64,000 nucleotides of DNA from Nocardia huaxiensis. GTDB lineage: Bacteria > Actinomycetota > Actinomycetes > Mycobacteriales > Mycobacteriaceae. The stretch's first letter is position 1, and every line of letters begins with the position of its first letter. The stretch spans positions 3,100,001 to 3,164,000 of the forward strand of contig NZ_CP059399.1 in assembly GCF_013744875.1 (NCBI RefSeq). Reading direction: 5' to 3'. This document shows positions 1 to 64,000 of the stretch, piece after piece. The notes beneath the pieces are model-generated. The model was not told the origin of the DNA, did no database searches, and worked only from the letters and a program-made list of their open reading frames with translations. Position numbers and translations under genes: made by a program.

Positions 1-317
1 TCTTCGGCTGGCTCACCGTCGACGAGGTCGTGGAGATCACCCCGGAGATGGTCAACGACGCCCTGGCCAACACCATCGTGCCGACCGGTGACAGCTTCAA
101 TCTCATTCGCAAGCAGTCGATTCCGCAGGAGCAGATGGTCTCGCTGCGCACCCTCGTCATGGTGATGGCGGTGCTGGGCCAGCTGCGCGCCGCCAACAAC
201 TGGCACGCCATCGCCCGCGAATGGCAGTACAACGACGCGCCCACCACCGAACTCGGCCGCCTGGAGGCCGAATCGGAGTGGGCCGACACGCACGTCTTCA
301 CGCCCGCCCGTGCCTGA
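1..317 (+). CDS. C-terminal end of an ABC1/AarF-like kinase (partial)
   Basis: The reading frame is open from the window edge (first codon at position 3) to a TGA at 315-317, so only the last 104 or so residues are present. The tail has a long helix followed by AVLGQLRAANNW, IAREW and TTELGRLEAE. From memory, that pattern matches the C-terminus of actinobacterial ABC1/UbiB-type atypical kinases. The catalytic KxGQ and DFG regions lie outside the window, so the family call rests on the tail alone. The stop overlaps the first possible GTG of the next gene. Confidence 0.45.
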   Translation, partial: FGWLTVDEVVEITPEMVNDALANTIVPTGDSFNLIRKQSIPQEQMVSLRTLVMVMAVLGQLRAANNWHAIAREWQYNDAPTTELGRLEAESEWADTHVFTPARA

Positions 318-348
318 TATGAATCCGCTTGACCCCCTGGAGAAACCG

Positions 349-663
349 ATGCTCACCAACCTGCTGAACGATATTCTCGAGAACCCCATCGCGCGGGGTG
401 CGATCGATCGCGCCAACGATGCCCGCGACACCGCGCTGGCCACTCAGCAGGCCGTGCTCGGCCTGCTGAATCTTCCCACGGCCACCGACGTCGAAACCAT
501 CACCCACCGGCTCAAGTCCATCTCTCAGCGCCTGGAGCAGCTGGAGGACGCGGTGGACAATCTGAACCGCACCGCGACCACCATCGCCTCGATCTCCAAG
601 AAACTGACCCAGCTGGATCAGCACCTGGAAGCCGTGCTGGCCGAACGTATTCCGTCGGCCTGA
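349..663 (+). CDS. Small helical coiled-coil protein
   Basis: A protein of about 104 residues with no signal peptide or membrane segment. Residues from about 45 to 95 form long heptad-like helices (SISQRLEQLEDAVDNLN, then ISKKLTQLDQHLEAVL), so it is probably an oligomeric coiled coil. The first in-frame start is GTG at 310, overlapping the previous gene. ATG 349 is preferred because a GGAGAA ribosome binding site lies 5-6 bases upstream. It is probably co-transcribed with the kinase-like gene. The family is not recognised; phasin-like granule proteins have similar composition, but that is only a resemblance. Confidence 0.6.
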   Translation: MLTNLLNDILENPIARGAIDRANDARDTALATQQAVLGLLNLPTATDVETITHRLKSISQRLEQLEDAVDNLNRTATTIASISKKLTQLDQHLEAVLAERIPSA

Positions 664-712
664 GGTGCTCGCGCGGGCGATGCCGGTGACGGCATCGCCC
701 GGCGCTCACGCG

Positions 713-1294
713 TCAGAAGCCCTGGCGCGGAATGTCACCACCGGCAGGGCCCGTGTAGCCGCCGGGACCCGCAGGGGGGATCCCGCCGGGGGTCGTGCCG
801 GGCATGCCACCCGGATCCGGGCGCGGGATCTCGCCGCTGCCCGGCCGCGGCACCTCGCCGCGCCACGCGCCGGACTCGTAGCCCTGGCCCTCGATGAACT
901 CCTTGAACCGCTTCAGGTCTCCCTTGACCCGGCGATCGAGCAGTCCGAGCTTGTCGCCGACATTCTCGACGAACCCTTCCGGATCGATATCCATCTGGGT
1001 GATCACCCGGGTGGTGCGATCGTCGATGCGATGGAATGTCACCACTCCCGCATGTTCCGGCCCGTTGTCCGACCGCCAGGCCACCCGCTCATCCGGATGC
1101 TGCTCGGTGATGGTGGCGTCGAATTCCCGTTCCACCGGCCCGAAATGCACCTTCCAATGCGTGTGCGTGTCGTCCAGCTGCTGGACCTGCTCCACCCCCT
1201 CCATGAACCGCGGAAACGATTCGAACTGCGTCCACTGGTTGTAGGCCGTCCGAATCGGCACGTTGACGTCGGTCGACGCGGTGACAGTACCCAT
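713..1294 (-). CDS. SRPBCC-family (polyketide cyclase/dehydrase-like) protein
   Basis: About 193 residues. The N-terminal 145 residues have the SRPBCC/START-like pattern: TASTDVNVPIRTAYNQWTQF, FPRFMEGV, then alternating beta strands such as HWKVHFGPVEREFDATI and TRVITQMDIDPEG, ending in a long helix (DRRVKGDLKRFKEFIE). The last 45 residues are a proline/glycine-rich low-complexity tail. These proteins bind small hydrophobic ligands; the ligand here is unknown. ATG 1294 is chosen over an upstream in-frame GTG at 1306 because GTGAGG then acts as the ribosome binding site. It is transcribed away from hutH, with about 118 bases between the two starts. Confidence 0.75.
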   Translation of the reverse strand: MGTVTASTDVNVPIRTAYNQWTQFESFPRFMEGVEQVQQLDDTHTHWKVHFGPVEREFDATITEQHPDERVAWRSDNGPEHAGVVTFHRIDDRTTRVITQMDIDPEGFVENVGDKLGLLDRRVKGDLKRFKEFIEGQGYESGAWRGEVPRPGSGEIPRPDPGGMPGTTPGGIPPAGPGGYTGPAGGDIPRQGF

Positions 1295-1412
1295 GGCAAA
1301 CCTCACTTTCCGTCCTCGTGTGCCGCGTTCTTCGGCACCATCGGCCGCCTACCCGTGAGAAACGGGTGTAAACAGCCGGGGCGCCGGTGTACCCGGGGCT
1401 ACTGTCGGGCAC

Positions 1413-2945
1413 ATGACTAGCGGTAACCAGCGGGTGGTCGTGGGTGGTCGGGCGTTGACGCGGGCGGAGGTGGTCGCGGTCGCGCGGGGCGGCGCGGGGG
1501 TGGAATTGGACGGGGTGGATCTGGCGCGGCTGGGGAAGGTCCGGGGGTACATCGACGAGCTGGCGCAGGGGGAGCGGGCCGTCTACGGGGTGTCGACCGG
1601 GTTCGGAGCGCTTGCGCTGCGGCACATTCCGGCGGAGCGGCGCACGGACCTGCAGCGGTCGCTGATCCGGTCGCATGCGGCGGGGGCCGGTGCGGCGGTC
1701 GAGGCGGAGGTGGTCCGGGCCATGATGGTGCTGCGGCTGCGGACGCTGATGTCGGGGTTCACGGGGGTGCGGCCGGAGACCGCGGTGGCCCTGGCGGGAT
1801 TGATCGACAGCGGGCTCATTCCCGTTGTGCCGGAATACGGTTCGCTGGGATGCTCGGGGGATCTGGCTCCGCTGGCGGCGGTTGCGCTGGCCTTGATGGG
1901 GGAGGGGTCGGTGCTGGCGGGGGACGGCGTGCGGCCCATGGGGGAGGCCATGGCGGAGGCGGGATTGACGCCTTTGACGCTGGCCGAGAAGGAGGGTCTG
2001 GCGTTGACCAACGGCACCGACGGGATGCTGGGCATGCTGGTGCTGGCCATCGAGGATCTGCGCGGGCTGCTGGCGGTGGCGGATCTGACGGCGGCGATGA
2101 GCGTGGAGGCGCTGCTGGGGACGGATCGGGTGTTCGCGGCGGATTTGCAAGGGCTGAGACCGCATCCGGGACAAGGGGTTTCGGCGGCACGCATGCGGGC
2201 CGCGCTGGCCGGGTCCGAGATCGTGGCCAGCCATCGGGGAGACGACTGCCCGCGGGTGCAGGACGCGTACTCACTGCGCTGCGCGCCGCAGGTGCACGGG
2301 GCCGCACGTGACACCCTGGACTACGCCGAGACCGTCGCGGAACGCGAATTGGGTTCCGCCATAGACAATCCCGTGGTGCTCGCGGACGGGCGCGTGGAGT
2401 CCAACGGGAACTTCCACGGCGCGCCGGTGGGATACGTGCTGGACTTCCTGGCCATCGCGGTGGCGGATGTGGCGAGCATTGCCGAGCGGCGCACCGATCG
2501 AATGCTGGATGTGCATCGCTCACACGGGCTTCCGGCCTTCCTGGCCGATGATCCCGGCGTCGATTCGGGCTACATGATCGCGCAGTACACGCAGGCCGGG
2601 GTGGTGTCGGAGTTGAAGCGGTGCGCGGTGCCCGCGTCGGTGGACTCTATACCGTCCAGTGCCATGCAGGAGGACCACGTGTCCATGGGGTGGGCGGCGG
2701 CGCGCAAGCTGCGGCGCGCGGTGGATGGCCTCACCACCGTGCTGGCGATCGAATTGCTCACCGCGGCACGGGCTCTCGACTTCCGCGCTCCGCTGCTGCC
2801 CGCGCCGGTGACCGGTGCGGTGCGGAATCTGGTGCGGGAGACGGTGCCCGGACCGGGGCCGGACCGCCACCTGGCCCCCGATATCGCCGCGGCCGTGGAG
2901 CTGGTGCGGTCGGGGGCGGTGCGCACGGTCCTGGACCTGGGTTAG
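1413..2945 (+). CDS. hutH: Histidine ammonia-lyase
   Basis: 510 residues, the usual length. It deaminates L-histidine to trans-urocanate, the first step of histidine catabolism, in the cytoplasm. Visible motifs are YGVSTGFG (Tyr58) and GSLGCSGDLAPL, in which residues 147-149 (Cys-Ser-Gly) would cyclise into the MIO electrophile. Many family members have Ala-Ser-Gly; I recall the Cys variant from other actinobacteria. Later conserved blocks include ALTNGTDGML, QDAYSLRCAPQVHGA and SAMQEDHVSM. No hutU, hutI or hutG homologue is adjacent, so this is an orphan hutH within the window. Start ATG 1413. Confidence 0.93.
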   Translation: MTSGNQRVVVGGRALTRAEVVAVARGGAGVELDGVDLARLGKVRGYIDELAQGERAVYGVSTGFGALALRHIPAERRTDLQRSLIRSHAAGAGAAVEAEVVRAMMVLRLRTLMSGFTGVRPETAVALAGLIDSGLIPVVPEYGSLGCSGDLAPLAAVALALMGEGSVLAGDGVRPMGEAMAEAGLTPLTLAEKEGLALTNGTDGMLGMLVLAIEDLRGLLAVADLTAAMSVEALLGTDRVFAADLQGLRPHPGQGVSAARMRAALAGSEIVASHRGDDCPRVQDAYSLRCAPQVHGAARDTLDYAETVAERELGSAIDNPVVLADGRVESNGNFHGAPVGYVLDFLAIAVADVASIAERRTDRMLDVHRSHGLPAFLADDPGVDSGYMIAQYTQAGVVSELKRCAVPASVDSIPSSAMQEDHVSMGWAAARKLRRAVDGLTTVLAIELLTAARALDFRAPLLPAPVTGAVRNLVRETVPGPGPDRHLAPDIAAAVELVRSGAVRTVLDLG

Positions 2946-3032
2946 GCCGGTATCCGGCACGCGGATCCCCGATGGGGGTGCGAGGACGGGATTCGCATTG
3001 CCTCCCTGGAGAGTCCATGCCAGCCTGGTGTC

Positions 3033-3401
3033 ATGAAGGATCGGACCGGGCTCGAGGACCAGGTGCCGCTGCGGGTCACCGTCGAGTTCACCGATGCGGT
3101 GAACCGTTCGCTCGGGGTCCGGTGGTCGCCCGCCACGGAGGCGGGTGCGCGCAAGAAATTCGAGTACGCCCGGATCTTCCTGGTCGAGCTGAGCGACCGG
3201 CCGCACCGGACATACCTCGATATCGTCGAGCACCATCCCTGGACCTCGGTGCAGCTACCCCCGGCGCTGGCCGCGGGCGAATACGCCATCGAGATCGACG
3301 CCTACGGCAGCGCCAGCTGGGGCGACGGCCGCCTGGACGCGCACGGCCGCAGCCCCTCCTTCACCGTCGGACCTGTGCCAACCGGTGAGCCAGCTGCTTG
3401 A
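3033..3401 (+). CDS. Hypothetical protein, probable small beta-sandwich
   Basis: 122 residues, family not recognised. Alternating hydrophobic strands (VPLRVTVEFTDAV, YARIFLVELSD, RTYLDIVEHHPWTSVQL, GEYAIEIDAYGSASW) suggest an immunoglobulin-like or carbohydrate-binding-like beta-sandwich. No signal peptide or membrane segment was seen. It ends by overlapping the convergent GDSL hydrolase gene by 41 bases. Confidence 0.6.
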   Translation: MKDRTGLEDQVPLRVTVEFTDAVNRSLGVRWSPATEAGARKKFEYARIFLVELSDRPHRTYLDIVEHHPWTSVQLPPALAAGEYAIEIDAYGSASWGDGRLDAHGRSPSFTVGPVPTGEPAA

Positions 3402-4056
3402 TCAGTTCCGTGGCGATGACAGCCTGCCCGGAGGTGGAGAAGTGAATCCGGTCCGCGCTGAGCAGATTCGGGCGATCGTTGAACGGGTGATCCCAGGTGT
3501 CTGCCACCAGCGCGCCGAATTCCGCGGCCAGTCCGGCATTGATCTGGTTGACCCGGCGGACACGCTCGGTGAAATCCGGGAAGACCGGCACCACGAAGGC
3601 GCGGCCGAGCTGAATCGTGGTGAGCTGCGCTCCGGTGCCCGCCGCGAATTCGTACAGGCCGCGTAGCTTCGCTTCGATCTGCTCGAAATCCGGTGTGCGG
3701 CGCATGATGTCGTTCGCGCCGGCATTCACGTGCAGCAGGTCCGGGGCGAAGGCGCGCATGGGCGCGGTTTGCTCGGCCAGGGTTTCCGTCGTGGTGGCAC
3801 CGTATTTCGCGACATTGAGGTAGGCGAGATCGGGTCGCACCCGCCGCAGCACCCCGGCCACCCGTTCGGGCCAGCCCTCGGGCAGATAGCCGGGGCTCGG
3901 ATCGCCGGTTCCCAGGGCCAGGCTGTCGCCGAGGACGCCGAAGCGTCGCCACGGCGCGTCGTGCACCAGCGCCGCCGCATCCAGTGCGCCGATGACGAAC
4001 GGATCGGTCTCTTCGGTGACGGCGAGGGCATGACCGATCTGACTAGATTCAACCAT
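3361..4056 (-). CDS. SGNH/GDSL-family hydrolase
   Basis: 231 residues, cytoplasmic (no signal peptide). All SGNH blocks are visible: block I FGVLGDSLALG (catalytic Ser after GD), block II NVAKYGATT, block III HVNAGANDIM (GxND) and block V SADRIHFSTSG (Asp-x-x-His dyad). It is probably an esterase or lipase acting on a small ester; the substrate is unknown. ATG 4056 has no clear ribosome binding site, and a TATGGT-like -10 lies close upstream, so leaderless translation is plausible. An 8-bp motif repeated three times surrounds the start codon. Confidence 0.85.
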   Translation of the reverse strand: MVESSQIGHALAVTEETDPFVIGALDAAALVHDAPWRRFGVLGDSLALGTGDPSPGYLPEGWPERVAGVLRRVRPDLAYLNVAKYGATTTETLAEQTAPMRAFAPDLLHVNAGANDIMRRTPDFEQIEAKLRGLYEFAAGTGAQLTTIQLGRAFVVPVFPDFTERVRRVNQINAGLAAEFGALVADTWDHPFNDRPNLLSADRIHFSTSGQAVIATELIKQLAHRLAQVRR

Positions 4057-4080
4057 AGTCAGACCATACCCATCTGACTA
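4038..4080. promoter_or_regulatory. Triple TCTGACTA/TAGTCAGA motif at the GDSL gene start
   Basis: TCTGACTA occurs at 4038-4045, its reverse complement TAGTCAGA at 4056-4063, and TCTGACTA again at 4073-4080. The spacers are 10 and 9 bases. The middle copy covers the first base of the start codon of the leftward hydrolase. Alternating inverted copies at near-helical spacing look like a repressor or activator site. No regulator gene is adjacent. Confidence 0.45.
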
Positions 4081-4215
4081 TTGATTGCTAAAGCCAGATT
4101 TCGCGTCGCGGCGTAACCCGGCACCTTCCGCGATGTCGGACCGGGAAGACCGTTTGACCGCCGGTGTGCCGGGAATGGCGGGAATACCAACGTTTCCGGC
4201 ATCGGAGGATTTCCC

Positions 4216-5385
4216 ATGATCAGGCTCGTCCGGCGTATTGCCCGGCCATTGCTGGCAACGGCATTCATCGTGGACGGAATAGATACGCTCACCCACCCGG
4301 AACCCCGGGTGAAGGCCGCTGACGCGCTCATGCAGCGCGGCCGGCGGGTGCTGCCCGCCCAGACCGCCGACAAACTTCCCGCCGACCCCGGTCAGGTGGT
4401 CCGCGCCAATGCCGCCGTCCAGGTCTTCGGCGGCGTCCTGCTGGCCTCGGGCCGCACACCCCGGCTGGCCACCTTCCTGCTCACCGCCACCGTCCTGCCC
4501 GCCACCGTCACCGAACAGGACTTCTGGGCCGAGGCCGACCCCGATCGCCGCGCCGCCAAACGCACCGCCTTCGTCAAGGACGTCAGCCTCCTCGGTGGCC
4601 TCCTCATCGCCACCACCGACTCCGCCGACCCGCCGCCCCTCACCAAACGCGCCCGCCGAGCGATGAAACAAACGGCCGCCGCCCTCCCCTCCGCCGCCGC
4701 CGTCTCTGAAGCCATGGCCCCGCTGCGCGACCAGCTCGCCCACGCCGCGACCCGCACCCGCGACCTGGCCGACGAAGCCATCACCGCCGCCCCCGACCTG
4801 GCCGACGCCGCCCGCACCCGCGGCGCCCACCTCGCCGAAGTCGTGAAGGATCGAGGCGGCGAACTCGCCGAGGTGGTGAAGGACCGTGGCGGCGACCTGG
4901 CCGAGGTGGTCAAGGACCGCGGCAGCGACTTCGCCGCCGTGGCCCGCGAAAAGGGCGAGCATCTCGCAGAACTCGCCCAGGATCGCGGCGCCGAACTGGC
5001 CGCCGCCGCCCGCGACCGAGGCGAACACCTCGCCGACACCGCTCAGGACCGCCGCACCGGCTTCGCCGCAATCGCCCGCCGCAATCGCAACCGCTGGGCA
5101 GAGAAAGCTCAGGACCGCGGCATCGAACTGGCCGCCGCCGCCCGTCAGCGCCGCGAATACCTCGCCGAGACAGCTCAGGACCGTCGTGCCGAATTGGCCG
5201 CCGCCGCAAGGGAAAAGAGCGAGCGCCTCGCCGAGGCGGCCCAGGATCGCGGCAACGGCCTCGCCGCCGCCGCCCGCGAGCGCGGCGAACACCTGGCCGA
5301 GGCCGCGCAGGACCGGGTGGGTCGCGCAGCCGAACGCGCGGGCCGCGCCACCACGCGCGCAGGAAGGCGCATGCAGTCGCACTGA
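4216..5385 (+). CDS. DoxX-family protein with a long 11-residue-repeat tail
   Basis: 389 residues. Residues 1 to about 135 resemble actinobacterial DoxX-family membrane proteins (short hydrophobic helices such as VFGGVLLASG and LATFLLTATVLPATV, and the pattern FIVDGIDTLTHPEPRV). Residues 202 to about 366 are some 15 tandem 11-residue units, for example RGAHLAEVVKD, RGGELAEVVKD, RGAELAAAARD and RGEHLAEAAQD. Many later units alternate between an AQD type and an AAAR type, giving a 22-residue super-period. Such hendecads make long amphipathic helices, as in LEA proteins and apolipoproteins. GGAGG lies 7 bases before ATG 4216. DoxX proteins usually lack this tail. Confidence 0.75.
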   Translation: MIRLVRRIARPLLATAFIVDGIDTLTHPEPRVKAADALMQRGRRVLPAQTADKLPADPGQVVRANAAVQVFGGVLLASGRTPRLATFLLTATVLPATVTEQDFWAEADPDRRAAKRTAFVKDVSLLGGLLIATTDSADPPPLTKRARRAMKQTAAALPSAAAVSEAMAPLRDQLAHAATRTRDLADEAITAAPDLADAARTRGAHLAEVVKDRGGELAEVVKDRGGDLAEVVKDRGSDFAAVAREKGEHLAELAQDRGAELAAAARDRGEHLADTAQDRRTGFAAIARRNRNRWAEKAQDRGIELAAAARQRREYLAETAQDRRAELAAAAREKSERLAEAAQDRGNGLAAAARERGEHLAEAAQDRVGRAAERAGRATTRAGRRMQSH

Positions 5386-5417
5386 CCCGCCGGCCGACCC
5401 GGGCCCGGTGAATCCTC

Positions 5418-5452
5418 CTCTGTCCCAGAGGGTTCAGGGGCACAGCCCCTGA
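5418..5452. terminator. Convergent hairpin pair between the DoxX and hydrolase genes
   Basis: Two hairpins sit between converging genes: CTCTG/CAGAG (5418-5430, 3-base loop) and TCAGGGGC/GCCCCTGA (5434-5452, 3-base loop). There is no clear U-tract, so termination in both directions is an inference from position and stem strength. Confidence 0.55.
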
Positions 5453-5464
5453 GAGACCGGCGCG

Positions 5465-6475
5465 TCAGATCGTGCGGAGCCAGTCGATGACGGCGGCCTG
5501 GTAGTCCTTCGTGTTCAGGGCGAGGTTGAGCGAGTGGCCGCTGCCGGGGAGGACGTAGGTGCGCAGGCGGGCTGCCGGGGCGAAGTAGGGGGCCTCGGCG
5601 GCCTGCAATGCGACGGTGTCGGTGCAGATGGAAAAGGCTGGGCCGCAGGACAGTCGGTCCTGGCCGCCATTGACGATCATGACCGGGGCGGTGATGGATT
5701 CGGACATGCCGGGCAGGGTGGAGGTGAGGCCGTCGGGATATTCGGTGAGGGAGAAGGTTTCCTTGGTGGCCTCGTCCACGGCGAGCACCTGCGGATCGAC
5801 ATTGCCCGGCCCGTGGAAGTCGGATTCGCGGGCGCCGGGGCGGGTGACGAGGTAGCCGGAGTCGTAGCCGCGGTCGCGGAAGAGCGGGTCCTCGACGGCG
5901 GGGTGGTAGGTGCTGATCACGCCGAGCACGTCGGGGATGGACAGGGTGTGCGAGTAGCCGGTGAGGAGGACGCCGTCCACATCGTGGTGGGTGGTGGCCT
6001 CGATCACCGAGGTGCCGGAGGTGAGTGAGTGCCCGGCGGTGACGACCTTCGAGAACGGTTGCGCACCACCGAATCCGGCGCGCAGCGCCTGCACCAGGCC
6101 GTGCAGGGCGTCGGCGGTGGCCGTGGCGGTGAGGCTCAGGCTCGGCGGCCGGGTGCTCGCGCCATTGCCGAGCCGGTCGGCCACCAGGGTCGCGAAGCCG
6201 GCGGCGTTCATGGCGCGCCGGAAGTTGTAGGTCTCCGGGGCGTAGGGGAAATCCCAGTAGGTGTGGTTGTAGTTGGAGCCCGCCATCATCACCAGCACCG
6301 TGCCGGTGGGCCGGTCGGGCAGGCAGAGGGTGGTGGCGAGGCTGCCCTGCGCCACCGGGAATTCGATATCGCGGCAGCCGCCCGCGACACTCGGATCGGC
6401 CTGGGCCATACCGGGGACGAAGCTCAGCAGCAGGACCGCGGCCGACACCGCGGCGGCGCGGAAAGAGGTTCGCAC
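5465..6475 (-). CDS. Secreted alpha/beta hydrolase
   Basis: 336 residues from GTG 6475, chosen because GGGAGGG lies 6-7 bases upstream and the protein then opens with a Sec signal peptide (VRTSFRAAAVSAAVLLL, cleavage near AQA). A longer in-frame start exists upstream but would bury the signal. The mature protein has an alpha/beta-hydrolase pattern: strand VLVMMAGSNYN, nucleophile elbow GHSLTSG, and a C-terminal GSGHSLN that could supply the catalytic His. It is probably an extracellular esterase or lipase; the substrate is unknown. Confidence 0.8.
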   Translation of the reverse strand: MRTSFRAAAVSAAVLLLSFVPGMAQADPSVAGGCRDIEFPVAQGSLATTLCLPDRPTGTVLVMMAGSNYNHTYWDFPYAPETYNFRRAMNAAGFATLVADRLGNGASTRPPSLSLTATATADALHGLVQALRAGFGGAQPFSKVVTAGHSLTSGTSVIEATTHHDVDGVLLTGYSHTLSIPDVLGVISTYHPAVEDPLFRDRGYDSGYLVTRPGARESDFHGPGNVDPQVLAVDEATKETFSLTEYPDGLTSTLPGMSESITAPVMIVNGGQDRLSCGPAFSICTDTVALQAAEAPYFAPAARLRTYVLPGSGHSLNLALNTKDYQAAVIDWLRTI

Positions 6476-6627
6476 GCTTTGCCCTCCCTTGGGCCGGAGC
6501 GAATGAATCGATGGGTGAATTCGGCAGGCCATCCGGCCTGATGGCGAGACACGATACCGCACAATCAAATTCGTATGAGCGAATCTTCCGGATGGGTAAT
6601 CCGGGAAATTGATCTACGATGCACCGC

Positions 6628-7662
6628 ATGAGCACACGTGTTGTGCATTTTGTCGGTAGCTTTCCGGCCGACGGCACAGACGACGCCATGCGCGCCATGC
6701 TCGACGGCGCGGGCCGCCGCATGCTGACCCTCCCGACGGGCGAGACCTGGCGCTACGAGTTCTACATCCAGCCGATCATCGCGGAACTGGTGGCGCAGGG
6801 CGCCCTGGAGGTCAAGAAGCCGGGGACCTTGCGCTCCAGCAGAGAACGGTCCATTCACCGTGCGCCCCGGGGCATTCGGCTGACCGGCGACCTGTTGAAT
6901 CTCGGCTATCTGCGCGAAGCCGACGAAGCGCTGCCCGTCTTCCGGCGGCTGCGGGCGGAGTACGAACTGCCCGAGGTGTCGTTGCAGATCGGCATGCCGA
7001 CCGATTTCACCCTGGCCTTCATCGCCATGGGCGCGACCGGTCTCCGGCGACACCGAAAAGCCTTTCGCGACGCCACTGTTCGTGAAATGGCAGCGGTGCG
7101 AGCTCGCGTCGGCGCGGAAGTGGTGCTCCAATTGGAGGCCACCGCCGAATTGGTGCTCATGGCGAAAACGCAACCGCTGCACCGGAAAACGGATGCCGCC
7201 CTGCAGCTGTCCCGGGGCATCGCCGACCTGGCCGCGGCCGCGCCGGAGGGCGCCCGGATCGGTGTGCACCTGTGCCTCGGCAGCATGCACAATCGGGCCC
7301 GCGCCACCCTGCGCGATCTGCGCCCCTTCGTGGATCTCGCCAATTCGATCGCCCGGCAATGGCCTTCGGGCCGGACTCTGGAGTACGTCCACGGTCCCCT
7401 CGCGGCCGGGGAGCGCCCGCCGCCCACGCGATTCGAGTTCTACGCCCCGCTCGCCGAGCTGGATCCCGGCATCAGGTTCTACGCGGGTCTGGTGCACGAG
7501 GAGCCGAGCGAGCCGGAGCAGATACGGACCGTGCGTATGGTGGAGCGAGCGCTGGGCCGTCCGGTCGACGGCCTCGCCAGCGCCTGCGGTCTGGGCCGGC
7601 GTCCCCGCCCGATCGCGGACGCCATGGTGCGCCGCGCCGAAAGGCTGTGCGCCGCAGTGTGA
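6628..7662 (+). CDS. MetE/UROD-like TIM-barrel protein
   Basis: About 344 residues. It opens with VVHFVGSFPADGTDDAMRAML and LPTGETWRYEFY, then has repeated beta-alpha units (VSLQIGMPTDFTLAF, EVVLQLEATAELV, ARIGVHLCLGSM, GIRFYAGLVHEEPSE). This resembles the cobalamin-independent methionine synthase / uroporphyrinogen decarboxylase superfamily. The Cys/His zinc site of MetE is not evident, so methyl transfer is not claimed. A TACGAT -10-like element at 6615-6620 lies just before ATG 6628, which suggests a leaderless start; ATG 6619 is the alternative. Confidence 0.5.
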   Translation: MSTRVVHFVGSFPADGTDDAMRAMLDGAGRRMLTLPTGETWRYEFYIQPIIAELVAQGALEVKKPGTLRSSRERSIHRAPRGIRLTGDLLNLGYLREADEALPVFRRLRAEYELPEVSLQIGMPTDFTLAFIAMGATGLRRHRKAFRDATVREMAAVRARVGAEVVLQLEATAELVLMAKTQPLHRKTDAALQLSRGIADLAAAAPEGARIGVHLCLGSMHNRARATLRDLRPFVDLANSIARQWPSGRTLEYVHGPLAAGERPPPTRFEFYAPLAELDPGIRFYAGLVHEEPSEPEQIRTVRMVERALGRPVDGLASACGLGRRPRPIADAMVRRAERLCAAV

Positions 7663-8451
7663 TCAGCCCTTGCGCCCGATGCCGCCGAACAGCACCAGCT
7701 GAGTGTCGGGCAGATCGTCGCCCAGCCATTGCTGCACCGGCACCAGGCCCGGTTCGACGATCTCGAACCCGTCGAGGAATCGCAGCGTCTCCTCGTGGGT
7801 GCGGTAGGCGGGCTGGGCCGAACTCTTGGCGGTGTCCATGCCCGTGCGCTGCTTGAATTCCTCGGTGGTGGTGTCCCCGCCCTGCGTGAAGATCAGGTAG
7901 CTCCCGGGCGCCATCGCATCCCGGAGCCGGGCGACGACCTCGTATGGTTTCTCGTCGTCCATGATGAAATGCAATACGCCCACCAGCACAATGGCGACCG
8001 GCCGGGTGAAGTCGATGTGCTGTTCGGTCTGCAATCTGTCGAGCAGGTCCGGCGCCCGGACGTCGGCCAGCATGGTGGTGACGCCGGGCGCGCTACCCAG
8101 TGCCGCATTGAAGTGCGCGATGACCACCGGGTCGTAGTCGGCGGCCACCACGCGGGCCTCGGGTTCCACGGCGTGCACGATCTCGTGCACATTGGGTGCG
8201 ATGGGAATGCCCGCACCGATGTCGACGAACTGCCGAATCCCTTGTTCGGCAGCCATTTTCACGCTATTGAGCATGAACTTCCGGCTGAACCAGGCCAGCG
8301 CCTTGGTTTCGGGGGCAACCGCGAGCATGCGGTGGGCGACCATCTGGTCGACCTCGTAGTTGTCCTTGCCGCCCAGCAGGTAGTTGTAAACCCGTGCCGC
8401 GTTCGGCATGGACGGGTCCACCCCCACCGGGACGCGACCGGTCTCCGACAC
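7663..8451 (-). CDS. SAM-dependent methyltransferase, DUF574 type
   Basis: 262 residues from GTG 8451, preceded by GGGAGGT at 5 bases. A longer in-frame start at 8535 would overlap the neighbouring gene. The protein begins with the family hallmark DPSMPNAARVYNYLLGGKDNYEVD. It continues with the SAM-binding FVDIGAGIPI, the acidic VVAADYDPVV, and PVAIVLVGVLHF. This family is expanded in Streptomyces and Nocardia and its substrates are unknown. It converges on the MetE-like gene with no spacer. Confidence 0.87.
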   Translation of the reverse strand: MSETGRVPVGVDPSMPNAARVYNYLLGGKDNYEVDQMVAHRMLAVAPETKALAWFSRKFMLNSVKMAAEQGIRQFVDIGAGIPIAPNVHEIVHAVEPEARVVAADYDPVVIAHFNAALGSAPGVTTMLADVRAPDLLDRLQTEQHIDFTRPVAIVLVGVLHFIMDDEKPYEVVARLRDAMAPGSYLIFTQGGDTTTEEFKQRTGMDTAKSSAQPAYRTHEETLRFLDGFEIVEPGLVPVQQWLGDDLPDTQLVLFGGIGRKG

Positions 8452-8531
8452 CGCACCTCCCTCGTATCCCGTCGATCGTATCCAAGCCCTGACTGTTGTC
8501 AGGCGAAAACACTCCCGGCGGGACGCGGGTC

Positions 8532-9491
8532 TCAACCGACGGTGATGGGCAGGGTCGGCGCCGCGCCTTCTCCCTTCTTCGCGTCATAGGTCAGCGTGTA
8601 GGCGCCGCGTACCGGGTCGGGGACCACGAACACGACGTAATTCTTGGCGCTGTCGATGGTTTCGTTGCGGTTGAGCAGTTCGTTGATCGGCCCGCGCATA
8701 TCGGCGGTGACCAGCTGCCCGTCCGGGGTCTTCAGGGTGAAGTAGTCATAGAAGACATTCAGCCCGCCATCGGCGATGCCTGATCCTCCAATGATCTTGA
8801 TGTGCAGGGCGAGCTCCATCTTGCCGCGCTCGTCCTCGGTGTAGCTGGGCGTGAGCGTGCCCCCGGTGACCTCGATGGTGGTCTGATCCTGCACCAGTTT
8901 TCCGCTGACCGTCAGCGCACGCGGCTGCACGGTGTCGACCTTCGCGTCGGCTTTCAACGGAATCTTGGTCTGATTGTCGGAGGGCTGTCCGTACACCACC
9001 GTCATGGTGTCGAGCAGGTGTTCCGCATCCGACAGTCTCTGCACCGACGTGGTGACACTCCCTGCGGCAGAACCCTTTCCGGGCACACTCGGATTGTCGA
9101 AACTGGCCCCGCCGTCGATCTCGCCGCCCACCTGCAAATAGCTGCTGCTGTACAGCGTCGCATTATCGGTGGAGGTGTTCTTGTACGTGATATCGATCCG
9201 CACCTTCCCCCCGCCGTATTCGTCCGGCACCACGGTCGCCTTGTCCACCGTGATCTCGAACCCGCTGTAATACCCCGTCTTCCCCACGGTCCGCACCGTG
9301 GACTGCCCGTTCTTCCCACCCGGCTGCTGTCCATCGACCGACGTCCCCGCCACCACCGTAGTGGTCCCGTCCCCGCTGGTCTTGCCAGTGCACGCCGTCG
9401 TCAGCAACGGTGTCACCCCAATGAGCGCCACCGCCCCCACCGCGGTCACAATCCGCCGTTTCCGCCCAACGGAATTCCTATTCGATCGCAC
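8532..9491 (-). CDS. Secreted or lipid-anchored protein of unknown function
   Basis: 319 residues from GTG 9491 (GGGAGG four bases upstream). A basic N-terminus and hydrophobic segment (RKRRIVTAVGAVALIGVTPLL) end in TTAC, a weak lipobox. Residues from about 55 to 180 look like a DUF4352/telokin-like beta-sandwich (YYSGFEITVDKATVVPD, KVRIDITYKNTS). A second sandwich-like half follows (LTVSGKLVQDQTTIEVTGG, GKMELALHIKII). It probably sits on the outer face of the membrane. Function unknown. Confidence 0.65.
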   Translation of the reverse strand: MRSNRNSVGRKRRIVTAVGAVALIGVTPLLTTACTGKTSGDGTTTVVAGTSVDGQQPGGKNGQSTVRTVGKTGYYSGFEITVDKATVVPDEYGGGKVRIDITYKNTSTDNATLYSSSYLQVGGEIDGGASFDNPSVPGKGSAAGSVTTSVQRLSDAEHLLDTMTVVYGQPSDNQTKIPLKADAKVDTVQPRALTVSGKLVQDQTTIEVTGGTLTPSYTEDERGKMELALHIKIIGGSGIADGGLNVFYDYFTLKTPDGQLVTADMRGPINELLNRNETIDSAKNYVVFVVPDPVRGAYTLTYDAKKGEGAAPTLPITVG

Positions 9492-9782
9492 GCTGCCTCC
9501 CAACAGATTCGCAATCCCAGTGCGCGCACGCCCGGACCCCCGAGCGCATGTTTCGCACTGAAATCTTGCACGCGCGCCGACACGTTAACCAGATGATCGT
9601 GCACGCGCGATTGGCTATATTCGCAATGCGGCAGTGACGAGCGTGACGAACTCCGAGCCGCTCGGCCGGTCACCGAATGCGACGACCGTCAGAGGCAGCC
9701 GATTCGGCTGTGAAGGTGTGGTGGCACCGCGACTTCCCGATCGCCCACACCTCCCGGGGCAACTACTCAGGAGGTGGATTCG

Positions 9783-10725
9783 ATGACACGTACTCTCTGC
9801 GCGGAATTGGCCGCCGCACATGCAGCGCGACCGGACGGGTCGGTGACGGTCGAGGGGTGGGTACACCGGCGGCGACAGTTGTCCGGATCGACGTTCGTGG
9901 TGGTGCGGGACAGGTCCGGCACGGCGCAGGTGGTGGCCACGGAAGACGCTGTCCGGCAGCGGATTTCGGAGCTCCCGGAGGAGACGGTGGTACGGGTTTC
10001 CGGCCGGTTGACCGCCAACGTCCAAGCACCCGGCGGCATCGAGATCGTCGACCCGGAGATTCGGCCGTTGAGTGCGCCATCGCTCCCGACACCCGTCGAA
10101 TTATGGCGGCCCGCACTGAAAACCGGCCTGCCGACGCTGCTCGACCACGCCGCGCTCACCTGGCGACACCCTCGCCGCCATGCTCGACCGGGTGCGGGCC
10201 GTGGCGGGCGCGGCGGTGAAGCTCGCCGGAGCGGAGCTTCCGGTAGTGCCTGAACACATTCCGGTGTTGCACTTCTCGGACGCCCTCGAACTGGTGGGCG
10301 CGCCCGCGGAGGAGCCCGACCTGGCCCCGGAACACGAACGCGCCCTGAGTAAATGGGCCAAAACAGAATTCGGCTCCGATTTCCTCGCGGTCGAGGGCTA
10401 CCCGGCGGCCAAGCGGCCGTTCTACACCCACCCCCAACCCGGCGACCCGCGCTGGACCAACTCCTTCGACCTCCTCTTCCGTGGCCTCGAACTGGTCACC
10501 GGCGGCCAATGCCTGCACAACTACGCCGACTACCGCACCGCCCTGGCCGCGCGCGGCGAGGACCCGGCGCGGTACGAGGCGTACCTGGAGGCCATGAGTC
10601 ACGGCATGCCCCCGCACGGCGGCTTCGCAATCGGGTTGGAGCGCTGGGTATCCCGTCTGGTCGGCGCGGAGAACATTCGCTCGGTCACGCTCTTTCCCCG
10701 CGACCTCCATCGCGTCCGGCCCTGA
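9783..10725 (+). pseudogene. Archaeal-type aspartyl-tRNA synthetase, internally deleted
   Basis: A strong ribosome binding site (AGGAGGTGG) precedes ATG 9783. The first 125 or so codons encode the OB-fold anticodon-binding domain (SVTVEGWVHRRRQLSG to LLDHAALTWRHP). Near 10160-10175 the sequence jumps into a different frame and continues as the class II catalytic C-terminus (VPVLHFSDALELVG, YPAAKRPFYTH, GGQCLHNY, GGFAIGLERWVSRL). The middle of the catalytic domain, including motifs 1 and 2, is missing, so a deletion of a few hundred bases plus a frameshift has killed the gene. A sequencing error alone cannot explain the missing motifs. The C-terminal piece could start at ATG 10180 but could not aminoacylate. 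Confidence 0.8.
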
Positions 10726-10763
10726 ATCCCGGTACGGCCGAACCAAGTTCAGCGCAGCGGGAC

Positions 10764-10792
10764 GACCCCGCCCGGCACTGCCGGGCGGGGTC
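10764..10792 (+). terminator. GC-rich hairpin after the broken synthetase gene
   Basis: A 13-bp stem: ACCCCGCCCGGC pairs with GCCGGGCGGGGT, plus one outer G-C pair, with an ACT loop at 10777-10779. It lies about 40 bases after the stop of the AspRS remnant. The poor U-tract is typical of actinobacterial terminators. Confidence 0.7.
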
Positions 10793-10809
10793 TCGTAGCC
10801 GCCGCGAAA

Positions 10810-10866
10810 TTACTTGGCGGGGTTGGGCATCGGGGAATTGATCGTCGTGAAGTAGCGGGTCACGGC
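10810..10866 (-). pseudogene. C-terminal remnant of a secreted-protein paralogue
   Basis: On the minus strand the sequence before the TAA at 10810-10812 encodes AVTRYFTTINSPMPNPAK. The intact secreted protein at 18730-19401 ends AVQYFTTVNSPFPGK at the same position relative to its stop. The match is short and no signal peptide or upstream domain is found here, so this is probably a decayed 3' end of a paralogous gene. Confidence 0.45.
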
Positions 10867-10947
10867 CAAGGTTGCTCTGACCGGGGTGAATGGTGATTGG
10901 TTTGTAGTGCCACCGGTTGATTGACCGGCTGTCAACTTTCGAAAGCA

Positions 10948-10974
10948 GGGGAAATGATCTGACCTGCGGAAACA
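10948..10974 (+). repeat. Left copy of an inverted 27-bp repeat
   Basis: This 27-base segment matches the reverse complement of 18713-18739 at 25 of 27 positions; the differences are one T/C and one C/G. Its GGGGAAATGATC end faces outward, as in terminal inverted repeats. It lies just outside the TetR gene that starts the oxidative operon block. Confidence 0.7.
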
Positions 10975-10996
10975 AGGTGAATCGCTGAAGTCGATT

Positions 10997-11635
10997 TCAG
11001 GGCGTGGCCACGCTGGGCGATTCGAAGTGTTCGGTGATGATGGTGCGGGCGAAGGCGATCAGGCGCTGGCGGGTGAAGATTTCGGGTTCGGAGAGCAGCA
11101 TGCGCCCGGCTTCCCAGGCGAGGGTGAAGATGACCCGGGCGGTCATCTCGATGTCCGTGCCGGGCGGGACGGGGGCGTGGCGCAGGTAGTCCTCGAACAG
11201 TTCGGTGGCTGCCTTGCGCTGTTTCTCGATGCGGCGGCGGAATGTTGGGGTGGAGCTGTCGACCAGGCTGAAGGCGGCACGCCAACGGTTTGGGGCCTCG
11301 AGGACCGCGGTGAGGAAGCCGTCGAAGTATTCCAGGATGGCGGTCCCCGGATTGTCAGATGCCTGGAGTGTTGTCAGTACCGGCAGTAGCTGTGTGAGCG
11401 CACCGGCGGTTTCGCGGTCGAGCGAGGCGCGCAGCATGTCGTCGGCGTCGGTGAACACGCTGTAGACGACCGGGCGGGTGACGCCGACCTCGCGGGCCAC
11501 GGTGTCCATCGACACTTTGTGCACACCCTGCTCGACGATAATTTTCAGGACCGCGTCCAGTAGTTGATCGCGCCGTTCCTCGGGGGGCATGCGCGGTGCG
11601 TAGGCCTTGCCGCGTCGTACCGGGGTGCTGGTCAC
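10997..11635 (-). CDS. TetR-family regulator of the oxidative operon
   Basis: 212 residues from GTG 11635, chosen because GAGGAGG lies 7 bases upstream; the open frame extends further upstream without a signal. The N-terminal helix-turn-helix reads LLDAVLKIIVEQGVHKVSMDTVAREVGVTRPVVYSVFTD. The C-terminal ligand domain contains LEYFDGFLTAVLEAPNRWRAAF. The gene is divergent from the monooxygenase gene. The gap between them contains two tandem palindromes, so it very probably represses the six-gene operon and itself until a ligand binds. Confidence 0.88.
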   Translation of the reverse strand: MTSTPVRRGKAYAPRMPPEERRDQLLDAVLKIIVEQGVHKVSMDTVAREVGVTRPVVYSVFTDADDMLRASLDRETAGALTQLLPVLTTLQASDNPGTAILEYFDGFLTAVLEAPNRWRAAFSLVDSSTPTFRRRIEKQRKAATELFEDYLRHAPVPPGTDIEMTARVIFTLAWEAGRMLLSEPEIFTRQRLIAFARTIITEHFESPSVATP

Positions 11636-11682
11636 GCTGCGTCCTCCTCTAATGTCGCTGCCTTGCGGCGAGCCCTGCCTGC

Positions 11683-11740
11683 TTGACATTCGACCGTGCA
11701 GCGCAAATACTACACTCAATGTAGCTACAAAGACTGTAGC
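11683..11740 (+). promoter_or_regulatory. Promoter and tandem palindromic operators of the oxidative operon
   Basis: A perfect -35 TTGACA (11683-11688) is followed 17 bases later by AATACT (11706-11711). Two palindromes overlap the predicted start site: CTACA-N5-TGTAG (11710-11724) and GCTACA-N5-TGTAGC (11724-11740). They share one base and their centres are 15 bp apart. The layout fits co-operative TetR binding that blocks RNA polymerase. GAGGAGG follows just before ATG 11757. Confidence 0.75.
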
Positions 11741-11756
11741 TTTTGAGGAGGTCGCA

Positions 11757-13175
11757 ATGACGCGCCGTTACTGCATCATCGGGGCTGGTTACACCGGGTT
11801 GGCGGTGGCGAAGGCCTATGCGGATCTGGGTTTGGACTACGACCACATCGAGGCCACCGACGCCATCGGCGGCAACTGGTCGCACGGGGTGTACGACTCC
11901 ACATACCTGATCAGTTCCAAGGGCGTCACCGAGTACCCCGACTACCCGATGCCGCGTGACTATCCGGACTTCCCCAGCGCGGGCCAGATGCGCGACTATC
12001 TGCGCGCGTTCGCCGCCGAGTTCGGCCTCGCGCAACGCATCGAATTCGGCACGCTGGTGACCGATGTCGCGCCACTGGATGATTCGGGCCTGGCGGGCTG
12101 GCGGGTCGAATTCGCGAGCGGCGAGGCACGCGAGTACGCCGGTGTCGTGGTCGCCAACGGGCACTACTGGGACGTCAATATCCCCTCGTACCCGGGCGAA
12201 TTCACCGGCAAGCAGATTCACTCCAAGAACTACAAGCGGCCCGCTGACCTGGACGGCACCCGGGTGCTCGTGGTCGGTGCCGGGAACTCCGGTTGTGACC
12301 TGGCGGTGGAGGCGGCGGTGACCTTCGGAAACGCGGAGATTTCGCTGCGCCGCAGCTACTGGTTCATCCCCAAATACGTGCTGGGCATTCCGAGCGGAAC
12401 ATTCGATGTCGGTTCGGTGCCGGTACCGAAAATGGTGCAGGAGGCCGTGTTTCGCTCGATCGTCGCCCTCGGCATGGGCAGCTACAAGAGTTTCGGGCTC
12501 CAGAAGCCCAAGCATCGGATCTTTGACCAAGATCTGGTGGTCAACCAGCAGCTGCCGTATTTCCTCAAGCACGGCCGAATCGCCGTACGCCCGGAGATCG
12601 CGCGATTCGACGGGCGCACAGTACATTTCGTCGACGGCACCAGCGGTGAATACGACACCATCGTGTGGGCGACCGGCTTCAAGACCACCTTTCCGTTCTT
12701 GCGCGAGGGACTGCTCGAGTGGGACAACGGCCAGCCCCGGCTGGTGTCACATACCTTCGCCCCGGGCCTGGCCAACCTGTTCTTCGCCGGACTGGTCGCC
12801 CCGCGTTCGGGCGCGGGCATGCTGCTGATGAACTCCTCGCGGCTGCTCGCCGAGGTCGCACTGCTGCAACAGCGTCTGCGCACTCCGGTCGGCGATCTCT
12901 ACGCGCGCGTGTCCAAGCCGTCCAGTGAAATCCTCGCGGGCGGACCGGATTTGCGCTGGGAGGCGTTGCGCGGTCGGTGGCTGGTGCGCACCATGGCTCA
13001 GCTGTCCACGCTCCGCATGCTGCTGTCGGACACTCCGGCCGAGGCCCGCGTCGCCGGCGATGTCGAAGAGTCACGGCGGGACTCGACGCCGAGCCCGATG
13101 AACTCGATCACGCCGCGCGCTCTGCCTGGCACCGTGCTACGGCCGATTCTCGCCGTCGCCCGCCGAATCGCCTGA
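11757..13175 (+). CDS. Flavin-containing monooxygenase (FMO/Baeyer-Villiger-like)
   Basis: 472 residues. FAD-binding Rossmann motif IIGAGYTGLA at residues 7-16; NADPH motif VVGAGNSGCDLA near residue 173; FMO-type fingerprint YPGEFTGKQIHSKNY between them; WATGFK near residue 304. It should oxygenate a soft nucleophile or insert oxygen next to a ketone, using NADPH and O2. ATG 11757 has GAGGAGG upstream; the open frame extends to 11607 but passes through the promoter. It is the first gene of a six-gene run with an OYE-type reductase, SDR, decarboxylase-like protein, MBL hydrolase and P450, which suggests stepwise oxidation of a cyclic or terpenoid-like compound. Confidence 0.88.
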   Translation: MTRRYCIIGAGYTGLAVAKAYADLGLDYDHIEATDAIGGNWSHGVYDSTYLISSKGVTEYPDYPMPRDYPDFPSAGQMRDYLRAFAAEFGLAQRIEFGTLVTDVAPLDDSGLAGWRVEFASGEAREYAGVVVANGHYWDVNIPSYPGEFTGKQIHSKNYKRPADLDGTRVLVVGAGNSGCDLAVEAAVTFGNAEISLRRSYWFIPKYVLGIPSGTFDVGSVPVPKMVQEAVFRSIVALGMGSYKSFGLQKPKHRIFDQDLVVNQQLPYFLKHGRIAVRPEIARFDGRTVHFVDGTSGEYDTIVWATGFKTTFPFLREGLLEWDNGQPRLVSHTFAPGLANLFFAGLVAPRSGAGMLLMNSSRLLAEVALLQQRLRTPVGDLYARVSKPSSEILAGGPDLRWEALRGRWLVRTMAQLSTLRMLLSDTPAEARVAGDVEESRRDSTPSPMNSITPRALPGTVLRPILAVARRIA

Positions 13176-13209
13176 CAGCAAATTCCCTCCGCGCCGATAG
13201 GAGTCCGCA

Positions 13210-14454
13210 ATGCCCCCCAAGAACCGCGCACAGCGCACCGTTGCCGTCGGCAGCCCACTGACCTTGCCGTGCGGCGTGACCCTGCCCAACCGAATCGCCA
13301 AGGCCGCCATGAGTGAACAACTCGGCGAGATCAACGGCGCGCCCAGCCAGACCTTGACCCGGCTCTACAGTGCCTGGGGTCGTGGTGGGGCCGGGTTGCT
13401 CATTACCGGCAATGTCATGATCGACCGCCGCGCCTACGTCGAACCACGCAATGTGACCCTCGAAGACGACCGGCATCTCGAGGCCGTAAGCAATTGGGCG
13501 CGAGCGGGTTCGCGCGCGGGCGCGGCGATGGTCATGCAGATCAACCATCCGGGACGAGTCGCGGTCGGCCCGCTCAACCGGCGTCCGGTCGGACCGTCGG
13601 CTTTGCGTCCCCAGGTGATCGGCTACAACCTGCGCAAGCCGCGAGCGCTCTCGCTCGATGACATCGCCGATCTGCGCCGCCGCTACGCGCGGACCGCGGA
13701 ACTGGCCGTGGCCGCCGGGTTCGCGGGTGTGCAGGTGCATGCCGCGCACGGGTATCTGCTGTCGCAGTTCCTGTCCCCGCTGGCCAACCAGCGCGAGGAC
13801 CGGTACGGCGTCAGCCCGGAAAACCGCCGTCGCCTGCTGCTCGAGGTCATCGCGGACGTGCGCGCGGCCATCGGTCCCCACGCTGTGCTCTCGGTCAAGC
13901 TCAACTCGGCCGACTTCGAACGCAGAGGACTCGAAGAAGACGAATCACTCGATGTCGCGCTGGCATTGGAGCAGGCCGGGATCGACCTGCTGGAGATCTC
14001 CGGCGGTAATTACGAAGCTCCGGCCATGACCGGGGTGGTGCAGGACAGTACTCGCGAACGCGAGGCGTACTTCCTGCGCTACGCGCAGAATCTGCGCGCC
14101 CGCTCGGCGATGCCGCTCATGCTGACCGGCGGCATCCGCACCCTCGACTTCATGAACGAGGTGCTCGCCCAGGGCGCGGTCGATGTGATCGGGTTGGGTC
14201 GCCCCTTCGCCGTGCGGCCCGAAATCGCGGCGGAGTTGCTCGCCGGCACCCGGGAGCCGGAACTCCTGCCCACCGCACCGCGTATCGCGCTGCCCGGGGT
14301 GGATCCGATCAACTCCTATCTCCAGCTCGCCTGGCACGCAGCGAATTTCCGCAGTATCGCCGCGGGGGATAAGCAGGTGAGCGGCCCCGGTGCGGTCCGC
14401 ACCCTGGCGGCCGCGGGGACCACCATGACCGTCCGTGCTCTCACTCAGTTCTGA
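13210..14454 (+). CDS. NADH:flavin oxidoreductase, Old Yellow Enzyme family
   Basis: 414 residues. FMN-dependent TIM barrel with the expected blocks: LPNRIAKAAMSEQLGE, MQINHPGRVA, the His-x-x-His-type HAAHGYLLSQFLSPLANQRED (active-site Tyr included), LMLTGGIRT and VIGLGRPFAVRPE. Such enzymes reduce activated C=C bonds (enones, dienoyl-CoA). No C-terminal Fe-S/FAD domain of the larger 2,4-dienoyl-CoA reductases is present. ATG 13210 is preceded by GGAGTCCGCA, 34 bases after the monooxygenase stop, in the same operon. Confidence 0.88.
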   Translation: MPPKNRAQRTVAVGSPLTLPCGVTLPNRIAKAAMSEQLGEINGAPSQTLTRLYSAWGRGGAGLLITGNVMIDRRAYVEPRNVTLEDDRHLEAVSNWARAGSRAGAAMVMQINHPGRVAVGPLNRRPVGPSALRPQVIGYNLRKPRALSLDDIADLRRRYARTAELAVAAGFAGVQVHAAHGYLLSQFLSPLANQREDRYGVSPENRRRLLLEVIADVRAAIGPHAVLSVKLNSADFERRGLEEDESLDVALALEQAGIDLLEISGGNYEAPAMTGVVQDSTREREAYFLRYAQNLRARSAMPLMLTGGIRTLDFMNEVLAQGAVDVIGLGRPFAVRPEIAAELLAGTREPELLPTAPRIALPGVDPINSYLQLAWHAANFRSIAAGDKQVSGPGAVRTLAAAGTTMTVRALTQF

Positions 14455-14470
14455 TCGCCGAGGAGCCATC

Positions 14471-15271
14471 ATGAGTCTTCCCACTCCCACCCCCGTAGCG
14501 CGGGCCGTCGTCACCGGAGCGTCCTCCGGTATCGGCGTCGCGCTCGCCGAAGGTCTTGCCCGGCGAGGATATTCGCTGATTCTGGTCGCTCGTCGCGAAG
14601 ACCGCCTGCGCGATCTGGCCGCGGAACTGAACGCCCGCCACGGGGTCGAGGCCGAGATCCGGGCCGTCGACCTGTCCGATCGCGATGAGCGTGGAAAATT
14701 GTGCGAGGAACTCGCCGGTCGCGATATCGCCGTGCTCTGCAACAACGCCGGTTTCGCCACCTACGGTGAATTGGCTGTCGCCAACCCGGGCCGGGAGCGG
14801 CAGCAGGTCGAGTTGAATGCCGTTGCGGTGCACGACCTCACCCTCGCGGTACTGCCCGGCATGATCGACCGGCGGGCAGGGGCGATCCTGATCACCGGGT
14901 CGACGGCGGGCAATCAGCCCGGCCCGAACAATGCCACCTACGCCGCGTCCAAGGCGTTCGCCAACACCCTGGCCGAATCGCTGCACGGTGAACTGGCCGG
15001 AACCGGTGTGCAGTGCACGCTGCTCGCGCCCGGCCCGGTCCGCACCGAATACGCCGAGACCGCCGAAGTCCCGAACCTGGACCGCATGGTGCCCGGCCCG
15101 CTGTGGGTCAGTGCGGAACAGGCTGCGGCGGAGGCGATCGCGGGTATGGCCGCGGGTCGCCGCCGTGTGGTCCCGGGGGTTTTCGCCAAGGTGCAGACCG
15201 TCGGCGGCCAGTACACCCCGCGCGGGTTGGTCGGGCCGATCCTGCGCACCGTTTATCGAAAGGTCAAGTGA
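14471..15271 (+). CDS. Short-chain dehydrogenase/reductase
   Basis: 266 residues from ATG 14471 (GAGGAGCC upstream). Classical SDR features: cofactor motif VVTGASSGIGVALAEGLARR near the N-terminus, CNNAGFATYG, ITGSTAGNQ with the catalytic Ser, and YAASKAFANTLAESL (Tyr-x-x-x-Lys). The Arg after the first strand (VARREDR) suggests NADP(H). It probably interconverts an alcohol and ketone in the pathway encoded by this operon. The stop is one base from the next start. Confidence 0.9.
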   Translation: MSLPTPTPVARAVVTGASSGIGVALAEGLARRGYSLILVARREDRLRDLAAELNARHGVEAEIRAVDLSDRDERGKLCEELAGRDIAVLCNNAGFATYGELAVANPGRERQQVELNAVAVHDLTLAVLPGMIDRRAGAILITGSTAGNQPGPNNATYAASKAFANTLAESLHGELAGTGVQCTLLAPGPVRTEYAETAEVPNLDRMVPGPLWVSAEQAAAEAIAGMAAGRRRVVPGVFAKVQTVGGQYTPRGLVGPILRTVYRKVK

Positions 15272-15272
15272 C

Positions 15273-16052
15273 ATGGGCTGGGAACCTGCCATTCGCACCG
15301 TCGGCCGCTCGCTCGGCGCGGATCTGCGCCGCGTGCTGGCGCTGGGCGATCCGCGCCGCAGTCTCTACCGCGACGCCCATTACTTCAGTGCCACCGTCGA
15401 AATCGACCCCGAGCGCATGAAACAGTGGCTGCCCGCCGGGGTCCAGCTGGCCGAACCGGCCCGTGCGGACCTGTTCACCGCGTGCTTCCCGGACAACAAT
15501 TTCGAATCCCCGGGGTACCACGAAGCCGGACTGTTCGTGCACATCAAGACGTTGCAGGGCACCGGAATCCACTGCCCGTGGATGATTCTCGATGATGACG
15601 TGGCCCTCATCATCGGCCGCGAACTGCTCGGCTATCCGAAGAAGCTGGGCGAGGTCGAGTGGACCGTCACCGACACCGAGATCCGCGCCGAGGCCACCCG
15701 CCGCGGGCACAAACTGCTCACCATGGGCGGACGACTCGGCGAGGCCGTCGCCGACCCGCCGCCGATCCTGGCCCGCCCGCATCGCAATATCGTCGGCCTC
15801 GCCGGTATCTTCCCGTCCTGGCTGGTGGGCTTCACCCCGCGCGAGAGTGTGATCGAGGTGCGGCGGATCGAAGACTTCACCTTGGAAGTCCATGGCTCCG
15901 AACGCGACCCGCTCGACCAGATGGGCATCGGCCGGGTCATCGAGGCCCGGCTGCACCGGGTCGACCTACTGGGCGTGTGGGTGCCCCCGATTCCCTTGCG
16001 CCCGTTGACTCCGCTGTTCGCCATGACGCACGCCCGGCCCCGCGTCCTATGA
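15273..16052 (+). CDS. Acetoacetate decarboxylase-family protein
   Basis: 259 residues from ATG 15273. The hallmark IIGRELLGYPKKLGEVEWTV places Lys123-Lys124 at the Schiff-base lysine pair of acetoacetate decarboxylase, whose pKa is tuned by the neighbouring Lys. The family also includes aldolase/dehydratase-like enzymes on other beta-keto acids, and the ring-linked substrate implied by the neighbours is more likely than acetoacetate itself. The longer open frame upstream lies inside the SDR gene and is not used. Translation is probably coupled to the SDR gene. Confidence 0.8.
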   Translation: MGWEPAIRTVGRSLGADLRRVLALGDPRRSLYRDAHYFSATVEIDPERMKQWLPAGVQLAEPARADLFTACFPDNNFESPGYHEAGLFVHIKTLQGTGIHCPWMILDDDVALIIGRELLGYPKKLGEVEWTVTDTEIRAEATRRGHKLLTMGGRLGEAVADPPPILARPHRNIVGLAGIFPSWLVGFTPRESVIEVRRIEDFTLEVHGSERDPLDQMGIGRVIEARLHRVDLLGVWVPPIPLRPLTPLFAMTHARPRVL

Positions 16053-16089
16053 CCGACACGCTCCCGACCGCGCCCGCCAGGAGGTCCGC

Positions 16090-17214
16090 ATGAGCATCGC
16101 CGAACGCCTCACCACCGCGCCGATCGCCATCCCGCGACCGGCCACCACCGCACGCTTCACTCGTATCGACGCCTTCGACAAGGCGCTCATCGCACCCGGT
16201 GGTTTCGGTCCGCGACTGCGCGCCTGCCGTACGGCCGCACTGGATTTCCGCAGGGAGTTCGCCGCGACCGGCCGCCCGGACTCGGTGCGCACCCATGACC
16301 TGATCTCGCTGCCGTACCCGACCCGCTACGGGTTGTTCCGGGCCGCGATCAGCCCCACCCCGTTCCTCACCATCAGCAACCGCATGCTGATCGTGCGCTG
16401 GACGGAAACCGACGGCACCCCGCGCACCCTGCTGTTCGAACCCAGCGATCACGAACTCGACTCCTACACACCGTATTTCGCCGAACTCGAGCGACTTACC
16501 CCGGGACCGCTGCGTGGGCTGTTCGTGACCGAGCACTCCGATGTGCTGACCGCCTGCCGCCGGGCGGGCGTCGATCCGGCCGAGGTCGACTACCTCGCCT
16601 TCGATCACCTGCATACCCAGGACGTGCGACGCTGGCTCGGCACCACCCGACCGCAACCCGACATCAGCCCGGATCGTCCGGTGCCAGCGGCCTTCCCGAA
16701 CGCGAAGCTGCTGGCTCAGCGCGATGAGCTGGAGGCCATGGCCGATCTACATCCCTTCCAGCGGCCCTGGTATCAGCCCACCACCTTCGTCGACCTGCCG
16801 CCGGAGAAGATCCTGCCGCTGGACGGCAGCGTGCTGCTCGGCCCCGGCGTCGCACTGATCACCACACCCGGCCACGCCATGGGCAACCAATCGCTGGTAC
16901 TCAATACCGACACCGGCATCTGGGCCATCAGCGAAAACGCCATCGCCACCGAATGCCTCACCCCGGAGAACTCCCGCATCCCGGGCCTGGCGCACGCGGC
17001 GAAGAACTGGGGACACGAGGTCATCCTGAACGCGAACACCATCGAGACCACCTACGAGCAATACAACTCGCTCATCATCGAGAAGACCATTGCCGATGTG
17101 TCCCAGCAGGATTCACGCTACCTGCAGTTCTTTCCGTCCAGTGAGCTGACCGGCGCGCTGCTCAACCCCGGCACCTCACCCAGCTTCGCCCACCGCGCTA
17201 TCCGGCACGGCTGA
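16090..17214 (+). CDS. Metallo-beta-lactamase-fold hydrolase
   Basis: 374 residues, GAGG before ATG 16090. Metal motif FDHLHTQD (His173, His175 and Asp178, a variant of HxHxDH) and TTPGHAMGNQSLVLN, the second-half motif. The insert between them is longer than in small MBL lactonases. The likely role is hydrolysis of an ester or lactone formed by the upstream monooxygenase; a Baeyer-Villiger product followed by a lactonase would fit. That pairing is an inference from gene order. Confidence 0.75.
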   Translation: MSIAERLTTAPIAIPRPATTARFTRIDAFDKALIAPGGFGPRLRACRTAALDFRREFAATGRPDSVRTHDLISLPYPTRYGLFRAAISPTPFLTISNRMLIVRWTETDGTPRTLLFEPSDHELDSYTPYFAELERLTPGPLRGLFVTEHSDVLTACRRAGVDPAEVDYLAFDHLHTQDVRRWLGTTRPQPDISPDRPVPAAFPNAKLLAQRDELEAMADLHPFQRPWYQPTTFVDLPPEKILPLDGSVLLGPGVALITTPGHAMGNQSLVLNTDTGIWAISENAIATECLTPENSRIPGLAHAAKNWGHEVILNANTIETTYEQYNSLIIEKTIADVSQQDSRYLQFFPSSELTGALLNPGTSPSFAHRAIRHG

Positions 17215-17230
17215 CGTTCCCGGAGGCACC

Positions 17231-18499
17231 ATGTCCACGACCCCCACACCCAGCCCCGGCTTCTTCGCCCAGTTGCTGGACCCGGCGCAGCGCGCCGATC
17301 CGTACGCGCTCTTCGCCCGTATTCGCGAGCAGGGACCGGTTCGCCTCGGTGAGTTACCGGTCGTGGTGCTGTCCTCCCATCGTGATTGTGCGGCGGTGCT
17401 GCGGCACAAGGCAGCAAGCGTCGAGCGTCACCACGCGTCGATTCCCCTGGGTCTCACACCGGTTCACGATCTCGCCGGTGCGTCCCCCGGTGAGCTCACC
17501 GGCACAGCATCGATGCTTTTCCGTGATGCGCCCGACCACACACGGCTGCGGCGATTGGCGGCCAAGGCCTTCACACCCTCCGTCGTGCGTGCGCTCGAAC
17601 CGCGTATCACCGCCATCGCCGACGCCGCCCTGGATCGCGCCGCCGAACGCGGCGAGCTCGACCTCGTCGAGGATCTGGCCTACCCGCTGCCCGTCACGGT
17701 CATTTGTGAGCTGCTGGGCGTCCCGCTCGATGACGAACCACAACTGCGTCGCTGGTCGATGCTGCTGGCCCGTGCCCTGGACCCGATTTCGGCCACCGCG
17801 ACAGCCGGTAGCCCCGATCCCGGGGAAATGGTCCGCGCGAACAACGAGCTACACGACTACTTCGAACAGCTCGTGCGCCGCCACCGCACCCGACCAGGTA
17901 ATGACTTGCTGTCGGCCTTGATCGCCGCCGAGGAATCCGGCGACGCGCTCACCCACGACGAACTCATCTCCACCTGCGCGCTGTTGCTCATCGCCGGGCA
18001 CGAGACGACCGTCAACCTCATCGCCAACACCGCCCTGACCCTGCTGAGCCACGGGCATCGCCATTACCTGTCCATCCTGCGCACCGCCCCGGCCTTCGCG
18101 ACGTCGGTGATCGAGGAGAGCCTGCGCTACGACCCGCCGGTGCAGCTGCTTCCGCGCATTGCCCGCGAAGCCATCGCACTGCCCGGCATCGATATCGCGG
18201 CCGGTGACCTCGTGGTCCTGCTCTTGGCCGCTGCCAATCGGGATCCAGCCGTGTTCGCCGACCCGGACCGGTTCGATCCCGCGCGCGGCGACCGACATCT
18301 GGCTTTCGGTCTGGGACAACACTTCTGCCTCGGTGCACCGCTGGCCCGCCTCGAAGCGTCAGCCGCACTCACGCGATTCGCGCGCCGGGTCCGCGACCCG
18401 CGCCTCGACTGTGACGAGCCGCCGTATCGAGAGCATGTCACCCTGCGTGGTCCGGCCAGGCTGCCGCTGGCGTTTACTTCGATCGACCCGGTGAGGTGA
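17231..18499 (+). CDS. Cytochrome P450
   Basis: 422 residues. The I-helix LLIAGHETTVNLIAN (near residue 255) carries the oxygen-activating acid/Thr pair; the ExxR motif is ESLRYDPPVQ; the heme ligand loop is FGLGQHFCLGAPLARLEA with the axial Cys. It is a soluble class I bacterial P450 that needs a ferredoxin and reductase, neither of which is encoded nearby. It is last in the operon, 16 bases after the MBL gene, and is followed by a strong terminator. It probably hydroxylates the substrate or an intermediate of the same pathway. Confidence 0.93.
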   Translation: MSTTPTPSPGFFAQLLDPAQRADPYALFARIREQGPVRLGELPVVVLSSHRDCAAVLRHKAASVERHHASIPLGLTPVHDLAGASPGELTGTASMLFRDAPDHTRLRRLAAKAFTPSVVRALEPRITAIADAALDRAAERGELDLVEDLAYPLPVTVICELLGVPLDDEPQLRRWSMLLARALDPISATATAGSPDPGEMVRANNELHDYFEQLVRRHRTRPGNDLLSALIAAEESGDALTHDELISTCALLLIAGHETTVNLIANTALTLLSHGHRHYLSILRTAPAFATSVIEESLRYDPPVQLLPRIAREAIALPGIDIAAGDLVVLLLAAANRDPAVFADPDRFDPARGDRHLAFGLGQHFCLGAPLARLEASAALTRFARRVRDPRLDCDEPPYREHVTLRGPARLPLAFTSIDPVR

Positions 18500-18619
18500 G
18501 TGCGATCATTCTGGAGATGACGAAGCGGCCATACGCGCTGTAACCAGCAACCCGATGCTCCCAGGGCTGCAGGTCCAAGCAGTTGACGCTTTTCCGAGTA
18601 GTCGCCAAAGCTAAAAGCC

Positions 18620-18656
18620 CCCGGGCGGCGGCCACTACTGTGAACCGCCGCCCGGG
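18620..18656 (+). terminator. Terminator of the oxidative operon
   Basis: A perfect 12-bp stem, CCCGGGCGGCGG (18620-18631) with CCGCCGCCCGGG (18645-18656), and a 13-base loop. It lies about 120 bases after the P450 stop. Confidence 0.8.
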
Positions 18657-18712
18657 TGGATGTAACCGAAATCACATCGCTAGAAATGGCTGGTTAGCCG
18701 CCATTTTTCACA

Positions 18713-18739
18713 TGTTTCCCCAGGTCGGATCATTTCCCC
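18713..18739 (-). repeat. Right copy of the inverted 27-bp repeat
   Basis: Reverse complement of the repeat at 10948-10974 with 2 of 27 mismatches. On the minus strand it covers the last codons and stop of the secreted-protein gene and continues into its 3' flank. The GGGG end faces outward, so the pair brackets the 7.8-kb TetR/monooxygenase/P450 block in inverted orientation. Confidence 0.7.
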
Positions 18740-19401
18740 GGGAAGGGGGAATTAACCGTGGTGAAGTATTGGACGGCGGCCATGATGGCGACGGGGGCGG
18801 TGATGAAGATCTGGCCGATCAGGGTGCCGAGGAAGCCGATGGCGCCCATGCCCGCGATGCAGCCCACGGCGGCGGCGGGGATGAAGGGGCCGAACATGCC
18901 GACGATGGTGGCGGAGGCGATGGCGGCGCCGCCGAGGCCGCCGACCAGGGTGGCGATGCTGGCGCCGAGGCTGATGGTGCTGCCGAGGCGGCTCCAGGCG
19001 GCGACCTCACGGTCGTACTCGTTCTTCCAGGGAGCCTTGTCCTCGTAGGGCAGGGCGACCGGCTTGTAGACGGCGTGCGCCACATCGAAGCGGGGGGTGA
19101 GGGTGGCGGTGCGATCGGCGATCTCGGCGGTGATCGGGAACTCGAAATCGTCTACGCGGAACTTCAATTCGGTGCCTGCGACGGTGGTGCCATCGGCGGC
19201 CTTCACCTTGAAGACGCCGTCCTCGACGACCATGGAGCCCGCGTCGGTCTTGATGACGGTCTGCGTCTCGGTATGGGTGGTGGAGTAGTTGATGACGCCG
19301 GCGTCGGAATCCGCCGGCGGTGCGGCGTTGGTCGCTCCTGCGGTGACTCCCAGCGAAACACTGAGCGCGGCGGCCAGCATGGCGACCTTGGTGAACTTCA
19401 C
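18730..19401 (-). CDS. Secreted protein with a glycine-rich hydrophobic C-terminus
   Basis: 223 residues from GTG 19401. Sec signal peptide at the N-terminus (VAMLAAALSVSLGVTAGA, cleavage near TNA-AP). Residues 35-125 are polar beta-strand-like (TETQTVIKTDAGSMVVEDG, ELKFRVDDFEFPITAEIA). Residues from about 145 to 210 are two long Gly/Ala-rich hydrophobic helices with GxxxG spacing (LVGGLGGAAIASATIVG, IGFLGTLIGQIFITAP). The design suggests export followed by insertion into, or assembly at, the envelope. No known family recognised. It is divergent from the siderophore operon; the iron box between them could affect both. A C-terminal remnant of a paralogue lies at 10810. Confidence 0.75.
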   Translation of the reverse strand: MKFTKVAMLAAALSVSLGVTAGATNAAPPADSDAGVINYSTTHTETQTVIKTDAGSMVVEDGVFKVKAADGTTVAGTELKFRVDDFEFPITAEIADRTATLTPRFDVAHAVYKPVALPYEDKAPWKNEYDREVAAWSRLGSTISLGASIATLVGGLGGAAIASATIVGMFGPFIPAAAVGCIAGMGAIGFLGTLIGQIFITAPVAIMAAVQYFTTVNSPFPGK

Positions 19402-19572
19402 GGGCGGTGAACCTTTCTCTGTTCCCTCATCTGGACGCAGTTCATCGACCCCGGCACATGCGCAGGTGAATTGCGGTGCGGGGGTGGGGAATACGCCTTG
19501 TCCGGCTCGCGGGGGAGTTCTGGGTCGATCGCCGCGGCTGGGCGATAGCTGTGAACCGGACGAGATGAGACG

Positions 19573-19591
19573 GTAGGGTAGGCAAACCTAA
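19573..19591. promoter_or_regulatory. IdeR/DtxR-type iron box upstream of the siderophore operon
   Basis: The 19 bases match the iron-box consensus TTAGGTTAGGCTAACCTAA at 16 positions (core TAGGCAAACCTAA). It lies about 95 bases before the first permease start, in the divergent gap from the secreted-protein gene. An Fe(II)-loaded IdeR-like repressor bound here would shut off uptake genes when iron is sufficient. Confidence 0.8.
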
Positions 19592-19686
19592 GTTTCAAGA
19601 CCTTCGTTGCCGAACACTCGCACCGACTCCGGCGGCTCGACCACAGGAACCGCTGGTACAGCACACAACCCGGAAGAAATTACCTG

Positions 19687-20697
19687 ATGGAAAGATCTCG
19701 TGCCCGGCCGCGACATTGGCCGGGCTGGCTGGTGGCCGCCGCCGTGCTGGTGGCTGCCTGCTTGCTCAGTCTCATGGTCGGCACCAAAGCCATTCCGGCC
19801 GCGCAGGTATGGGACGCGCTGTGGGGCGACGACGGCTCGGCCGACGCGCTCATCGTCACCGGGTACCGGGTGCCGCGCACGCTGCTCGGACTGCTCGCCG
19901 GGGTCGCGCTCGGCGTCGCCGGATGCCTCATGCAGGGGCTGACGCGCAATCCGCTCGCGGACCCAGGACTGCTCGGCATCAATGCCGGGGCGGCGTTCGC
20001 CATCACCATCGCGGTCGCGTTCCTGGGTGTCAGCGAGATCACCTCGTATGTGTGGTTCGGTTTCGCGGGTGCGGCGATCGCCTCGGTGGTGGTGTACCGG
20101 TTGGGCACCGCGGGCAGGCAGGGGGCCGATCCGATTCGGCTCACGCTGGCCGGGGTCGCCATCACGGCGGTGCTGTCGGGGCTGACCAAAGGGTTGATCC
20201 TGTTGAACGCCAAGGCGTTCGACGAGATGCGGCAGTGGGATGCCGGTGCGCTGACCGGGCGCGGGTACGACATCATCGGCGGCGCCGCGCCGTTCATCGC
20301 GGTGGGCGTGGTCGCGGCGGTGGTCGCGGCGCGCTCGCTCAATGCGGTGGCGCTCGGGGAGGATCTGGCGCACGCGCTGGGCGTGCACGTCGGGCGGACC
20401 CGGCTGCTCACCGTCACGGCGCTGACCCTGTTGTGCGGCACCGCGACCGCCGCGGTCGGGCCGATCACCTTCGTCGGACTGGCGGTGCCGCACATGGCCC
20501 GCTGGATCGTCGGCCCCGACCAGCGCTGGATCATCGCCTATTCGATGCTGCTCGCGCCGATCCTGGTGCTGGGCGCGGATGTGCTGGGGCGCATCGTCAT
20601 CCGGCCGGACGAACTGGCGGCCGGTCTGGTGACGGCATTCCTCGGCGCACCGGTGCTGATCTGGCTGGCCCGCCGGACGCGGGTGAGTTCGTCATGA
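19687..20697 (+). CDS. Ferric-siderophore ABC permease, FecCD family (first)
   Basis: 336 residues, about nine to ten membrane helices. Family blocks: TGYRVPRTLLGLLAGVALG, LMQGLTRNPLADPGLLGINAG and the coupling-helix region PITFVGLAVPHMARWI. It forms a heterodimeric channel with the next gene, moving ferric siderophore from the lipoprotein receptor (30316) into the cytoplasm with the ATPase at 21748. Its stop overlaps the next start (ATGA). Confidence 0.92.
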   Translation: MERSRARPRHWPGWLVAAAVLVAACLLSLMVGTKAIPAAQVWDALWGDDGSADALIVTGYRVPRTLLGLLAGVALGVAGCLMQGLTRNPLADPGLLGINAGAAFAITIAVAFLGVSEITSYVWFGFAGAAIASVVVYRLGTAGRQGADPIRLTLAGVAITAVLSGLTKGLILLNAKAFDEMRQWDAGALTGRGYDIIGGAAPFIAVGVVAAVVAARSLNAVALGEDLAHALGVHVGRTRLLTVTALTLLCGTATAAVGPITFVGLAVPHMARWIVGPDQRWIIAYSMLLAPILVLGADVLGRIVIRPDELAAGLVTAFLGAPVLIWLARRTRVSSS

Positions 20698-21740
20698 CCG
20701 GAATCGATTTCGGCCGCTCGGTGCTGGTGCTGCGCTCGCGCCGGCTCACCGCCCGGGTGGGCATCCGGACCGTGGTGGTGTGCGCCGTGCTGGTGACGGC
20801 GGCGCTGATCATGGCCGTATTGTCGCTGGGCACAGGCGATTACCCGATTCCGCCGGACCGGGTGGTGCGGGCGCTGTTCGTGGGCGATCAACGCTTCGAC
20901 CGGCTCGTGGTGTGGGACTGGCGTTTTCCGCGCGTGGCGCTGGCGCTGGCCCTGGGCGCCGCGCTCGGTGTGAGTGGCGCGATTCTGCAATCGGTGACCC
21001 GCAACCCGCTGGGCAGCCCGGATCTGGTCGGCTTCAATACCGGGGCCTACACCGGCGCGCTGATCGTCATCCTGGCGCTGGGCGGTGGCGGCTATCAGAC
21101 GGCCGCCGGTGCGCTGATCGGCGGATTGCTTGCGGCCCTGGCCATTCAGCTGCTCGCCTTCCGGCACAATGTCACCGGTTTCCGGCTGATCATCGTCGGT
21201 ATCGGTGTCAGCGCCATGCTGTCCTCGGTCAATACCTGGCTCATTCTGCGCGCCGACCTCAATGCCGCCATGTCGGCCGCGGCCTGGGGTGCGGGGTCGC
21301 TGAGCGGTGTGACCTGGCCGCAGGTCGCGCCCGCGCTGGTCCTGCTGGCCGGGCTCGGCGTGGCCGCCGTCCCGGCTTCGCGGCGCTTGCAGATTCTCGA
21401 GCTCGGCGATGATCTGGCGCAGGCGTTCGGTATTCGCGTCGGCCGCGACCGCATGCTGCTGATCGTGCTGAGCGTCGCGCTCACCGCCGTCGCCACCGCC
21501 GTCGCCGGGCCGATCGCGTTCCTGGCCCTGGCCGCACCGCAATTGGGCCGCCGCCTGGCCCGCACACCCTCCACGGCCCTGGCTCCGGCGGCGGCCATGG
21601 GCGCTCTGCTGCTGGTGACCTGCGACTGGATCTCACAGCGGGTGTTCGCGCCCACCACCCTGCCGGTCGGCGTCGTCACCGTGTCGGTGGGCGGGCTCTA
21701 TCTGGCGTATCTGCTGGTCGCCGAGGCGCGACGGAACTAG
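20694..21740 (+). CDS. Ferric-siderophore ABC permease, FecCD family (second)
   Basis: 348 residues from ATG 20694, overlapping the first permease stop by four bases; a longer open frame upstream is a shadow. Family blocks: WDWRFPRVALALALGAALGVSGA, LQSVTRNPLGSPDLVGFNTGAYTG and PIAFLALAAPQLGRRLART. It corresponds to the FepG-type partner. Translational coupling should give the 1:1 stoichiometry needed for the heterodimer. Confidence 0.92.
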   Translation: MTGIDFGRSVLVLRSRRLTARVGIRTVVVCAVLVTAALIMAVLSLGTGDYPIPPDRVVRALFVGDQRFDRLVVWDWRFPRVALALALGAALGVSGAILQSVTRNPLGSPDLVGFNTGAYTGALIVILALGGGGYQTAAGALIGGLLAALAIQLLAFRHNVTGFRLIIVGIGVSAMLSSVNTWLILRADLNAAMSAAAWGAGSLSGVTWPQVAPALVLLAGLGVAAVPASRRLQILELGDDLAQAFGIRVGRDRMLLIVLSVALTAVATAVAGPIAFLALAAPQLGRRLARTPSTALAPAAAMGALLLVTCDWISQRVFAPTTLPVGVVTVSVGGLYLAYLLVAEARRN

Positions 21741-21747
21741 AGGAACG

Positions 21748-22596
21748 ATGAACGAAAAGATCGGTGCCCGAACGGAAGTGGCGGTACAGCAGGAAACCGC
21801 GGTGCGGTTGCGGGCGGACCAGGTCCGTCTCGGCTATCGCGGCCGGACCATCAGCGACCAGCTCTCCGTGGACATCCCAGACGGCACGTTCACGGTGATC
21901 ATCGGCCCCAATGCCTGTGGCAAATCCACGCTGCTGCGGGCGCTGGCCCGGCTGCTGGCCCCCGAGCGGGGCGCGGTGCTGCTGGACGGCAAGGCCATCG
22001 GCGCGTACCCGGCCAAGGAGGTCGCGCGCCGGATCGGCCTGCTCCCGCAGACTTCCACCGCGCCCGATGGCATTCGGGTCGCGGATCTCGTAGCGCGCGG
22101 CCGCTATCCGCATCAGACCCTGCTGCGGCAGTGGTCGCGGGCGGACGAGGAGGCGGTGACGGCGGCCATGGCCGCCACCGGCGTCACCGAGTTGTCGGCG
22201 CGTTCGGTGGACGAGCTGTCCGGCGGGCAGCGGCAGCGGGTGTGGATCGCCATGGTGCTCGCGCAGGAGACGCCGATCGTCCTGCTGGACGAGCCCACCA
22301 CGTACCTGGATATCGCCCATCAGATCCAGTTGCTGGATCTGTGCCGCACGCTCAACCGTGAGTCCGGCCGGACCGTGGTGGCGGTGTTGCACGATCTGAA
22401 CCACGCCTTCCGCTACGCCGATCACCTCATCGCCATGCGGGACGGGCGGGTGATCGCCGCCGGAGCGCCGCGCGAGATCGTCACCGCCGAGCTCGTGCGG
22501 GAGGTGTTCGCGCTCGGCTGCCGGATTATCGACGACCCGGAAACCGGTGCGCCACTGGTGATTCCGCTCGCGGAAAACGCGGCCGAAGTGGGCTGA
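21748..22596 (+). CDS. Ferric-siderophore ABC transporter ATPase
   Basis: 282 residues. Walker A IGPNACGKST, signature LSGGQRQRVWIAM, Walker B PIVLLDEPTTYLD and the switch His in AVLHDLNHAFRYADH, as in FepC/FecE. It starts seven bases after the second permease stop, so the three import genes form one unit. It powers ferric-catecholate uptake. Confidence 0.93.
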   Translation: MNEKIGARTEVAVQQETAVRLRADQVRLGYRGRTISDQLSVDIPDGTFTVIIGPNACGKSTLLRALARLLAPERGAVLLDGKAIGAYPAKEVARRIGLLPQTSTAPDGIRVADLVARGRYPHQTLLRQWSRADEEAVTAAMAATGVTELSARSVDELSGGQRQRVWIAMVLAQETPIVLLDEPTTYLDIAHQIQLLDLCRTLNRESGRTVVAVLHDLNHAFRYADHLIAMRDGRVIAAGAPREIVTAELVREVFALGCRIIDDPETGAPLVIPLAENAAEVG

Positions 22597-22631
22597 TGCG
22601 GCAGCGCGGAACGTAGGTTCCCCACTCCTAC

Positions 22632-22650
22632 TAAAGTTAGGCTAACCTTC
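22632..22650 (+). promoter_or_regulatory. Iron box upstream of the NRPS gene
   Basis: 15 of 19 positions match the IdeR consensus, with a perfect GTTAGGCTAACCT core. It lies in the 139-base gap between the ATPase and NRPS genes, which implies that the synthetase gene has its own iron-regulated promoter besides read-through from the import operon. Confidence 0.8.
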
Positions 22651-22735
22651 ATTTGCCCCTCCCTTGCCGGCCTTTCGCAGAGCCCGGGTGGACCGGGGGA
22701 GGGGTCGAAAATCGCTGATGGTGAAGGGAGTTTCC

Positions 22736-25700
22736 GTGGGACCGGTGGAACGGGACGACTCGAGCGCCGGTCACCCCGGACTGCCGCTCACCGGACCGCA
22801 GCTGGGCATCTGGAACGCCCAGCGCTTCGACCCGGAATCCGGCCGCTACCTGGTCGGCGAGGTCCTCGAGATCTCCGGCGGGCCGGTCATCGAGGTGGAC
22901 CTGCTCGCCGAGGCCATCCGCCGCACGGTGGCCGAAGCCGAGAATATGCGGCTGCGCTTCCGCGAAACCGCCGATGGACCAAGGCAATTCGTCGCCGACA
23001 CCCCGGCCGTGCTGCGCCCGACCATCGACCTGCGCCTGGCCGCCGACCCGTTCGCCCTGGCCCACGAGGCCGTCGCCCTGGAACGGCAACGCGCCGCCGA
23101 GGACTGCCGCGCCATGGTGGACCGGCAGCTGTACAACTACACGCTCATCCGCGTCACCGACCACGACGTGTGGTGCGTACAGCTCTACCACCACCTGATC
23201 GTGGACGGCTACAGCGCGGCCCTGCTGTCGCGCCGGGTCGCCGCCCACTACAGCGCCCTGAGACGTGGAAAACCGAAGCCCAAGAACACCTTCGGCACCA
23301 TCGCGGCACTGGTGGCGGAGGAGCGGGACTACCGCGCCAGCGCACAGTTCCAGCAGGACCGGCAGTTCTGGCGCGAACAGCTGACCCCCTGGCCGGATAT
23401 GGACGGGCGCGGCGTGCATGTCGGCGGCGCGGTCGAACGCACCCTGCGCGCCGAAGCCGTGCTGTCCACCGAAACCCTTGCTCGCCTGCGGGAATGCGCC
23501 GACAACTACGGCATCACCTGGGCCGACGTCCTGCTCGCCGCCTACGCCGCCTTCCTCAACCGGCAACTCGGCACCTCCGACGTGGTGTTGTCCATGCTGC
23601 TCATGGGCCGCGTCGGCCGCGCCGCCCTGACCACCCCCGCGATGGCCGTCAACGTCCTCCCGCTGCGCCTCACCGTCCGCGCCGACGACCGCCTCGGCGA
23701 ACTCGGCCCCCGCGTCGCCGAGGCTCTCCGCGAAATCCGCGCCCACCAGCGCTACAGCGGCGACGACCTGGCCCGCGACTTCCACGGCTACAACGCCGGT
23801 GAACTCCTGCACGGCGTCGGCATCAACCTCAAGGTCTTCGACTTCGCCCTCGACTTCGACGGCGCCCGCGGCGTCCTGCGCAATGTGGCAGGCGGCCCCC
23901 CGGAAGACCTCGGCCTCACCGTCACCCCACTCCCCGACGGCACCGTCCTGCTCGGCTTCGAACCCGACGCCCGCAGTAACACCCCGGAAGCTGTCCAACA
24001 GCGCATCAACGGCCTGGTCCGCGTGATCGACGCCTTCACCGGCGGCGACAAGCCCCCGGTCGGCTCGCTCGAACTCATCGACCGCGACGAGCGAAACCGC
24101 CTGCTCGACAGCCGATCCGGGGACCTGGTCGGCGGCCCGTCGGACCGGGCTCCTGTCGATACGACGGCGGTCGATCTGCCGGTCGGCGCGGTCGAGAGCC
24201 GATGCGGCGTCGCTGAGGAGGGAACCGGCGTCGCCCGCCCAGGACCGGTCGCCGCGGAATCCGCATCGCTTCGGAGTGGTCGCGCTCCGGGGGCGACCGA
24301 ACTGGCCCCGGACGCGCTATCGCGTGTGGTGGCCGAGCAACCCGCCGCGACCATCCTTTCCGCAGGCGAATTGCACTGGACCGCTGCGGAATTCGCCTGT
24401 CGTGTCGACACTCTCGCCGCGTTCCTGCGCGGTCACGGCGTGGGGCCGGAGGCAATCGTCGGCGTGGCTGTGCCGCGTTCGGCGGACCTCGTCGTGGCGC
24501 TGTTCGCTGTCTGGCGGGCAGGCGGCATCTTCCTGCCCCTCGACCCGGAGCACCCGGTCTCGCGACTGCGAGCCGTAATCGCCGACGCCGCACCGAAACT
24601 CATCCTCGCCTCCGACGAACTGGCCGCCGACCTGGAGTCCGATCCGACCGGCCAACCCGCTGCGGCCGACGGCACCCCGCCTCTCGTCATTCCGGCATGC
24701 TTTTGGCCGGAATCCACACAGTCCGGTGAAGTCGCGTTGGGTATGGATCCCGCTGGGGTGCGGATACTTCCGAGCCATGGCGCTTACCTGATCTACACCT
24801 CGGGTTCGACCGGCCGTCCAAAGGGCGTGCTGGTGGAGCACGGCGCACTGGCTCAGCTGCTGGCTTCGCACCGGTCGGGGATGTACGCCGACACCGCGGC
24901 CCGGATCGGTCGCCCGCTGCGGGTGGCGCACACGACGTCGTTCGCATTCGACGCAGCCCTCGATCCGCTGCTGTGGCTGCTCGACGGGCACCGAGTTCAT
25001 GTGTACGACAGTGAAATCCGCCGCGATCCGGCAGCCCTCGTCGCGGCTTTCGCTCGCGATCGAATCGACGTCGTCGATGGCACACCGACCTTCGCCGCCA
25101 CACTGCTCGAGTGCGGGCTGCGCGGCAGTGCGCACCGTGAGATCGAATCGGTGGTTACGCAGTCGCCGGGTGCCACTGCGGATTTCGCGGCCACTGCGCC
25201 CGCTGCGATACCGGGTGTGCGTCCGAGCGCCGAGGGGATGAATGCCGTCGCGTCGGTCGCGTCCGCCTCGGAATCCGGTGGTTGGCCGGGAATCGCTCTG
25301 CTGGCATTGGGCGGGGAGGCGTGCCCGCCGGAGCTCTGGCAGCGGATTCAGCGGGCGGGGATTGCGGCGGTGAATCTGTATGGGCCGACCGAAGCCACCG
25401 TCGACGCGTTGCACGCGGAGGTGCGGGGTGAGTCGCCGCATATCGGGTCGCCGTTGCCGGGGGCGCGGATCTACCTGCTGGACAATGCTTTGCAGGTCGT
25501 CGCCGACGACCGGGTGGGTGAGTTGTATCTGGCCGGGCCGCAGGTGGCTCGGGGGTATCTGGGGCGTGCGGACGCGACCTCGGATCGGTTCGTGGCCGAC
25601 CCGTACGGGCCGCCGGGGGCGCGGATGTACCGGACCGGGGACCGGGCTCGGTGGGTTGCGGGGCGGGGTTACGAGTATGTCGGGCGGACCGACAATCAGG

Positions 25701-28700
25701 TGAAGATTCGCGGGCATCGGGTGGAGCTCGGGGAGGTCGAGGCCGCGCTCGGCGGGCTGCCGGAGGTGCGGGCAGCCGCGGCCGATATTCGGGAGATCGC
25801 CGGTCGGCCGATGCTCATCGGGTATGTGGTGCCCGCCGGTGCGGTGCCGAACTCGGTGGAGTTGCGGTCGCGGCTGGCCGATCTGGTGCCGGATCACATG
25901 GTGCCTTCGCGGCTGGTGCTGGTGGATGCGCTGCCGCACACTGTGAACGGGAAGGTGGATCGGGGCGCGCTGCCCGAGCCGCCGGTCGAGAGCTGTGGCC
26001 GGATGCCTTCCACCGCAGTGGAATTCGCGGTGTGCGAGGTGGTCGCTGGGGCGCTCGGGCATGACGCCGTGAGTGTCGACGACGATTTCTTCGGGGCCGG
26101 TGGGGACAGCATCACCGCGATCAGCGTGAGCAGCCGGTTGCGGGAGCGGGGGATTGTGCTGACTCCGCAGGAGCTGCTCACCCGGCGCGCGCTCGCCGAA
26201 CTGGCTGCCACCGCAGCGGTGGTCGACAGTTCGGACGCCGGTTCGGGGTCCGACCTGGTGGTTGCAGACGGGGTCGGCCCGGCATCGTCGCCCGCGCACA
26301 CGGGCACGACTGTCTTCGCGGGAGCGGCCAATACCCGAGTGGCGCAATCGATCACGCTGCCGCCGAAGGTGCTGGATCGGCTGCTGGCGCGGTACGGGGC
26401 TGTCGCGGATGTGCTGCCGCTCGCGCCGTTGCAGGAGGGCCTGCTCTTCCATGCGCTGCGCGATGGTGACGGCGATGTCTACACCATGACGGCGCGGTTC
26501 GAGCTGTCCGGTGTGGTCGATGCGGATCGGCTGGGTGCGGCGTTCGAAGCAATGCTGGCGCGGCATCCCAACCTCGGTGCGGCGTTCAGCTACGAGGACT
26601 TCGACCAGCCGGTCCAGGTTGTGCCGGTCACACCTCGATCATCCTGGCGCGTAGCGGATTTGCGTGGTCTCGCGGCCGAGGAGGCGACCGGGGCCGCGGC
26701 GGAGCTGGAGCGGAGCGCCGGTGCGGAGAGCTTCGACGTCGCCGATCCACCGCTGGTGCGGGTGCTGTTCATCCGGATGAGCGAGACCTCGCAGCGACTG
26801 GTGCTCATCGCGCATCATCTGCTGGCGGACGGGTGGTCGGTGCCGATCATGTTGCGCGAGACACTCGCGCTGTACCACGGAGAAGGCGAAAAACTGCCTG
26901 CTCCAGGGTATTACGGCAACTATCTGAGCTGGCTCGGTGCGCGTGATACCGCGTCGGCGGTGCAGCGGTGGCGGAGCTATCTCGACGGGCTGTCCGCACC
27001 GACGGTGGTCGGTCTCGCGGGGCGGCGGTCGACGGCTGCCGGGCTGCGAGTTGCGGTGTCGGAGAGCACTGCCGCCGCATTGGAAGGGCTCGGCCGCGAG
27101 CACGGGCTGACCATGAACACGCTGCTGCAAGGCGCGTGGTCGATGGTGCTGGGCGAGCATCTCGGGCGGACCGATGTGGTGTTCGGCGCGGTCATCTCCG
27201 GGCGGCCGGCGGAGCTAGCGGATGTCGAGAAAACCGTTGGGCTGTTCAGCAATACGGTGCCGGTGCGGCTGCGGCTGGACACCGGCCGGACGCTGGTGGA
27301 ACAGCTCGGCGACTTCCAGCAGACCACCTTCGACATGCAGGCGCACGGCTACCTCGGCCTCGCGACTGTCGAAGGCGCGGCCGGGCTGGGCCGGTTGTTC
27401 GACACGCTCGTGGTCTTCGAGAATTTCCCCAAATCCGGTCTGGGACAGCCCGATACGCATGACGTGCGGGTCGCGGGCGTGGCCGTGCACAGCCGCACGC
27501 ACTTCCCGATCACCGTCACCGCACGGCCGGGGGAGCGGTTCGAGCTGCTGCTGCACCATGATCCGGCCGCCGTGCCGGAGAATGCGGCCACCTCGCTGGC
27601 GGAGCGACTGGGCACGGTGCTCGCCGCTATCGCGGCGAACCCGGACGCCACGGTCGCCTCCGTAATCGAGCGAACCGACCGAAGGGACACGCGCGGAAGG
27701 ACTCTCGCGGACTGGGGCCGAACCGTCGATCCCGCCGCCCCCGCGATCACCGCGGCGGGCGAGACCATCGACTACCGTGACTTCGACGCTCGGGCGAATC
27801 GCCTTGCGCGCCTGCTCATCACACAGGGCGTCGGGCCCGAGACCGTGGTCGCGGCGGCCATGCCCCGCACCGTGGATTCGGTGATCGCCGCGCACGCGAT
27901 CATCCGGGCAGGTGGCGTGTACCTGCCGGTGGATCCCGAACAGCCCGCCCAGCGGATCGCGCAAATCCTCGAAACCGCTGCTCCCGCACTGGTTCTCCGC
28001 ACGCTCGACGGTCTGGCGAGCGGCGGTTTCTCGGACGCGCCCGTCACCGACGCGGAGCGCCGCGCGCCACTGCGCCCCGGCAATACCGCCTACCTGCTGT
28101 TCACCTCCGGCTCCACCGGCGTCCCCAAGGGCGTGACCGTCACCCACGCGGCCATCGTGAACACCTTCGACTGGCTCCAGCGCCGCCAGAGTTTCGGCCC
28201 CGGAGACACCGTGCTGTACCGCACCCCGGCGATCTTCGACGCGTCCCTGCTGGAACTGTTCCTGCCGTTGCACGTCGGCGCGCGCATCGTGCTGACCCGC
28301 GAGAACGGCCACAAGGACCCGTACTACCAGGCCGAACTCATGCGCGACGAGCAGGTGACCGTGGTCCAGATGACCACGTCCATGCTCACCGTGCTCGCCG
28401 AGGAGACCGACCTGTCCGGCTGTACCGCGCTGCGCTGTGTGATCACCGGCGGCGAGGCGCTGCCCCCGGCGACCGCGCACCGCGTGCGTGCCCTGACCAG
28501 TGCGAGCGTGAACAACCTGTACGGCCCGACCGAGGCCGCCGTGGCGCTCACCTACCACGAGACCACCGACCTCGATACCGGATCCGTGCCGATCGGCAAG
28601 CCCGCCAATGGATCCGGCGTCCGCGTGCTCGACGAACGCCTGCGCCCGGTCGCGGCGGGAACCATCGGCGAGCTCTACCTGACGGGCGAGCAGCTGGCGC

Positions 28701-30283
28701 GCGGCTACCTGGCCCGCCCCGACCTGAGCTGTGCCGCCTTCATCGCCGACCCGTACGACCACGGTGCCCGCATGTACCGCACCGGCGACCTGGTGAAGTG
28801 GAACCCCGACGGCGAGCTGGAGTACGTCGGCCGCAGCGACAGCCAGATCAAACTACGCGGCCAGCGCATCGAACTCGGCGATATCGAAGCGGCCCTGCTG
28901 GGCTGCGCCGGCGTCGCCCAGGCGGTCGTGCTGCTGCGCGAGGACACCCCGGGCGATCAGCGCCTGGTCGCCTATCTCATCGCCCGCTCCGGCATCACCG
29001 TCGACACCGAGGCAGTCGCGGACGAGCTGCGAAATACGCTGCCCGCGTACATGATTCCATCGGCATACCTGGTGCTCGACGAGATCCCGCGCACGGCCAG
29101 CGAGAAGATCGACCGCAAGGCTCTGCCCGCACCGGCTGCTGCGGCAGTGGCTCCCGGAATGCGGGACGGTGCGGGAGCGGAGGTTGTCCGCGAGGTCGGC
29201 GATCAACCCAGCCCCGTCATTCCGGCGTGTTCTTGGCCGGAATCCACCCAGTCCGGCGCGGTCGCTGCGGGAGTGGATCCCGGCCACAAGCACGCCGGGA
29301 TGACGAGGGTGGCGGCTCTGTGCGACGCGATGGCCGCGGTGCTGGCGGTCGACGACATCGGCGCGGAGGATGACTTCTTCGCTGCCGGAGGGCATTCGCT
29401 GACCGCCGTCCGGCTGGTCGGCAGGCTGCGCCGGGCGGGGTTCGCGGTGGTGCTCGATGATGTCTTCGCCGCGCCGACCCCGCGTGCGCTGGCCACCCGT
29501 ATCGCCGAGCTCGAGAGCTCACACGCCGACAGCGACAGCGGCGCGGAAGGGCTTGCGCTGCTGGGAAGTCGGCTCGACCATGTGCTGACAGTGCGCGCGA
29601 GTGGGACCGGCTCGCCCCTGTTCTGTGTGCATCCGGTGGGCGGCACGGCCTGGCAGTTCGGGCCGCTGGCTCGGCTGTTGCGCGCGGATCGGCCGATCAT
29701 CGGGCTTCAGCTCCCGACGTTGAGCGACAAAGGCTTCCACGCCGAATCACTGGACGAGTTGGCGCGGCACTACCTGGCGACCATTCGCGGCATCCAGCCG
29801 CACGGCCCGTATCACCTGCTCGGATATTCGCTGGGCGGCAATATCGTTCACGCGATGGCGGCGCTGCTCGAGGCCGAGGGGGAGTCGATCGCCTATGTCG
29901 GGCTGATCGATTCGCATCCGCTGGCCAATCTCACCGATCGGGCCACCCGCGCACTGTCGGACCCCGCTGAGCTGGATCGACTGATTCCGGAAATGCCCGG
30001 TGACGCACCGGAACTGGCGGATGCCATCCGCACCGCGGCCACCGCGCTGCTCGGCATGGTCACCCGCTCCGGCGCACCGGACTATCGCGGCCGGATGGCC
30101 CTGTTCGCCGCCGATGACGGCACCGTGCCCGCCCGCACCCGCGCTCAGCTCGACGGCTGGCTCGCCGTGGACGCCCGCCTGGTGGTCCGGCGGCTGCCCT
30201 ATTCGCACTTCGACATCGTGTCCCCCACCGGGTGGACCGAGGTCGCCGCGTTGCTCGACGCCGATCCCGCGATCGGCGCCTGA
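22736..30283 (+). CDS. Two-module catechol siderophore NRPS (C-A-T-C-A-T-TE)
   Basis: About 2515 residues, close to Bacillus DhbF in size and architecture. Domains: C1 (LPLTGPQLGIWNAQR, HHLIVDG near 150) accepting the aryl group; A1 (LIYTSGSTGRPKG); T1 (FFGAGGDSITA near 1120); C2 (HHLLADG near 1360); A2 (LLFTSGSTGVPKG near 1790); T2 (FFAAGGHSLTA near 2218); thioesterase with GYSLGG near 2363. Aligning pocket residues to GrsA by eye gives D-A-D-D-A-G-L-V-D-K for A1 (acidic, so a basic amino acid is likely) and D-A-L-Q-I-G-L-V-A-K for A2 (nearest the Gly code of DhbF). GTG 22736 is preferred (AAGGGAG 6 bases upstream) over ATG 22718. No epimerisation domain or adjacent MbtH gene is seen. Two palindromic elements are read through in frame. 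Confidence 0.93.
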   Translation: MGPVERDDSSAGHPGLPLTGPQLGIWNAQRFDPESGRYLVGEVLEISGGPVIEVDLLAEAIRRTVAEAENMRLRFRETADGPRQFVADTPAVLRPTIDLRLAADPFALAHEAVALERQRAAEDCRAMVDRQLYNYTLIRVTDHDVWCVQLYHHLIVDGYSAALLSRRVAAHYSALRRGKPKPKNTFGTIAALVAEERDYRASAQFQQDRQFWREQLTPWPDMDGRGVHVGGAVERTLRAEAVLSTETLARLRECADNYGITWADVLLAAYAAFLNRQLGTSDVVLSMLLMGRVGRAALTTPAMAVNVLPLRLTVRADDRLGELGPRVAEALREIRAHQRYSGDDLARDFHGYNAGELLHGVGINLKVFDFALDFDGARGVLRNVAGGPPEDLGLTVTPLPDGTVLLGFEPDARSNTPEAVQQRINGLVRVIDAFTGGDKPPVGSLELIDRDERNRLLDSRSGDLVGGPSDRAPVDTTAVDLPVGAVESRCGVAEEGTGVARPGPVAAESASLRSGRAPGATELAPDALSRVVAEQPAATILSAGELHWTAAEFACRVDTLAAFLRGHGVGPEAIVGVAVPRSADLVVALFAVWRAGGIFLPLDPEHPVSRLRAVIADAAPKLILASDELAADLESDPTGQPAAADGTPPLVIPACFWPESTQSGEVALGMDPAGVRILPSHGAYLIYTSGSTGRPKGVLVEHGALAQLLASHRSGMYADTAARIGRPLRVAHTTSFAFDAALDPLLWLLDGHRVHVYDSEIRRDPAALVAAFARDRIDVVDGTPTFAATLLECGLRGSAHREIESVVTQSPGATADFAATAPAAIPGVRPSAEGMNAVASVASASESGGWPGIALLALGGEACPPELWQRIQRAGIAAVNLYGPTEATVDALHAEVRGESPHIGSPLPGARIYLLDNALQVVADDRVGELYLAGPQVARGYLGRADATSDRFVADPYGPPGARMYRTGDRARWVAGRGYEYVGRTDNQVKIRGHRVELGEVEAALGGLPEVRAAAADIREIAGRPMLIGYVVPAGAVPNSVELRSRLADLVPDHMVPSRLVLVDALPHTVNGKVDRGALPEPPVESCGRMPSTAVEFAVCEVVAGALGHDAVSVDDDFFGAGGDSITAISVSSRLRERGIVLTPQELLTRRALAELAATAAVVDSSDAGSGSDLVVADGVGPASSPAHTGTTVFAGAANTRVAQSITLPPKVLDRLLARYGAVADVLPLAPLQEGLLFHALRDGDGDVYTMTARFELSGVVDADRLGAAFEAMLARHPNLGAAFSYEDFDQPVQVVPVTPRSSWRVADLRGLAAEEATGAAAELERSAGAESFDVADPPLVRVLFIRMSETSQRLVLIAHHLLADGWSVPIMLRETLALYHGEGEKLPAPGYYGNYLSWLGARDTASAVQRWRSYLDGLSAPTVVGLAGRRSTAAGLRVAVSESTAAALEGLGREHGLTMNTLLQGAWSMVLGEHLGRTDVVFGAVISGRPAELADVEKTVGLFSNTVPVRLRLDTGRTLVEQLGDFQQTTFDMQAHGYLGLATVEGAAGLGRLFDTLVVFENFPKSGLGQPDTHDVRVAGVAVHSRTHFPITVTARPGERFELLLHHDPAAVPENAATSLAERLGTVLAAIAANPDATVASVIERTDRRDTRGRTLADWGRTVDPAAPAITAAGETIDYRDFDARANRLARLLITQGVGPETVVAAAMPRTVDSVIAAHAIIRAGGVYLPVDPEQPAQRIAQILETAAPALVLRTLDGLASGGFSDAPVTDAERRAPLRPGNTAYLLFTSGSTGVPKGVTVTHAAIVNTFDWLQRRQSFGPGDTVLYRTPAIFDASLLELFLPLHVGARIVLTRENGHKDPYYQAELMRDEQVTVVQMTTSMLTVLAEETDLSGCTALRCVITGGEALPPATAHRVRALTSASVNNLYGPTEAAVALTYHETTDLDTGSVPIGKPANGSGVRVLDERLRPVAAGTIGELYLTGEQLARGYLARPDLSCAAFIADPYDHGARMYRTGDLVKWNPDGELEYVGRSDSQIKLRGQRIELGDIEAALLGCAGVAQAVVLLREDTPGDQRLVAYLIARSGITVDTEAVADELRNTLPAYMIPSAYLVLDEIPRTASEKIDRKALPAPAAAAVAPGMRDGAGAEVVREVGDQPSPVIPACSWPESTQSGAVAAGVDPGHKHAGMTRVAALCDAMAAVLAVDDIGAEDDFFAAGGHSLTAVRLVGRLRRAGFAVVLDDVFAAPTPRALATRIAELESSHADSDSGAEGLALLGSRLDHVLTVRASGTGSPLFCVHPVGGTAWQFGPLARLLRADRPIIGLQLPTLSDKGFHAESLDELARHYLATIRGIQPHGPYHLLGYSLGGNIVHAMAALLEAEGESIAYVGLIDSHPLANLTDRATRALSDPAELDRLIPEMPGDAPELADAIRTAATALLGMVTRSGAPDYRGRMALFAADDGTVPARTRAQLDGWLAVDARLVVRRLPYSHFDIVSPTGWTEVAALLDADPAIGA
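24686..24750 (+). repeat. Palindromic element inside the NRPS gene, decayed copy
   Basis: A 31-base left arm (24686-24716, GTCATTCCGGCATGC then TTTTGGCCGGAATCCA) is nearly identical to the left arm at 29216-29246. Of the matching right arm only TGGATCCC (24743-24750) remains. In frame it encodes VIPACFWPESTQSG, placed in a loop just before the A1 ATP-binding motif TSGSTG. Confidence 0.75.
29216..29304 (+). repeat. Palindromic element inside the NRPS gene, intact copy
   Basis: Left arm 29216-29246 and right arm 29274-29304 are 31 bases each and complementary at 26 positions, separated by 27 bases. The outer ends are GTCAT and ATGAC; the arms contain CCGGCGTG and GGCCGG. The element encodes VIPACSWPESTQSG and runs on in frame to HAGMTR. 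It sits in the linker between A2 and T2. Confidence 0.85.
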
Positions 30284-30315
30284 GCGTTCCCCCAACAAGA
30301 AAGAAAGTAACCCCT

Positions 30316-31317
30316 GCAATGTCGCTGTACCGCATGACGGCTCGCGTGCGCGCCGCCGTCGCCCTGCTGATTCTCGCGCTCGTCGCGGTGGTCGCGGGCT
30401 GTAGCAGTTCCACCACCGACGATTCGGGCAAGTCCGGTACCCGGGAGGTGCAGACCGAAAAGGGCGCGATCACCGTGCCCGCCGACCCGCAGCGCATCGT
30501 CGTCCTCAATGGCTCGCTCGCCGGATACCTCTACGACCTCGGTGCGAAGGTGAAGGCCGCGGACCCGCGGGTGCTGGGCGTGACCCTGAAGCCGGGGGAG
30601 TTCCCGTCCGCCTGGTCGGCCGACGCGCAGGCGCAGGGCACCGTGGTGGTGCCCTCCGGTGACAATCTCAATCTGGAGTTCATCGCCGCGCAGCAGCCGG
30701 ATCTGATCATCGGCGGCGGCCAGGGCTACCCGGGCCAGCAGACCATCGACAGCTACGACAAGCTGACCGCCATCGCCCCGACCGTGCTGATCTCCGCCAA
30801 GCTCACCAACTGGCAGGACATGCTGAAGGCCGTGGCCGACGGGGTCAACCAGTCGGCGAAGGTGGACGGGCTGATCAGCAAGTACAACGACAAGGTCGAG
30901 CAGGTCAAGGCGAGCATCAAGGTGCCGCAGGGCGCGGTGTCGGTGTACCAGTCCCGCAAGGACAACAAGCCGACGCTCATCGCTCCCGTCACCCCGCTGG
31001 CCGGGCTGCTGACCGAGGTCGGCTTCACCGTCGACGACAAGGTGGAGGCCAAGGCGGGCAACCCGACTCGCGCCGCCGCCGCGGACTGGGTGGTGTTCAG
31101 CCCCGAACTGCTCACCACCGTGGTGGACGCGCCCGGCCTGTTCGTGATCACGCTCGACGGCGGTCGCACCATCGATCAGCTGAAGACCGATCCGATCATG
31201 GCCAAGCTGCCCGCCTTCCAGGCCGGCAAGGTGTACGAGCTGCCCGCCACCAGCCAGCGCCCCGACTACCGCAATGCCATGGCCACCCTCGACCTGCTCG
31301 GGGAGCGCTTCAAGTGA
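30316..31317 (+). CDS. Ferric-siderophore-binding lipoprotein
   Basis: 333 residues from ATG 30316. Lipoprotein signal: basic N-terminus, LLILALVAVVAGC with Cys28 as the lipidated residue. The mature part is a type III periplasmic-binding-like fold (VPADPQRIVVLNGSLAGYLYDLG, LEFIAAQQPDLIIGG, KLTAIAPTVLI, GRTIDQLKTDPIMAKLPAF). It captures ferric siderophore outside the membrane and delivers it to the two FecCD permeases. The start is 32 bases after the NRPS stop, with only a weak A-rich ribosome binding site. Confidence 0.92.
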   Translation, partial: AMSLYRMTARVRAAVALLILALVAVVAGCSSSTTDDSGKSGTREVQTEKGAITVPADPQRIVVLNGSLAGYLYDLGAKVKAADPRVLGVTLKPGEFPSAWSADAQAQGTVVVPSGDNLNLEFIAAQQPDLIIGGGQGYPGQQTIDSYDKLTAIAPTVLISAKLTNWQDMLKAVADGVNQSAKVDGLISKYNDKVEQVKASIKVPQGAVSVYQSRKDNKPTLIAPVTPLAGLLTEVGFTVDDKVEAKAGNPTRAAAADWVVFSPELLTTVVDAPGLFVITLDGGRTIDQLKTDPIMAKLPAFQAGKVYELPATSQRPDYRNAMATLDLLGERFK

Positions 31318-32543
31318 CAGCGGTCGGCGGCCTGCTCATCGACACCTCGCCGCTGCGGGCGAGCCGGGAATTCCGGTGCGCCTTCGCGGCCCGGCTGGTG
31401 TCGGTGCTCGGGATCGGCCTGCTCATGGTGGCCCTGCCCGTGCAGGTCTACCAGCTCACCGGATCGTCCCTGCACGTCGCCGGCGTCACCACGGTCACCG
31501 CGGTCGCCCTGTTCGCCGGTTCGCTGGCGGGCGGGGTGATCGCGGACCGGTACGACCGGCGCACCGTCATTCAATGGTCGCGCAGCGCAGCGGGTTTCGG
31601 CTTTCTCGCGCTCGGGATCAATGCCCTGCTGCCGGAGCCGCAACTGGCCGTCATCTACGCCGCGGGCGTGGTGGACGGTCTCGCGGGCGGGGTCAGCGGG
31701 TCGGCGATGATGGCCCTGGTGCCCATGCTGGTCGGCCGCGAGAAGGTGGCCGCCGCAGGTGCGCTGACCGCGCTGACCTCCGATCTGGGCACCATGATCA
31801 CCCCGGCCGTCGCCGGGCTGCTCATCGCGAAAACCGGTGTCGGAGCGGCGTATTTCATCACCGCCGCCGCCACCGTCGCCACCGTGACGCTGATTCGTGC
31901 ACTCGGGCCGCAACCGCCGCCCGCCCGCGACATTCAGCATCCGCTGCGGGAACTCGCCATCGGCATCCGATTCGCCATGCAGCACAGGGTTATTCGAGCG
32001 GCCCTTGTGACCGGCCTGATCGCCATGCTGGTGAGCGGGCCGCTGGTGCTGCTGCCGGCGCTGGCCGAACACGAATTGGGTGCGGGGGAAACGACTCTCG
32101 GCCTGCTCTACGCCGCACCCGGTGCGGGCGCAGTGCTCGGATCGTTGACCAGTGGCTGGATCGGCCGCAGCAGCACACCCGGTCGCGCCCTGCTGATCTC
32201 GCTGGCGCTCATGCCGATCGGCGTGATCGTGGCCGGACTGGTGCCGAACGCCGCCGTGGTCTTCCTCGGTCTGGCCGGGTTCGGTACGGCCCGCGCCATC
32301 AGCATGGTGCTGCGCTTCACCGTCCTACAGCAGCACGCGCCCGACGAACTGCGCGGCCGCGTGTCCGGCCTGCTCATGGTGCAGGCCGTCACCGGCACCG
32401 CCGTCGGCTCCATGGTGGCGGGCATCGTCGGCCAATTCTTCGCGCCCGGAACCGCTCTCGTGGTCTACGGGCTGTCCGTACTGGTACTCGGCGCGGTGAC
32501 GGCGCTCGCCGCCGCGCCCCTGTTGGGAAAGGAGAAGCCCTGA
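31314..32543 (+). CDS. MFS siderophore exporter, EntS-like
   Basis: 409 residues from GTG 31314, overlapping the lipoprotein stop (GTGA). Twelve hydrophobic segments; the MFS loop motif appears as GGVIADRYDRRTVIQWS, and DELRGRVSGLLMVQ is typical of the EntS group. Position among biosynthesis and uptake genes points to export of the finished catechol siderophore by proton antiport. Confidence 0.88.
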   Translation: MTAVGGLLIDTSPLRASREFRCAFAARLVSVLGIGLLMVALPVQVYQLTGSSLHVAGVTTVTAVALFAGSLAGGVIADRYDRRTVIQWSRSAAGFGFLALGINALLPEPQLAVIYAAGVVDGLAGGVSGSAMMALVPMLVGREKVAAAGALTALTSDLGTMITPAVAGLLIAKTGVGAAYFITAAATVATVTLIRALGPQPPPARDIQHPLRELAIGIRFAMQHRVIRAALVTGLIAMLVSGPLVLLPALAEHELGAGETTLGLLYAAPGAGAVLGSLTSGWIGRSSTPGRALLISLALMPIGVIVAGLVPNAAVVFLGLAGFGTARAISMVLRFTVLQQHAPDELRGRVSGLLMVQAVTGTAVGSMVAGIVGQFFAPGTALVVYGLSVLVLGAVTALAAAPLLGKEKP

Positions 32544-33379
32544 TGGATCGTGCCGCCTACGCCGAACGCATCGACGAGGTGCTCTCGGGTGAGCACGGGG
32601 CCAAGGTCGGCTATCCGATCGGACTGTGTGATGTGGAGGTGGCCCGCACCGTGCAGGTGGGGGCCGGACTGCTGCGCATCACCTTCACCGGGGAGGACCT
32701 CGCCGGATTCCACAGCTATGTGCCGGATGAGCATGTGCGCCTGATATTTCCGGATGACGAGGGCGTATTGCGCCTGCCGAAGAAGGACGGGCTGTCGCTG
32801 GAATGGGGTTCGCCGCGACCGGTCTCACGCGAGTACACCGTGCGCCGGTTCAGTAAGGAGGATCGCGAACTCGATATCGACTTCGCCATCCACCCGGGCG
32901 GCCTCGCCTCCGACTGGGCGCTGAAGGTGAAGCCCGGCAGCAGGATTCATATCGCGGGACCACCCGGGGGCGTCGTGGTCCCCAAGACCTACGACAAGTA
33001 CCTGCTGGCCGGTGACCTCACCGCCCTGCCCGCCATCGCGCGCTGGCTGGAATGGCTGCCGCGCGAGGCCGCCGGATGGGCGGTCATCGAGGTGCGCGGC
33101 CCGGAAGAGGAGATCGAGATCGACGCCCCCGCCGGTGTCGAGGTGCACTGGGTGCATCGCGGTGACGCCGAAGCCGGGACCGGCGACGCCTTCGAGAAGA
33201 CGTTGCGGGCCATCGAACCCGTTGCCGGAGAACGGCTCTACGTGTGGCTGGCCGGTGAGGCGGGGGTGCTCAAGCCGCTGCGTAGCTGGGTGCGCACCGA
33301 CCTCGGCGTCGGCCCGAAGGACAGCCTGATCGCCGGGTATTGGAAGCGCGGCATCGCCGATTACGACCGAGACGAGTGA
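32543..33379 (+). CDS. Siderophore-interacting FAD/NADPH ferric reductase
   Basis: 278 residues from ATG 32543 (AAAGGAGAAG upstream), overlapping the exporter stop by one base. SIP/ViuB/YqjH family: FAD-binding SREYTVRRF, the DIDFAIHPGGLASDWAL block, GPPGG, and a C-terminal NAD(P)H domain (YLLAGDLTALPAIARWLEWLP, YVWLAGEAGVLKPLRSWV). It reduces Fe(III) in the imported complex so that iron is released in the cytoplasm. Confidence 0.92.
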   Translation: MDRAAYAERIDEVLSGEHGAKVGYPIGLCDVEVARTVQVGAGLLRITFTGEDLAGFHSYVPDEHVRLIFPDDEGVLRLPKKDGLSLEWGSPRPVSREYTVRRFSKEDRELDIDFAIHPGGLASDWALKVKPGSRIHIAGPPGGVVVPKTYDKYLLAGDLTALPAIARWLEWLPREAAGWAVIEVRGPEEEIEIDAPAGVEVHWVHRGDAEAGTGDAFEKTLRAIEPVAGERLYVWLAGEAGVLKPLRSWVRTDLGVGPKDSLIAGYWKRGIADYDRDE

Positions 33380-33387
33380 GGACGACC

Positions 33388-33621
33388 ATGACCGACGAGA
33401 ACACCGCCCTGGCCGACCGCGTGATCGCCGATGTGGCAACGGCGCTGGGCGTGGATCCGGCCGAACTGACCGGCGACGCCAACCTGCTCGACGCCGGACT
33501 GGATTCGGTGCGCATCATGTCGCTGGTGGAGAAGTGGCGCGCCGCGGGCTACGAGCACATCGACTTCCCCACGCTGGCTTCCGATCCCGTGCTGAGCTCC
33601 TGGATCGAAGCGCTCTCATGA
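33388..33621 (+). CDS. Stand-alone aryl carrier protein
   Basis: 77 residues from ATG 33388, eight bases after the reductase stop. Carrier-protein fold with the phosphopantetheine attachment Ser in LLDAGLDSVRIMSLVEKW. It would hold 2,3-dihydroxybenzoate as a thioester, loaded by the AMP ligase at 33681-35330 and handed to the first condensation domain of the NRPS. In Bacillus and E. coli this domain is fused to the isochorismatase (DhbB/EntB); here it is free. Confidence 0.9.
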   Translation: MTDENTALADRVIADVATALGVDPAELTGDANLLDAGLDSVRIMSLVEKWRAAGYEHIDFPTLASDPVLSSWIEALS

Positions 33622-33632
33622 GGAGTGGTGGT

Positions 33633-33667
33633 GCGGCGGTGTCTGAATCGTCTTCCGATGCCGCCGC
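33633..33667. terminator. Weak convergent hairpin
   Basis: GCGGCGG (33633-33639) can pair with CCGCCGC (33661-33667) across a 21-base loop, between the converging carrier-protein and ligase genes. It may act in both directions; the long loop makes this uncertain. Confidence 0.35.
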
Positions 33668-33680
33668 GTCACTTTTCAAG

Positions 33681-35330
33681 TCACTTCAGGTGTGCGCCTT
33701 CGGCGAGCAACCGCCGCAGTTCCTTGCGGCTGGTCTTGCCCACGCCGGTCTCCGGGAACTCGTCCACGACGACCACCGAGTCCGGCATCTTCCAGGCCGC
33801 CACACCGCGCTCGCGCACGAAGGCGCGCACGGTGGTCAGCGTGGGCTTGTGCGCCGGATCGGCGGGCTGGACGAAGGCGGAGATGCGCTGTCCGAGCACC
33901 GGATCCGGGGAGCCGATGATGATGACGTCGCGGATGCCGGGATGCTCCAGCAGGTGGGCTTCGAGCTCCTCGGCGGAGACCTTCTCGCCGCCGCGGTTCA
34001 CCCAGTCGCCGGCGCGGCCCTGCACCACCAGATTGCCGTCCGGGCGGATGCGCACGATATCGCCGGTGCGGTACCAGCCGTCGGCGGTGAAGCTGCGGGC
34101 ATTGGCCTCCGCATTGTCGAAGTAGCCGCGAATCGTGTACGGGCCCTGCGTGATCAGATTGCCGTCGGCGCCCGGCGGCACCTCGTTTCCCTCGTCGTCG
34201 ACGGCCTTGAACTCGTCGAATTCCGACATGGGGCGGCCCTGGGTCGCGATCACCACCTCGATCGGATCATCCAGGCGCGTATAGCAAACCAGGCCCTCGG
34301 CCATGCCGAACACCTGCTGGAGCGTCACGCCGAGCGCCGGGCCGACGCGCCGCGCCAGCTCCTCCTGGCAGCGCGCGCCGCCGACCTGCACCACGCGCAG
34401 GCTGGAAAGGTCCGGCGTATCGCCCTTTTCGGCGCGTTCCACCCACAGTCGCGCCAGCGGCGGCACCAGACCGGTGATGGTCACCCCGAACTTCTCGATG
34501 GCGGCGAACGCGGTGGCCGGGGTCGGATCCGGGGTCATGGCCACGGTGCCGCCCGCCCACAGCGCACCGAGAATGCCCGGCGAACTCATCGGAAAGTTGT
34601 GTGCGACAGGCAGAGTCGCCAGGTACACGGTGTCGGCGTCGAGCTCGCAGAGCTCCGCGCTGCGCCGCACGCTGAACAGATAGTCGTCGTGGGTGCGGGG
34701 GATGAGCTTCGGAATTCCGGTGCTGCCACCGGACAGTTGCAGGAAGGCCACCTCGCTCGCATCGAGCATGGGCAGTTCACCGGGCTCGTCCCGGAACTCG
34801 GCGAGATCCCGTGCGCCCTCCGGCAGGGCGGCTGCGGCGTCGTCGGTGACCACCAGGATGTGCCGCAGCGAATCCACCTGCGCACGAACCGCATCCGCCA
34901 GCGCCGCGTAGTCGAACCGCTGGTGCATCCCGCAGGTGATCACGGCGGTGGCCGCGCTGGCGGTGGCGATCGGCACCAGCTCCGCCTGCCGATGCGCGGG
35001 CAGGCAGAACACCGGCAGCGCACCCAGCCGGAACAGCGCGAAGATCACCTCCACGAATTCGGCGCGATTGGGCAGCTGCACGAGAACCCGGTCTCGCCGG
35101 GCGATTCCGAGTCGCGCCAGCCCGGTGGCGAGCGAGCGCGAGCGCCGATCGAGTTCGGCATAGGTCCAGCGATGCGTGTCGTCGACGACGGCAATGGCCT
35201 GCGGAGTGGCGGCGGCCCGCGCGGTCAGCAGGTCGCCGAAGGTCTTTCCGGTCCAGCAGCCGAGTTCGCGATAGCGCTGCGCCGCGGCCTCCGGCCACGG
35301 TGTGAAGCCCGTGAGCACGGTCGATGGCAT
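33681..35330 (-). CDS. dhbE: 2,3-dihydroxybenzoate-AMP ligase
   Basis: 549 residues from ATG 35330 (AGAGGTG 7 bases upstream). Adenylation enzyme of the EntE/DhbE/MbtA type: phosphate loop LSGGSTGIPKLIPRTHDDY, aryl-acid pocket region LPVAHNFPMSSPG, adenylate motif VFGMAEGLVCYTR, WYRTGD, and the C-terminal catalytic Lys in GVGKTSRKELR. It activates DHB with ATP and loads it on the carrier protein at 33388. Salicylate remains possible, but the adjacent DhbA homologue argues for DHB. It is transcribed leftward from the iron box shared with dhbA. Confidence 0.93.
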   Translation of the reverse strand: MPSTVLTGFTPWPEAAAQRYRELGCWTGKTFGDLLTARAAATPQAIAVVDDTHRWTYAELDRRSRSLATGLARLGIARRDRVLVQLPNRAEFVEVIFALFRLGALPVFCLPAHRQAELVPIATASAATAVITCGMHQRFDYAALADAVRAQVDSLRHILVVTDDAAAALPEGARDLAEFRDEPGELPMLDASEVAFLQLSGGSTGIPKLIPRTHDDYLFSVRRSAELCELDADTVYLATLPVAHNFPMSSPGILGALWAGGTVAMTPDPTPATAFAAIEKFGVTITGLVPPLARLWVERAEKGDTPDLSSLRVVQVGGARCQEELARRVGPALGVTLQQVFGMAEGLVCYTRLDDPIEVVIATQGRPMSEFDEFKAVDDEGNEVPPGADGNLITQGPYTIRGYFDNAEANARSFTADGWYRTGDIVRIRPDGNLVVQGRAGDWVNRGGEKVSAEELEAHLLEHPGIRDVIIIGSPDPVLGQRISAFVQPADPAHKPTLTTVRAFVRERGVAAWKMPDSVVVVDEFPETGVGKTSRKELRRLLAEGAHLK

Positions 35331-35404
35331 TGTGGGACACCTCTTTTCGGGGGAATGATCGGCGCTCCCCGGATGCGGGAAGAATGGAGCGCCCCACATT
35401 CTTA

Positions 35405-35423
35405 TCAGGTTAGGCTAACCTTA
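35405..35423. promoter_or_regulatory. Iron box between dhbE and dhbA
   Basis: 17 of 19 positions match the IdeR consensus, the best of the three boxes here (GGTTAGGCTAACC core). Its last base is the A of the dhbA ATG, and it lies about 75 bases before the dhbE start. One bound dimer pair could block both divergent promoters. Confidence 0.88.
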
Positions 35424-36259
35424 TGCGCATGATCGATTCGGTTGAGCGCGTGGTCGTCGTCACCGGGGCGGCAGCGGGCATCGGAGCAGCGACGGCCGCC
35501 GCCCTCGCACCCGGCGCACGAGCACTGGCACTGTGGGATCGCGATCCGCAGGTTCATGCGGTGGCGAACGAAATCGCCCGGCGCACAGGAGTATCCGTGT
35601 CCGCCACGGAAGTGGACGTGGCCGACCGGAAGTCGGTGCACGACGCCTTCGACCGGCTCACCGCCGAGCACGGCCGGGTCGACGCGCTGGCGCACGCCGC
35701 AGGCGTCATGGATCCCGGTGCCGCGCTGGAGATCACCTCCGAAGCCTGGCAGCGCAGCTTCGCCGTCAATGCCACGGGCACCATGCACGTCATCCAGCGC
35801 GCCGCCCGCGATATGGCTGCCGCCGGACGGGGAGCCATCGTGGTCGTCTCCTCGAATGCGGCGAGCACACCCCGCCTGGGAATGGCGGCCTACTGCGCGT
35901 CCAAAGCCGCGGCCACCGCCTACACCCGCGCCCTGGCCCTTCAGGTCGCGCCCCACGGCGTACGCGTCAACCTCGTCTCCCCGGGTTCCACCGATACCGC
36001 CATGCTGCGCGGCCTGTACGTCGCCGCAGAGACGGAGCGCGCGGAGGCGGCGGCCGTCGTCCCCGGGCCGCTCGACTCGGCCGCGCAGGCGAGTCTGCTG
36101 CACGGCGATCCGGAGGGGTTCCGGCTCGGAATCCCCCTGCGGCGCATCGCCGATCCCACCGACATCGCTGCGGCCGTGCGCTTCCTGCTCTCTGACGAAG
36201 CGCGTCACATCACCATGCATGACCTGCGCGTCGATGGCGGCGCGACGCTCGACATGTGA
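35423..36259 (+). CDS. dhbA: 2,3-dihydro-2,3-dihydroxybenzoate dehydrogenase
   Basis: 278 residues. Classical SDR: VVVTGAAAGIGAATAAAL, DVADRKS, catalytic Ser in VVVSSNAAS and YCASKAAATAYTRAL (Tyr-x-x-x-Lys). It oxidises dihydro-DHB to DHB with NAD+, the last step of the pathway shared with DhbC and DhbB. ATG 35423 touches the iron box and has no ribosome binding site. Either the mRNA is leaderless or translation begins at ATG 35429. Confidence 0.88.
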   Translation: MRMIDSVERVVVVTGAAAGIGAATAAALAPGARALALWDRDPQVHAVANEIARRTGVSVSATEVDVADRKSVHDAFDRLTAEHGRVDALAHAAGVMDPGAALEITSEAWQRSFAVNATGTMHVIQRAARDMAAAGRGAIVVVSSNAASTPRLGMAAYCASKAAATAYTRALALQVAPHGVRVNLVSPGSTDTAMLRGLYVAAETERAEAAAVVPGPLDSAAQASLLHGDPEGFRLGIPLRRIADPTDIAAAVRFLLSDEARHITMHDLRVDGGATLDM

Positions 36260-36361
36260 ATCCCCCGGCTGCCGTCCGCGATTTACGGGCGCAGCCGCCC
36301 GATGCCCGGCGTGCATCGGGTGTTCCGCGATCAGCCGTTGTCACTATCAGAAGGAGCCAAG

Positions 36362-37519
36362 ATGGCGGGCGGAAGCCATTCCATCCCTACGGAACTCGCC
36401 GCAGCAGCGGAGCCGGATCCTGCCTTTATCCTCGCCCGGCCCTATCGGACCGTGGTCGCGCGCGGGGCCGGGCGTACCTTCCGCTCACCGGCGGAAGCGG
36501 TCAGTGCGATGCGCGGCGGCGAGGTCAGCCACATTGTCGGTGCGCTGCCTTTCGCCCCCGGCGCGCCCGTCGCCCTGTGGTCGCCGGAGTCGGTATCGGT
36601 GGAAGAGGCCGCGTACGGGGCTTCGGCTGCGGCCCGACCGGCATTCGAATTCGCTGCGGCACTACCGGATCCGGAGGTGCATGTGCGGCGGGTGGCCGAA
36701 GCGGTTCGGCTGCTGCGGGATCCGGCGCATCCGATTCGGAAGGTGGTGCTGGCCCGCTCTATTCGGGCTCTGGCGGCGCAGCGTGTGCGGCCGGTGGAGA
36801 TCCTCGATCGGCTGGTGTCGACCGATCCGATGGGCAATGGCTTTCTCGTGGACCTCTCCGCCGCGGGCGGGCGGTTCGCCGGACGGCACCTGGTCGGGTC
36901 CAGTCCGGAGATTCTGGTCCGACGGGACGGCGCGGAGGTGCTGAGTTATCCGCTGGCCGGGTCGGCGCGGCGCAATCCGGAGGATGAGCGGGTGGATCGG
37001 GAGGTCGCGCGGACACTGCTCGGGTCGTCGAAGGATCAGCACGAGCATCGGTATGTGGTCGATCAGGTGAGCGCGGTGCTGCGTGATCGCTGCGCCGAAG
37101 TGCACACGCCCGCACCGGAACTCACCAGCACCCCGGAAATGTGGCATCTCGGGACGCCGATCACCGCCACCGTGCGCGCCGACGGGCCGTCGGCACTGGA
37201 ACTGGCGGCGGCACTGCATCCGACACCCGCGATCTGCGGGACGCCCACCGCCGAGGCCGCCCGGCTCATCACCGAACTCGAAGGTGACCGCGGCTTCTAC
37301 GCGGGCGCGGTCGGCTGGTGCGATGCCGACGGCAATGGTGAATGGATGGTCAGCATCCGCTGCGCCGAACTCGCCGCCGACGGCCGCAGCCTGCTCGCGC
37401 ACGCGGGCGGCGGCATCGTCGCCGAATCCGATCCCGCCGCCGAATTGGCCGAGACCACCGCCAAATTCCAGCGCATCCTGCGCCCGCTCGGCATTTCCCT
37501 CCCGGTCACGGTCGCCTGA
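36362..37519 (+). CDS. dhbC: Isochorismate synthase
   Basis: 385 residues from ATG 36362, preceded by AAGGAG; an open frame from 36302 lacks such a signal. The chorismate-binding C-terminal half shows KVVLARSIRALA, GRHLVGSSPEILVRR, PLAGSARRN, HLGTPITATV, AICGTPTAEAARLI and FYAGAVGWCDADGNGEW. It converts chorismate to isochorismate, the committed step to DHB. Confidence 0.93.
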   Translation: MAGGSHSIPTELAAAAEPDPAFILARPYRTVVARGAGRTFRSPAEAVSAMRGGEVSHIVGALPFAPGAPVALWSPESVSVEEAAYGASAAARPAFEFAAALPDPEVHVRRVAEAVRLLRDPAHPIRKVVLARSIRALAAQRVRPVEILDRLVSTDPMGNGFLVDLSAAGGRFAGRHLVGSSPEILVRRDGAEVLSYPLAGSARRNPEDERVDREVARTLLGSSKDQHEHRYVVDQVSAVLRDRCAEVHTPAPELTSTPEMWHLGTPITATVRADGPSALELAAALHPTPAICGTPTAEAARLITELEGDRGFYAGAVGWCDADGNGEWMVSIRCAELAADGRSLLAHAGGGIVAESDPAAELAETTAKFQRILRPLGISLPVTVA

Positions 37520-37590
37520 TCGGCTGCCCGACACCGCTTTCCGGCCATCGGCCGACGTCACCAACGCATACGACGAACCGGAGCTACCCC

Positions 37591-38253
37591 GTGCCCATCC
37601 CCCCGATCGCGCCCTACGCCATGCCCACCCTGGACGAGGTGGCCGGCAATCAGGTGCCGTGGACCGTCGAACCGGCCCGCACCGCCCTGCTCATCCACGA
37701 TATGCAGCAGTACTTCCTGTCGGCCTACGACGCCGAGCAGGAACCCGCACGCACGCTGATCGCCAATATCGCGCGACTGCGAAACCGCTGCCACGAGTTG
37801 GGAATTCCGGTGATCTACACCATGCAGCCGGGCAACCAGCACCCCTCGCGGCGCGGCATCCTCGCCGACTTCTGGGGGACCGGCATGCAGCACGGCCCCG
37901 ACACCGAGGTGATCGCCGAACTGCGCCCGGACGAGCGCGACATCCAGGTCACCAAATGGCGGTACTCGGCCTTTCAGCGCACCGACCTGCGGGAGCTGCT
38001 CGGCTACTACAACCGCGACCATCTCATGGTGACCGGCGTCTACACCCACATGGGCTGCATGCTCAGTGCCGCAGAGGCTTTCATGAGCGATGTGCGGCCG
38101 TTCCTGGCGCTGGACGCCACCGCCGACTTCAGCCGCGAGGAACACGTCATGGCGCTCAACTACACCGCGCGGCGCTGCGGCGCGGTGCTGACCACCGCCG
38201 AGCTGCTGCGTCAGCTCGACGGTGCGCAGATCCCCGCGCAGGCCGCGTCGTAG
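37591..38253 (+). CDS. dhbB: Isochorismatase
   Basis: 220 residues from GTG 37591 (GGAG 7 bases upstream). Isochorismatase fold: catalytic Asp in ALLIHDMQQYF, Lys in VTKWRYSAF, and the Cys loop GVYTHMGCMLSA. It hydrolyses isochorismate to dihydro-DHB and pyruvate. The C-terminal carrier domain of EntB/DhbB is absent; the free carrier protein at 33388 replaces it. The gene ends five bases from the convergent argS stop. Confidence 0.93.
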   Translation: MPIPPIAPYAMPTLDEVAGNQVPWTVEPARTALLIHDMQQYFLSAYDAEQEPARTLIANIARLRNRCHELGIPVIYTMQPGNQHPSRRGILADFWGTGMQHGPDTEVIAELRPDERDIQVTKWRYSAFQRTDLRELLGYYNRDHLMVTGVYTHMGCMLSAAEAFMSDVRPFLALDATADFSREEHVMALNYTARRCGAVLTTAELLRQLDGAQIPAQAAS

Positions 38254-38257
38254 TCGG

Positions 38258-39985
38258 CTACATCCGTGCCGGCGCGGCGATTCCCAGCAGATCCAGACCC
38301 GTCTCGAGGACGCGGGCCGTGAGATCGGTGAGCGCCAAACGACTCTCGCGCAGGGCCGGGGTCTCGGCCTTCAGGATCGGGCACTTCTCGTAGAAGCCGG
38401 TGAAGGTCGTCGCGACGCCGAACAGATAGTGCGCCAGGCGATGGAACTCCAGGGTCTCCACCACATCGGCCAGGACATCCGGGAAGCTCAGCAGTTCCAA
38501 GGCCAGTGCGCGTTCGGCGGTCTCGGTGATCAGCACCGGGGAGCCGTCGCGCACCGGGGCCACATCCCCGCGCCGGAAGACGCTCTTGATCCGGGCGTGC
38601 GCGTACTGGAGGTAGGGCGCGGTATTGCCGTCGAGCGCCAGCATGCGGTCGAAGTCGAAGACGTAGTCGCGCACGCGATCGGTGGACAGGTCGGCGTACT
38701 TGACCGCACCCATGCCGACCTGTTCGGCGATCTCCGTGCGGATCGCCGCCGCCAGATCCGGATTTTTCTCCGAGACAACGGTATTGGCGCGGTCGACGGC
38801 CTCGCCGAGCAGGTCGACGAGTTTGAACGTGCCCCCGGCGCGGCTGCGCAGCACCTTGCCGTCCGCGCCCAGCACGGAGCCGAATCCGACGTGCTCCGCC
38901 CGGGCCTGCGAGGTGAGCCACCCGGCGGCGCGGGCGGTGGCGAACACCATCTCGAAGTGCTGCCGCTGCGGTACGCCCACCACGTACAGCAGCCGGGTGG
39001 CGTCCAGATCGCGGAGCCGGTTGCGGATGGCGGCGAGATCGGTTGCCGCATAACCGAAACCACCATCGGACTTCTGCACGATCAAGGGCAGCGGGGTGCC
39101 GTCGCGCCCGGTGAACCCCTCCGGGAAAACACATTTCGCGCCATCGCTGATCTGGATGAGCCCGAGCTTGTCGAGTTCCTCGACCACCGGCTGCAATTCG
39201 TCGTTGTAGGCGGATTCGCCGACGAAATCGGCGTCGGTCAACCGCACCCCGAGCAGTTCGTACACCGAGACGAAGTACCGCTTGGATTCTCCGACGAGCA
39301 GGTGCCACAGCCGCAGCGTCGCCTCGTCCCCGCCCTGCAACAGCACGACCCGCTGCCGTGCCCGCTCCTTGAAGCCGTCGTCGGCATCGAACTTCCGGCG
39401 CGCGGCGGTGTAGAAGCCGTTCAGATCGCCGACCGAGAGTTCGTGGGCCGCTTCACCCTCCCCGATATCGAGCAGGTGCTCGATGAGCATGCCGAAGGGC
39501 GTTCCCCAGTCGCCCAGGTGATTCCGCTTGATCACCCGGTGCCCGGCCCATTCCAGCACGCGCACGGCCGCATCCCCGATCACGGTCGACCGCAGATGCC
39601 CCACATGCATTTCCTTGGCCACATTCGGCGCGGAGTAGTCGACGACCACGGTGTCGGGCCGTGCGGCGCGCGGTACGCCGATCCGGTCGTCGGCCAGCGC
39701 GGCACCGGCCAGCGCGCCGATCACCTCATCGGCGAGCGTGAGGTTGATGAATCCCGGGCCCGATACCTCGGCGGCGCTGACCACACCGGACAGATCCGCC
39801 TCGGCGAGAATGCGATCCGCCAGCTCTCGCGGATCGGCTCCCAGTCGTCGCGCCAGCGCCAGCGTGCCATTGGCCTGGTAGTCCGCATGCTGCGAACGCT
39901 GCACGATCGGATCGACGGGTACGCCTGCCACAGTGCCGAAGGCCGGCGTCAGACGATCCCGCAAGAGTTGGCTGGGAGTCTTCAT
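38258..39985 (-). CDS. argS: Arginyl-tRNA synthetase
   Basis: 575 residues from ATG 39985. A very long open frame continues to 41038 through the next gene region and is not real. Class I features: DYSAPNVAKEMHVGHLRSTVIGD (HVGH as HIGH) and a degenerate KMSKS region, GADGKVLRSRAGGTFKL. The N-terminal additional domain (Add-1) and the C-terminal DALR anticodon-binding helices are present. It charges tRNA-Arg in the cytoplasm. Confidence 0.95.
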   Translation of the reverse strand: MKTPSQLLRDRLTPAFGTVAGVPVDPIVQRSQHADYQANGTLALARRLGADPRELADRILAEADLSGVVSAAEVSGPGFINLTLADEVIGALAGAALADDRIGVPRAARPDTVVVDYSAPNVAKEMHVGHLRSTVIGDAAVRVLEWAGHRVIKRNHLGDWGTPFGMLIEHLLDIGEGEAAHELSVGDLNGFYTAARRKFDADDGFKERARQRVVLLQGGDEATLRLWHLLVGESKRYFVSVYELLGVRLTDADFVGESAYNDELQPVVEELDKLGLIQISDGAKCVFPEGFTGRDGTPLPLIVQKSDGGFGYAATDLAAIRNRLRDLDATRLLYVVGVPQRQHFEMVFATARAAGWLTSQARAEHVGFGSVLGADGKVLRSRAGGTFKLVDLLGEAVDRANTVVSEKNPDLAAAIRTEIAEQVGMGAVKYADLSTDRVRDYVFDFDRMLALDGNTAPYLQYAHARIKSVFRRGDVAPVRDGSPVLITETAERALALELLSFPDVLADVVETLEFHRLAHYLFGVATTFTGFYEKCPILKAETPALRESRLALTDLTARVLETGLDLLGIAAPARM

Positions 39986-40026
39986 AGCCCAGAACCCTAG
40001 TGAGTCCCTCGGCGCGGGTCGCGTGT

Positions 40027-40911
40027 TTATTGCGCGGCGAGACGCTCGAGCGCGGCGAGGGCTGCGGCGGTGGAAGCCTCCTCGGCGGGCAGCAGCGGGA
40101 GCCGGACCGTCGGGGTCGGAATCCGGCCCTGTGCTGCCAGAACGGCTTTGATGACGGTGGGATTGGGCTCGGCGAACAGGGCCGTGGCGATCGGGGCCAG
40201 GCGGTTGCTCAGGTCGCGGGCCTTGCCGATCGGGCCGTCCTGCCAGGTGCTGACCAGGCTCGCGTACGCGCCGGTCGCCACGATGGCGGTGGCGAGAATG
40301 GCTCCCGGCGCGCCGAGAGCGAGCAGGGGAGCGGCGTACAGGTCGTCGCCCGCGAGGACGGCGAAATCGGCTGGGCGAGCGGCCATCAACTCGATGGTGG
40401 TGTCGTCGAGCGCGCCGACCGCGTGCTTCACGCCGGCGATGTTCGGGATATCCGCAAGGGCCAGCAGGGTTTCCGTGCTCAGCGTGCGGCCGGTGCGGTA
40501 CGGAATGTTGTAGACGACCAGCGGCACCGGGCTGGCGGCGGCCACGCGCCGGAAGTGTTCGAGCACGCCCGCTTCGGTGGGGCGGGTGTAGTACGGCACG
40601 ACGGTGAGCGCGGCCGTGATGCCGTCCCGCAGTCGCCCGACCGCCTCCAGCGAGGCGGCGGTGGCATTGGTGCCCGCGCCGACGATCAAGGGCGCGTTGT
40701 GTTCCCGGCACACCCGCACGCAGAGGTCGATCACCTGCGTGCGTTCCGCGTCGGTGAGCATGGCGGCCTCGGCGGTGGTGCCCAGCGCGACCAGGCCGGT
40801 GGCCCCGTCGGCGAGGATGTCGCAGGCGAGCCGTTCCAGGGCGTCGGCGGCGAGGGTGCCGTCGGTGTCGAAGGGCGTGACGAGCGGGACGAAGAGACCT
40901 GAGAGCGTCAT
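40027..40911 (-). CDS. DapA-family (dihydrodipicolinate synthase-like) aldolase
   Basis: 294 residues from ATG 40911; the upstream extension crosses the divergent promoter. TIM-barrel class I aldolase: FVPLVTPFDTDG, the Thr pair in ALGTTAEAAML, Tyr in VVYNIPYRTG and Schiff-base Lys in IAGVKHAVGALDD. The divergent LysR gene suggests a regulated, possibly catabolic or secondary role rather than the housekeeping lysine-pathway enzyme, although DapA itself cannot be excluded. Confidence 0.82.
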   Translation of the reverse strand: MTLSGLFVPLVTPFDTDGTLAADALERLACDILADGATGLVALGTTAEAAMLTDAERTQVIDLCVRVCREHNAPLIVGAGTNATAASLEAVGRLRDGITAALTVVPYYTRPTEAGVLEHFRRVAAASPVPLVVYNIPYRTGRTLSTETLLALADIPNIAGVKHAVGALDDTTIELMAARPADFAVLAGDDLYAAPLLALGAPGAILATAIVATGAYASLVSTWQDGPIGKARDLSNRLAPIATALFAEPNPTVIKAVLAAQGRIPTPTVRLPLLPAEEASTAAALAALERLAAQ

Positions 40912-40926
40912 GGCTACGAGCTTCGC

Positions 40927-40982
40927 GGCATTCGACCGTAAGAACCAGTTCACATTTCTGGCATCGACCATAAGCTGAACTG
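40927..40982. promoter_or_regulatory. Repeats in the dapA-like/LysR divergent promoter
   Basis: A direct repeat (GGCATTCGACCGTAAG at 40927-40942 and GGCATCGACCATAAG at 40960-40974) overlaps a perfect 7-bp inverted repeat, CAGTTCA (40946-40952) with TGAACTG (40976-40982). The last base is next to the LysR start codon. This fits an auto-regulating LysR site. Confidence 0.4.
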
Positions 40983-41858
40983 ATGCTCGATATTCGCAAG
41001 CTGCGCCTGCTGCGCGAACTCGCCCACCGGGAGACCATCGCCGCGGTCGCCGACGCCCTGAGCTACACCCCGTCCGCGGTCTCACAACAGCTGACCGCCC
41101 TGGAGCGGGAGGCCGGGGTGCCGCTGCTCGAGCGCACCGGGCGGCGGGTGACGCTGACCCCGGCCGCGCATGGGCTCGTGGGCCATACCGAATCGATCCT
41201 GGCGATCCTGGAACAGGCCACGGCCGAACTCGTGCAGGGCCGCACCACCCTCGCCGGGACGCTGCGAATCGGCACCTTCCCCACGGCCATTCGCACCATT
41301 CTGGCCCCGGCGCTGGTCATCCTCAGCACCGAGCATCCGGCGCTGGAACTGACCGTGACCGAACTGGATCCGGCCCTCGCCCCCGACGCGCTGCGCGCCG
41401 AAACCCTCGACATCGCGCTGATTCAGGAGTACGACTACGTGCCGGTCGACCCGGGCGCGGCCCTGGACACCGAGCCGCTGCTGGAGGAAACCATCTATCT
41501 GGCAGCCCTTTCCGACTCGTCCCTGGCCGGACATCGCCAAACATCCTGGATCGCGGGCACACCCGGCACGCTGTGTCACACCATGACCGTAAGAGCCTGC
41601 CAGGCAGCGGGATTCACCCCGCGCATCCGTCATCACGCGGACGATTTCGACGCCGTCCTGGAGTTGGTGGCCGCCGGTGCGGGGGTGGCGCTCGTGCCCG
41701 AACTGGGCGCGCGCACCCCGCCGCCCACCGTGACCCTCACACCCCTCGATGCCCGCCGCCGCACCCGCATCGCCTACCGCCGCGGCATGGCCGCCCACCC
41801 CGCCGTCCGAGCCGCGCGGACCGCCCTGCGCCGCGCCGCCGCCCACCGTGACCATTGA
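40983..41858 (+). CDS. LysR-family regulator
   Basis: 291 residues. N-terminal winged helix LRLLRELAHRETIAAVADALSYTPSAVSQQLTALEREAGVPLLERTGRRVTLT, then a substrate-binding-like effector domain (LAGTLRIGTFPTAIRTILAPAL, ETLDIALIQEYDYVP, ELVAAGAGVALVPELG). It is divergent from the DapA-like gene, which it probably controls. Confidence 0.9.
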   Translation: MLDIRKLRLLRELAHRETIAAVADALSYTPSAVSQQLTALEREAGVPLLERTGRRVTLTPAAHGLVGHTESILAILEQATAELVQGRTTLAGTLRIGTFPTAIRTILAPALVILSTEHPALELTVTELDPALAPDALRAETLDIALIQEYDYVPVDPGAALDTEPLLEETIYLAALSDSSLAGHRQTSWIAGTPGTLCHTMTVRACQAAGFTPRIRHHADDFDAVLELVAAGAGVALVPELGARTPPPTVTLTPLDARRRTRIAYRRGMAAHPAVRAARTALRRAAAHRDH

Positions 41859-41860
41859 CA

Positions 41861-42058
41861 GGCAAGTCCAAGGACGCCCTCGTCGCCGACGGCATCCCGG
41901 CCGCGTCGTTCTAGGTCGCCGATGTTCAGGCCGAATTCGATCGCCTGCAGGGCCTGGGCGTCGCCTTCACGCAGAAGCCGTTCGCGGCAGGCCCGGTCAC
42001 CACCGCCGTCTTCGACGACACCTGCGGCAACCTCATCCAGATCGTCACCCCCGCCTGA
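41861..42058 (+). pseudogene. VOC/glyoxalase-family fragment with in-frame stop
   Basis: The frame reads KSKDALVADGIPAASF, a TAG stop, then VADVQAEFDRLQGLGV and TTAVFDDTCGNLIQIVTPA to a TGA. This is the second half of a small VOC (vicinal oxygen chelate) protein. At the stop the family normally has Gln, so CAG to TAG is a simple nonsense change. The first half of the gene is missing, replaced by the LysR gene end. Confidence 0.75.
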
Positions 42059-42066
42059 GGCGCGAC

Positions 42067-42870
42067 CTACTGCGGGCGCAGCACCACGATGCCGGGGACC
42101 GAGGCCACGTAATCGCTGAAGGCCGAGTCGACGACCTGGTTGTTGGCGGCCAGTGAGGACGCGTTGCGGAAGACCGGGCCGTTCGCGGTCATGACGAACA
42201 GGCCGACATGCGTGACGTCCAGGCCCGGGGCGTCCGCGTACGCGCCGATGTAGTCACCCGTGCGCAGCGCGGCGATCACCCCGGCGTCCACCGCGCCGGA
42301 CGGGATGTAGGTGATCGTGCGGTCGACCGTCGGCAGGCCCGGAAGATAGGTTCCGCCATCGGCTTTCGCGTTCAGGCGCTTGGCCACCGGCACCGCCGCA
42401 CCGGTCAGGGAGGTGGTGATGTCGGTGGCGGCCACACGCGGCACCTGGGCCCAGTCGGTGAAGAAGTGCTTGCGCTGCGCGAAGTCCACGCGGCCGCCCG
42501 CGTACCGGGTCTCGACCAGGTTGGTGAGGAACTGGTCGCGGTTGGACGAACGGCTCAGGGCCTCCACGTAATCGAGCAGGGTGAAGCAGTCCACCGCGCG
42601 CAGATCGACGATCAGCTGCTCGTGCTGGGACGCGGAGCCGACGAGCATGTTCGCGCCGTACGGCGTCCCGAGGAACTGCCGGGACAGCACCTCGAGCAGC
42701 TCGCCCTTGCCCGCCCCTCCCGCGGCCTTCACCGCGAGCAGCTCGTCGATCCGGCGGGCCGACCAGTCGTCGATATTCGCCGTCGGGGTGGCGCTCGCGG
42801 TGGGCAGCAGCAGTGCGGAACCGCAGATCAGCGCTATCACGACAATAAAGACACGAACGATGCTGCGCAG
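42067..42870 (-). CDS. Secreted DUF1460-family protein
   Basis: About 267 residues. The N-terminus is a Sec signal (RSIVRVFIVVIALICGSALLLP, then TASA). The body has the DUF1460 pattern DLRAVDCFTLLDYVEALSRS, VDFAQRKHFFTDW and THVGLFV. The Cys-Phe-Thr and His are the likely catalytic residues of this NlpC/P60-related amidase-like family. The start is unclear: GGGAGG is followed four bases later by CTG at 42870, and no ATG, GTG or TTG lies between an upstream frame-open region inside the next gene and a GTG inside the signal peptide (about 42840). Confidence 0.75.
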   Translation of the reverse strand: MRSIVRVFIVVIALICGSALLLPTASATPTANIDDWSARRIDELLAVKAAGGAGKGELLEVLSRQFLGTPYGANMLVGSASQHEQLIVDLRAVDCFTLLDYVEALSRSSNRDQFLTNLVETRYAGGRVDFAQRKHFFTDWAQVPRVAATDITTSLTGAAVPVAKRLNAKADGGTYLPGLPTVDRTITYIPSGAVDAGVIAALRTGDYIGAYADAPGLDVTHVGLFVMTANGPVFRNASSLAANNQVVDSAFSDYVASVPGIVVLRPQ

Positions 42871-42916
42871 GACGCCTCCCAGGCCGAGCGGGCGGATTCG
42901 ATCTCCACCGTACGGG

Positions 42917-45151
42917 CTAGACGCCGGTGGTTTCCAGCTCCGCCGGCGCGGACTGTTCGTGCGGCACGGTCTCGTCGGCGTCCCGGCGGCGCTGCCGCTG
43001 GTAGGCCAGCTGCAGCAGGGCCACGCCGGCGACACCCACCAGCGCGGCCGAGACCTCGCCGACGAAGCCGGGCGGCTGCCAGCTCACCACCAGCTCGGAA
43101 TCCTTGGTCCCGGCCGGAATATCGACCGCCAGGAAGGATTCGGCCACGCTCGTGTGCGGGATCGTCTCCCCATTGAGGGTGATCTCGAAACCGGGCCAGT
43201 TCAGCCGGTTGAAGACCACGCGCCCGCCGTTCACCGAGGTCACGCGCAGCACGCTGCTCGTGTCGTCACTCGAAACCGATTTGGCGGCAACGCCTCTGGT
43301 GTCGGCGATATCGCCGTTCACGGTGGACAGCAGGCCGCCGGTGCGTTCCAGCACCCAGATGTAGCGCTCGTGCCCGGGGTAGTCGACCCACTTCCAGCCG
43401 TCGGGCGCGGGCTGATTGCCCGCGTCCGGGTACTGGGCGCGATGCAGCACCACCCGATCCACCTTCATCAGATCGACGATGGTGCGGCCCGTGGACGGTT
43501 CGGGGGAGAAGGCGCGGCGGTAGGCATCCGGGCAGGTGCTGCCGTCCCACGCCATGCAGAGCACGCCCGCGAAGGTGTGAAAACCGATGGGCGTGTAGGC
43601 GTTCACATAGTCGAGCTCCAGCGCCTTGGCGTAATTGCCGATGGCCAGCGAGGCGTATGCCGCATCGATACTGCGATCCTCCGGTCCCAGGATCGCGCGG
43701 TCGGCCAGCTGCAGGGTGACGCCCTCGAAGTCCGGGAACGCCTCCCGCATGGTGGAGCGCTGCTCCGGGAAGTTGTACGACATGGGCGTCGACGGCGCGG
43801 TCTTCACCTGAGTGAAGGCGATCGGGAACATCGCCAGAATGGTCAGCGCGCAGGCGAGTGCGATGCCGCGCGTGCGCGCCAGCCACACCACACCCGCGCC
43901 CAGCGCCGCCACCACCGCCGCGGCCAGCAGATGCTTCGCGGCCAGATCCGGCGCCGCCGAAGCCGATCGCACCAGCAGCAGCCCGATCAGGACCGCGGCC
44001 GCGATATTCCGATTCCGCGAGACCCGGAAAACCCCATGGCGGCTGAGCAATACGCACACCAGCACGATCAGCGCCAGCGCCAGCATGGGCAGCACTCGGG
44101 CGGGCCAGCGCAGCGGGCCGATGGCGCCCGGCCCGGCCGTCCACATCAGCGCCGCCACCGCGAACAGCCCGATCCCGCTGAAGTCGCGCGCCGAGTGCAC
44201 GGCCTTGCGCCAGTCGATGAAGGCCAGCGCCGGAATCAGGAACCAGGCGATGTACACCATGGGCAGCGGCTGCACATGCCCCCACCAGGCGGTGAAAGCC
44301 GGTGTGGTGGTGGGCAGGCTGGCATTGAGCGACTCCGACCACGGCACGGTGAGGAACGGGTCGTTGTGGATGCGGGCATTGCCGCGCCAGGTCACCTGCG
44401 AGGACAGAATGCCGGGCAGGTTCGCGGGCAGCGAGGCCAGCGCCGCGCAGGCGGCCACGCCGGCCACCCGCAACGACGGCTGCCATCGCTGCTGATGGAT
44501 GAACTCACCGGCGATCACCGCCGCGATGATCAACGCGGATTCCACCGCGGGGAACGCGTATTGGACCGTCAACGCCAGATACAGATAGACGAACAGCGAC
44601 ACCGGGCTGCCCTGGCCGCGCGCGTACCGCACGGCCGAGGCCCAGGCGTGCACCATCCACGCGGTGGCGGTGTGGCAGGTCACCCAGCTGGCCTCGTCGA
44701 AGAACAGGTACCAGCCGCTCAGTGGAAAAGCGATGCCCGCGACCGCCGCCCACGGCGTGCGGGCCCCGTACGCCAGACAGATCCGATAGACGCCCAGCGC
44801 CGCGATGATGGAGAAGATCAACTTCACCACCGTCGCGTACACGGCCAGATTGTCGAAGGACGGGGCGAGCAGATGGATCAGCAATTGCGGCGGGTTGTAG
44901 AGGCCCGCCTCCTCGATGGTGTAGTTGCCCGCCATCCACTCGTGCTGGACGAGCCACGGAAAGTTGCCCTCCCGCAACCGGTTTCCCAGTGCGATCCACA
45001 TGGGCGCGTACTGCGCCTCGGTGTCGTCGGTATAGAAATGCCGGGGATCGCCCAGCAGCACCGCCACATATCCGGCGATGACTCCCACCGCGGTGATGGC
45101 CCCCCACCGCAATCGATCTCTTTGCGGTTCACTCTCCGCGACAGTGCTCAC
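42917..45151 (-). CDS. Large polytopic membrane protein, GT-C/YfhO-like
   Basis: About 744 residues from GTG 45151 (a TTG at 45172 is the alternative). About 12-13 hydrophobic helices occupy residues 20-470, with an early acidic loop (HFYTDDTEAQYAPMW) like the catalytic loops of GT-C glycosyltransferases and YfhO proteins. A soluble extracytoplasmic beta-rich domain follows (about 480-690), then a final helix and a charged tail. It may transfer a lipid-linked sugar to the envelope; donor and acceptor are unknown. Confidence 0.65.
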   Translation of the reverse strand: MSTVAESEPQRDRLRWGAITAVGVIAGYVAVLLGDPRHFYTDDTEAQYAPMWIALGNRLREGNFPWLVQHEWMAGNYTIEEAGLYNPPQLLIHLLAPSFDNLAVYATVVKLIFSIIAALGVYRICLAYGARTPWAAVAGIAFPLSGWYLFFDEASWVTCHTATAWMVHAWASAVRYARGQGSPVSLFVYLYLALTVQYAFPAVESALIIAAVIAGEFIHQQRWQPSLRVAGVAACAALASLPANLPGILSSQVTWRGNARIHNDPFLTVPWSESLNASLPTTTPAFTAWWGHVQPLPMVYIAWFLIPALAFIDWRKAVHSARDFSGIGLFAVAALMWTAGPGAIGPLRWPARVLPMLALALIVLVCVLLSRHGVFRVSRNRNIAAAVLIGLLLVRSASAAPDLAAKHLLAAAVVAALGAGVVWLARTRGIALACALTILAMFPIAFTQVKTAPSTPMSYNFPEQRSTMREAFPDFEGVTLQLADRAILGPEDRSIDAAYASLAIGNYAKALELDYVNAYTPIGFHTFAGVLCMAWDGSTCPDAYRRAFSPEPSTGRTIVDLMKVDRVVLHRAQYPDAGNQPAPDGWKWVDYPGHERYIWVLERTGGLLSTVNGDIADTRGVAAKSVSSDDTSSVLRVTSVNGGRVVFNRLNWPGFEITLNGETIPHTSVAESFLAVDIPAGTKDSELVVSWQPPGFVGEVSAALVGVAGVALLQLAYQRQRRRDADETVPHEQSAPAELETTGV

Positions 45152-45338
45152 GAAGGCCGGAGCGTAGAGCAACCCGGTGAACAGAGCAAGACATTCACGC
45201 GGGGGTTGCGGCGCGGCGCTGTGACCCGCCGCACTCGCGGGTGTATAAGTCCAACCCTTGGCGGGAAATGCCCATTTCGGGCCAGTTTCCCCAGGATGGA
45301 TCTTGTCGCGGCGTGGCGTCGCTCACCACCATGGTGTG

Positions 45339-46397
45339 ATGACAGCTGTTCCGAAAACCACGCTGCTCCCGGCGTCCGTGCGCGAATCCTTCGCTCCCGC
45401 CGTCACTTTCCTCAATGCCGCCAGCCACGGCCTGCTGCCCGTCGCGGTGGCCGAGGAGGTCGCGCGGGCCGAGCACGAGCGAGTGCGCGGCGATTTCTCC
45501 ATTCCGGACGTCGATGCGCTGGTGACCGCGTGCCGGGCGTCCTTCGGCAGGCTGGTGGGTCTGGACGGTGCGCAGGTCGCCATCGGGTCGCAGGTGTCGC
45601 AATTGATCGGACTGGTGGCCGAGAGCCTGCCCGAGGGCGCGGGCGTGGTGCTGCCGCAGGGTGAATTCGCCTCGGTCGTCTGGCCTTTCCTCGCCAAGCC
45701 CGGCCTGCGGGTGCGCACGGTGCCGCTCGACGAGCTGGCCGCGGCGGTGCGGCCGGACGACGCTCTGGTCGTCGCCTCGGTGGTGCAGTCCGCGGACGGC
45801 CGGGTGCTCGACACGGCCGCGGTGGTCGCGGCGGCGCGGGCGCACGGCGCGCGCGTGCTGTTCGACGTCAGTCAGGCCGCCGGCTGGTTCCCCGTGCACG
45901 ACACCGGCGCCGACTTCCTGGTCAGCGTCGGATACAAGTGGCTGCTCGGCCCGAAGGGCTCGGCCTACCTCGCCGGGCCCGACGAGGCCCTCGACACGCT
46001 GCGCCCGCTCGCCGCCGGCTGGTACGCCGGATTCGATCCGTGGCAGACCATCTACGACGCGCCGCTGCGCCTGGCCGAGGGCGCCCGGCGCCTGGACCTC
46101 GCGCCCACCTGGCCCGCCTTCCGCGGCCAGGTGATCGCGTTCGACCTGCTCGAGGCCATCGGCATCGAGGCCATCCACGCCCACGATGTCACCCTCGCCA
46201 ATCGGCTGCGCGCGGGAGTCGGCCTGCCGGAGAGCAATTCGGCCGTGGTGTCGCTACCGGTCACCCCGGAGGCCACCGATCGGCTGGCGGCCGCCCGGGT
46301 GATCGGGTCCATGCGCGCGGGCCGGCTCCGGCTGTCCTGCCACCTCTACAACACCGAGGACGACATCGATCGGGCGCTGGAAGCCCTCAACGGGTAG
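45339..46397 (+). CDS. Class V aminotransferase-fold PLP enzyme
   Basis: 352 residues from ATG 45339. Features of the cysteine-desulfurase/class V fold: FLNAASHGLLP, LVVASVVQSADGRVLD, RVLFDVSQAAGWFPV (PLP Asp) and the PLP-binding Lys in FLVSVGYKWLLGPKG. The catalytic Cys loop typical of IscS is not evident, so a lyase or aminotransferase role is more likely. It overlaps the convergent hydrolase by 11 bases. Confidence 0.8.
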   Translation: MTAVPKTTLLPASVRESFAPAVTFLNAASHGLLPVAVAEEVARAEHERVRGDFSIPDVDALVTACRASFGRLVGLDGAQVAIGSQVSQLIGLVAESLPEGAGVVLPQGEFASVVWPFLAKPGLRVRTVPLDELAAAVRPDDALVVASVVQSADGRVLDTAAVVAAARAHGARVLFDVSQAAGWFPVHDTGADFLVSVGYKWLLGPKGSAYLAGPDEALDTLRPLAAGWYAGFDPWQTIYDAPLRLAEGARRLDLAPTWPAFRGQVIAFDLLEAIGIEAIHAHDVTLANRLRAGVGLPESNSAVVSLPVTPEATDRLAAARVIGSMRAGRLRLSCHLYNTEDDIDRALEALNG

Positions 46398-47289
46398 CGG
46401 TCTCGGCGGCCAGGGCGACGAGCTGGGCGCGCACCAGGTCGGGCCGCTCGTCGGCGATGAAATGCCCGCAGCCCGAGACGGGTACGAGCCGGTAGTCGTC
46501 GGCGCGCGCGGTCCGCGGATCGGCCAGCGAGTAGTGCACCGCGCCGTCGTCGACGCCGAACAGCGCCCGGATCGGAACGGTGGCGCGGCGGCGCTCGGGA
46601 TTGCGGCTCAGCCGGGGCATTTCGCGCAGCAGGAAACTGCGGTAGGTGTCGGTGGCGGCCCGCGCGCACACCGGATCCCGGAATCGATCGGCGAAAATGC
46701 TGGTCAGCTCTGGAGTTGCGGCGGTCCGGTCGGTGAACGCCGTCCGGATCAGCCAGTGCAGCACCCGCGTCCGCTGCTGCAGCGGCATTCCGAACGCCGC
46801 CACCGCGGGCTGATACAGCGCGAACCGCCACAGCTGCCGCGCCACCACCCCCGGTGGCGCCCACGGATGCGCCATGTTCAACACCAGGAATCCGTCGAAC
46901 CGCTGCGGCTCCCGCAGGACCAGCCGATACCCGACATACCCACCCCAGTCGTGCCCGACCAGCAGGGTCTTGCCGATTCCCAGCGCATCCAGCAGCGCGA
47001 GCAGATCCGCGGCGACCTCTTCCTTCTCCCAGCGATGCGGCGCCGGACCCGACCACCCGTAGCCGGGCAGGTCCGGCGCGATGATCCGCAGTCCCTCCGG
47101 CGGATTCGCCAGCAGATCCCGATACGCGTAGTGATGCTGCGGCCACCCGTGCAGCACCAGCACGGGCCGGCCGTCCGCCGGCCCGGATTCGGTCACATGG
47201 AAGCGCACCCCGCGCGCTTCGACGAATGAACGGCGCACCCCCGCGATCGCGGGCGGCTCCGAGACGACACTGTCCACGGCATTCTGCAT
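46387..47289 (-). CDS. Alpha/beta hydrolase, epoxide hydrolase/haloalkane dehalogenase-like
   Basis: 300 residues. Oxyanion HGWPQHHYAYRDLL, nucleophile Asp in VGHDWGGYVGY, and the catalytic His in SGCGHFIADERPD. The Asp nucleophile and HGWP motif point to an epoxide hydrolase; some dehalogenases look similar. It is cytoplasmic and divergent from the WYL regulator, which may control it. Confidence 0.85.
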   Translation of the reverse strand: MQNAVDSVVSEPPAIAGVRRSFVEARGVRFHVTESGPADGRPVLVLHGWPQHHYAYRDLLANPPEGLRIIAPDLPGYGWSGPAPHRWEKEEVAADLLALLDALGIGKTLLVGHDWGGYVGYRLVLREPQRFDGFLVLNMAHPWAPPGVVARQLWRFALYQPAVAAFGMPLQQRTRVLHWLIRTAFTDRTAATPELTSIFADRFRDPVCARAATDTYRSFLLREMPRLSRNPERRRATVPIRALFGVDDGAVHYSLADPRTARADDYRLVPVSGCGHFIADERPDLVRAQLVALAAETATR

Positions 47290-47386
47290 GGATTCGACGA
47301 TATTTCGCGGTCGTGCCCGCCGGAACCGCCCACGGGTGGAGATCTCGAGCCGCGTTCTTGTCGGTGCCCGGGTCTACTGTGTCGGC

Positions 47387-48079
47387 GTGAATCGGACGGA
47401 TCGGTTGTATGCGATCGTCGAAGAGTTGCGGGCGATTTCGCCGCGACTGCGCACGGCGCGGGAGCTCTCCGAACGGTATGGGGTGAGCCTGCGGACCATC
47501 GAGCGCGATATCGCCGCGCTGCAGCAGGCGGGGATCCCCATCTACGCCGATGTGGGGCGGCGCGGGGGATACGCGCTGGAGAAGAGCATGTCGCTGCCGC
47601 CGCTGAATTTCACCGCCGCCGAAACCGTCGCGCTCGCCGTGGCTTTGGCGCGCAGCCGGGGCGGTCCGTTCGAACAGGCCGGGCGCAGTGCGCTGCGCAA
47701 GGTGGTGGCCGCCATGCCCGAGCGGCACGCGGCGGCGGCGCGGGATCTGGCGGCGCGGGTGCGGGTGCTGGAGGTGCCGCAGCCCTCGGCGATACCGCCG
47801 CTGATCGAGCAGGCCATCGAGCGGCGGCTGGTGCTGCGGATCGCGTATCTGGATCAGCACGGGCAGGCCAGCGAGCGGGAGGTCGAGCCGGTGGAATTCG
47901 TGAACGGCACGCACGGCTGGTATCTGATCGCGTGGTGCCGGTTGCGCGACGGGTTCCGGGTGTTCCGGCTGGATCGGATGCGGGTGCTCATCCTGACCGA
48001 TCTGCCCGCGCCGGTGCGCTCGCGCGACGGGTTCCCGGAGGGGCCGCGGGAAATGCGGGTGCTGCCGGTCGCGCTGTGA
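47387..48079 (+). CDS. WYL-domain transcriptional regulator
   Basis: 230 residues from GTG 47387. N-terminal HTH (ARELSERYGVSLRTIERDIAALQQAGIPIYADVGRRGGYAL), then a WYL domain (VLRIAYLDQHGQASEREVEPVEF, GTHGWYLIAWCRLRDGFRVFRLDRM). WYL domains sense ligands, often nucleic-acid-related. It is shorter than many family members and lacks the C-terminal WCX extension. Confidence 0.88.
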   Translation: MNRTDRLYAIVEELRAISPRLRTARELSERYGVSLRTIERDIAALQQAGIPIYADVGRRGGYALEKSMSLPPLNFTAAETVALAVALARSRGGPFEQAGRSALRKVVAAMPERHAAAARDLAARVRVLEVPQPSAIPPLIEQAIERRLVLRIAYLDQHGQASEREVEPVEFVNGTHGWYLIAWCRLRDGFRVFRLDRMRVLILTDLPAPVRSRDGFPEGPREMRVLPVAL

Positions 48080-48179
48080 CGGCGGTGCCGGAAATTCGTC
48101 CGGAAACACCGACACAGGGTTGTCGCCTGCGGGAGCGATCGTGGTCGGGCAAGCGAGAAACCGATCCTCAGGAGACCTC

Positions 48180-48551
48180 ATGACCGCGCCCGCTTTCAAC
48201 ACCGTGTCCTGGTTCCAGATCAGCAGTGACAAGCCGGAGGACGCGAAGAAGTTCTACGGTGAGCTGTTCGGCTGGAATTTCGCCGCCGATCCGCATTCCC
48301 CCGGCTACGACCTGATCAACTACCCGGGCAGCGAGATCCCCAGCGGCGGCGTGAATCACGCGGACGACGCCACCACCAATCACGCCATCTTCATGGTGCT
48401 GGTGCGCGATGTCGCCGCCACCGTGGCCGAGACGGAACGGCTGGGCGGCAAGGCGATTCAGCCGCCGGTGACCACACCCAACGGTCTGGTCTTCGCGCAT
48501 CTGCGCGACACCTCCGGCAACCACTTCGGGGTCTTCACCCCCGCGCCCTGA
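48180..48551 (+). CDS. VOC-family (glyoxalase/dioxygenase superfamily) protein
   Basis: 123 residues from ATG 48180 (AGGAG upstream). One VOC module: VSWFQISSDKPEDAKKFYGELFGWNF, then NHAIFMVLVRDVAATVAETERLGGKAIQ and GLVFAHLRDTSGNHFGVF. It may act as a homodimeric metal enzyme or ligand-binding protein; the substrate is unknown. Confidence 0.85.
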   Translation: MTAPAFNTVSWFQISSDKPEDAKKFYGELFGWNFAADPHSPGYDLINYPGSEIPSGGVNHADDATTNHAIFMVLVRDVAATVAETERLGGKAIQPPVTTPNGLVFAHLRDTSGNHFGVFTPAP

Positions 48552-48603
48552 TTCACAGCAAACTCCTGTGTCGGCGCGGTGCGAAGCGCAATACCGTGGA
48601 GGT

Positions 48604-49068
48604 ATGCGAACTTTCGTTCACCTGCTGTTGTTCGCCTGCGCCATCGGCATGGCGGTGGGGGTTTTCGGTCCGCTCGTCGGCTCGGTCGACGCGCGCGATG
48701 TCCGATTCTCCGATCTGCGTGAGGGATTCGACACCGGCCTGAGCCTGGGGCAGGTGGGCGGCCAGTCGGCATCGATCGTGATGTCGCTGGCCGTCCTGCT
48801 GCTGGGCGTGGCCGGTGTCATCCTGATCGCCGCCCTGACCGGGGCGCGGGCGATCGGCTGGCTCGGAGTGCTCGGCGGGCTCGCGCTGTTCGGCGTTCTC
48901 ATCTGGCGGCTGGACGAGCGCTTCGGGGACCAACTGCGCGACGACTACCGCGACCTGCTGACCGGCGCGTGGGGGTTGTATCTATTCGGCGGCGGGCTGG
49001 TGCTCGCCCTGCTCCTGCTGCTCGTACCCCGGGAACGGCAGGCCGCCCCGGTGCCCGTGCCGCGCTAG
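48604..49068 (+). CDS. Four-helix membrane protein of unknown function
   Basis: 154 residues from ATG 48604 (GGAGG upstream). Four hydrophobic segments: near 1-22 (FVHLLLFACAIGMAVGVFG), 58-80 (SIVMSLAVLLLGVAGVILIA), 85-102 (GWLGVLGGLALFGVLIW) and 128-146. The first loop contains DARDVRFSDLREGFDTG. No family recognised. Confidence 0.7.
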   Translation: MRTFVHLLLFACAIGMAVGVFGPLVGSVDARDVRFSDLREGFDTGLSLGQVGGQSASIVMSLAVLLLGVAGVILIAALTGARAIGWLGVLGGLALFGVLIWRLDERFGDQLRDDYRDLLTGAWGLYLFGGGLVLALLLLLVPRERQAAPVPVPR

Positions 49069-49175
49069 TCCCGCTGCCCCGAGAGATTCTGCCCCGAGAA
49101 GTCGGGGGTCACGAAAAGATAACGGCCGCACCGGCATTCCGATGTGCTCGACGAGACTTCGGAGTGGAGGCGGGT

Positions 49176-50495
49176 GTGATTCGTTCGGTGACGGTCCTCG
49201 CGGTGGCCGCGATGACGGCGGCGCTGGTGCTGATCGGGGGTGGCGGCGAGGCCCGCGCGGCGGAGCAGAAGCAATGCCAGGTCAGTTCCGGGCGCACGCC
49301 GGAAACGGCGACACCAGAAGAGGTGGGCATCGATTCGGCGGATCTGAGCAAAGCCATCGACTTCGCCTCGGATCCGACCCGATTCACGCTGCAGATCTTC
49401 CGCAACAACTGCCTCATCGGCCACGGCCCGAACACCGAGCGCACCCGCGGGACGGCATGGAATCTGTGGAGCGGCACCAAGAGCGTGGTGTCGCTGGTCA
49501 CCGGCATCGCCGTCGACGAGGGCAAGCTCAGCGTGGACGACCCCATCGGGCGGTATCTGCCTGCGGGACTGGGGGATTCGGACCATCGCGCGATCACCGT
49601 GCGCAGTCTGCTCACCGAGACCTCCGGCATGAAGGTGGCCGTCGCCTCCGAGGGCATCACCGGACTGGTGCAGCTGGACCCGAATGTGGTGGCGCAGGCG
49701 CTGGCCATGCCCATCCTGCATCCGCAGGGCACACAGTGGCAGTACAGCCAGCGGGCGGTGGATCTCCTGGTGTACGTGGTGCAGCAGGCCGTCGGCGAGG
49801 ACTTTCAGGCATACGCGCAGCGAAAACTGTTCGACCCGTTGGGAATTCCGAAGAGCGACTACTACTGGGGCCGGGACCGCAGCCGGAACACCTACGGCTA
49901 CGCCCATCTCGTCCTGCCGCCCGACGACTTCGTCAAGCTGGGCCTGCTGGTCGGCAACTACGGCAATTGGGCCGGGAATCAAGTGGTTTCGCGCGAATAC
50001 ATGAAGCAGGCCACCACCGGCACCGAGCAACACCCTTGCTACGGCTACCTTTTCGTGGTCAACGGCGCCGGCTGCGAAGACCTGTTCCCCGGCCTGCCCT
50101 CCGATGCCATCCAGATCTCCGGCATGATGCGCCAGGACAATTTCATCGTCCCCAGCCTCGGCCTGCTGGTCAGCTGGACCGGCGTCACCATCCCCGGCGG
50201 CGCCGTGAGCTTCCCGCACGACGTCCTGCGCGCCATCAACGCCGCCTTCCGCGACCCGCTCATGCCCGACCCGGGCCCCTACACCCAGAAGGCCGACGTC
50301 AGCGTCACCGACCCGATGATCTCCAACCCGGACGCCTTCCTGGCCGCCCTCGGCATCGGCCCCGACGCCTATCCGGGCTGCAACCTCTTCACCTGCCTCG
50401 GCCGGCCGCTCTACCCGCCCTTCTCCGACTGGCCCCCGGGCTGCTTCATCGTCGGCTGTATCGGGAACGACCCGGCAACCCCGGGCATCCGCTGA
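49176..50495 (+). CDS. Secreted serine hydrolase, beta-lactamase/DD-peptidase fold
   Basis: 439 residues from GTG 49176 (GGAGGCGG upstream), giving a signal peptide (SVTVLAVAAMTAALVLIGG, cleavage near ARA). Class C beta-lactamase/esterase fold: nucleophile SxxK in LWSGTKSVVS, LLTETSGMK, and QYSQRAVDLLVY, where the usual Tyr-x-Asn is Tyr-Ser-Gln. A cysteine-containing tail (CNLFTCLGRP, CFIVGCIGN) probably carries disulfides outside the cell. Likely an extracellular esterase or amidase; antibiotic hydrolysis is not implied. Confidence 0.82.
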   Translation: MIRSVTVLAVAAMTAALVLIGGGGEARAAEQKQCQVSSGRTPETATPEEVGIDSADLSKAIDFASDPTRFTLQIFRNNCLIGHGPNTERTRGTAWNLWSGTKSVVSLVTGIAVDEGKLSVDDPIGRYLPAGLGDSDHRAITVRSLLTETSGMKVAVASEGITGLVQLDPNVVAQALAMPILHPQGTQWQYSQRAVDLLVYVVQQAVGEDFQAYAQRKLFDPLGIPKSDYYWGRDRSRNTYGYAHLVLPPDDFVKLGLLVGNYGNWAGNQVVSREYMKQATTGTEQHPCYGYLFVVNGAGCEDLFPGLPSDAIQISGMMRQDNFIVPSLGLLVSWTGVTIPGGAVSFPHDVLRAINAAFRDPLMPDPGPYTQKADVSVTDPMISNPDAFLAALGIGPDAYPGCNLFTCLGRPLYPPFSDWPPGCFIVGCIGNDPATPGIR

Positions 50496-50616
50496 TCAAT
50501 TCCTGTGTTCCACCTCACATTCGGATCAACCGCGTGGGAAAAACCATGATGCCGAACAAGTTTCGAATGCCTACGCTGGACCCTGATCCACGGTCTCCAC
50601 TAGAAAGCAGAACGCA

Positions 50617-50721
50617 ATGCCGATTATCAATCTCGGTTCCGCCGCGCTCGACCTGGCGAACTCCGTGACCGCGCTGGCCGCCAACATCACCTACCTGCTG
50701 AAGGCGTGGGGCTTGGCCTGA
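50617..50721 (+). CDS. 34-residue hydrophobic peptide
   Basis: ATG 50617 to TGA 50719-50721 encodes MPIINLGSAALDLANSV then TALAANITYLLKAWGLA. It is amphipathic and largely hydrophobic, with one Lys near the end, and could lie in or on the membrane. A weak AGAAAG site lies upstream. It stands alone between the serine hydrolase and a very strong terminator, which supports real transcription through it. Confidence 0.5.
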   Translation: MPIINLGSAALDLANSVTALAANITYLLKAWGLA

Positions 50722-50737
50722 TTTCCCGAGCGTGACG

Positions 50738-50769
50738 ACGCCCACCATTCCACTCGGAATGGTGGGCGT
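50738..50769 (+). terminator. Strong hairpin terminator after the small peptide
   Basis: CGCCCACCATTCC (50739-50751) pairs perfectly with GGAATGGTGGGCG (50756-50768) across a 4-base ACTC loop; an A-T pair extends the stem to 14 bp. It can also serve the convergent TetR gene. Confidence 0.88.
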
Positions 50770-50798
50770 TCGCTATTGCGGGGACGATGCGACGGAGT

Positions 50799-51383
50799 TC
50801 ACGCGCGCAGCAGTGCGCTCTGGACCTGGCGCAGGCGTTCGCCGTCGCCGCGGAAACCGGCTACGGCGTCGTTGTAGAGGAAGGCCTCCCACAGGCGGAC
50901 CAGGGCGTAGGCGAGGGTGTCGCGGTCTATGGGTGGGTGGTAGCCCTCGGTTTCGGCGCGGGCTATGAGTTGTTCGACATGGTGGACGGCGGCCTGGTGG
51001 ACCGGGCCGTCGCTGCGGGTGACCAGGCGCAGGGCGGCGGTGGACTCGTTGTCGAAATAGGTTCGCAGGGAATCGTCTTCGACCAGCAGGTGGACGGTGC
51101 GGTCCAGGATGTGCTCGAGCCGCGCGCCGCCGGTGGCCGTGCAGCGGCTTTCGATATGGGCGATCATGCGTTCCAGCTGATGGGCGATGGCCGCGCCGAG
51201 CAGGCCGTCGCGGGAGCCGAACCAGCGGTAGATGCTGGCCCGGCCGACGCCGAGCTGGGCGGCGATGGCATTGACATCCAGGCGTTTTCCGGCGAGGAAG
51301 ACGGCGATGGCGGCGCGCAGCACATCCTCGCGGCTGGCCGAAGCCGGCCGGCCCGGAGCTCTGGTTCCCTCGCTGCGCGTCAC
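50799..51383 (-). CDS. TetR-family regulator (QsdR-like)
   Basis: 194 residues from GTG 51383, overlapping the patatin stop by four bases. HTH region EDVLRAAIAVFLAGKRLDVNAIAAQLGVGRASIYRWFGSRDGLL; the C-terminal domain is of the QsdR type (LRTYFDNESTAALRLVTR, YALVRLWEAFLYNDAVAGFRGD). It probably controls the patatin/TetR operon and the divergent acyl-CoA dehydrogenase operon. Confidence 0.87.
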   Translation of the reverse strand: MTRSEGTRAPGRPASASREDVLRAAIAVFLAGKRLDVNAIAAQLGVGRASIYRWFGSRDGLLGAAIAHQLERMIAHIESRCTATGGARLEHILDRTVHLLVEDDSLRTYFDNESTAALRLVTRSDGPVHQAAVHHVEQLIARAETEGYHPPIDRDTLAYALVRLWEAFLYNDAVAGFRGDGERLRQVQSALLRA

Positions 51384-52327
51384 GCGGAAAGCATAGGGGT
51401 CAGGTGCGGGGCCAGCGTCCGCACGGTCGCGGCGTGACCCAGGTCGAGGGCCTGGCGCAGCAGGGCGGGGTCGCGGGTGGTGCGGCCGACGGCCGGGCCG
51501 CCGCGCGGCGGGCGGATCTGCGCTACGGCCGGATCGGAGCCGAAATCGGCCTCGTCACGATGGTGACGGTGGACCCGGGACAGCCACGGTTCGACAGCGC
51601 CGGGCGCATGCCGGGACAGGAAGCGCGCCACCACCCGATTCTCCAGATAGGAAGGCGCGGAGACGGTTTCGCCCGCACGGCGGGTGCGCAGCACCAGCAC
51701 CCGGGTCGCGCCCTGCGCCAAAGCCGTTCGAATGGGCACGGATTCGGAAAGTCCGGCGTCGACATAGCGGTGCTGTCCGATGCGCACGGGCTTACCGGCC
51801 AGCAGGGGCAGGCAGGTGGAGGCGCGCAGGGCGGCCTGCACCGCGGCCGGATCGGTCAGTCCGGCATGCAGATCCACCGCCGCGCCGGTGTCGGCATCGG
51901 TGGCGATCGGGTGGAAGGTGACCGGATTGGCGAGGATGGCGGGGAAATCCATCGGCACCAGCCGCTCGTAGACGGTGTGCACGAGGTAGTGCGTATCCAC
52001 CACCGGGCCGCCGCGCAGGGCGCGCGCCGGGGCGATCACCCGATTGATGACCTCGGGATTCCAGGCGCGGCGTGCTGCCACGGCCCGGCCGCACAGCAGC
52101 CACGCGGCATTGAGCGCACCCGCGGACGCGCCGTAGACGGCGTCGAAACAGGGCAGTACGCCGAGTTCCTCGAGGGCCATGGCCATGCCGTGCGAGTACG
52201 CGCCCCGGGACGATCCGCCCTCGATGACCAGGGCCAGCCGATGCCGGTCGGCGCGCTGTCCGGGCCGGCTGCCGGCTCGGTGCCGGGCGGCGATGAGCTC
52301 GGCCACGCCCAGTGTGGAGTCGTTCAC
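51380..52327 (-). CDS. Patatin-like phospholipase
   Basis: 315 residues from GTG 52327 with GGGAGG upstream. Oxyanion loop VIEGGSSRGAYSHG, nucleophile motif YGASAGALNAAW (GxSxG) and catalytic Asp in RYVDAGLSESVPI complete the Ser-Asp dyad. It is a cytoplasmic or membrane-associated lipid acyl hydrolase. With the acyl-CoA dehydrogenases across the promoter it may release acyl chains for oxidation. Confidence 0.88.
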   Translation of the reverse strand: MNDSTLGVAELIAARHRAGSRPGQRADRHRLALVIEGGSSRGAYSHGMAMALEELGVLPCFDAVYGASAGALNAAWLLCGRAVAARRAWNPEVINRVIAPARALRGGPVVDTHYLVHTVYERLVPMDFPAILANPVTFHPIATDADTGAAVDLHAGLTDPAAVQAALRASTCLPLLAGKPVRIGQHRYVDAGLSESVPIRTALAQGATRVLVLRTRRAGETVSAPSYLENRVVARFLSRHAPGAVEPWLSRVHRHHRDEADFGSDPAVAQIRPPRGGPAVGRTTRDPALLRQALDLGHAATVRTLAPHLTPMLSA

Positions 52328-52361
52328 CCGAGGTCCTCCCGATGGCTATTTGAGACATTCA

Positions 52362-52374
52362 ATACTCTGTGTAT
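52362..52374. promoter_or_regulatory. Candidate operator in the patatin/FadE divergent promoter
   Basis: ATAC-TCTGT-GTAT forms a 13-base palindrome in the 58-base gap between divergent operons. The acyl-CoA dehydrogenase ATG at 52386 has no ribosome binding site and follows a TATCAT-like -10 closely, so its mRNA may be leaderless. Confidence 0.45.
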
Positions 52375-52385
52375 CATACCCGACC

Positions 52386-53549
52386 ATGCAATTGGCACTC
52401 ACCGCCGACGAGCTCGCCTTCCGCGACGAGCTGCGCGCGTTCTACCGCACCGAAATACCCGAGGACATCCGCAATCGCGCCCGGCACGGACAGGAGCTGA
52501 CCAAGGACGACATCGTCACCACCCAGCGCATCCTCAACGCGCACGGGCTGGCGGTGCCGAACTGGCCGGTGGAATTCGGCGGCCGCGACTGGACGCCCAT
52601 CCAGCGCCACATCTGGCACGACGAGATGCAGCTCGCCTCGGTGCCCGAACCACTCACCTTCAATGCCAACATGATCGGGCCGGTGATCGCGCACTTCGGC
52701 TCGCAGGAGCTGAAGGAACGCTTCCTGCCCGCCACCGCCAACCTCGACATCTGGTGGTGCCAAGGGTTTTCCGAGCCGGAGGCCGGATCCGACCTGGCCT
52801 CGCTGCGCACCACCGCGGTGCGCGACGGCGACCACTACATCGTGAACGGCCAGAAGACCTGGACCACCGCCGCGCAATCCGCGGACTGGATCTTCTGCCT
52901 GGTGCGCACCGACCCGAACGCGCCCAAGAAGCAGGCCGGCATCTCCATGCTGTTGTTCCCGCTGGACACCCCGGGCGTGACCGTGCGGCCCATCCAGCTC
53001 ATCGACGGCTGCCACGAGGTCAACGAGGTCTTCCTGGAGAACGTCCGCGTCCCTGCGGAAAACCTTGTGGGCGAAGAGAATCAGGGCTGGACCTACGCCA
53101 AGTTCCTGCTCGGCAACGAGCGCACCGGCATCGCCGCCGTCGGCCAGACCAAGGTGCGGCTGTGGCTGGCCAAGGAGCACGCCAAGCAGACCCGCCTGGG
53201 CCACGGCACCCTGCTCGACGATCCGATCTTCGCCACCCGGGTGGCCGAACTCGAAAACGAGCTGCTCGCACTGGAACTGGTGCAGCTGCGGGTGGCCGCC
53301 GGATCTGCCGACGGCAAGCCCAACCCGGTCTCCTCGATCCTCAAACTGCGCGGCACCGAACTGCAGCAGGCCGTCACCGAACTGTTCGTCGACATCGCCG
53401 GACCCGACTCCCTGGCCCGCGAAGGCGCACAACCGGATTGGGCCCGTCGCTCCACCGCCACCTACCTCAACTACCGCAAGACCTCGATCTACGGCGGCTC
53501 CAACGAGGTTCAGCGCGGCATCATCGCCTCCACCATTCTCGGACTGTAA
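52386..53549 (+). CDS. Acyl-CoA dehydrogenase (first of pair)
   Basis: 387 residues from ATG 52386. FAD-binding blocks WWCQGFSEPEAGSDLASLRT and FLENVRVPAENLVGEENQGW, and a C-terminal YGGSNEVQRGIIASTILGL. With the next gene it resembles the alpha2beta2 FadE pairs of mycobacterial steroid and side-chain catabolism, in which two unlike subunits form one active unit. It dehydrogenates an acyl-CoA at the alpha-beta position and passes electrons to ETF. Confidence 0.9.
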   Translation: MQLALTADELAFRDELRAFYRTEIPEDIRNRARHGQELTKDDIVTTQRILNAHGLAVPNWPVEFGGRDWTPIQRHIWHDEMQLASVPEPLTFNANMIGPVIAHFGSQELKERFLPATANLDIWWCQGFSEPEAGSDLASLRTTAVRDGDHYIVNGQKTWTTAAQSADWIFCLVRTDPNAPKKQAGISMLLFPLDTPGVTVRPIQLIDGCHEVNEVFLENVRVPAENLVGEENQGWTYAKFLLGNERTGIAAVGQTKVRLWLAKEHAKQTRLGHGTLLDDPIFATRVAELENELLALELVQLRVAAGSADGKPNPVSSILKLRGTELQQAVTELFVDIAGPDSLAREGAQPDWARRSTATYLNYRKTSIYGGSNEVQRGIIASTILGL

Positions 53550-53558
53550 GGCAGCACA

Positions 53559-54746
53559 ATGGATTTCGATCTCACCCCGGAACAGGAAATGTTGCGCGAC
53601 ACCGTCCGCGACGTCCTCGAACGCGCCTACACCCCCGAACGCCGCGCCGAAATCGTGGCCACCGAGCTCGGCTGGGACCCGGCCGTGTGGCGTACCTTCG
53701 CCGAAATCGGCCTGCTCGGCCTGACTTTCGCCGAGGAGGACGGCGGCATGGGCGCGGGCCCCATCGAGGCCATGCTCGTCCTCACCGAACTCGGCCGTCG
53801 CCTCGCCCCTGAACCCCTGCTGGACTGCGCCCTGCTGCCCGGCGGCCTCATCGCCCAGGCGGGCACCGACGCCCAGCGCAAGGGCCTGCTGCCCCGCATC
53901 GCCGAGGGCGAGCTGCGCGTGGCCTTCGCCCACGGCGAACCCGGCACGCGCTGGCCGGCGGCCGAACTCGCCACGCGTGCCGTGCGCACCGCCGACGGCT
54001 GGGCGCTCACCGGCGTCAAACACCCGGTGTCGCATGGTGATTGCGCGGAACTGTTGCTCGTCAGCGCCGTGCTCGCCGGCAACGGCGAGATCCTGCCCGG
54101 CAGTTCCGCGATCGAGGCGACCGACCCCCGTCCGGCCGAGACGACGGTGGGCTTGTTCCTGGTCGATCCGACAGCCGCGGGCGTACGCCGCACCGCGTAC
54201 ACCGGACACGACGGCGTGCGCGGCGCGACCATCGAATTCGACCGCGCCGCAGCCGAATTGCTCGGCGATCCGACCGATGTCTCCGGCGCGGTATCCGCCG
54301 CTGTCGCGGGTGCGCAGGCCGCCCTGTGCGCCGAGGCGATCGGCGCCATGGAGGAATCGCTGCGGCTCACCACCGAATACCTGAAGACGCGCAAGCAGTT
54401 CGGTGTCCCACTGCGCGCCTTCCAGACGCTGACCCAGCGCGCCGCCGACATGTACGTCTCCCTGGAGCTGGCGCGCGGCATGAGCATGTACGCCGCCATG
54501 TCGCTGGCCGACGGCGTCGCCGATCCGGTCGTCGCCTCCCGCGCCAAACTGCGAGTCGGCCGCTCCGCCAGGCACATCGGCCAGGAGGCCATCCAGATGC
54601 ACGGCGGCATCGGCATGACCGCCGAATACCCGGTCGGCCACTACACCGCCCGCCTCACCGCCATCGAGCACAGCCTCGGAGATTCCTCCGACCACCTGCG
54701 CTACCTCGGCGGCACCGTGGGCGACCACCAGATGGTCGAGATCTGA
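53559..54746 (+). CDS. Acyl-CoA dehydrogenase (second of pair)
   Basis: 395 residues, nine bases after the first dehydrogenase. MDFDLTPEQEMLRDTVRDVLE, LGLTFAEEDGGMGAGPIEAML, YLKTRKQFGVPLRAFQTLTQRAADMYV and QMHGGIGMTAEYPVGHYTARL identify the family. The middle domain lacks the clear FAD-contact TEPxxGSD block of the first protein (HGEPGTRWPAAEL instead), which fits the smaller-role subunit of a heteromeric pair. Confidence 0.88.
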   Translation: MDFDLTPEQEMLRDTVRDVLERAYTPERRAEIVATELGWDPAVWRTFAEIGLLGLTFAEEDGGMGAGPIEAMLVLTELGRRLAPEPLLDCALLPGGLIAQAGTDAQRKGLLPRIAEGELRVAFAHGEPGTRWPAAELATRAVRTADGWALTGVKHPVSHGDCAELLLVSAVLAGNGEILPGSSAIEATDPRPAETTVGLFLVDPTAAGVRRTAYTGHDGVRGATIEFDRAAAELLGDPTDVSGAVSAAVAGAQAALCAEAIGAMEESLRLTTEYLKTRKQFGVPLRAFQTLTQRAADMYVSLELARGMSMYAAMSLADGVADPVVASRAKLRVGRSARHIGQEAIQMHGGIGMTAEYPVGHYTARLTAIEHSLGDSSDHLRYLGGTVGDHQMVEI

Positions 54747-55930
54747 TGCGCATCACCGGGGCGGTGCTCGAACAGAGCGGCCGCCCGCGCCCCTTCGCCG
54801 GCTCGCGCCCGATCACGGTGTGCGAGCTGGAATTGGGCGACCCCGGCCCCACCGAGGTGCTGGTCGCCATCGAGGCGGCCGGGGTGTGCCACTCGGATCT
54901 CAGTGTGGTGGACGGCAATCGGCCGCGCCCCCTGCCCATGCTGCTCGGCCACGAGGCCGCGGGCACGGTGCTCGCAACGGGCGAACGGGTGTGGGATGTA
55001 CGGCCCGGTCAGCGGGTGGTCATGTCCTTCCTGCCCCGCTGCGAGCAGTGCGACGCCTGTGACCGGCAGGGGCAGCTGCCCTGCTCGGCGGGCACGCACA
55101 CCAACAATGCGGGTGAGCTGCTGCACCATTCGGGCCATCTGTCCCGCGCCGGTGAGCCGATCCGGCACCACCTCGGCGTCTCCGGGTTCGCCACGCACGC
55201 CGTGGTGGACCGCGCCTCGGTGGTGCCGGTCGGCGACGACGTGCCACCAGAGGTCGCGGCCCTGTTCGGCTGTGCCGTTCTCACCGGCGGGGGAGCGGTG
55301 CTGAATGTGGCGAATCCGCGCCCCGGGGACGGCCTCCTGGTGATCGGCCTCGGCGGCGTCGGCATGGCGGCCGTCCTCACCGCCAAAGCCATTGGCGTGG
55401 AACGCATCATCGCCGTCGACCGATTGCCGGAGAAGCTCGCCCTGGCCCGAACGCTGGGCGCCACCGAGGCCTACACCCCGGAGCAGTTGAGCGAGGCGCA
55501 GGTCCGGGTGCGCTACGTGATCGAATGCGCCGGCCACCCCTCCGCCTTCGAAACGGCCTACGCCGCAACCGCTCCCGGCGGAACCACCATCACGGTCGGT
55601 CTGCCCGCGCCGCAGGCGACGGTGACCTTGAATCCGCTGAGCATCACCGCCGAAGCCCGCACGGTCGTCGGCAGCTACCTGGGCTCGGCGGTTCCGGCAC
55701 GCGACATCCCACGCTACGAGCAGATGTGGCGAGCGGGGCTGCTCCCGGTGGAACACCTCATCTCGGCCCGCATCGGCCTCGGCGAGATCAACGAGGCGAT
55801 GGATCAGCTGGCCGACGGCAAGGCCGTGCGGCAGGTCATCGTTTTCGGTGCGAGGCAGACCGACCCGGAGGGCAGGCCGGCCACCGCCGCTCTCGCCGCG
55901 AATTCCGGTATGGACAAGGAGATCTCATGA
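54746..55930 (+). CDS. Zinc-dependent alcohol dehydrogenase
   Basis: 394 residues from ATG 54746, overlapping the previous stop. MDR family: catalytic zinc ligands in AAGVCHSDLSVV and LLGHEAAGTV; the structural zinc lobe CEQCDACDRQGQLPC with four Cys; Rossmann motif VIGLGGVGMAAVLTAKAIG. It probably oxidises an alcohol to the aldehyde used by the next gene product. It is fused to the operon by two four-base or shorter overlaps. Confidence 0.9.
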   Translation: MRITGAVLEQSGRPRPFAGSRPITVCELELGDPGPTEVLVAIEAAGVCHSDLSVVDGNRPRPLPMLLGHEAAGTVLATGERVWDVRPGQRVVMSFLPRCEQCDACDRQGQLPCSAGTHTNNAGELLHHSGHLSRAGEPIRHHLGVSGFATHAVVDRASVVPVGDDVPPEVAALFGCAVLTGGGAVLNVANPRPGDGLLVIGLGGVGMAAVLTAKAIGVERIIAVDRLPEKLALARTLGATEAYTPEQLSEAQVRVRYVIECAGHPSAFETAYAATAPGGTTITVGLPAPQATVTLNPLSITAEARTVVGSYLGSAVPARDIPRYEQMWRAGLLPVEHLISARIGLGEINEAMDQLADGKAVRQVIVFGARQTDPEGRPATAALAANSGMDKEIS

Positions 55931-57381
55931 CGGTCATGGCCACCGAGCCGCTCGCCGACATCCCGGTGGGGCATTACATCGACGGCCGCTGGACCGATGA
56001 CGAGGCGACCATGCCGGTGGAGAACCCGGCCACCGGTGCGGTCATCGCCCAGGTCGCCGATGCGCACGCGGGCACCGGCGTCGCGGCCCTGGACGCGGCG
56101 GTCGCTGCCCAGTCCGACTGGGCCGCAACCGATCCGCGTCGGCGCTCGGATCTGCTCATGGCGGTTTTCCGGCTGCTGCACGAGCGCGCCGAGCGGTTCG
56201 CCACTCTCATCACGCTCGAGATGGGCAAGCCGTATGCCGAGGCGCTGAGCGAGGTCGCGTACGGGGCCGAGTTCCTGCGCTGGTTCGCCGAGGAGGGAGT
56301 TCGCGGCGGTGGCAAGTACTTTCGCGCACCGACCGGGGACCGCCGAATTCTGGTGACCCGCCAGGCGGTGGGGCCGGTCTTCGCCATCACGCCGTGGAAC
56401 TTCCCGCTGGCCATGGTGACTCGCAAGATCGCGCCCGCACTCGCGGCCGGGTGCACCGTGGTGCTCAAGCCGGCACCGCAAACACCGCTCACCGCACTGG
56501 AATTCATGCGCGTTCTGCACGACGCGGGGGTGCCGGCGGGCGTGGTCAATTGCCTCACCACCTCGAACGCCGCCGAGGTCTCGACTCCCGTCATCACCGA
56601 CGAGCGACTGCGCAAGCTCACCTTCACCGGTTCCACGACCGTGGGCAGGCTGCTGCTCGCCCAGGCGTCCCGCCGGGTGCTGCGCACCTCCATGGAACTG
56701 GGCGGGAACGCGCCGTTCGTGGTGCTCGAATCGGCCGATCTCGACAAGGCCGTCAGCGGTGCGGTGGCGGCCAAGATGCGCAATACCGGACAGGCCTGTG
56801 TGTCCGCCAACCGGTTCCTGGTGCACGAATCGCTGGCCGCCGCATTCGCGCAGCGCCTGGCCGCCCAGCTGGCGGGGCTGCCGGTCGGCGACGGCATGCG
56901 GCCCGGCACGCAGGTGGGTCCGCTCATCGATCGCGCGGCGGTCGACCGGGTGGCGGGTTTGGTCGCCGATGCGGTCGATCGGGGTGCGCGGCTGCTTCCC
57001 GGCGCCGAAATACCGCAGAGCACAGGCTATTTCGTCGCACCGGCGGTGCTCACCGAGGTCGATCCGGCCGCCCGCGTGCTGCGCGAGGAGATCTTCGGCC
57101 CCATCGCGCCGATCACCGCCTTCACCACCACGGACGAGGCGCTCGCCGCCGCCAATGCCACCGAGGCGGGGCTGATCGGATACGTCTACGGCGAAAACCT
57201 GGGCGAGACCATGCTGTTCGCCGAAGGGATGCAGACGGGCATGGTCGGCGTCAACACCGGTGTCGTCTCCGATGCGGCCGCACCGTTCGGCGGAGTCAAG
57301 GCGTCCGGCATCGGCCGTGAGGGTGGCAGCGAAGGATTGGAGGAGTACCTGGAGACCAAGTACATCGGCGTGGCGTTCTAG
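55927..57381 (+). CDS. NAD(P)-dependent aldehyde dehydrogenase
   Basis: 484 residues from ATG 55927 (ATGA overlap). ALDH blocks: FAITPWNFPLAMVTRKIAPALAAG, KLTFTGSTTVGRLL, general-base Glu in MELGGNAPFVVL, nucleophile Cys in NTGQACVSANRFLV, and EEIFGPIAP. It is closest in feel to succinate-semialdehyde dehydrogenases. With the alcohol dehydrogenase it should convert an alcohol to an acid, followed by CoA activation and oxidation by the FadE pair. It overlaps the convergent TetR gene by four bases. Confidence 0.92.
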   Translation: MTVMATEPLADIPVGHYIDGRWTDDEATMPVENPATGAVIAQVADAHAGTGVAALDAAVAAQSDWAATDPRRRSDLLMAVFRLLHERAERFATLITLEMGKPYAEALSEVAYGAEFLRWFAEEGVRGGGKYFRAPTGDRRILVTRQAVGPVFAITPWNFPLAMVTRKIAPALAAGCTVVLKPAPQTPLTALEFMRVLHDAGVPAGVVNCLTTSNAAEVSTPVITDERLRKLTFTGSTTVGRLLLAQASRRVLRTSMELGGNAPFVVLESADLDKAVSGAVAAKMRNTGQACVSANRFLVHESLAAAFAQRLAAQLAGLPVGDGMRPGTQVGPLIDRAAVDRVAGLVADAVDRGARLLPGAEIPQSTGYFVAPAVLTEVDPAARVLREEIFGPIAPITAFTTTDEALAAANATEAGLIGYVYGENLGETMLFAEGMQTGMVGVNTGVVSDAAAPFGGVKASGIGREGGSEGLEEYLETKYIGVAF

Positions 57382-57977
57382 CGTTCCCCGGCGGCGAACA
57401 GTGCGCGCAGCGCCCTGGTGATCGCTCGCGACGCCTCGGCCTGCGACAATCCGCGCCGATCCATCAGCTGGTGGCGGTACGCCCAGCCCACGGTGGCCTC
57501 GACCAGATCGAGCAGTTCGGCATCGGTCTCCCCGCCGCGGGTGAGCTCCGGGCCGAAGGTGCGGGCCAGGGCTTCGCGAATCCGATTGTCGGTCAGCCGC
57601 ATCCGCTCGTCGATCGCCGGAATCGACTGGGACTCCAGCAGTCCCAGCAGCCGCGGATTGCGCTGCGCCGCGAAGATCGCCTCGCTCTGCCCGAGCACGG
57701 CGGTGATCCGCTCCTCCAGTGGCAGTGCCGGATCCGGGGTCACGACCAGCGATTCCACCAGATCGGACTGTGCCTCCACGGCCGCCACCCGCAGATCGTT
57801 GCGTCCGGGAAAGTGCACGAAGATGCTGCGCTCGGACACTCCGGCCCGGTCGGCGATGTCCTTGGCGGTCGGAATGAACCTGCCGTCCTTGATCGCCGTC
57901 AGCAGCGCGTCGACGATCGCCTTGCGCGTCTGCTCGGGATTGCGCCTGCGGCGGCGCACGGTCGTGCCGTCACTCAT
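57378..57977 (-). CDS. TetR-family regulator of the alkylsulfatase gene
   Basis: 199 residues. HTH: AIVDALLTAIKDGRFIPTAKDIADRAGVSERSIFVHFPGRNDLR. The C-terminal domain has helices around LGQSEAIFAAQRNPRLLGLLESQS. It is divergent from the alkylsulfatase-type gene, across a perfect 18-bp inverted repeat that holds the promoters of both genes. That arrangement makes it the likely repressor of the hydrolase and itself. Confidence 0.88.
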   Translation of the reverse strand: MSDGTTVRRRRRNPEQTRKAIVDALLTAIKDGRFIPTAKDIADRAGVSERSIFVHFPGRNDLRVAAVEAQSDLVESLVVTPDPALPLEERITAVLGQSEAIFAAQRNPRLLGLLESQSIPAIDERMRLTDNRIREALARTFGPELTRGGETDAELLDLVEATVGWAYRHQLMDRRGLSQAEASRAITRALRALFAAGER

Positions 57978-58032
57978 AGCTGCATCCGATCACAACACGC
58001 GCGGCGATGTCGTACCGGGTGTGGGCGGCAGG

Positions 58033-58075
58033 TCTATAGCCGCTATTGCAGAATGACTGCAATAGCGGCTATAGT
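58033..58075. promoter_or_regulatory. Perfect inverted repeat forming back-to-back promoters
   Basis: CTATAGCCGCTATTGCAG (58034-58051) and its exact reverse complement (58057-58074) are separated by AATGA. Each arm supplies both a -35 and a -10: rightward TTGCAG (58046-58051), 18 bases, TATAGT (58070-58075); leftward TTGCAG (58062-58057), 18 bases, TATAGA (58038-58033). A TetR dimer bound here would cover both promoters completely. Confidence 0.85.
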
Positions 58076-58155
58076 CGGCATGACAGCGAATCAACGGCTA
58101 ACCATGCTCGGCGTGGACGCGAACCGTTCGCGCCGGTGACAGACAGGAGATCGAA

Positions 58156-60219
58156 GTGGCTGACGGCGACCAGGTCGGTGACACGGAGAATCCGGGCGGC
58201 AGGCGGTTCGCGGTATCCCGGCGCGGCATGTTCGGGGTCGGGGCGGCGGCGCTCGCCGCGGTCGGCGTGGGCGGCACGCTCAGCGGGTGCGGCTCCTCCG
58301 ACGAGGTCAATCCCTCGGCGACGCAGACCGATCCGACCGATCACGTGGTCGCGGCCAACCGGAAGATCGCCGAGAGCTACCCGTTCTCCGACACCGTCGA
58401 CTTCGCCGACGCCGACCACGGCTTCATCGCTGATCTGAAGCCCGGCGTCGTCAAGGATGCCAATGGGAAAGTGGTGTGGGACAACGATTCCTACGGCTTC
58501 CTGCGGGGCACCTGCCCGTCTTCGGCCAATCCGAGCCTGTGGCGGCAGTCGCAGCTGGTGGTCAAGCAGGGTCTCTACGAGGTGGCTCCCGGCTTCTACC
58601 AGGTGCGCGGCCTGGACCTGTCGAACATGACCATCATCGAGGGCGACAGGGGCATCATCGTCATCGATCCGCTCATCTCCACCGAAACGGCGGCCGCCGG
58701 TCTCGCGCTCTACCGTGAACACCGTGGCAATCGACCGGTTACCGGACTGATCTACACCCACTCGCACGTCGACCACTTCGGCGGCACCCTGGGCGTCGTC
58801 GCCCGCGAGGACGTGGAGTCCGGGCGCGTCCCGGTGCTCGCCCCCGTAGGGTTCCTCGAGCACGCCGTCTCCGAGAACATCTATGCCGGCACCGCCATGG
58901 CCCGCCGTGCCGCTTACATGTACGGCGCCGCCCTGCCGCGCGGCGAGAAGGGCCAGATCGGCGCGGGCCTGGGCCAGACCACCTCCACCGGCACCGTCAC
59001 CCTCATCGACCCCACCATCGACATCACCGCCACCGGGCAACAGGAGGTGATCGACGGCGTCCGCATGGTGTTCCAGATGACCCCCGGCACCGAGGCCCCG
59101 TCGGAGATGAACTTCTACTTCCCCGACCGCCGCATCCTGTGCATGGCCGAGAACGCCGTGCACACCCTGCACAATGTCCTCACCCTGCGCGGCGCGCTGG
59201 TGCGCGACCCGCACGTGTGGTCCAAGTACCTCACCGAATCCATCAATCTCTATGCGCGCCAATCGGATGTGGTGTTCTCCTCGCACCACTGGCCCATCTG
59301 GGGCACCGACAAGATCGTGGAATACCTTTCCCTGCAACGGGATCTGTACGGCTACCTCAACGACCAGTCACTGCGCCTGCTCAACCAGGGCTACGTGGGC
59401 AGTGAGATCGCCGAGATGATGCAGGTCCCGCCCGCCATCCAGCAGGCGTGGTTCACCCATGGCTACTACGGCTCGGTGTCGCACAATGTGAAGGCCATCT
59501 ACCAGCGCTACATGGGTTGGTTCGACGGCAATCCGGCGCACCTGTGGGAGCATCCGCCGGTCGACTCCGCCAAGCGGCACGTGGACGCCATGGGCGGCGC
59601 GGACAGCGCCCTGAAGACCGCCCAAAAGGCGTACGACAGTGGAGATTTCCGCTGGGCGGTGCAGGTCACCAACTATGTGATCTTCGCCGACCCGGACAAC
59701 AAGAAGGCCAAGGACCTCGAGGCGAGCGCCTTCGAACAGCTCGGCTACGGCTCCGAATGCGCCACCTGGCGCAACTTCTACCTCTCCGGTGCGTACGAAC
59801 TCCGCAACGGCTCCTTCGGCACGCCCACCTCGGCCAACTCCAAGGGCCTGCTCGCCGCCCTCACCGTCGATCAGGCCTTCGACGCGATCTCCCTGGTCAT
59901 CGATGGCCCGAGGGCCTGGGACACCCGCATCACCACCGACTGGCGCTTCAGCGACGACAACAATCGAGTGCACCGCGCCGAACTGCGCAATGGTGTGCTG
60001 ATCCACTACGACCGCTGGCCCGGCGACGACCTGCCCGCCCCCGACGCCACCGTCACCCTCACCCGCGGCGCCTTCCTGCAGAACATGCTGGCGGGTGGCA
60101 GTATGCAGGACGCCGTGGTCAAGGGCGAGGTCAAGATCGACGGAAACCCGGCCGTCCTCCTGCAATTCAAGAACCTGGTCACCAAGCCGGACCCCAACTT
60201 CGCCATCGTCACCCCCTGA
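58156..60219 (+). CDS. Alkylsulfatase-type MBL hydrolase, Tat lipoprotein
   Basis: 687 residues from GTG 58156 (AGGAG upstream). The N-terminus has twin arginines (SRRGMFGVGAAALAAV) and a lipobox (LSGC), so it is probably folded before Tat export and lipid-anchored. The MBL core has THSHVDHFGGT near residue 200, the SdsA1/BDS1 binuclear zinc motif. A helical dimerisation region (YQRYMGWFDGNPAHLWEHP) and a C-terminal SCP2-like domain follow. Substrates are probably primary or secondary alkyl sulfate esters. A paralogue begins at 63241. Confidence 0.88.
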   Translation: MADGDQVGDTENPGGRRFAVSRRGMFGVGAAALAAVGVGGTLSGCGSSDEVNPSATQTDPTDHVVAANRKIAESYPFSDTVDFADADHGFIADLKPGVVKDANGKVVWDNDSYGFLRGTCPSSANPSLWRQSQLVVKQGLYEVAPGFYQVRGLDLSNMTIIEGDRGIIVIDPLISTETAAAGLALYREHRGNRPVTGLIYTHSHVDHFGGTLGVVAREDVESGRVPVLAPVGFLEHAVSENIYAGTAMARRAAYMYGAALPRGEKGQIGAGLGQTTSTGTVTLIDPTIDITATGQQEVIDGVRMVFQMTPGTEAPSEMNFYFPDRRILCMAENAVHTLHNVLTLRGALVRDPHVWSKYLTESINLYARQSDVVFSSHHWPIWGTDKIVEYLSLQRDLYGYLNDQSLRLLNQGYVGSEIAEMMQVPPAIQQAWFTHGYYGSVSHNVKAIYQRYMGWFDGNPAHLWEHPPVDSAKRHVDAMGGADSALKTAQKAYDSGDFRWAVQVTNYVIFADPDNKKAKDLEASAFEQLGYGSECATWRNFYLSGAYELRNGSFGTPTSANSKGLLAALTVDQAFDAISLVIDGPRAWDTRITTDWRFSDDNNRVHRAELRNGVLIHYDRWPGDDLPAPDATVTLTRGAFLQNMLAGGSMQDAVVKGEVKIDGNPAVLLQFKNLVTKPDPNFAIVTP

Positions 60220-60266
60220 CCCCGGGGCGGCGGACCTCATCCCGCCGCCTCCGAAAATCCGAATAC

Positions 60267-60282
60267 TCGAACATATGTTCTA
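60267..60282 (+). promoter_or_regulatory. LexA (SOS) box
   Basis: TCGAACATATGTTCTA matches the actinobacterial/mycobacterial LexA consensus TCGAAC-N4-GTTCGA at 11 of 12 specified positions. It lies 22 bases before the DUF222 fragment; DUF222/13E12 genes in mycobacteria are known to be DNA-damage induced. Confidence 0.75.
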
Positions 60283-60303
60283 TCGTGAGGTAGGCTGCTG
60301 CGG

Positions 60304-60624
60304 GTGACCACACATTCGACCGCGCTGGCGCCGAATGCTCCAGCATCGGGATGGCCGGACCTGGCAGATGTCGACCTGCTGCGCACCCTCGTCGAAACCG
60401 AACGCCGCCGGCGGCGGCTGGATGCCGCCATGCGGGCGGCCGTCGCCGAAGCCGAGCGCCGTGGCCTCGCCGCGGACACCGGCTACCGGGACACCGTGGA
60501 CCTATTGACCGACCTGCTGCGGATCAGCACCCACGAGGCGCGCCGCCGAATCGAATACGCCGCCGCTCCGCCGCCCCGCTCACGTTCCAGGAAGGTATGG
60601 CGCGTGCTGGCGGCAGCCAGCTGA
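60304..60624 (+). pseudogene. Truncated DUF222/13E12-family HNH nuclease gene
   Basis: 106 codons from GTG 60304. The segment DVDLLRTLVETERRRRRLDAAMRAAVAEAERRGLA to DTVDLLTDLLRISTHEARRRIEYAA is the N-terminal start of a DUF222 domain. Shortly after RRIEYAA the frame degenerates and stops; the rest of DUF222 and the C-terminal HNH domain are absent. It may be the footprint of an insertion or deletion that placed the next two genes here. Confidence 0.7.
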
Positions 60625-60679
60625 ACTCAATACCCTTGGTGCGTAATAAAATCGGTGGATTCGGAGTAGGCGCGGTTTC

Positions 60680-60692
60680 TACACTTCAGTGA
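60680..60692 (+). promoter_or_regulatory. Leaderless promoter of the VWA/ARPP-1 operon
   Basis: TACACT (60680-60685) is a good actinobacterial -10, six bases before ATG 60692, and there is no ribosome binding site, so transcription probably starts at or next to the start codon. No convincing -35 was found. Confidence 0.45.
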
Positions 60693-61987
60693 TGAACACC
60701 GCAGAAATTCTCGACCACTTCCGCAGCCGCGGCGCGCCACTGGTGTTGTCCAGGGCCGGCGCTGTGGTGTGGGATGACGCGGAATTCCATGAGGCCGCTT
60801 ATATTTCGGATCCCGAGGGATACGCGCTGCTGGCGCTGGTTCCCGGCGTGCGGGACGCACAGCGGGCCCGGGTGCTTTTGCAGGTGCTCCGGGTTTCCAG
60901 GGCGGGATTGAGCGAGGAAAGCCGCGTGGTTCTCGATAAGTGCACTCGGGCACTGATTTTCGGGATTCCGCCGAATTCTGTTGTCACCGTGCTGCTGGCG
61001 CTCCGGCGTATGCGGGCCAACCATAAGCATGTGGCCCGGGGGATTCTGAGCTTTGTGCTCGATCATCCGGATGGGGAATTGCTCATCGCGGCGCGGCGGC
61101 CCGCGTTGCGGGATGCTTTCGAGCATGCGCTGGGCAAGGCGACCGCGCGCGGGTGCGCCCGGCTGATTGCCCAAGGCGACGTCGGGTCTGCCGAGCTGCG
61201 GCGGAAACTGTTGCGGTTCAGCGCTGATCCGGCGGTGGCGGTGCAGCGGGTGGCACAGCTGTACGGGGCGGGCATCCACGGGGTGCCCGCACTGACCGAC
61301 GCGGTGCGGCCGCTGGAGCTGGTTCGGATTCGGCAGCCGATCGTCACGGTCACCAATCGCGGGGATATCGCGGCCACGCTGGTGCATGTCCACCGCGGGG
61401 TGCAGGCTGCCGAATTGCATACCGCCCTGGGTGATTACGTCACCGCGGCCGTGCGGGAACTGCCTCGGCTGGCAGGCCGGGTGGCGCTGGTGCTGGACGC
61501 TTCGGAGTCCATGCGCGGGTACGGGGATCGAGAGTGGGCGCTGCTGTCGCAGGCCGAGGCGCTGCGCCTGGTGCTGGCGCGGGTCTGCGCGGAGCTCGCC
61601 GTGGTCGAGGTCGGCGCGCATCAGGCCGGGCCCACCGACCTCGCGATGGGAGTGCTGGACGCGCTGGCGCAGAGTCCCGACCTGGTCGTGGTGGTCACCG
61701 ACGGATACGAGAACCGGATGCCCGGGGACCTGGCGCGGGTGGCGGCGACGCTGCCCGGGATCGGGGTCCGGACGCCGATTCTGTTGTGCCTGGCCACTTT
61801 CACCGCCAGCGACAATCGGAGTCTCCGCGATCCCGCGCCGGCGCTGCCGCACGAGAGCTTCTGGCATCAGGACGATTTCGGTGCGCTGCTGCCGTGGCTG
61901 TTCGCGCACAGCCCGCACGGCGGGGACTGGATTCGCACTGCCGCAACACGATTCCTGGATCGTCGGCTCGAAGGAGTGACACCATGA
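60692..61987 (+). CDS. VWA protein with helical N-terminus, Ro60/TROVE-like
   Basis: 431 residues from ATG 60692. Residues 1 to about 255 are helical and solenoid-like (ALLALVPGVRDAQRARVLLQ, VLLALRRMRANHKHVARGIL, RDAFEHALGKATARGCARLI). The C-terminal VWA domain has an intact MIDAS: D269-x-S271-x-S273 (LVLDASESMRGYG), T315 (AGPTDLAMG) and D337 (VVVVTDGYENRM). Helical repeats plus a C-terminal VWA is the architecture of Ro60/Rsr, the Y-RNA-binding ring protein of RNA quality control, but this protein is shorter than Deinococcus Rsr. The VWA call is firm; TROVE is inferred. Its stop overlaps the ARPP-1-like gene, and a structured RNA candidate follows. Confidence 0.7.
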   Translation: MNTAEILDHFRSRGAPLVLSRAGAVVWDDAEFHEAAYISDPEGYALLALVPGVRDAQRARVLLQVLRVSRAGLSEESRVVLDKCTRALIFGIPPNSVVTVLLALRRMRANHKHVARGILSFVLDHPDGELLIAARRPALRDAFEHALGKATARGCARLIAQGDVGSAELRRKLLRFSADPAVAVQRVAQLYGAGIHGVPALTDAVRPLELVRIRQPIVTVTNRGDIAATLVHVHRGVQAAELHTALGDYVTAAVRELPRLAGRVALVLDASESMRGYGDREWALLSQAEALRLVLARVCAELAVVEVGAHQAGPTDLAMGVLDALAQSPDLVVVVTDGYENRMPGDLARVAATLPGIGVRTPILLCLATFTASDNRSLRDPAPALPHESFWHQDDFGALLPWLFAHSPHGGDWIRTAATRFLDRRLEGVTP

Positions 61988-62931
61988 CCGGACTCGAGAC
62001 ACTGGTTCGCGCACCCGTCGACCTGAGCGGGTATCGGCTCGGTGCGCCGCAGCGGGCGGGAGCACTCACCATGGTGCCGGTGCACGGGCCGCAGCGGCCG
62101 GGCATCGTGCCGCCGCGATCGGGGCTGAAGCTGAATCGCGTTGTCGGATACGGGAGTGTGGAGTTGCGCAATGGCTCGCCCTCCGGGGTGGCCATCGTGC
62201 CGCTGCACATCGGCTACATCCAGGAGGGCGCGCAGAATCACGCGCTGTGCTCGGCCGCGCTCCTGGGTGCGGGGGAGACCCGCCTGTTCCGGGATGCCTG
62301 CTGCGTGCAGGCGGCGCAGGGTGGCTATCTGGAGGGCCGCGATCAGTGGTTCTTCGTGCTGCCGCTGGAGCTGCGCGCGAAGGCCCTGACGCTGCGCGGG
62401 CAGGAAGGGTATTCCAAGCTGTGGCAAGAGATTTCGGCCGTCAACCGGCGGTACCAGCTGCCGGCGCGCGGGCACCTCGAGCAGATTCTCACCCGCCAGC
62501 GCGCGGTGCTCACCCAGTTCCGCAGCCGGCTGGAGCTGCTGCCCGGTCAGCTGGGCGCGCTGTTCTTCGTCGGAAAGAAGTTCGCGGGCCTGGAGATCGC
62601 GCCCGACCCGCGCTTCTTCGCCGAGATGTGGATGCCGCTGGTGTGCTTCGCCTACGGTGTGGCCGCCTGGCAGCAGGAGCCGGAGCCGCCCGGGGGTGAG
62701 CCGTTCCCGGTCGCCGATCTGACGCACCTGCGCGCCGCCCTCGAGCGCGACCGGGCCCGCGCGGCCGCGGAGGTGCTGTCCTGGATGCCCGCCCAGGCTC
62801 CGATCCAGACCGTGGAGGAGGAGCGCTACCTGGACCTGCGGCTGCACACCGTCACCGGCGGCGGCCTCACCGGCCAGCTGGTGGGCGAGCACGACCGGCT
62901 GGTGTACGCCTCACTCTTCGCGGCGAATTAA
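61984..62931 (+). CDS. ARPP-1-like protein
   Basis: 315 residues from ATG 61984 (ATGA overlap). The middle reads VELRNGSPSGVAIVPLHIGY, then EGAQNHALCSAALLGAGE and RDACCVQAAQGG. The G82-A-Q-N85 motif, the following AGE and the C106-C107-V match the ARPP-1 pattern as I remember it (GAxQN, then AG, then CVE). ARPP-1 is named for its association with ADP-ribosylglycohydrolase and rhodanese-phosphatase genes and has no established activity. The C-terminal half is helical. Tight coupling implies that it works with the VWA protein. Confidence 0.6.
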   Translation: MTGLETLVRAPVDLSGYRLGAPQRAGALTMVPVHGPQRPGIVPPRSGLKLNRVVGYGSVELRNGSPSGVAIVPLHIGYIQEGAQNHALCSAALLGAGETRLFRDACCVQAAQGGYLEGRDQWFFVLPLELRAKALTLRGQEGYSKLWQEISAVNRRYQLPARGHLEQILTRQRAVLTQFRSRLELLPGQLGALFFVGKKFAGLEIAPDPRFFAEMWMPLVCFAYGVAAWQQEPEPPGGEPFPVADLTHLRAALERDRARAAAEVLSWMPAQAPIQTVEEERYLDLRLHTVTGGGLTGQLVGEHDRLVYASLFAAN

Positions 62932-62966
62932 ATAGGTTGCGCCACAACTGAACAGCGGAGAATATA

Positions 62967-63089
62967 GGAGTACGGGAACTGAGCCGGGCACGACGGAAAT
63001 CAACTTCGTTCCAGATGAAGATATGACTCGCCACGCAGCGATGAAAATCGATCCGTCATTGCGCCGGCCGCCTGTCCCGTACTTACTCC
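62967..63089 (+). ncRNA. Y-RNA-like structured RNA candidate
   Basis: A nested fold is visible. P1 is GTACGGGA (62970-62977) with TCCCGTAC (63075-63082). P2 is GCCGG (62983-62987) with CCGGC (63064-63068). P3 is GACGGA (62992-62997) with TCCGTC (63052-63057). Inside are a 5-bp/7-base-loop hairpin with loop TTCCAGA (63004-63020), matching T54-T55-C56-x-A58 of a tRNA T-arm, and CGAT-GAAA-ATCG with a GNRA loop (63039-63050). A long closing stem plus a tRNA-like head is the layout of bacterial Y RNAs such as YrlA. A promoter is possible (TTGCGC 62937-62942, 17 bases, GAATAT 62960-62965), and a terminator follows. No ORF explains the segment. Confidence 0.6.
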
Positions 63090-63092
63090 GTG

Positions 63093-63129
63093 ATCCCCCG
63101 GTGAGATTCCCGATTCTCACCCGGGGGAT
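63093..63129 (+). terminator. Intrinsic terminator of the RNA/VWA operon
   Basis: GGTGAGA (63100-63106) pairs with TCTCACC (63115-63121). The stem continues as ATCCCCC (63093-63099) with GGGGGAT (63123-63129) after one bulged C. The loop is 8 bases, and TTTCCCCTTTTCC follows. This is among the best intrinsic terminators in the window. Confidence 0.85.
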
Positions 63130-63240
63130 TTCCCCTTTTCCGCGTGGCGGTACCCCGCGCACCGGCGCGATTCCAGCACAGTGGAGTTGCCAGGAATTTG
63201 CCATCACGCCGGTCCGCCCGGCGGGAACAGGAGACGGGCA

Positions 63241-64000
63241 GTGGGAGCACCGACGGAACCGAGCGAATACATCGTGCAAAAGCAGCAGCGGGCCATCGCG
63301 GAACTGCCCTTCGGCAATACCGTCGACCAGGCCGACGCCGACCGTGGTTTCATCGCTGCTCTGGAACCGGGCACGGTGCGCGACGCCGCCGGAAAAGTCG
63401 TGTGGGACACCGAGTCCTACAGCTTCCTGCAGGGCACCTGCCCGTCCTCGGTGCACCCCAGCCTGTGGCGGCAGTGCGGCCTCACCCTGCGCCAGGGTCT
63501 CTACGAGGTGACCGAGGGCATCTACCAGATCCGCGGCCTGGACCTGTCGAACATGACCCTGGTCGAGGGCCGGACCGGCGTGATCGTCATCGACCCGCTC
63601 ATCTCGGAGGAGACCGCCCGCGCCGGGCTCGCACTGTATCGCGCCCATCGCGGCGACAAGCCGGTCACCGGTCTCCTCTACACCCACTCGCACGTGGATC
63701 ACTTCGGCGGCGCCATGGGCGTCACCACCGTCGAGGACGCCGAGTCCGGTCGCTGCCCGGTGCTGGCCCCCGCCGGGTTCCTCGAGCACGCCGTCGCCGA
63801 AAACGTCTACGCCGGAACGGCAATGGGCCGCCGCGCCGCCTACATGTACGGCGCCGCCCTGCCCCGCGGCCCGAAGGGGCAGGTGGGTGCGGGCCTGGGC
63901 CAGACCACCTCGACCGGCACCGTCAGCCTCATCGCCCCCACCCTCGACATCACCCACACCGGCCAGGAGGAGACGATCGACGGCGTTCGCATCGTCTTCC
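63241..64000 (+). CDS. Alkylsulfatase-type MBL hydrolase paralogue (partial)
   Basis: 253 codons from GTG 63241 (GGAGA 7 bases upstream) to the window edge. It is closely similar to the protein at 58156 along its length, sharing GTCPSS, YQIRGLDLSNMT (YQVRGLDLSNMT there), YTHSHVDHFGG and FLEHAVAENVYAGTAM. It has no signal peptide, starting directly at EPSEYIVQKQQRAIAELP, so it should be cytoplasmic, unlike its Tat-exported paralogue. Confidence 0.88.
   Translation, partial: MGAPTEPSEYIVQKQQRAIAELPFGNTVDQADADRGFIAALEPGTVRDAAGKVVWDTESYSFLQGTCPSSVHPSLWRQCGLTLRQGLYEVTEGIYQIRGLDLSNMTLVEGRTGVIVIDPLISEETARAGLALYRAHRGDKPVTGLLYTHSHVDHFGGAMGVTTVEDAESGRCPVLAPAGFLEHAVAENVYAGTAMGRRAAYMYGAALPRGPKGQVGAGLGQTTSTGTVSLIAPTLDITHTGQEETIDGVRIVF

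Follow-up and report, generated by a model that had tools for sequence, protein, structure and literature searches.

A compact gene cassette of Nocardia huaxiensis, in which a Ro-like VWA protein, an ARPP-1 protein and a structured RNA are encoded side by side, is best explained as a whole as encoding a distinct Ro-type ribonucleoprotein, a reading to which we assign a probability of roughly 0.7. The window analysed is the whole stretch of 64,000 nucleotides from contig NZ_CP059399.1 (positions 3,100,001 to 3,164,000), and coordinates refer to it unless a related locus is named. On its plus strand, the gene for the Ro-like protein (ORF A, 60692-61987) is followed by the gene for the ARPP-1 protein (ORF B, 61984-62931), whose start overlaps the stop of the VWA gene, and then by a Y-like RNA of about 115 nt (class A; 62969-63083, approximate ends placed from the basal stem). 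The overlap of four bases between the two genes had been recorded in an earlier note on this DNA and was borne out. The nearest protein found, at 99% identity, belongs to Nocardia huaxiensis. This cassette composition is real and unusual. Among the open PMC papers listed by the searches, none described a VWA-ARPP-RNA trio, nor was there any with DUF6569, PF20208, ARPP-2 or PF22549; the subscription literature could hold such a description.

ORF A starts at an ATG, with a GTG also present three bases upstream, and encodes a protein of 431 aa, its relatives having about 440-580 aa. A helical N-terminus of about 250 aa is followed by a C-terminal VWA domain with an intact MIDAS, which is also a feature of Ro60 and Rsr. 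The MIDAS residues D269, S271, S273 and D337 were invariant across 22 aligned sequences and T315 was present in at least 90%. The architecture given for this protein in the earlier note was upheld. The sole Pfam signal was a sub-threshold VWA_2 match (E 0.12). Pfam TROVE (PF05731) matched neither the ORF A protein nor the 8 relatives scanned, a PDB sequence profile search with ORF A did not recover Ro, and alignment to TROVE proteins with hhalign placed the sequence homology around the VWA half only. The confident AlphaFold model of ORF A, on the other hand, matched Ro60/Rsr/TROVE structures across both domains. In VIA-align, the first five entries were Ro/TROVE chains aligned over 322-335 residues of both domains, the first two of these stood clear of the first VWA-only chain, and no chains other than Ro/TROVE, in a listing of 50 entries, aligned over more than 300 residues across both domains. 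The best Foldseek match of the predicted model was Ro60. In the predicted model, a TROVE-type helical domain is thus joined to a VWA domain, as in Ro60 and Rsr, and the Ro-like fold suspected from the sequence gained support from structure prediction; the VWA protein is likely a Ro-type ring. Of the 21 cassette hosts searched, 13 have another TROVE match at a different place in the genome, which argues against the cassette protein being just the Rsr of its host.

The assignment of ORF B as a GAQN/CCV ARPP-1-like protein was confirmed by a score of 114.2 bits against Pfam ARPP-1 (PF20208; cut-off 27, E 1e-32). The protein carries the motifs GAQNHA and ACCVQAAQGG, and Q84, H86, C107, Q109 and Q112 were invariant over 27 sequences, which include the conserved cysteine and glutamine of the family. 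The relatives scanned were also members of ARPP-1 or ARPP-2 (PF20208, PF22549) by score. In the available part of PMC9503650, ARPP is described with ARG and rhodanese-phosphatase from predicted conflict systems, and also as one half of two-gene neighbourhoods whose other gene encodes HIRAN, WYL or a deacetylase. Unlike the cassette examined here, a two-gene vWA-ARPP unit is not named among the ARPP-1/ARPP-2 systems in that part of the paper, and its text uses neither the term TROVE nor the term Y RNA (0 occurrences).

The pair is conserved well beyond Nocardia. A pattern search gave 63 matches, of which 24, corresponding to 23 distinct loci, encoded an ARPP relative. These loci were from Nocardia, Nonomuraea and Rhizohabitans and from metagenome-assembled genomes labelled Cyanobacteria, Myxococcales, Armatimonadota and Planctomycetia, and the VWA gene was just 5' of the ARPP gene in all 23. 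Distant pairs, consisting of a Ro-like VWA gene and an ARPP-2 gene, were found in cyanobacteria, planctomycetes, myxobacteria, armatimonads and actinobacteria. ARPP-1 or ARPP-2 followed the VWA gene in 24 of 26 loci taken with more flank (a count that leaves out L134-L136), and two loci, L088 and L095, had the VWA gene and an RNA with no ARPP gene nearby. Profile A2 (E 1e-5) detected VWA relatives in 14 of the 244 cyanobacterial phylum genomes and in 7 of the 199 planctomycete ones; they were also detected with profile A6 (E 1e-8) in 2 of 296 actinobacterial, 5 of 140 myxococcal and 3 of 101 armatimonad phylum genomes, where the centre genome is included and gives the phylum its name from its record, and few candidates per genome were scored. 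Three plasmids of Nostoc and one of Alkaliphilus (Bacillota) also carried relatives, and two of these four plasmids were examined. The neighbours beyond the pair varied, save between close relatives, in the 15 loci for which ORF starts were read. Two small ORFs lie between the VWA and ARPP-2 genes in L093 (5646-6385), and the cassette relative of the Alkaliphilus plasmid (L132) lies downstream of a TerD family gene.

A strongly folded segment behind the genes had been claimed and was verified: the fold of 62932-63140 reached -83.9 kcal/mol (z -5.5), and 0 of 200 shuffles were as stable. Within the class A RNA, the conserved basal-stem motif is formed by a 5' strand, CGGGAACT (62973-62980), and a 3' strand, GCGCCGGCCGCCTGTCCCG (63061-63079), and the head consists of a hairpin with a 7-nt loop, UUCCAGA (63004-63020), and a second hairpin (63028-63041), all on the plus strand. 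The first hairpin had been taken for a T-arm mimic. Its loop pattern U-N-C-C-A was kept in 21 aligned actinobacterial RNAs, but a true T-loop has a purine at the fourth place; since this place is a C here, the hairpin is T-loop-like only. The long G+C-rich hairpin after the RNA (63093-63129, plus strand) is a possible terminator with a poor T tail (TTTCCCCTTTT, no T run); the earlier note had read an intrinsic terminator here, and a strong hairpin is indeed present, yet it is missing from the list of the terminator scan, so that this detail was confirmed in part.

In the alignment of 19 actinobacterial class A copies, with the structure set by hand from the fold, changes on both sides were seen at 11 of 32 pairs, and 93.1% of cells were paired, compared with 34-47% in slid controls. 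The covariance model R1, built from these 19 copies, matched 22 of the 23 loci. Five of these were not used in training, namely L021 (Armatimonadota; 1.2e-14), L012 (4.6e-13), L014 (9.9e-13), L018 (a cyanobacterium; 1.4e-7) and L020 (Myxococcales; 0.0011), and the last value is unconvincing on its own because antisense R1 matches at the same places reach 2.9e-5. The remaining locus, L023, gave no R1 match, and a stem RNA was seen by eye upstream of its VWA gene. When 12 host genomes were searched with R1, all 10 strong matches (E <= 3.2e-6) were at pair loci, and three further matches were weak (E 0.007-0.05). Three of the 12 genomes gave no R1 match, though loci from two of them match R1.

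Promoter-like boxes precede the class A RNA. A TTGC box resembling a -35 element (62937-62940, plus strand) lay 36-40 nt upstream of the 5' strand motif in 21 of 21 actinobacterial RNAs compared, and it was followed by a GAAT box resembling a -10 element (62960-62963, plus strand) in 20 of 21, with a spacing of 17-20 nt in 19 of 21. The second RNA copy of N. terrae does not lie beside the ARPP stop codon, yet carries both boxes. The boxes, including those of this second copy, speak for separate transcription of the class A RNA. After the class A RNA of L018, a hairpin with the strands of the basal-stem motif in swapped order is directly followed by a tRNA-Thr-like unit (ARAGORN); this region (7541-7684) is possibly a tRNA-like RNA with an inserted Y-type stem.

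A second type of RNA, class B, was found upstream of the distant VWA genes that are paired with ARPP-2. In this hairpin RNA of about 87 nt, the outer helix is accompanied by a single bulged pyrimidine, a helix of GGGA with UCCC, an internal loop and a 10-bp inner helix; its distance to the VWA starts, as chosen, is 2 to 220 nt. In its alignment, A9, changes on both sides occurred at 16 of 27 pairs, and 90.7% of cells were paired, against 36-47% when slid. The covariance model R2, built from 12 A9 sequences of 11 loci, matched 22 of 28 further loci reached by protein search. Eleven of the 22 (L083, L086, L093, L097, L126, L127, L128, L133, L134, L135 and L136) were non-training loci, with E-values of about 1e-21 to 2e-7. 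Three loci without an R2 match had an RNA by eye (L084, L085 and L132), and three of the 28 (L081, L082 and L129) had no RNA of this kind. A set of 11 non-training RNAs (ten R2 loci and L130) showed changes on both sides at 21 of 27 pairs and 88.5% paired cells, compared with 35-47% slid, though these sequences were picked and aligned by R2 itself and are hence biased towards the model. R2 gave no match in the window, in seven class A sources or in four TROVE loci. Over 21 genomes, 17 R2 matches were obtained in 15 genomes, 16 of them at known pair loci. In Nonomuraea jabiensis, an R2 match led to a previously unknown place holding VWA and ARPP-2 relatives. The genome search missed G047, the locus of which does match R2. 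By eye, L132 has two AT-rich stem RNAs, one with a T-arm-like hairpin, and in L129, from a genome of the myxococcal sample, the VWA gene is preceded by a very long stem (about 5700-6000), unlike classes A-C.

In planctomycetes, tandem RNAs of a third class, C, lie 5' of VWA and ARPP-1 genes, five in L085 and three in L084. The 5' strand GGG(A)ACU or a close variant was present in all eight RNAs, and the 3' strand of all eight contains GACC, any base, GCA. An Rfam tRNA match above gathering lies within three of the eight (L084 6519-6590, L085 5679-5740 and L085 5946-6009), and by reading, copy 3 of L084 and copy 5 of L085 have a T-arm, a closed acceptor stem and a D-arm in the order of a circularly permuted tRNA. 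The closing stem was seen in single-sequence folds of most copies; the whole shape was not seen in these folds for copy 1 of either locus. The L085 cassette has a tRNA gene array next to it (6100-9960), where 11 same-strand Rfam tRNA matches above gathering and 3 tRNA-Sec matches below gathering lie outside the Y-like RNAs.

The earlier note's expectation of a conserved RNA beside homologous pairs therefore held for most pairs examined, but the side on which the RNA lies varies: in the window subfamily it follows the pair (3'), and elsewhere it precedes the VWA gene (5'). The RNA class goes with the protein class. The position of the class B RNA, in the place of a leader, and the strong hairpin after the class A RNA of the window would be expected if the RNA were a cis-regulatory element of the operon (a leader, attenuator or 3' UTR structure) with no particle involved. 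We consider this improbable, as stems of the same kind follow the pair in class A and precede it in the other classes, the RNA is present in multiple copies (two in N. terrae, two in each of two cyanobacteria, and three and five in two planctomycetes), the class A RNA and its second N. terrae copy have promoter-like boxes of their own, and the tRNA-like heads fit a trans-acting RNA.

As described in the accessible text of PMC8394870, YrlA has a stem formed by both of its ends and a tRNA-like domain, and the basal stem tethers it to Rsr. The cassette RNAs likewise have their ends paired into a long basal stem with a bulge or internal loop and a separate head, as do Y RNAs (PMC8394870, PMC4726728, both as far as available), and the likeness to the lower stem of vertebrate Y RNAs is one of description, not of sequence comparison. 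The RNA gene adjoins the protein gene, as in Ro60/Rsr-YrlA loci, given that the VWA protein is Ro-type. In the head, the window class has only the U-N-C-C-A hairpin, and planctomycete RNAs resemble YrlA in their tRNA-like heads. At gathering level, Rfam YrlA (RF02553) matched neither the window nor any of 14 related loci, and there was no match at relaxed E in 5 loci (E up to 1) or 6 loci (E up to 0.5); YrlA matches in the genome search were all below the cut-off, and E. coli and B. subtilis also give such matches. The basal-stem sequence differs from that of actinobacterial TROVE-linked RNAs, the protein is more compact than Ro60/Rsr and has no Pfam TROVE match, and ARPP, not rtcBA, is next door (rtcBA context of Rsr: PMC7790460, in part). 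The cassette looks like a distinct branch of the Ro-Y-RNA particles with ARPP as a partner; against full membership stand the missing Pfam TROVE and Rfam YrlA matches, a sequence homology to TROVE proteins seen only around the VWA half, and the absence of the RNA or of ARPP from a few loci. Upstream of three actinobacterial TROVE genes (L076, L078 and L080), permuted tRNA-like RNAs were seen by reading, and ARAGORN listed no tRNA there.

The same lack of a Pfam TROVE match, the restriction of hhalign to the VWA half and the unspecific structural matches that helical repeats yield would also suit a vWA chaperone with an incidental likeness to TROVE, the RNA serving something else. A peptide-binding vWA chaperone is indeed proposed, in the part of PMC9503650 available, for ARG systems, which can also hold ARPP. 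This explanation is unlikely, however, since Ro/TROVE chains, which fill the first five places, were the only ones among the 50 structural entries listed to align over more than 300 residues and both domains, RNA class tracks protein class, and the RNAs are Y-RNA-like down to the single bulged pyrimidine and the tRNA mimicry.

For the Ro-type ribonucleoprotein that we favour, RNA binding, ARPP docking and the substrate are inferred as follows. The TROVE-like ring of the VWA protein would hold its own RNA by the basal stem, as Ro60 and Rsr hold Y RNAs, the part held being GGGA(A)CU and the C-rich strand that faces it and ends in UCCC, which together enclose an internal loop or bulge. The hairpin or tRNA-like head would stay outside, where it may gate the ring or dock a partner. 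ARPP, from the next gene with an overlapping start, would be the likely partner and effector, and is probably an enzyme whose invariant Q-H-C-Q set works on ribose or on RNA ends. Such a particle would survey or process RNA that is damaged, misfolded or tRNA-like; a role in handling damaged tRNA-like RNA is suggested by the tRNA mimicry seen in some of the RNAs, together with the ribose chemistry proposed for ARPP. The earlier note had proposed an RNA-sensing or repair/conflict module, in which the ring and its RNA may control the ARPP protein or be controlled by it. There is little probability that the RNA, or the RNA with the Ro-like ring, instead silences a harmful ARPP in the manner of a type III toxin-antitoxin system or retron: the cassette is small and also found on the three Nostoc plasmids and the Alkaliphilus plasmid, no obvious third neighbour was common beyond close relatives in 15 loci, and ARPP was described from predicted conflict systems (PMC9503650, available part), but neither window protein matched any PADLOC family at E up to 1, single queries of phage records and viral contigs found no cassette relative, and L088 and L095 keep the VWA gene and RNA with no ARPP gene nearby.

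RYPER is a particle in which an RNA tethers a Ro protein to PNPase. A more far-reaching proposal, which we put forward tentatively and hold at somewhat less than even odds, is that an entire undescribed Ro-type branch, separate from both RYPER and the RtcBA repair operon, spans at least five and perhaps six bacterial phyla. Each of its members would combine a compact TROVE-like VWA protein with a Y-like RNA of its own (in some lineages with a complete or circularly permuted tRNA mimic) and an ARPP enzyme without a known fold, as a machine of two proteins and one RNA that recognises damaged tRNA-like RNA and acts on it chemically. There is still debate over the role of the human autoantigen Ro60 and of its Y RNAs. 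Work on bacterial Rsr covers few species, according to the part of PMC7790460 available. If the proposal is true, a second, compact bacterial branch, with its dedicated RNA and a single protein partner that stays constant, would offer a small testable system for the role of Ro-Y particles, Y-like RNAs would extend to loci where Rfam recognises none, and the ARPP family would gain an RNA context. With plain hairpins, full tRNAs and permuted tRNAs as heads on one kind of stem, tRNA mimicry would be directly testable.

Two similar genes flank the cassette, one on each side (58156-60219 and 63243-64000), which we take to encode proteins resembling alkyl-sulfatase/metallo-beta-lactamase proteins. 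The upstream one has a relative of 92% identity in L001 and two in L006 (82% and 70%). A short ORF just 5' of the cassette (60304-60624) presumably encodes a truncated 13E12/DUF222-type protein.
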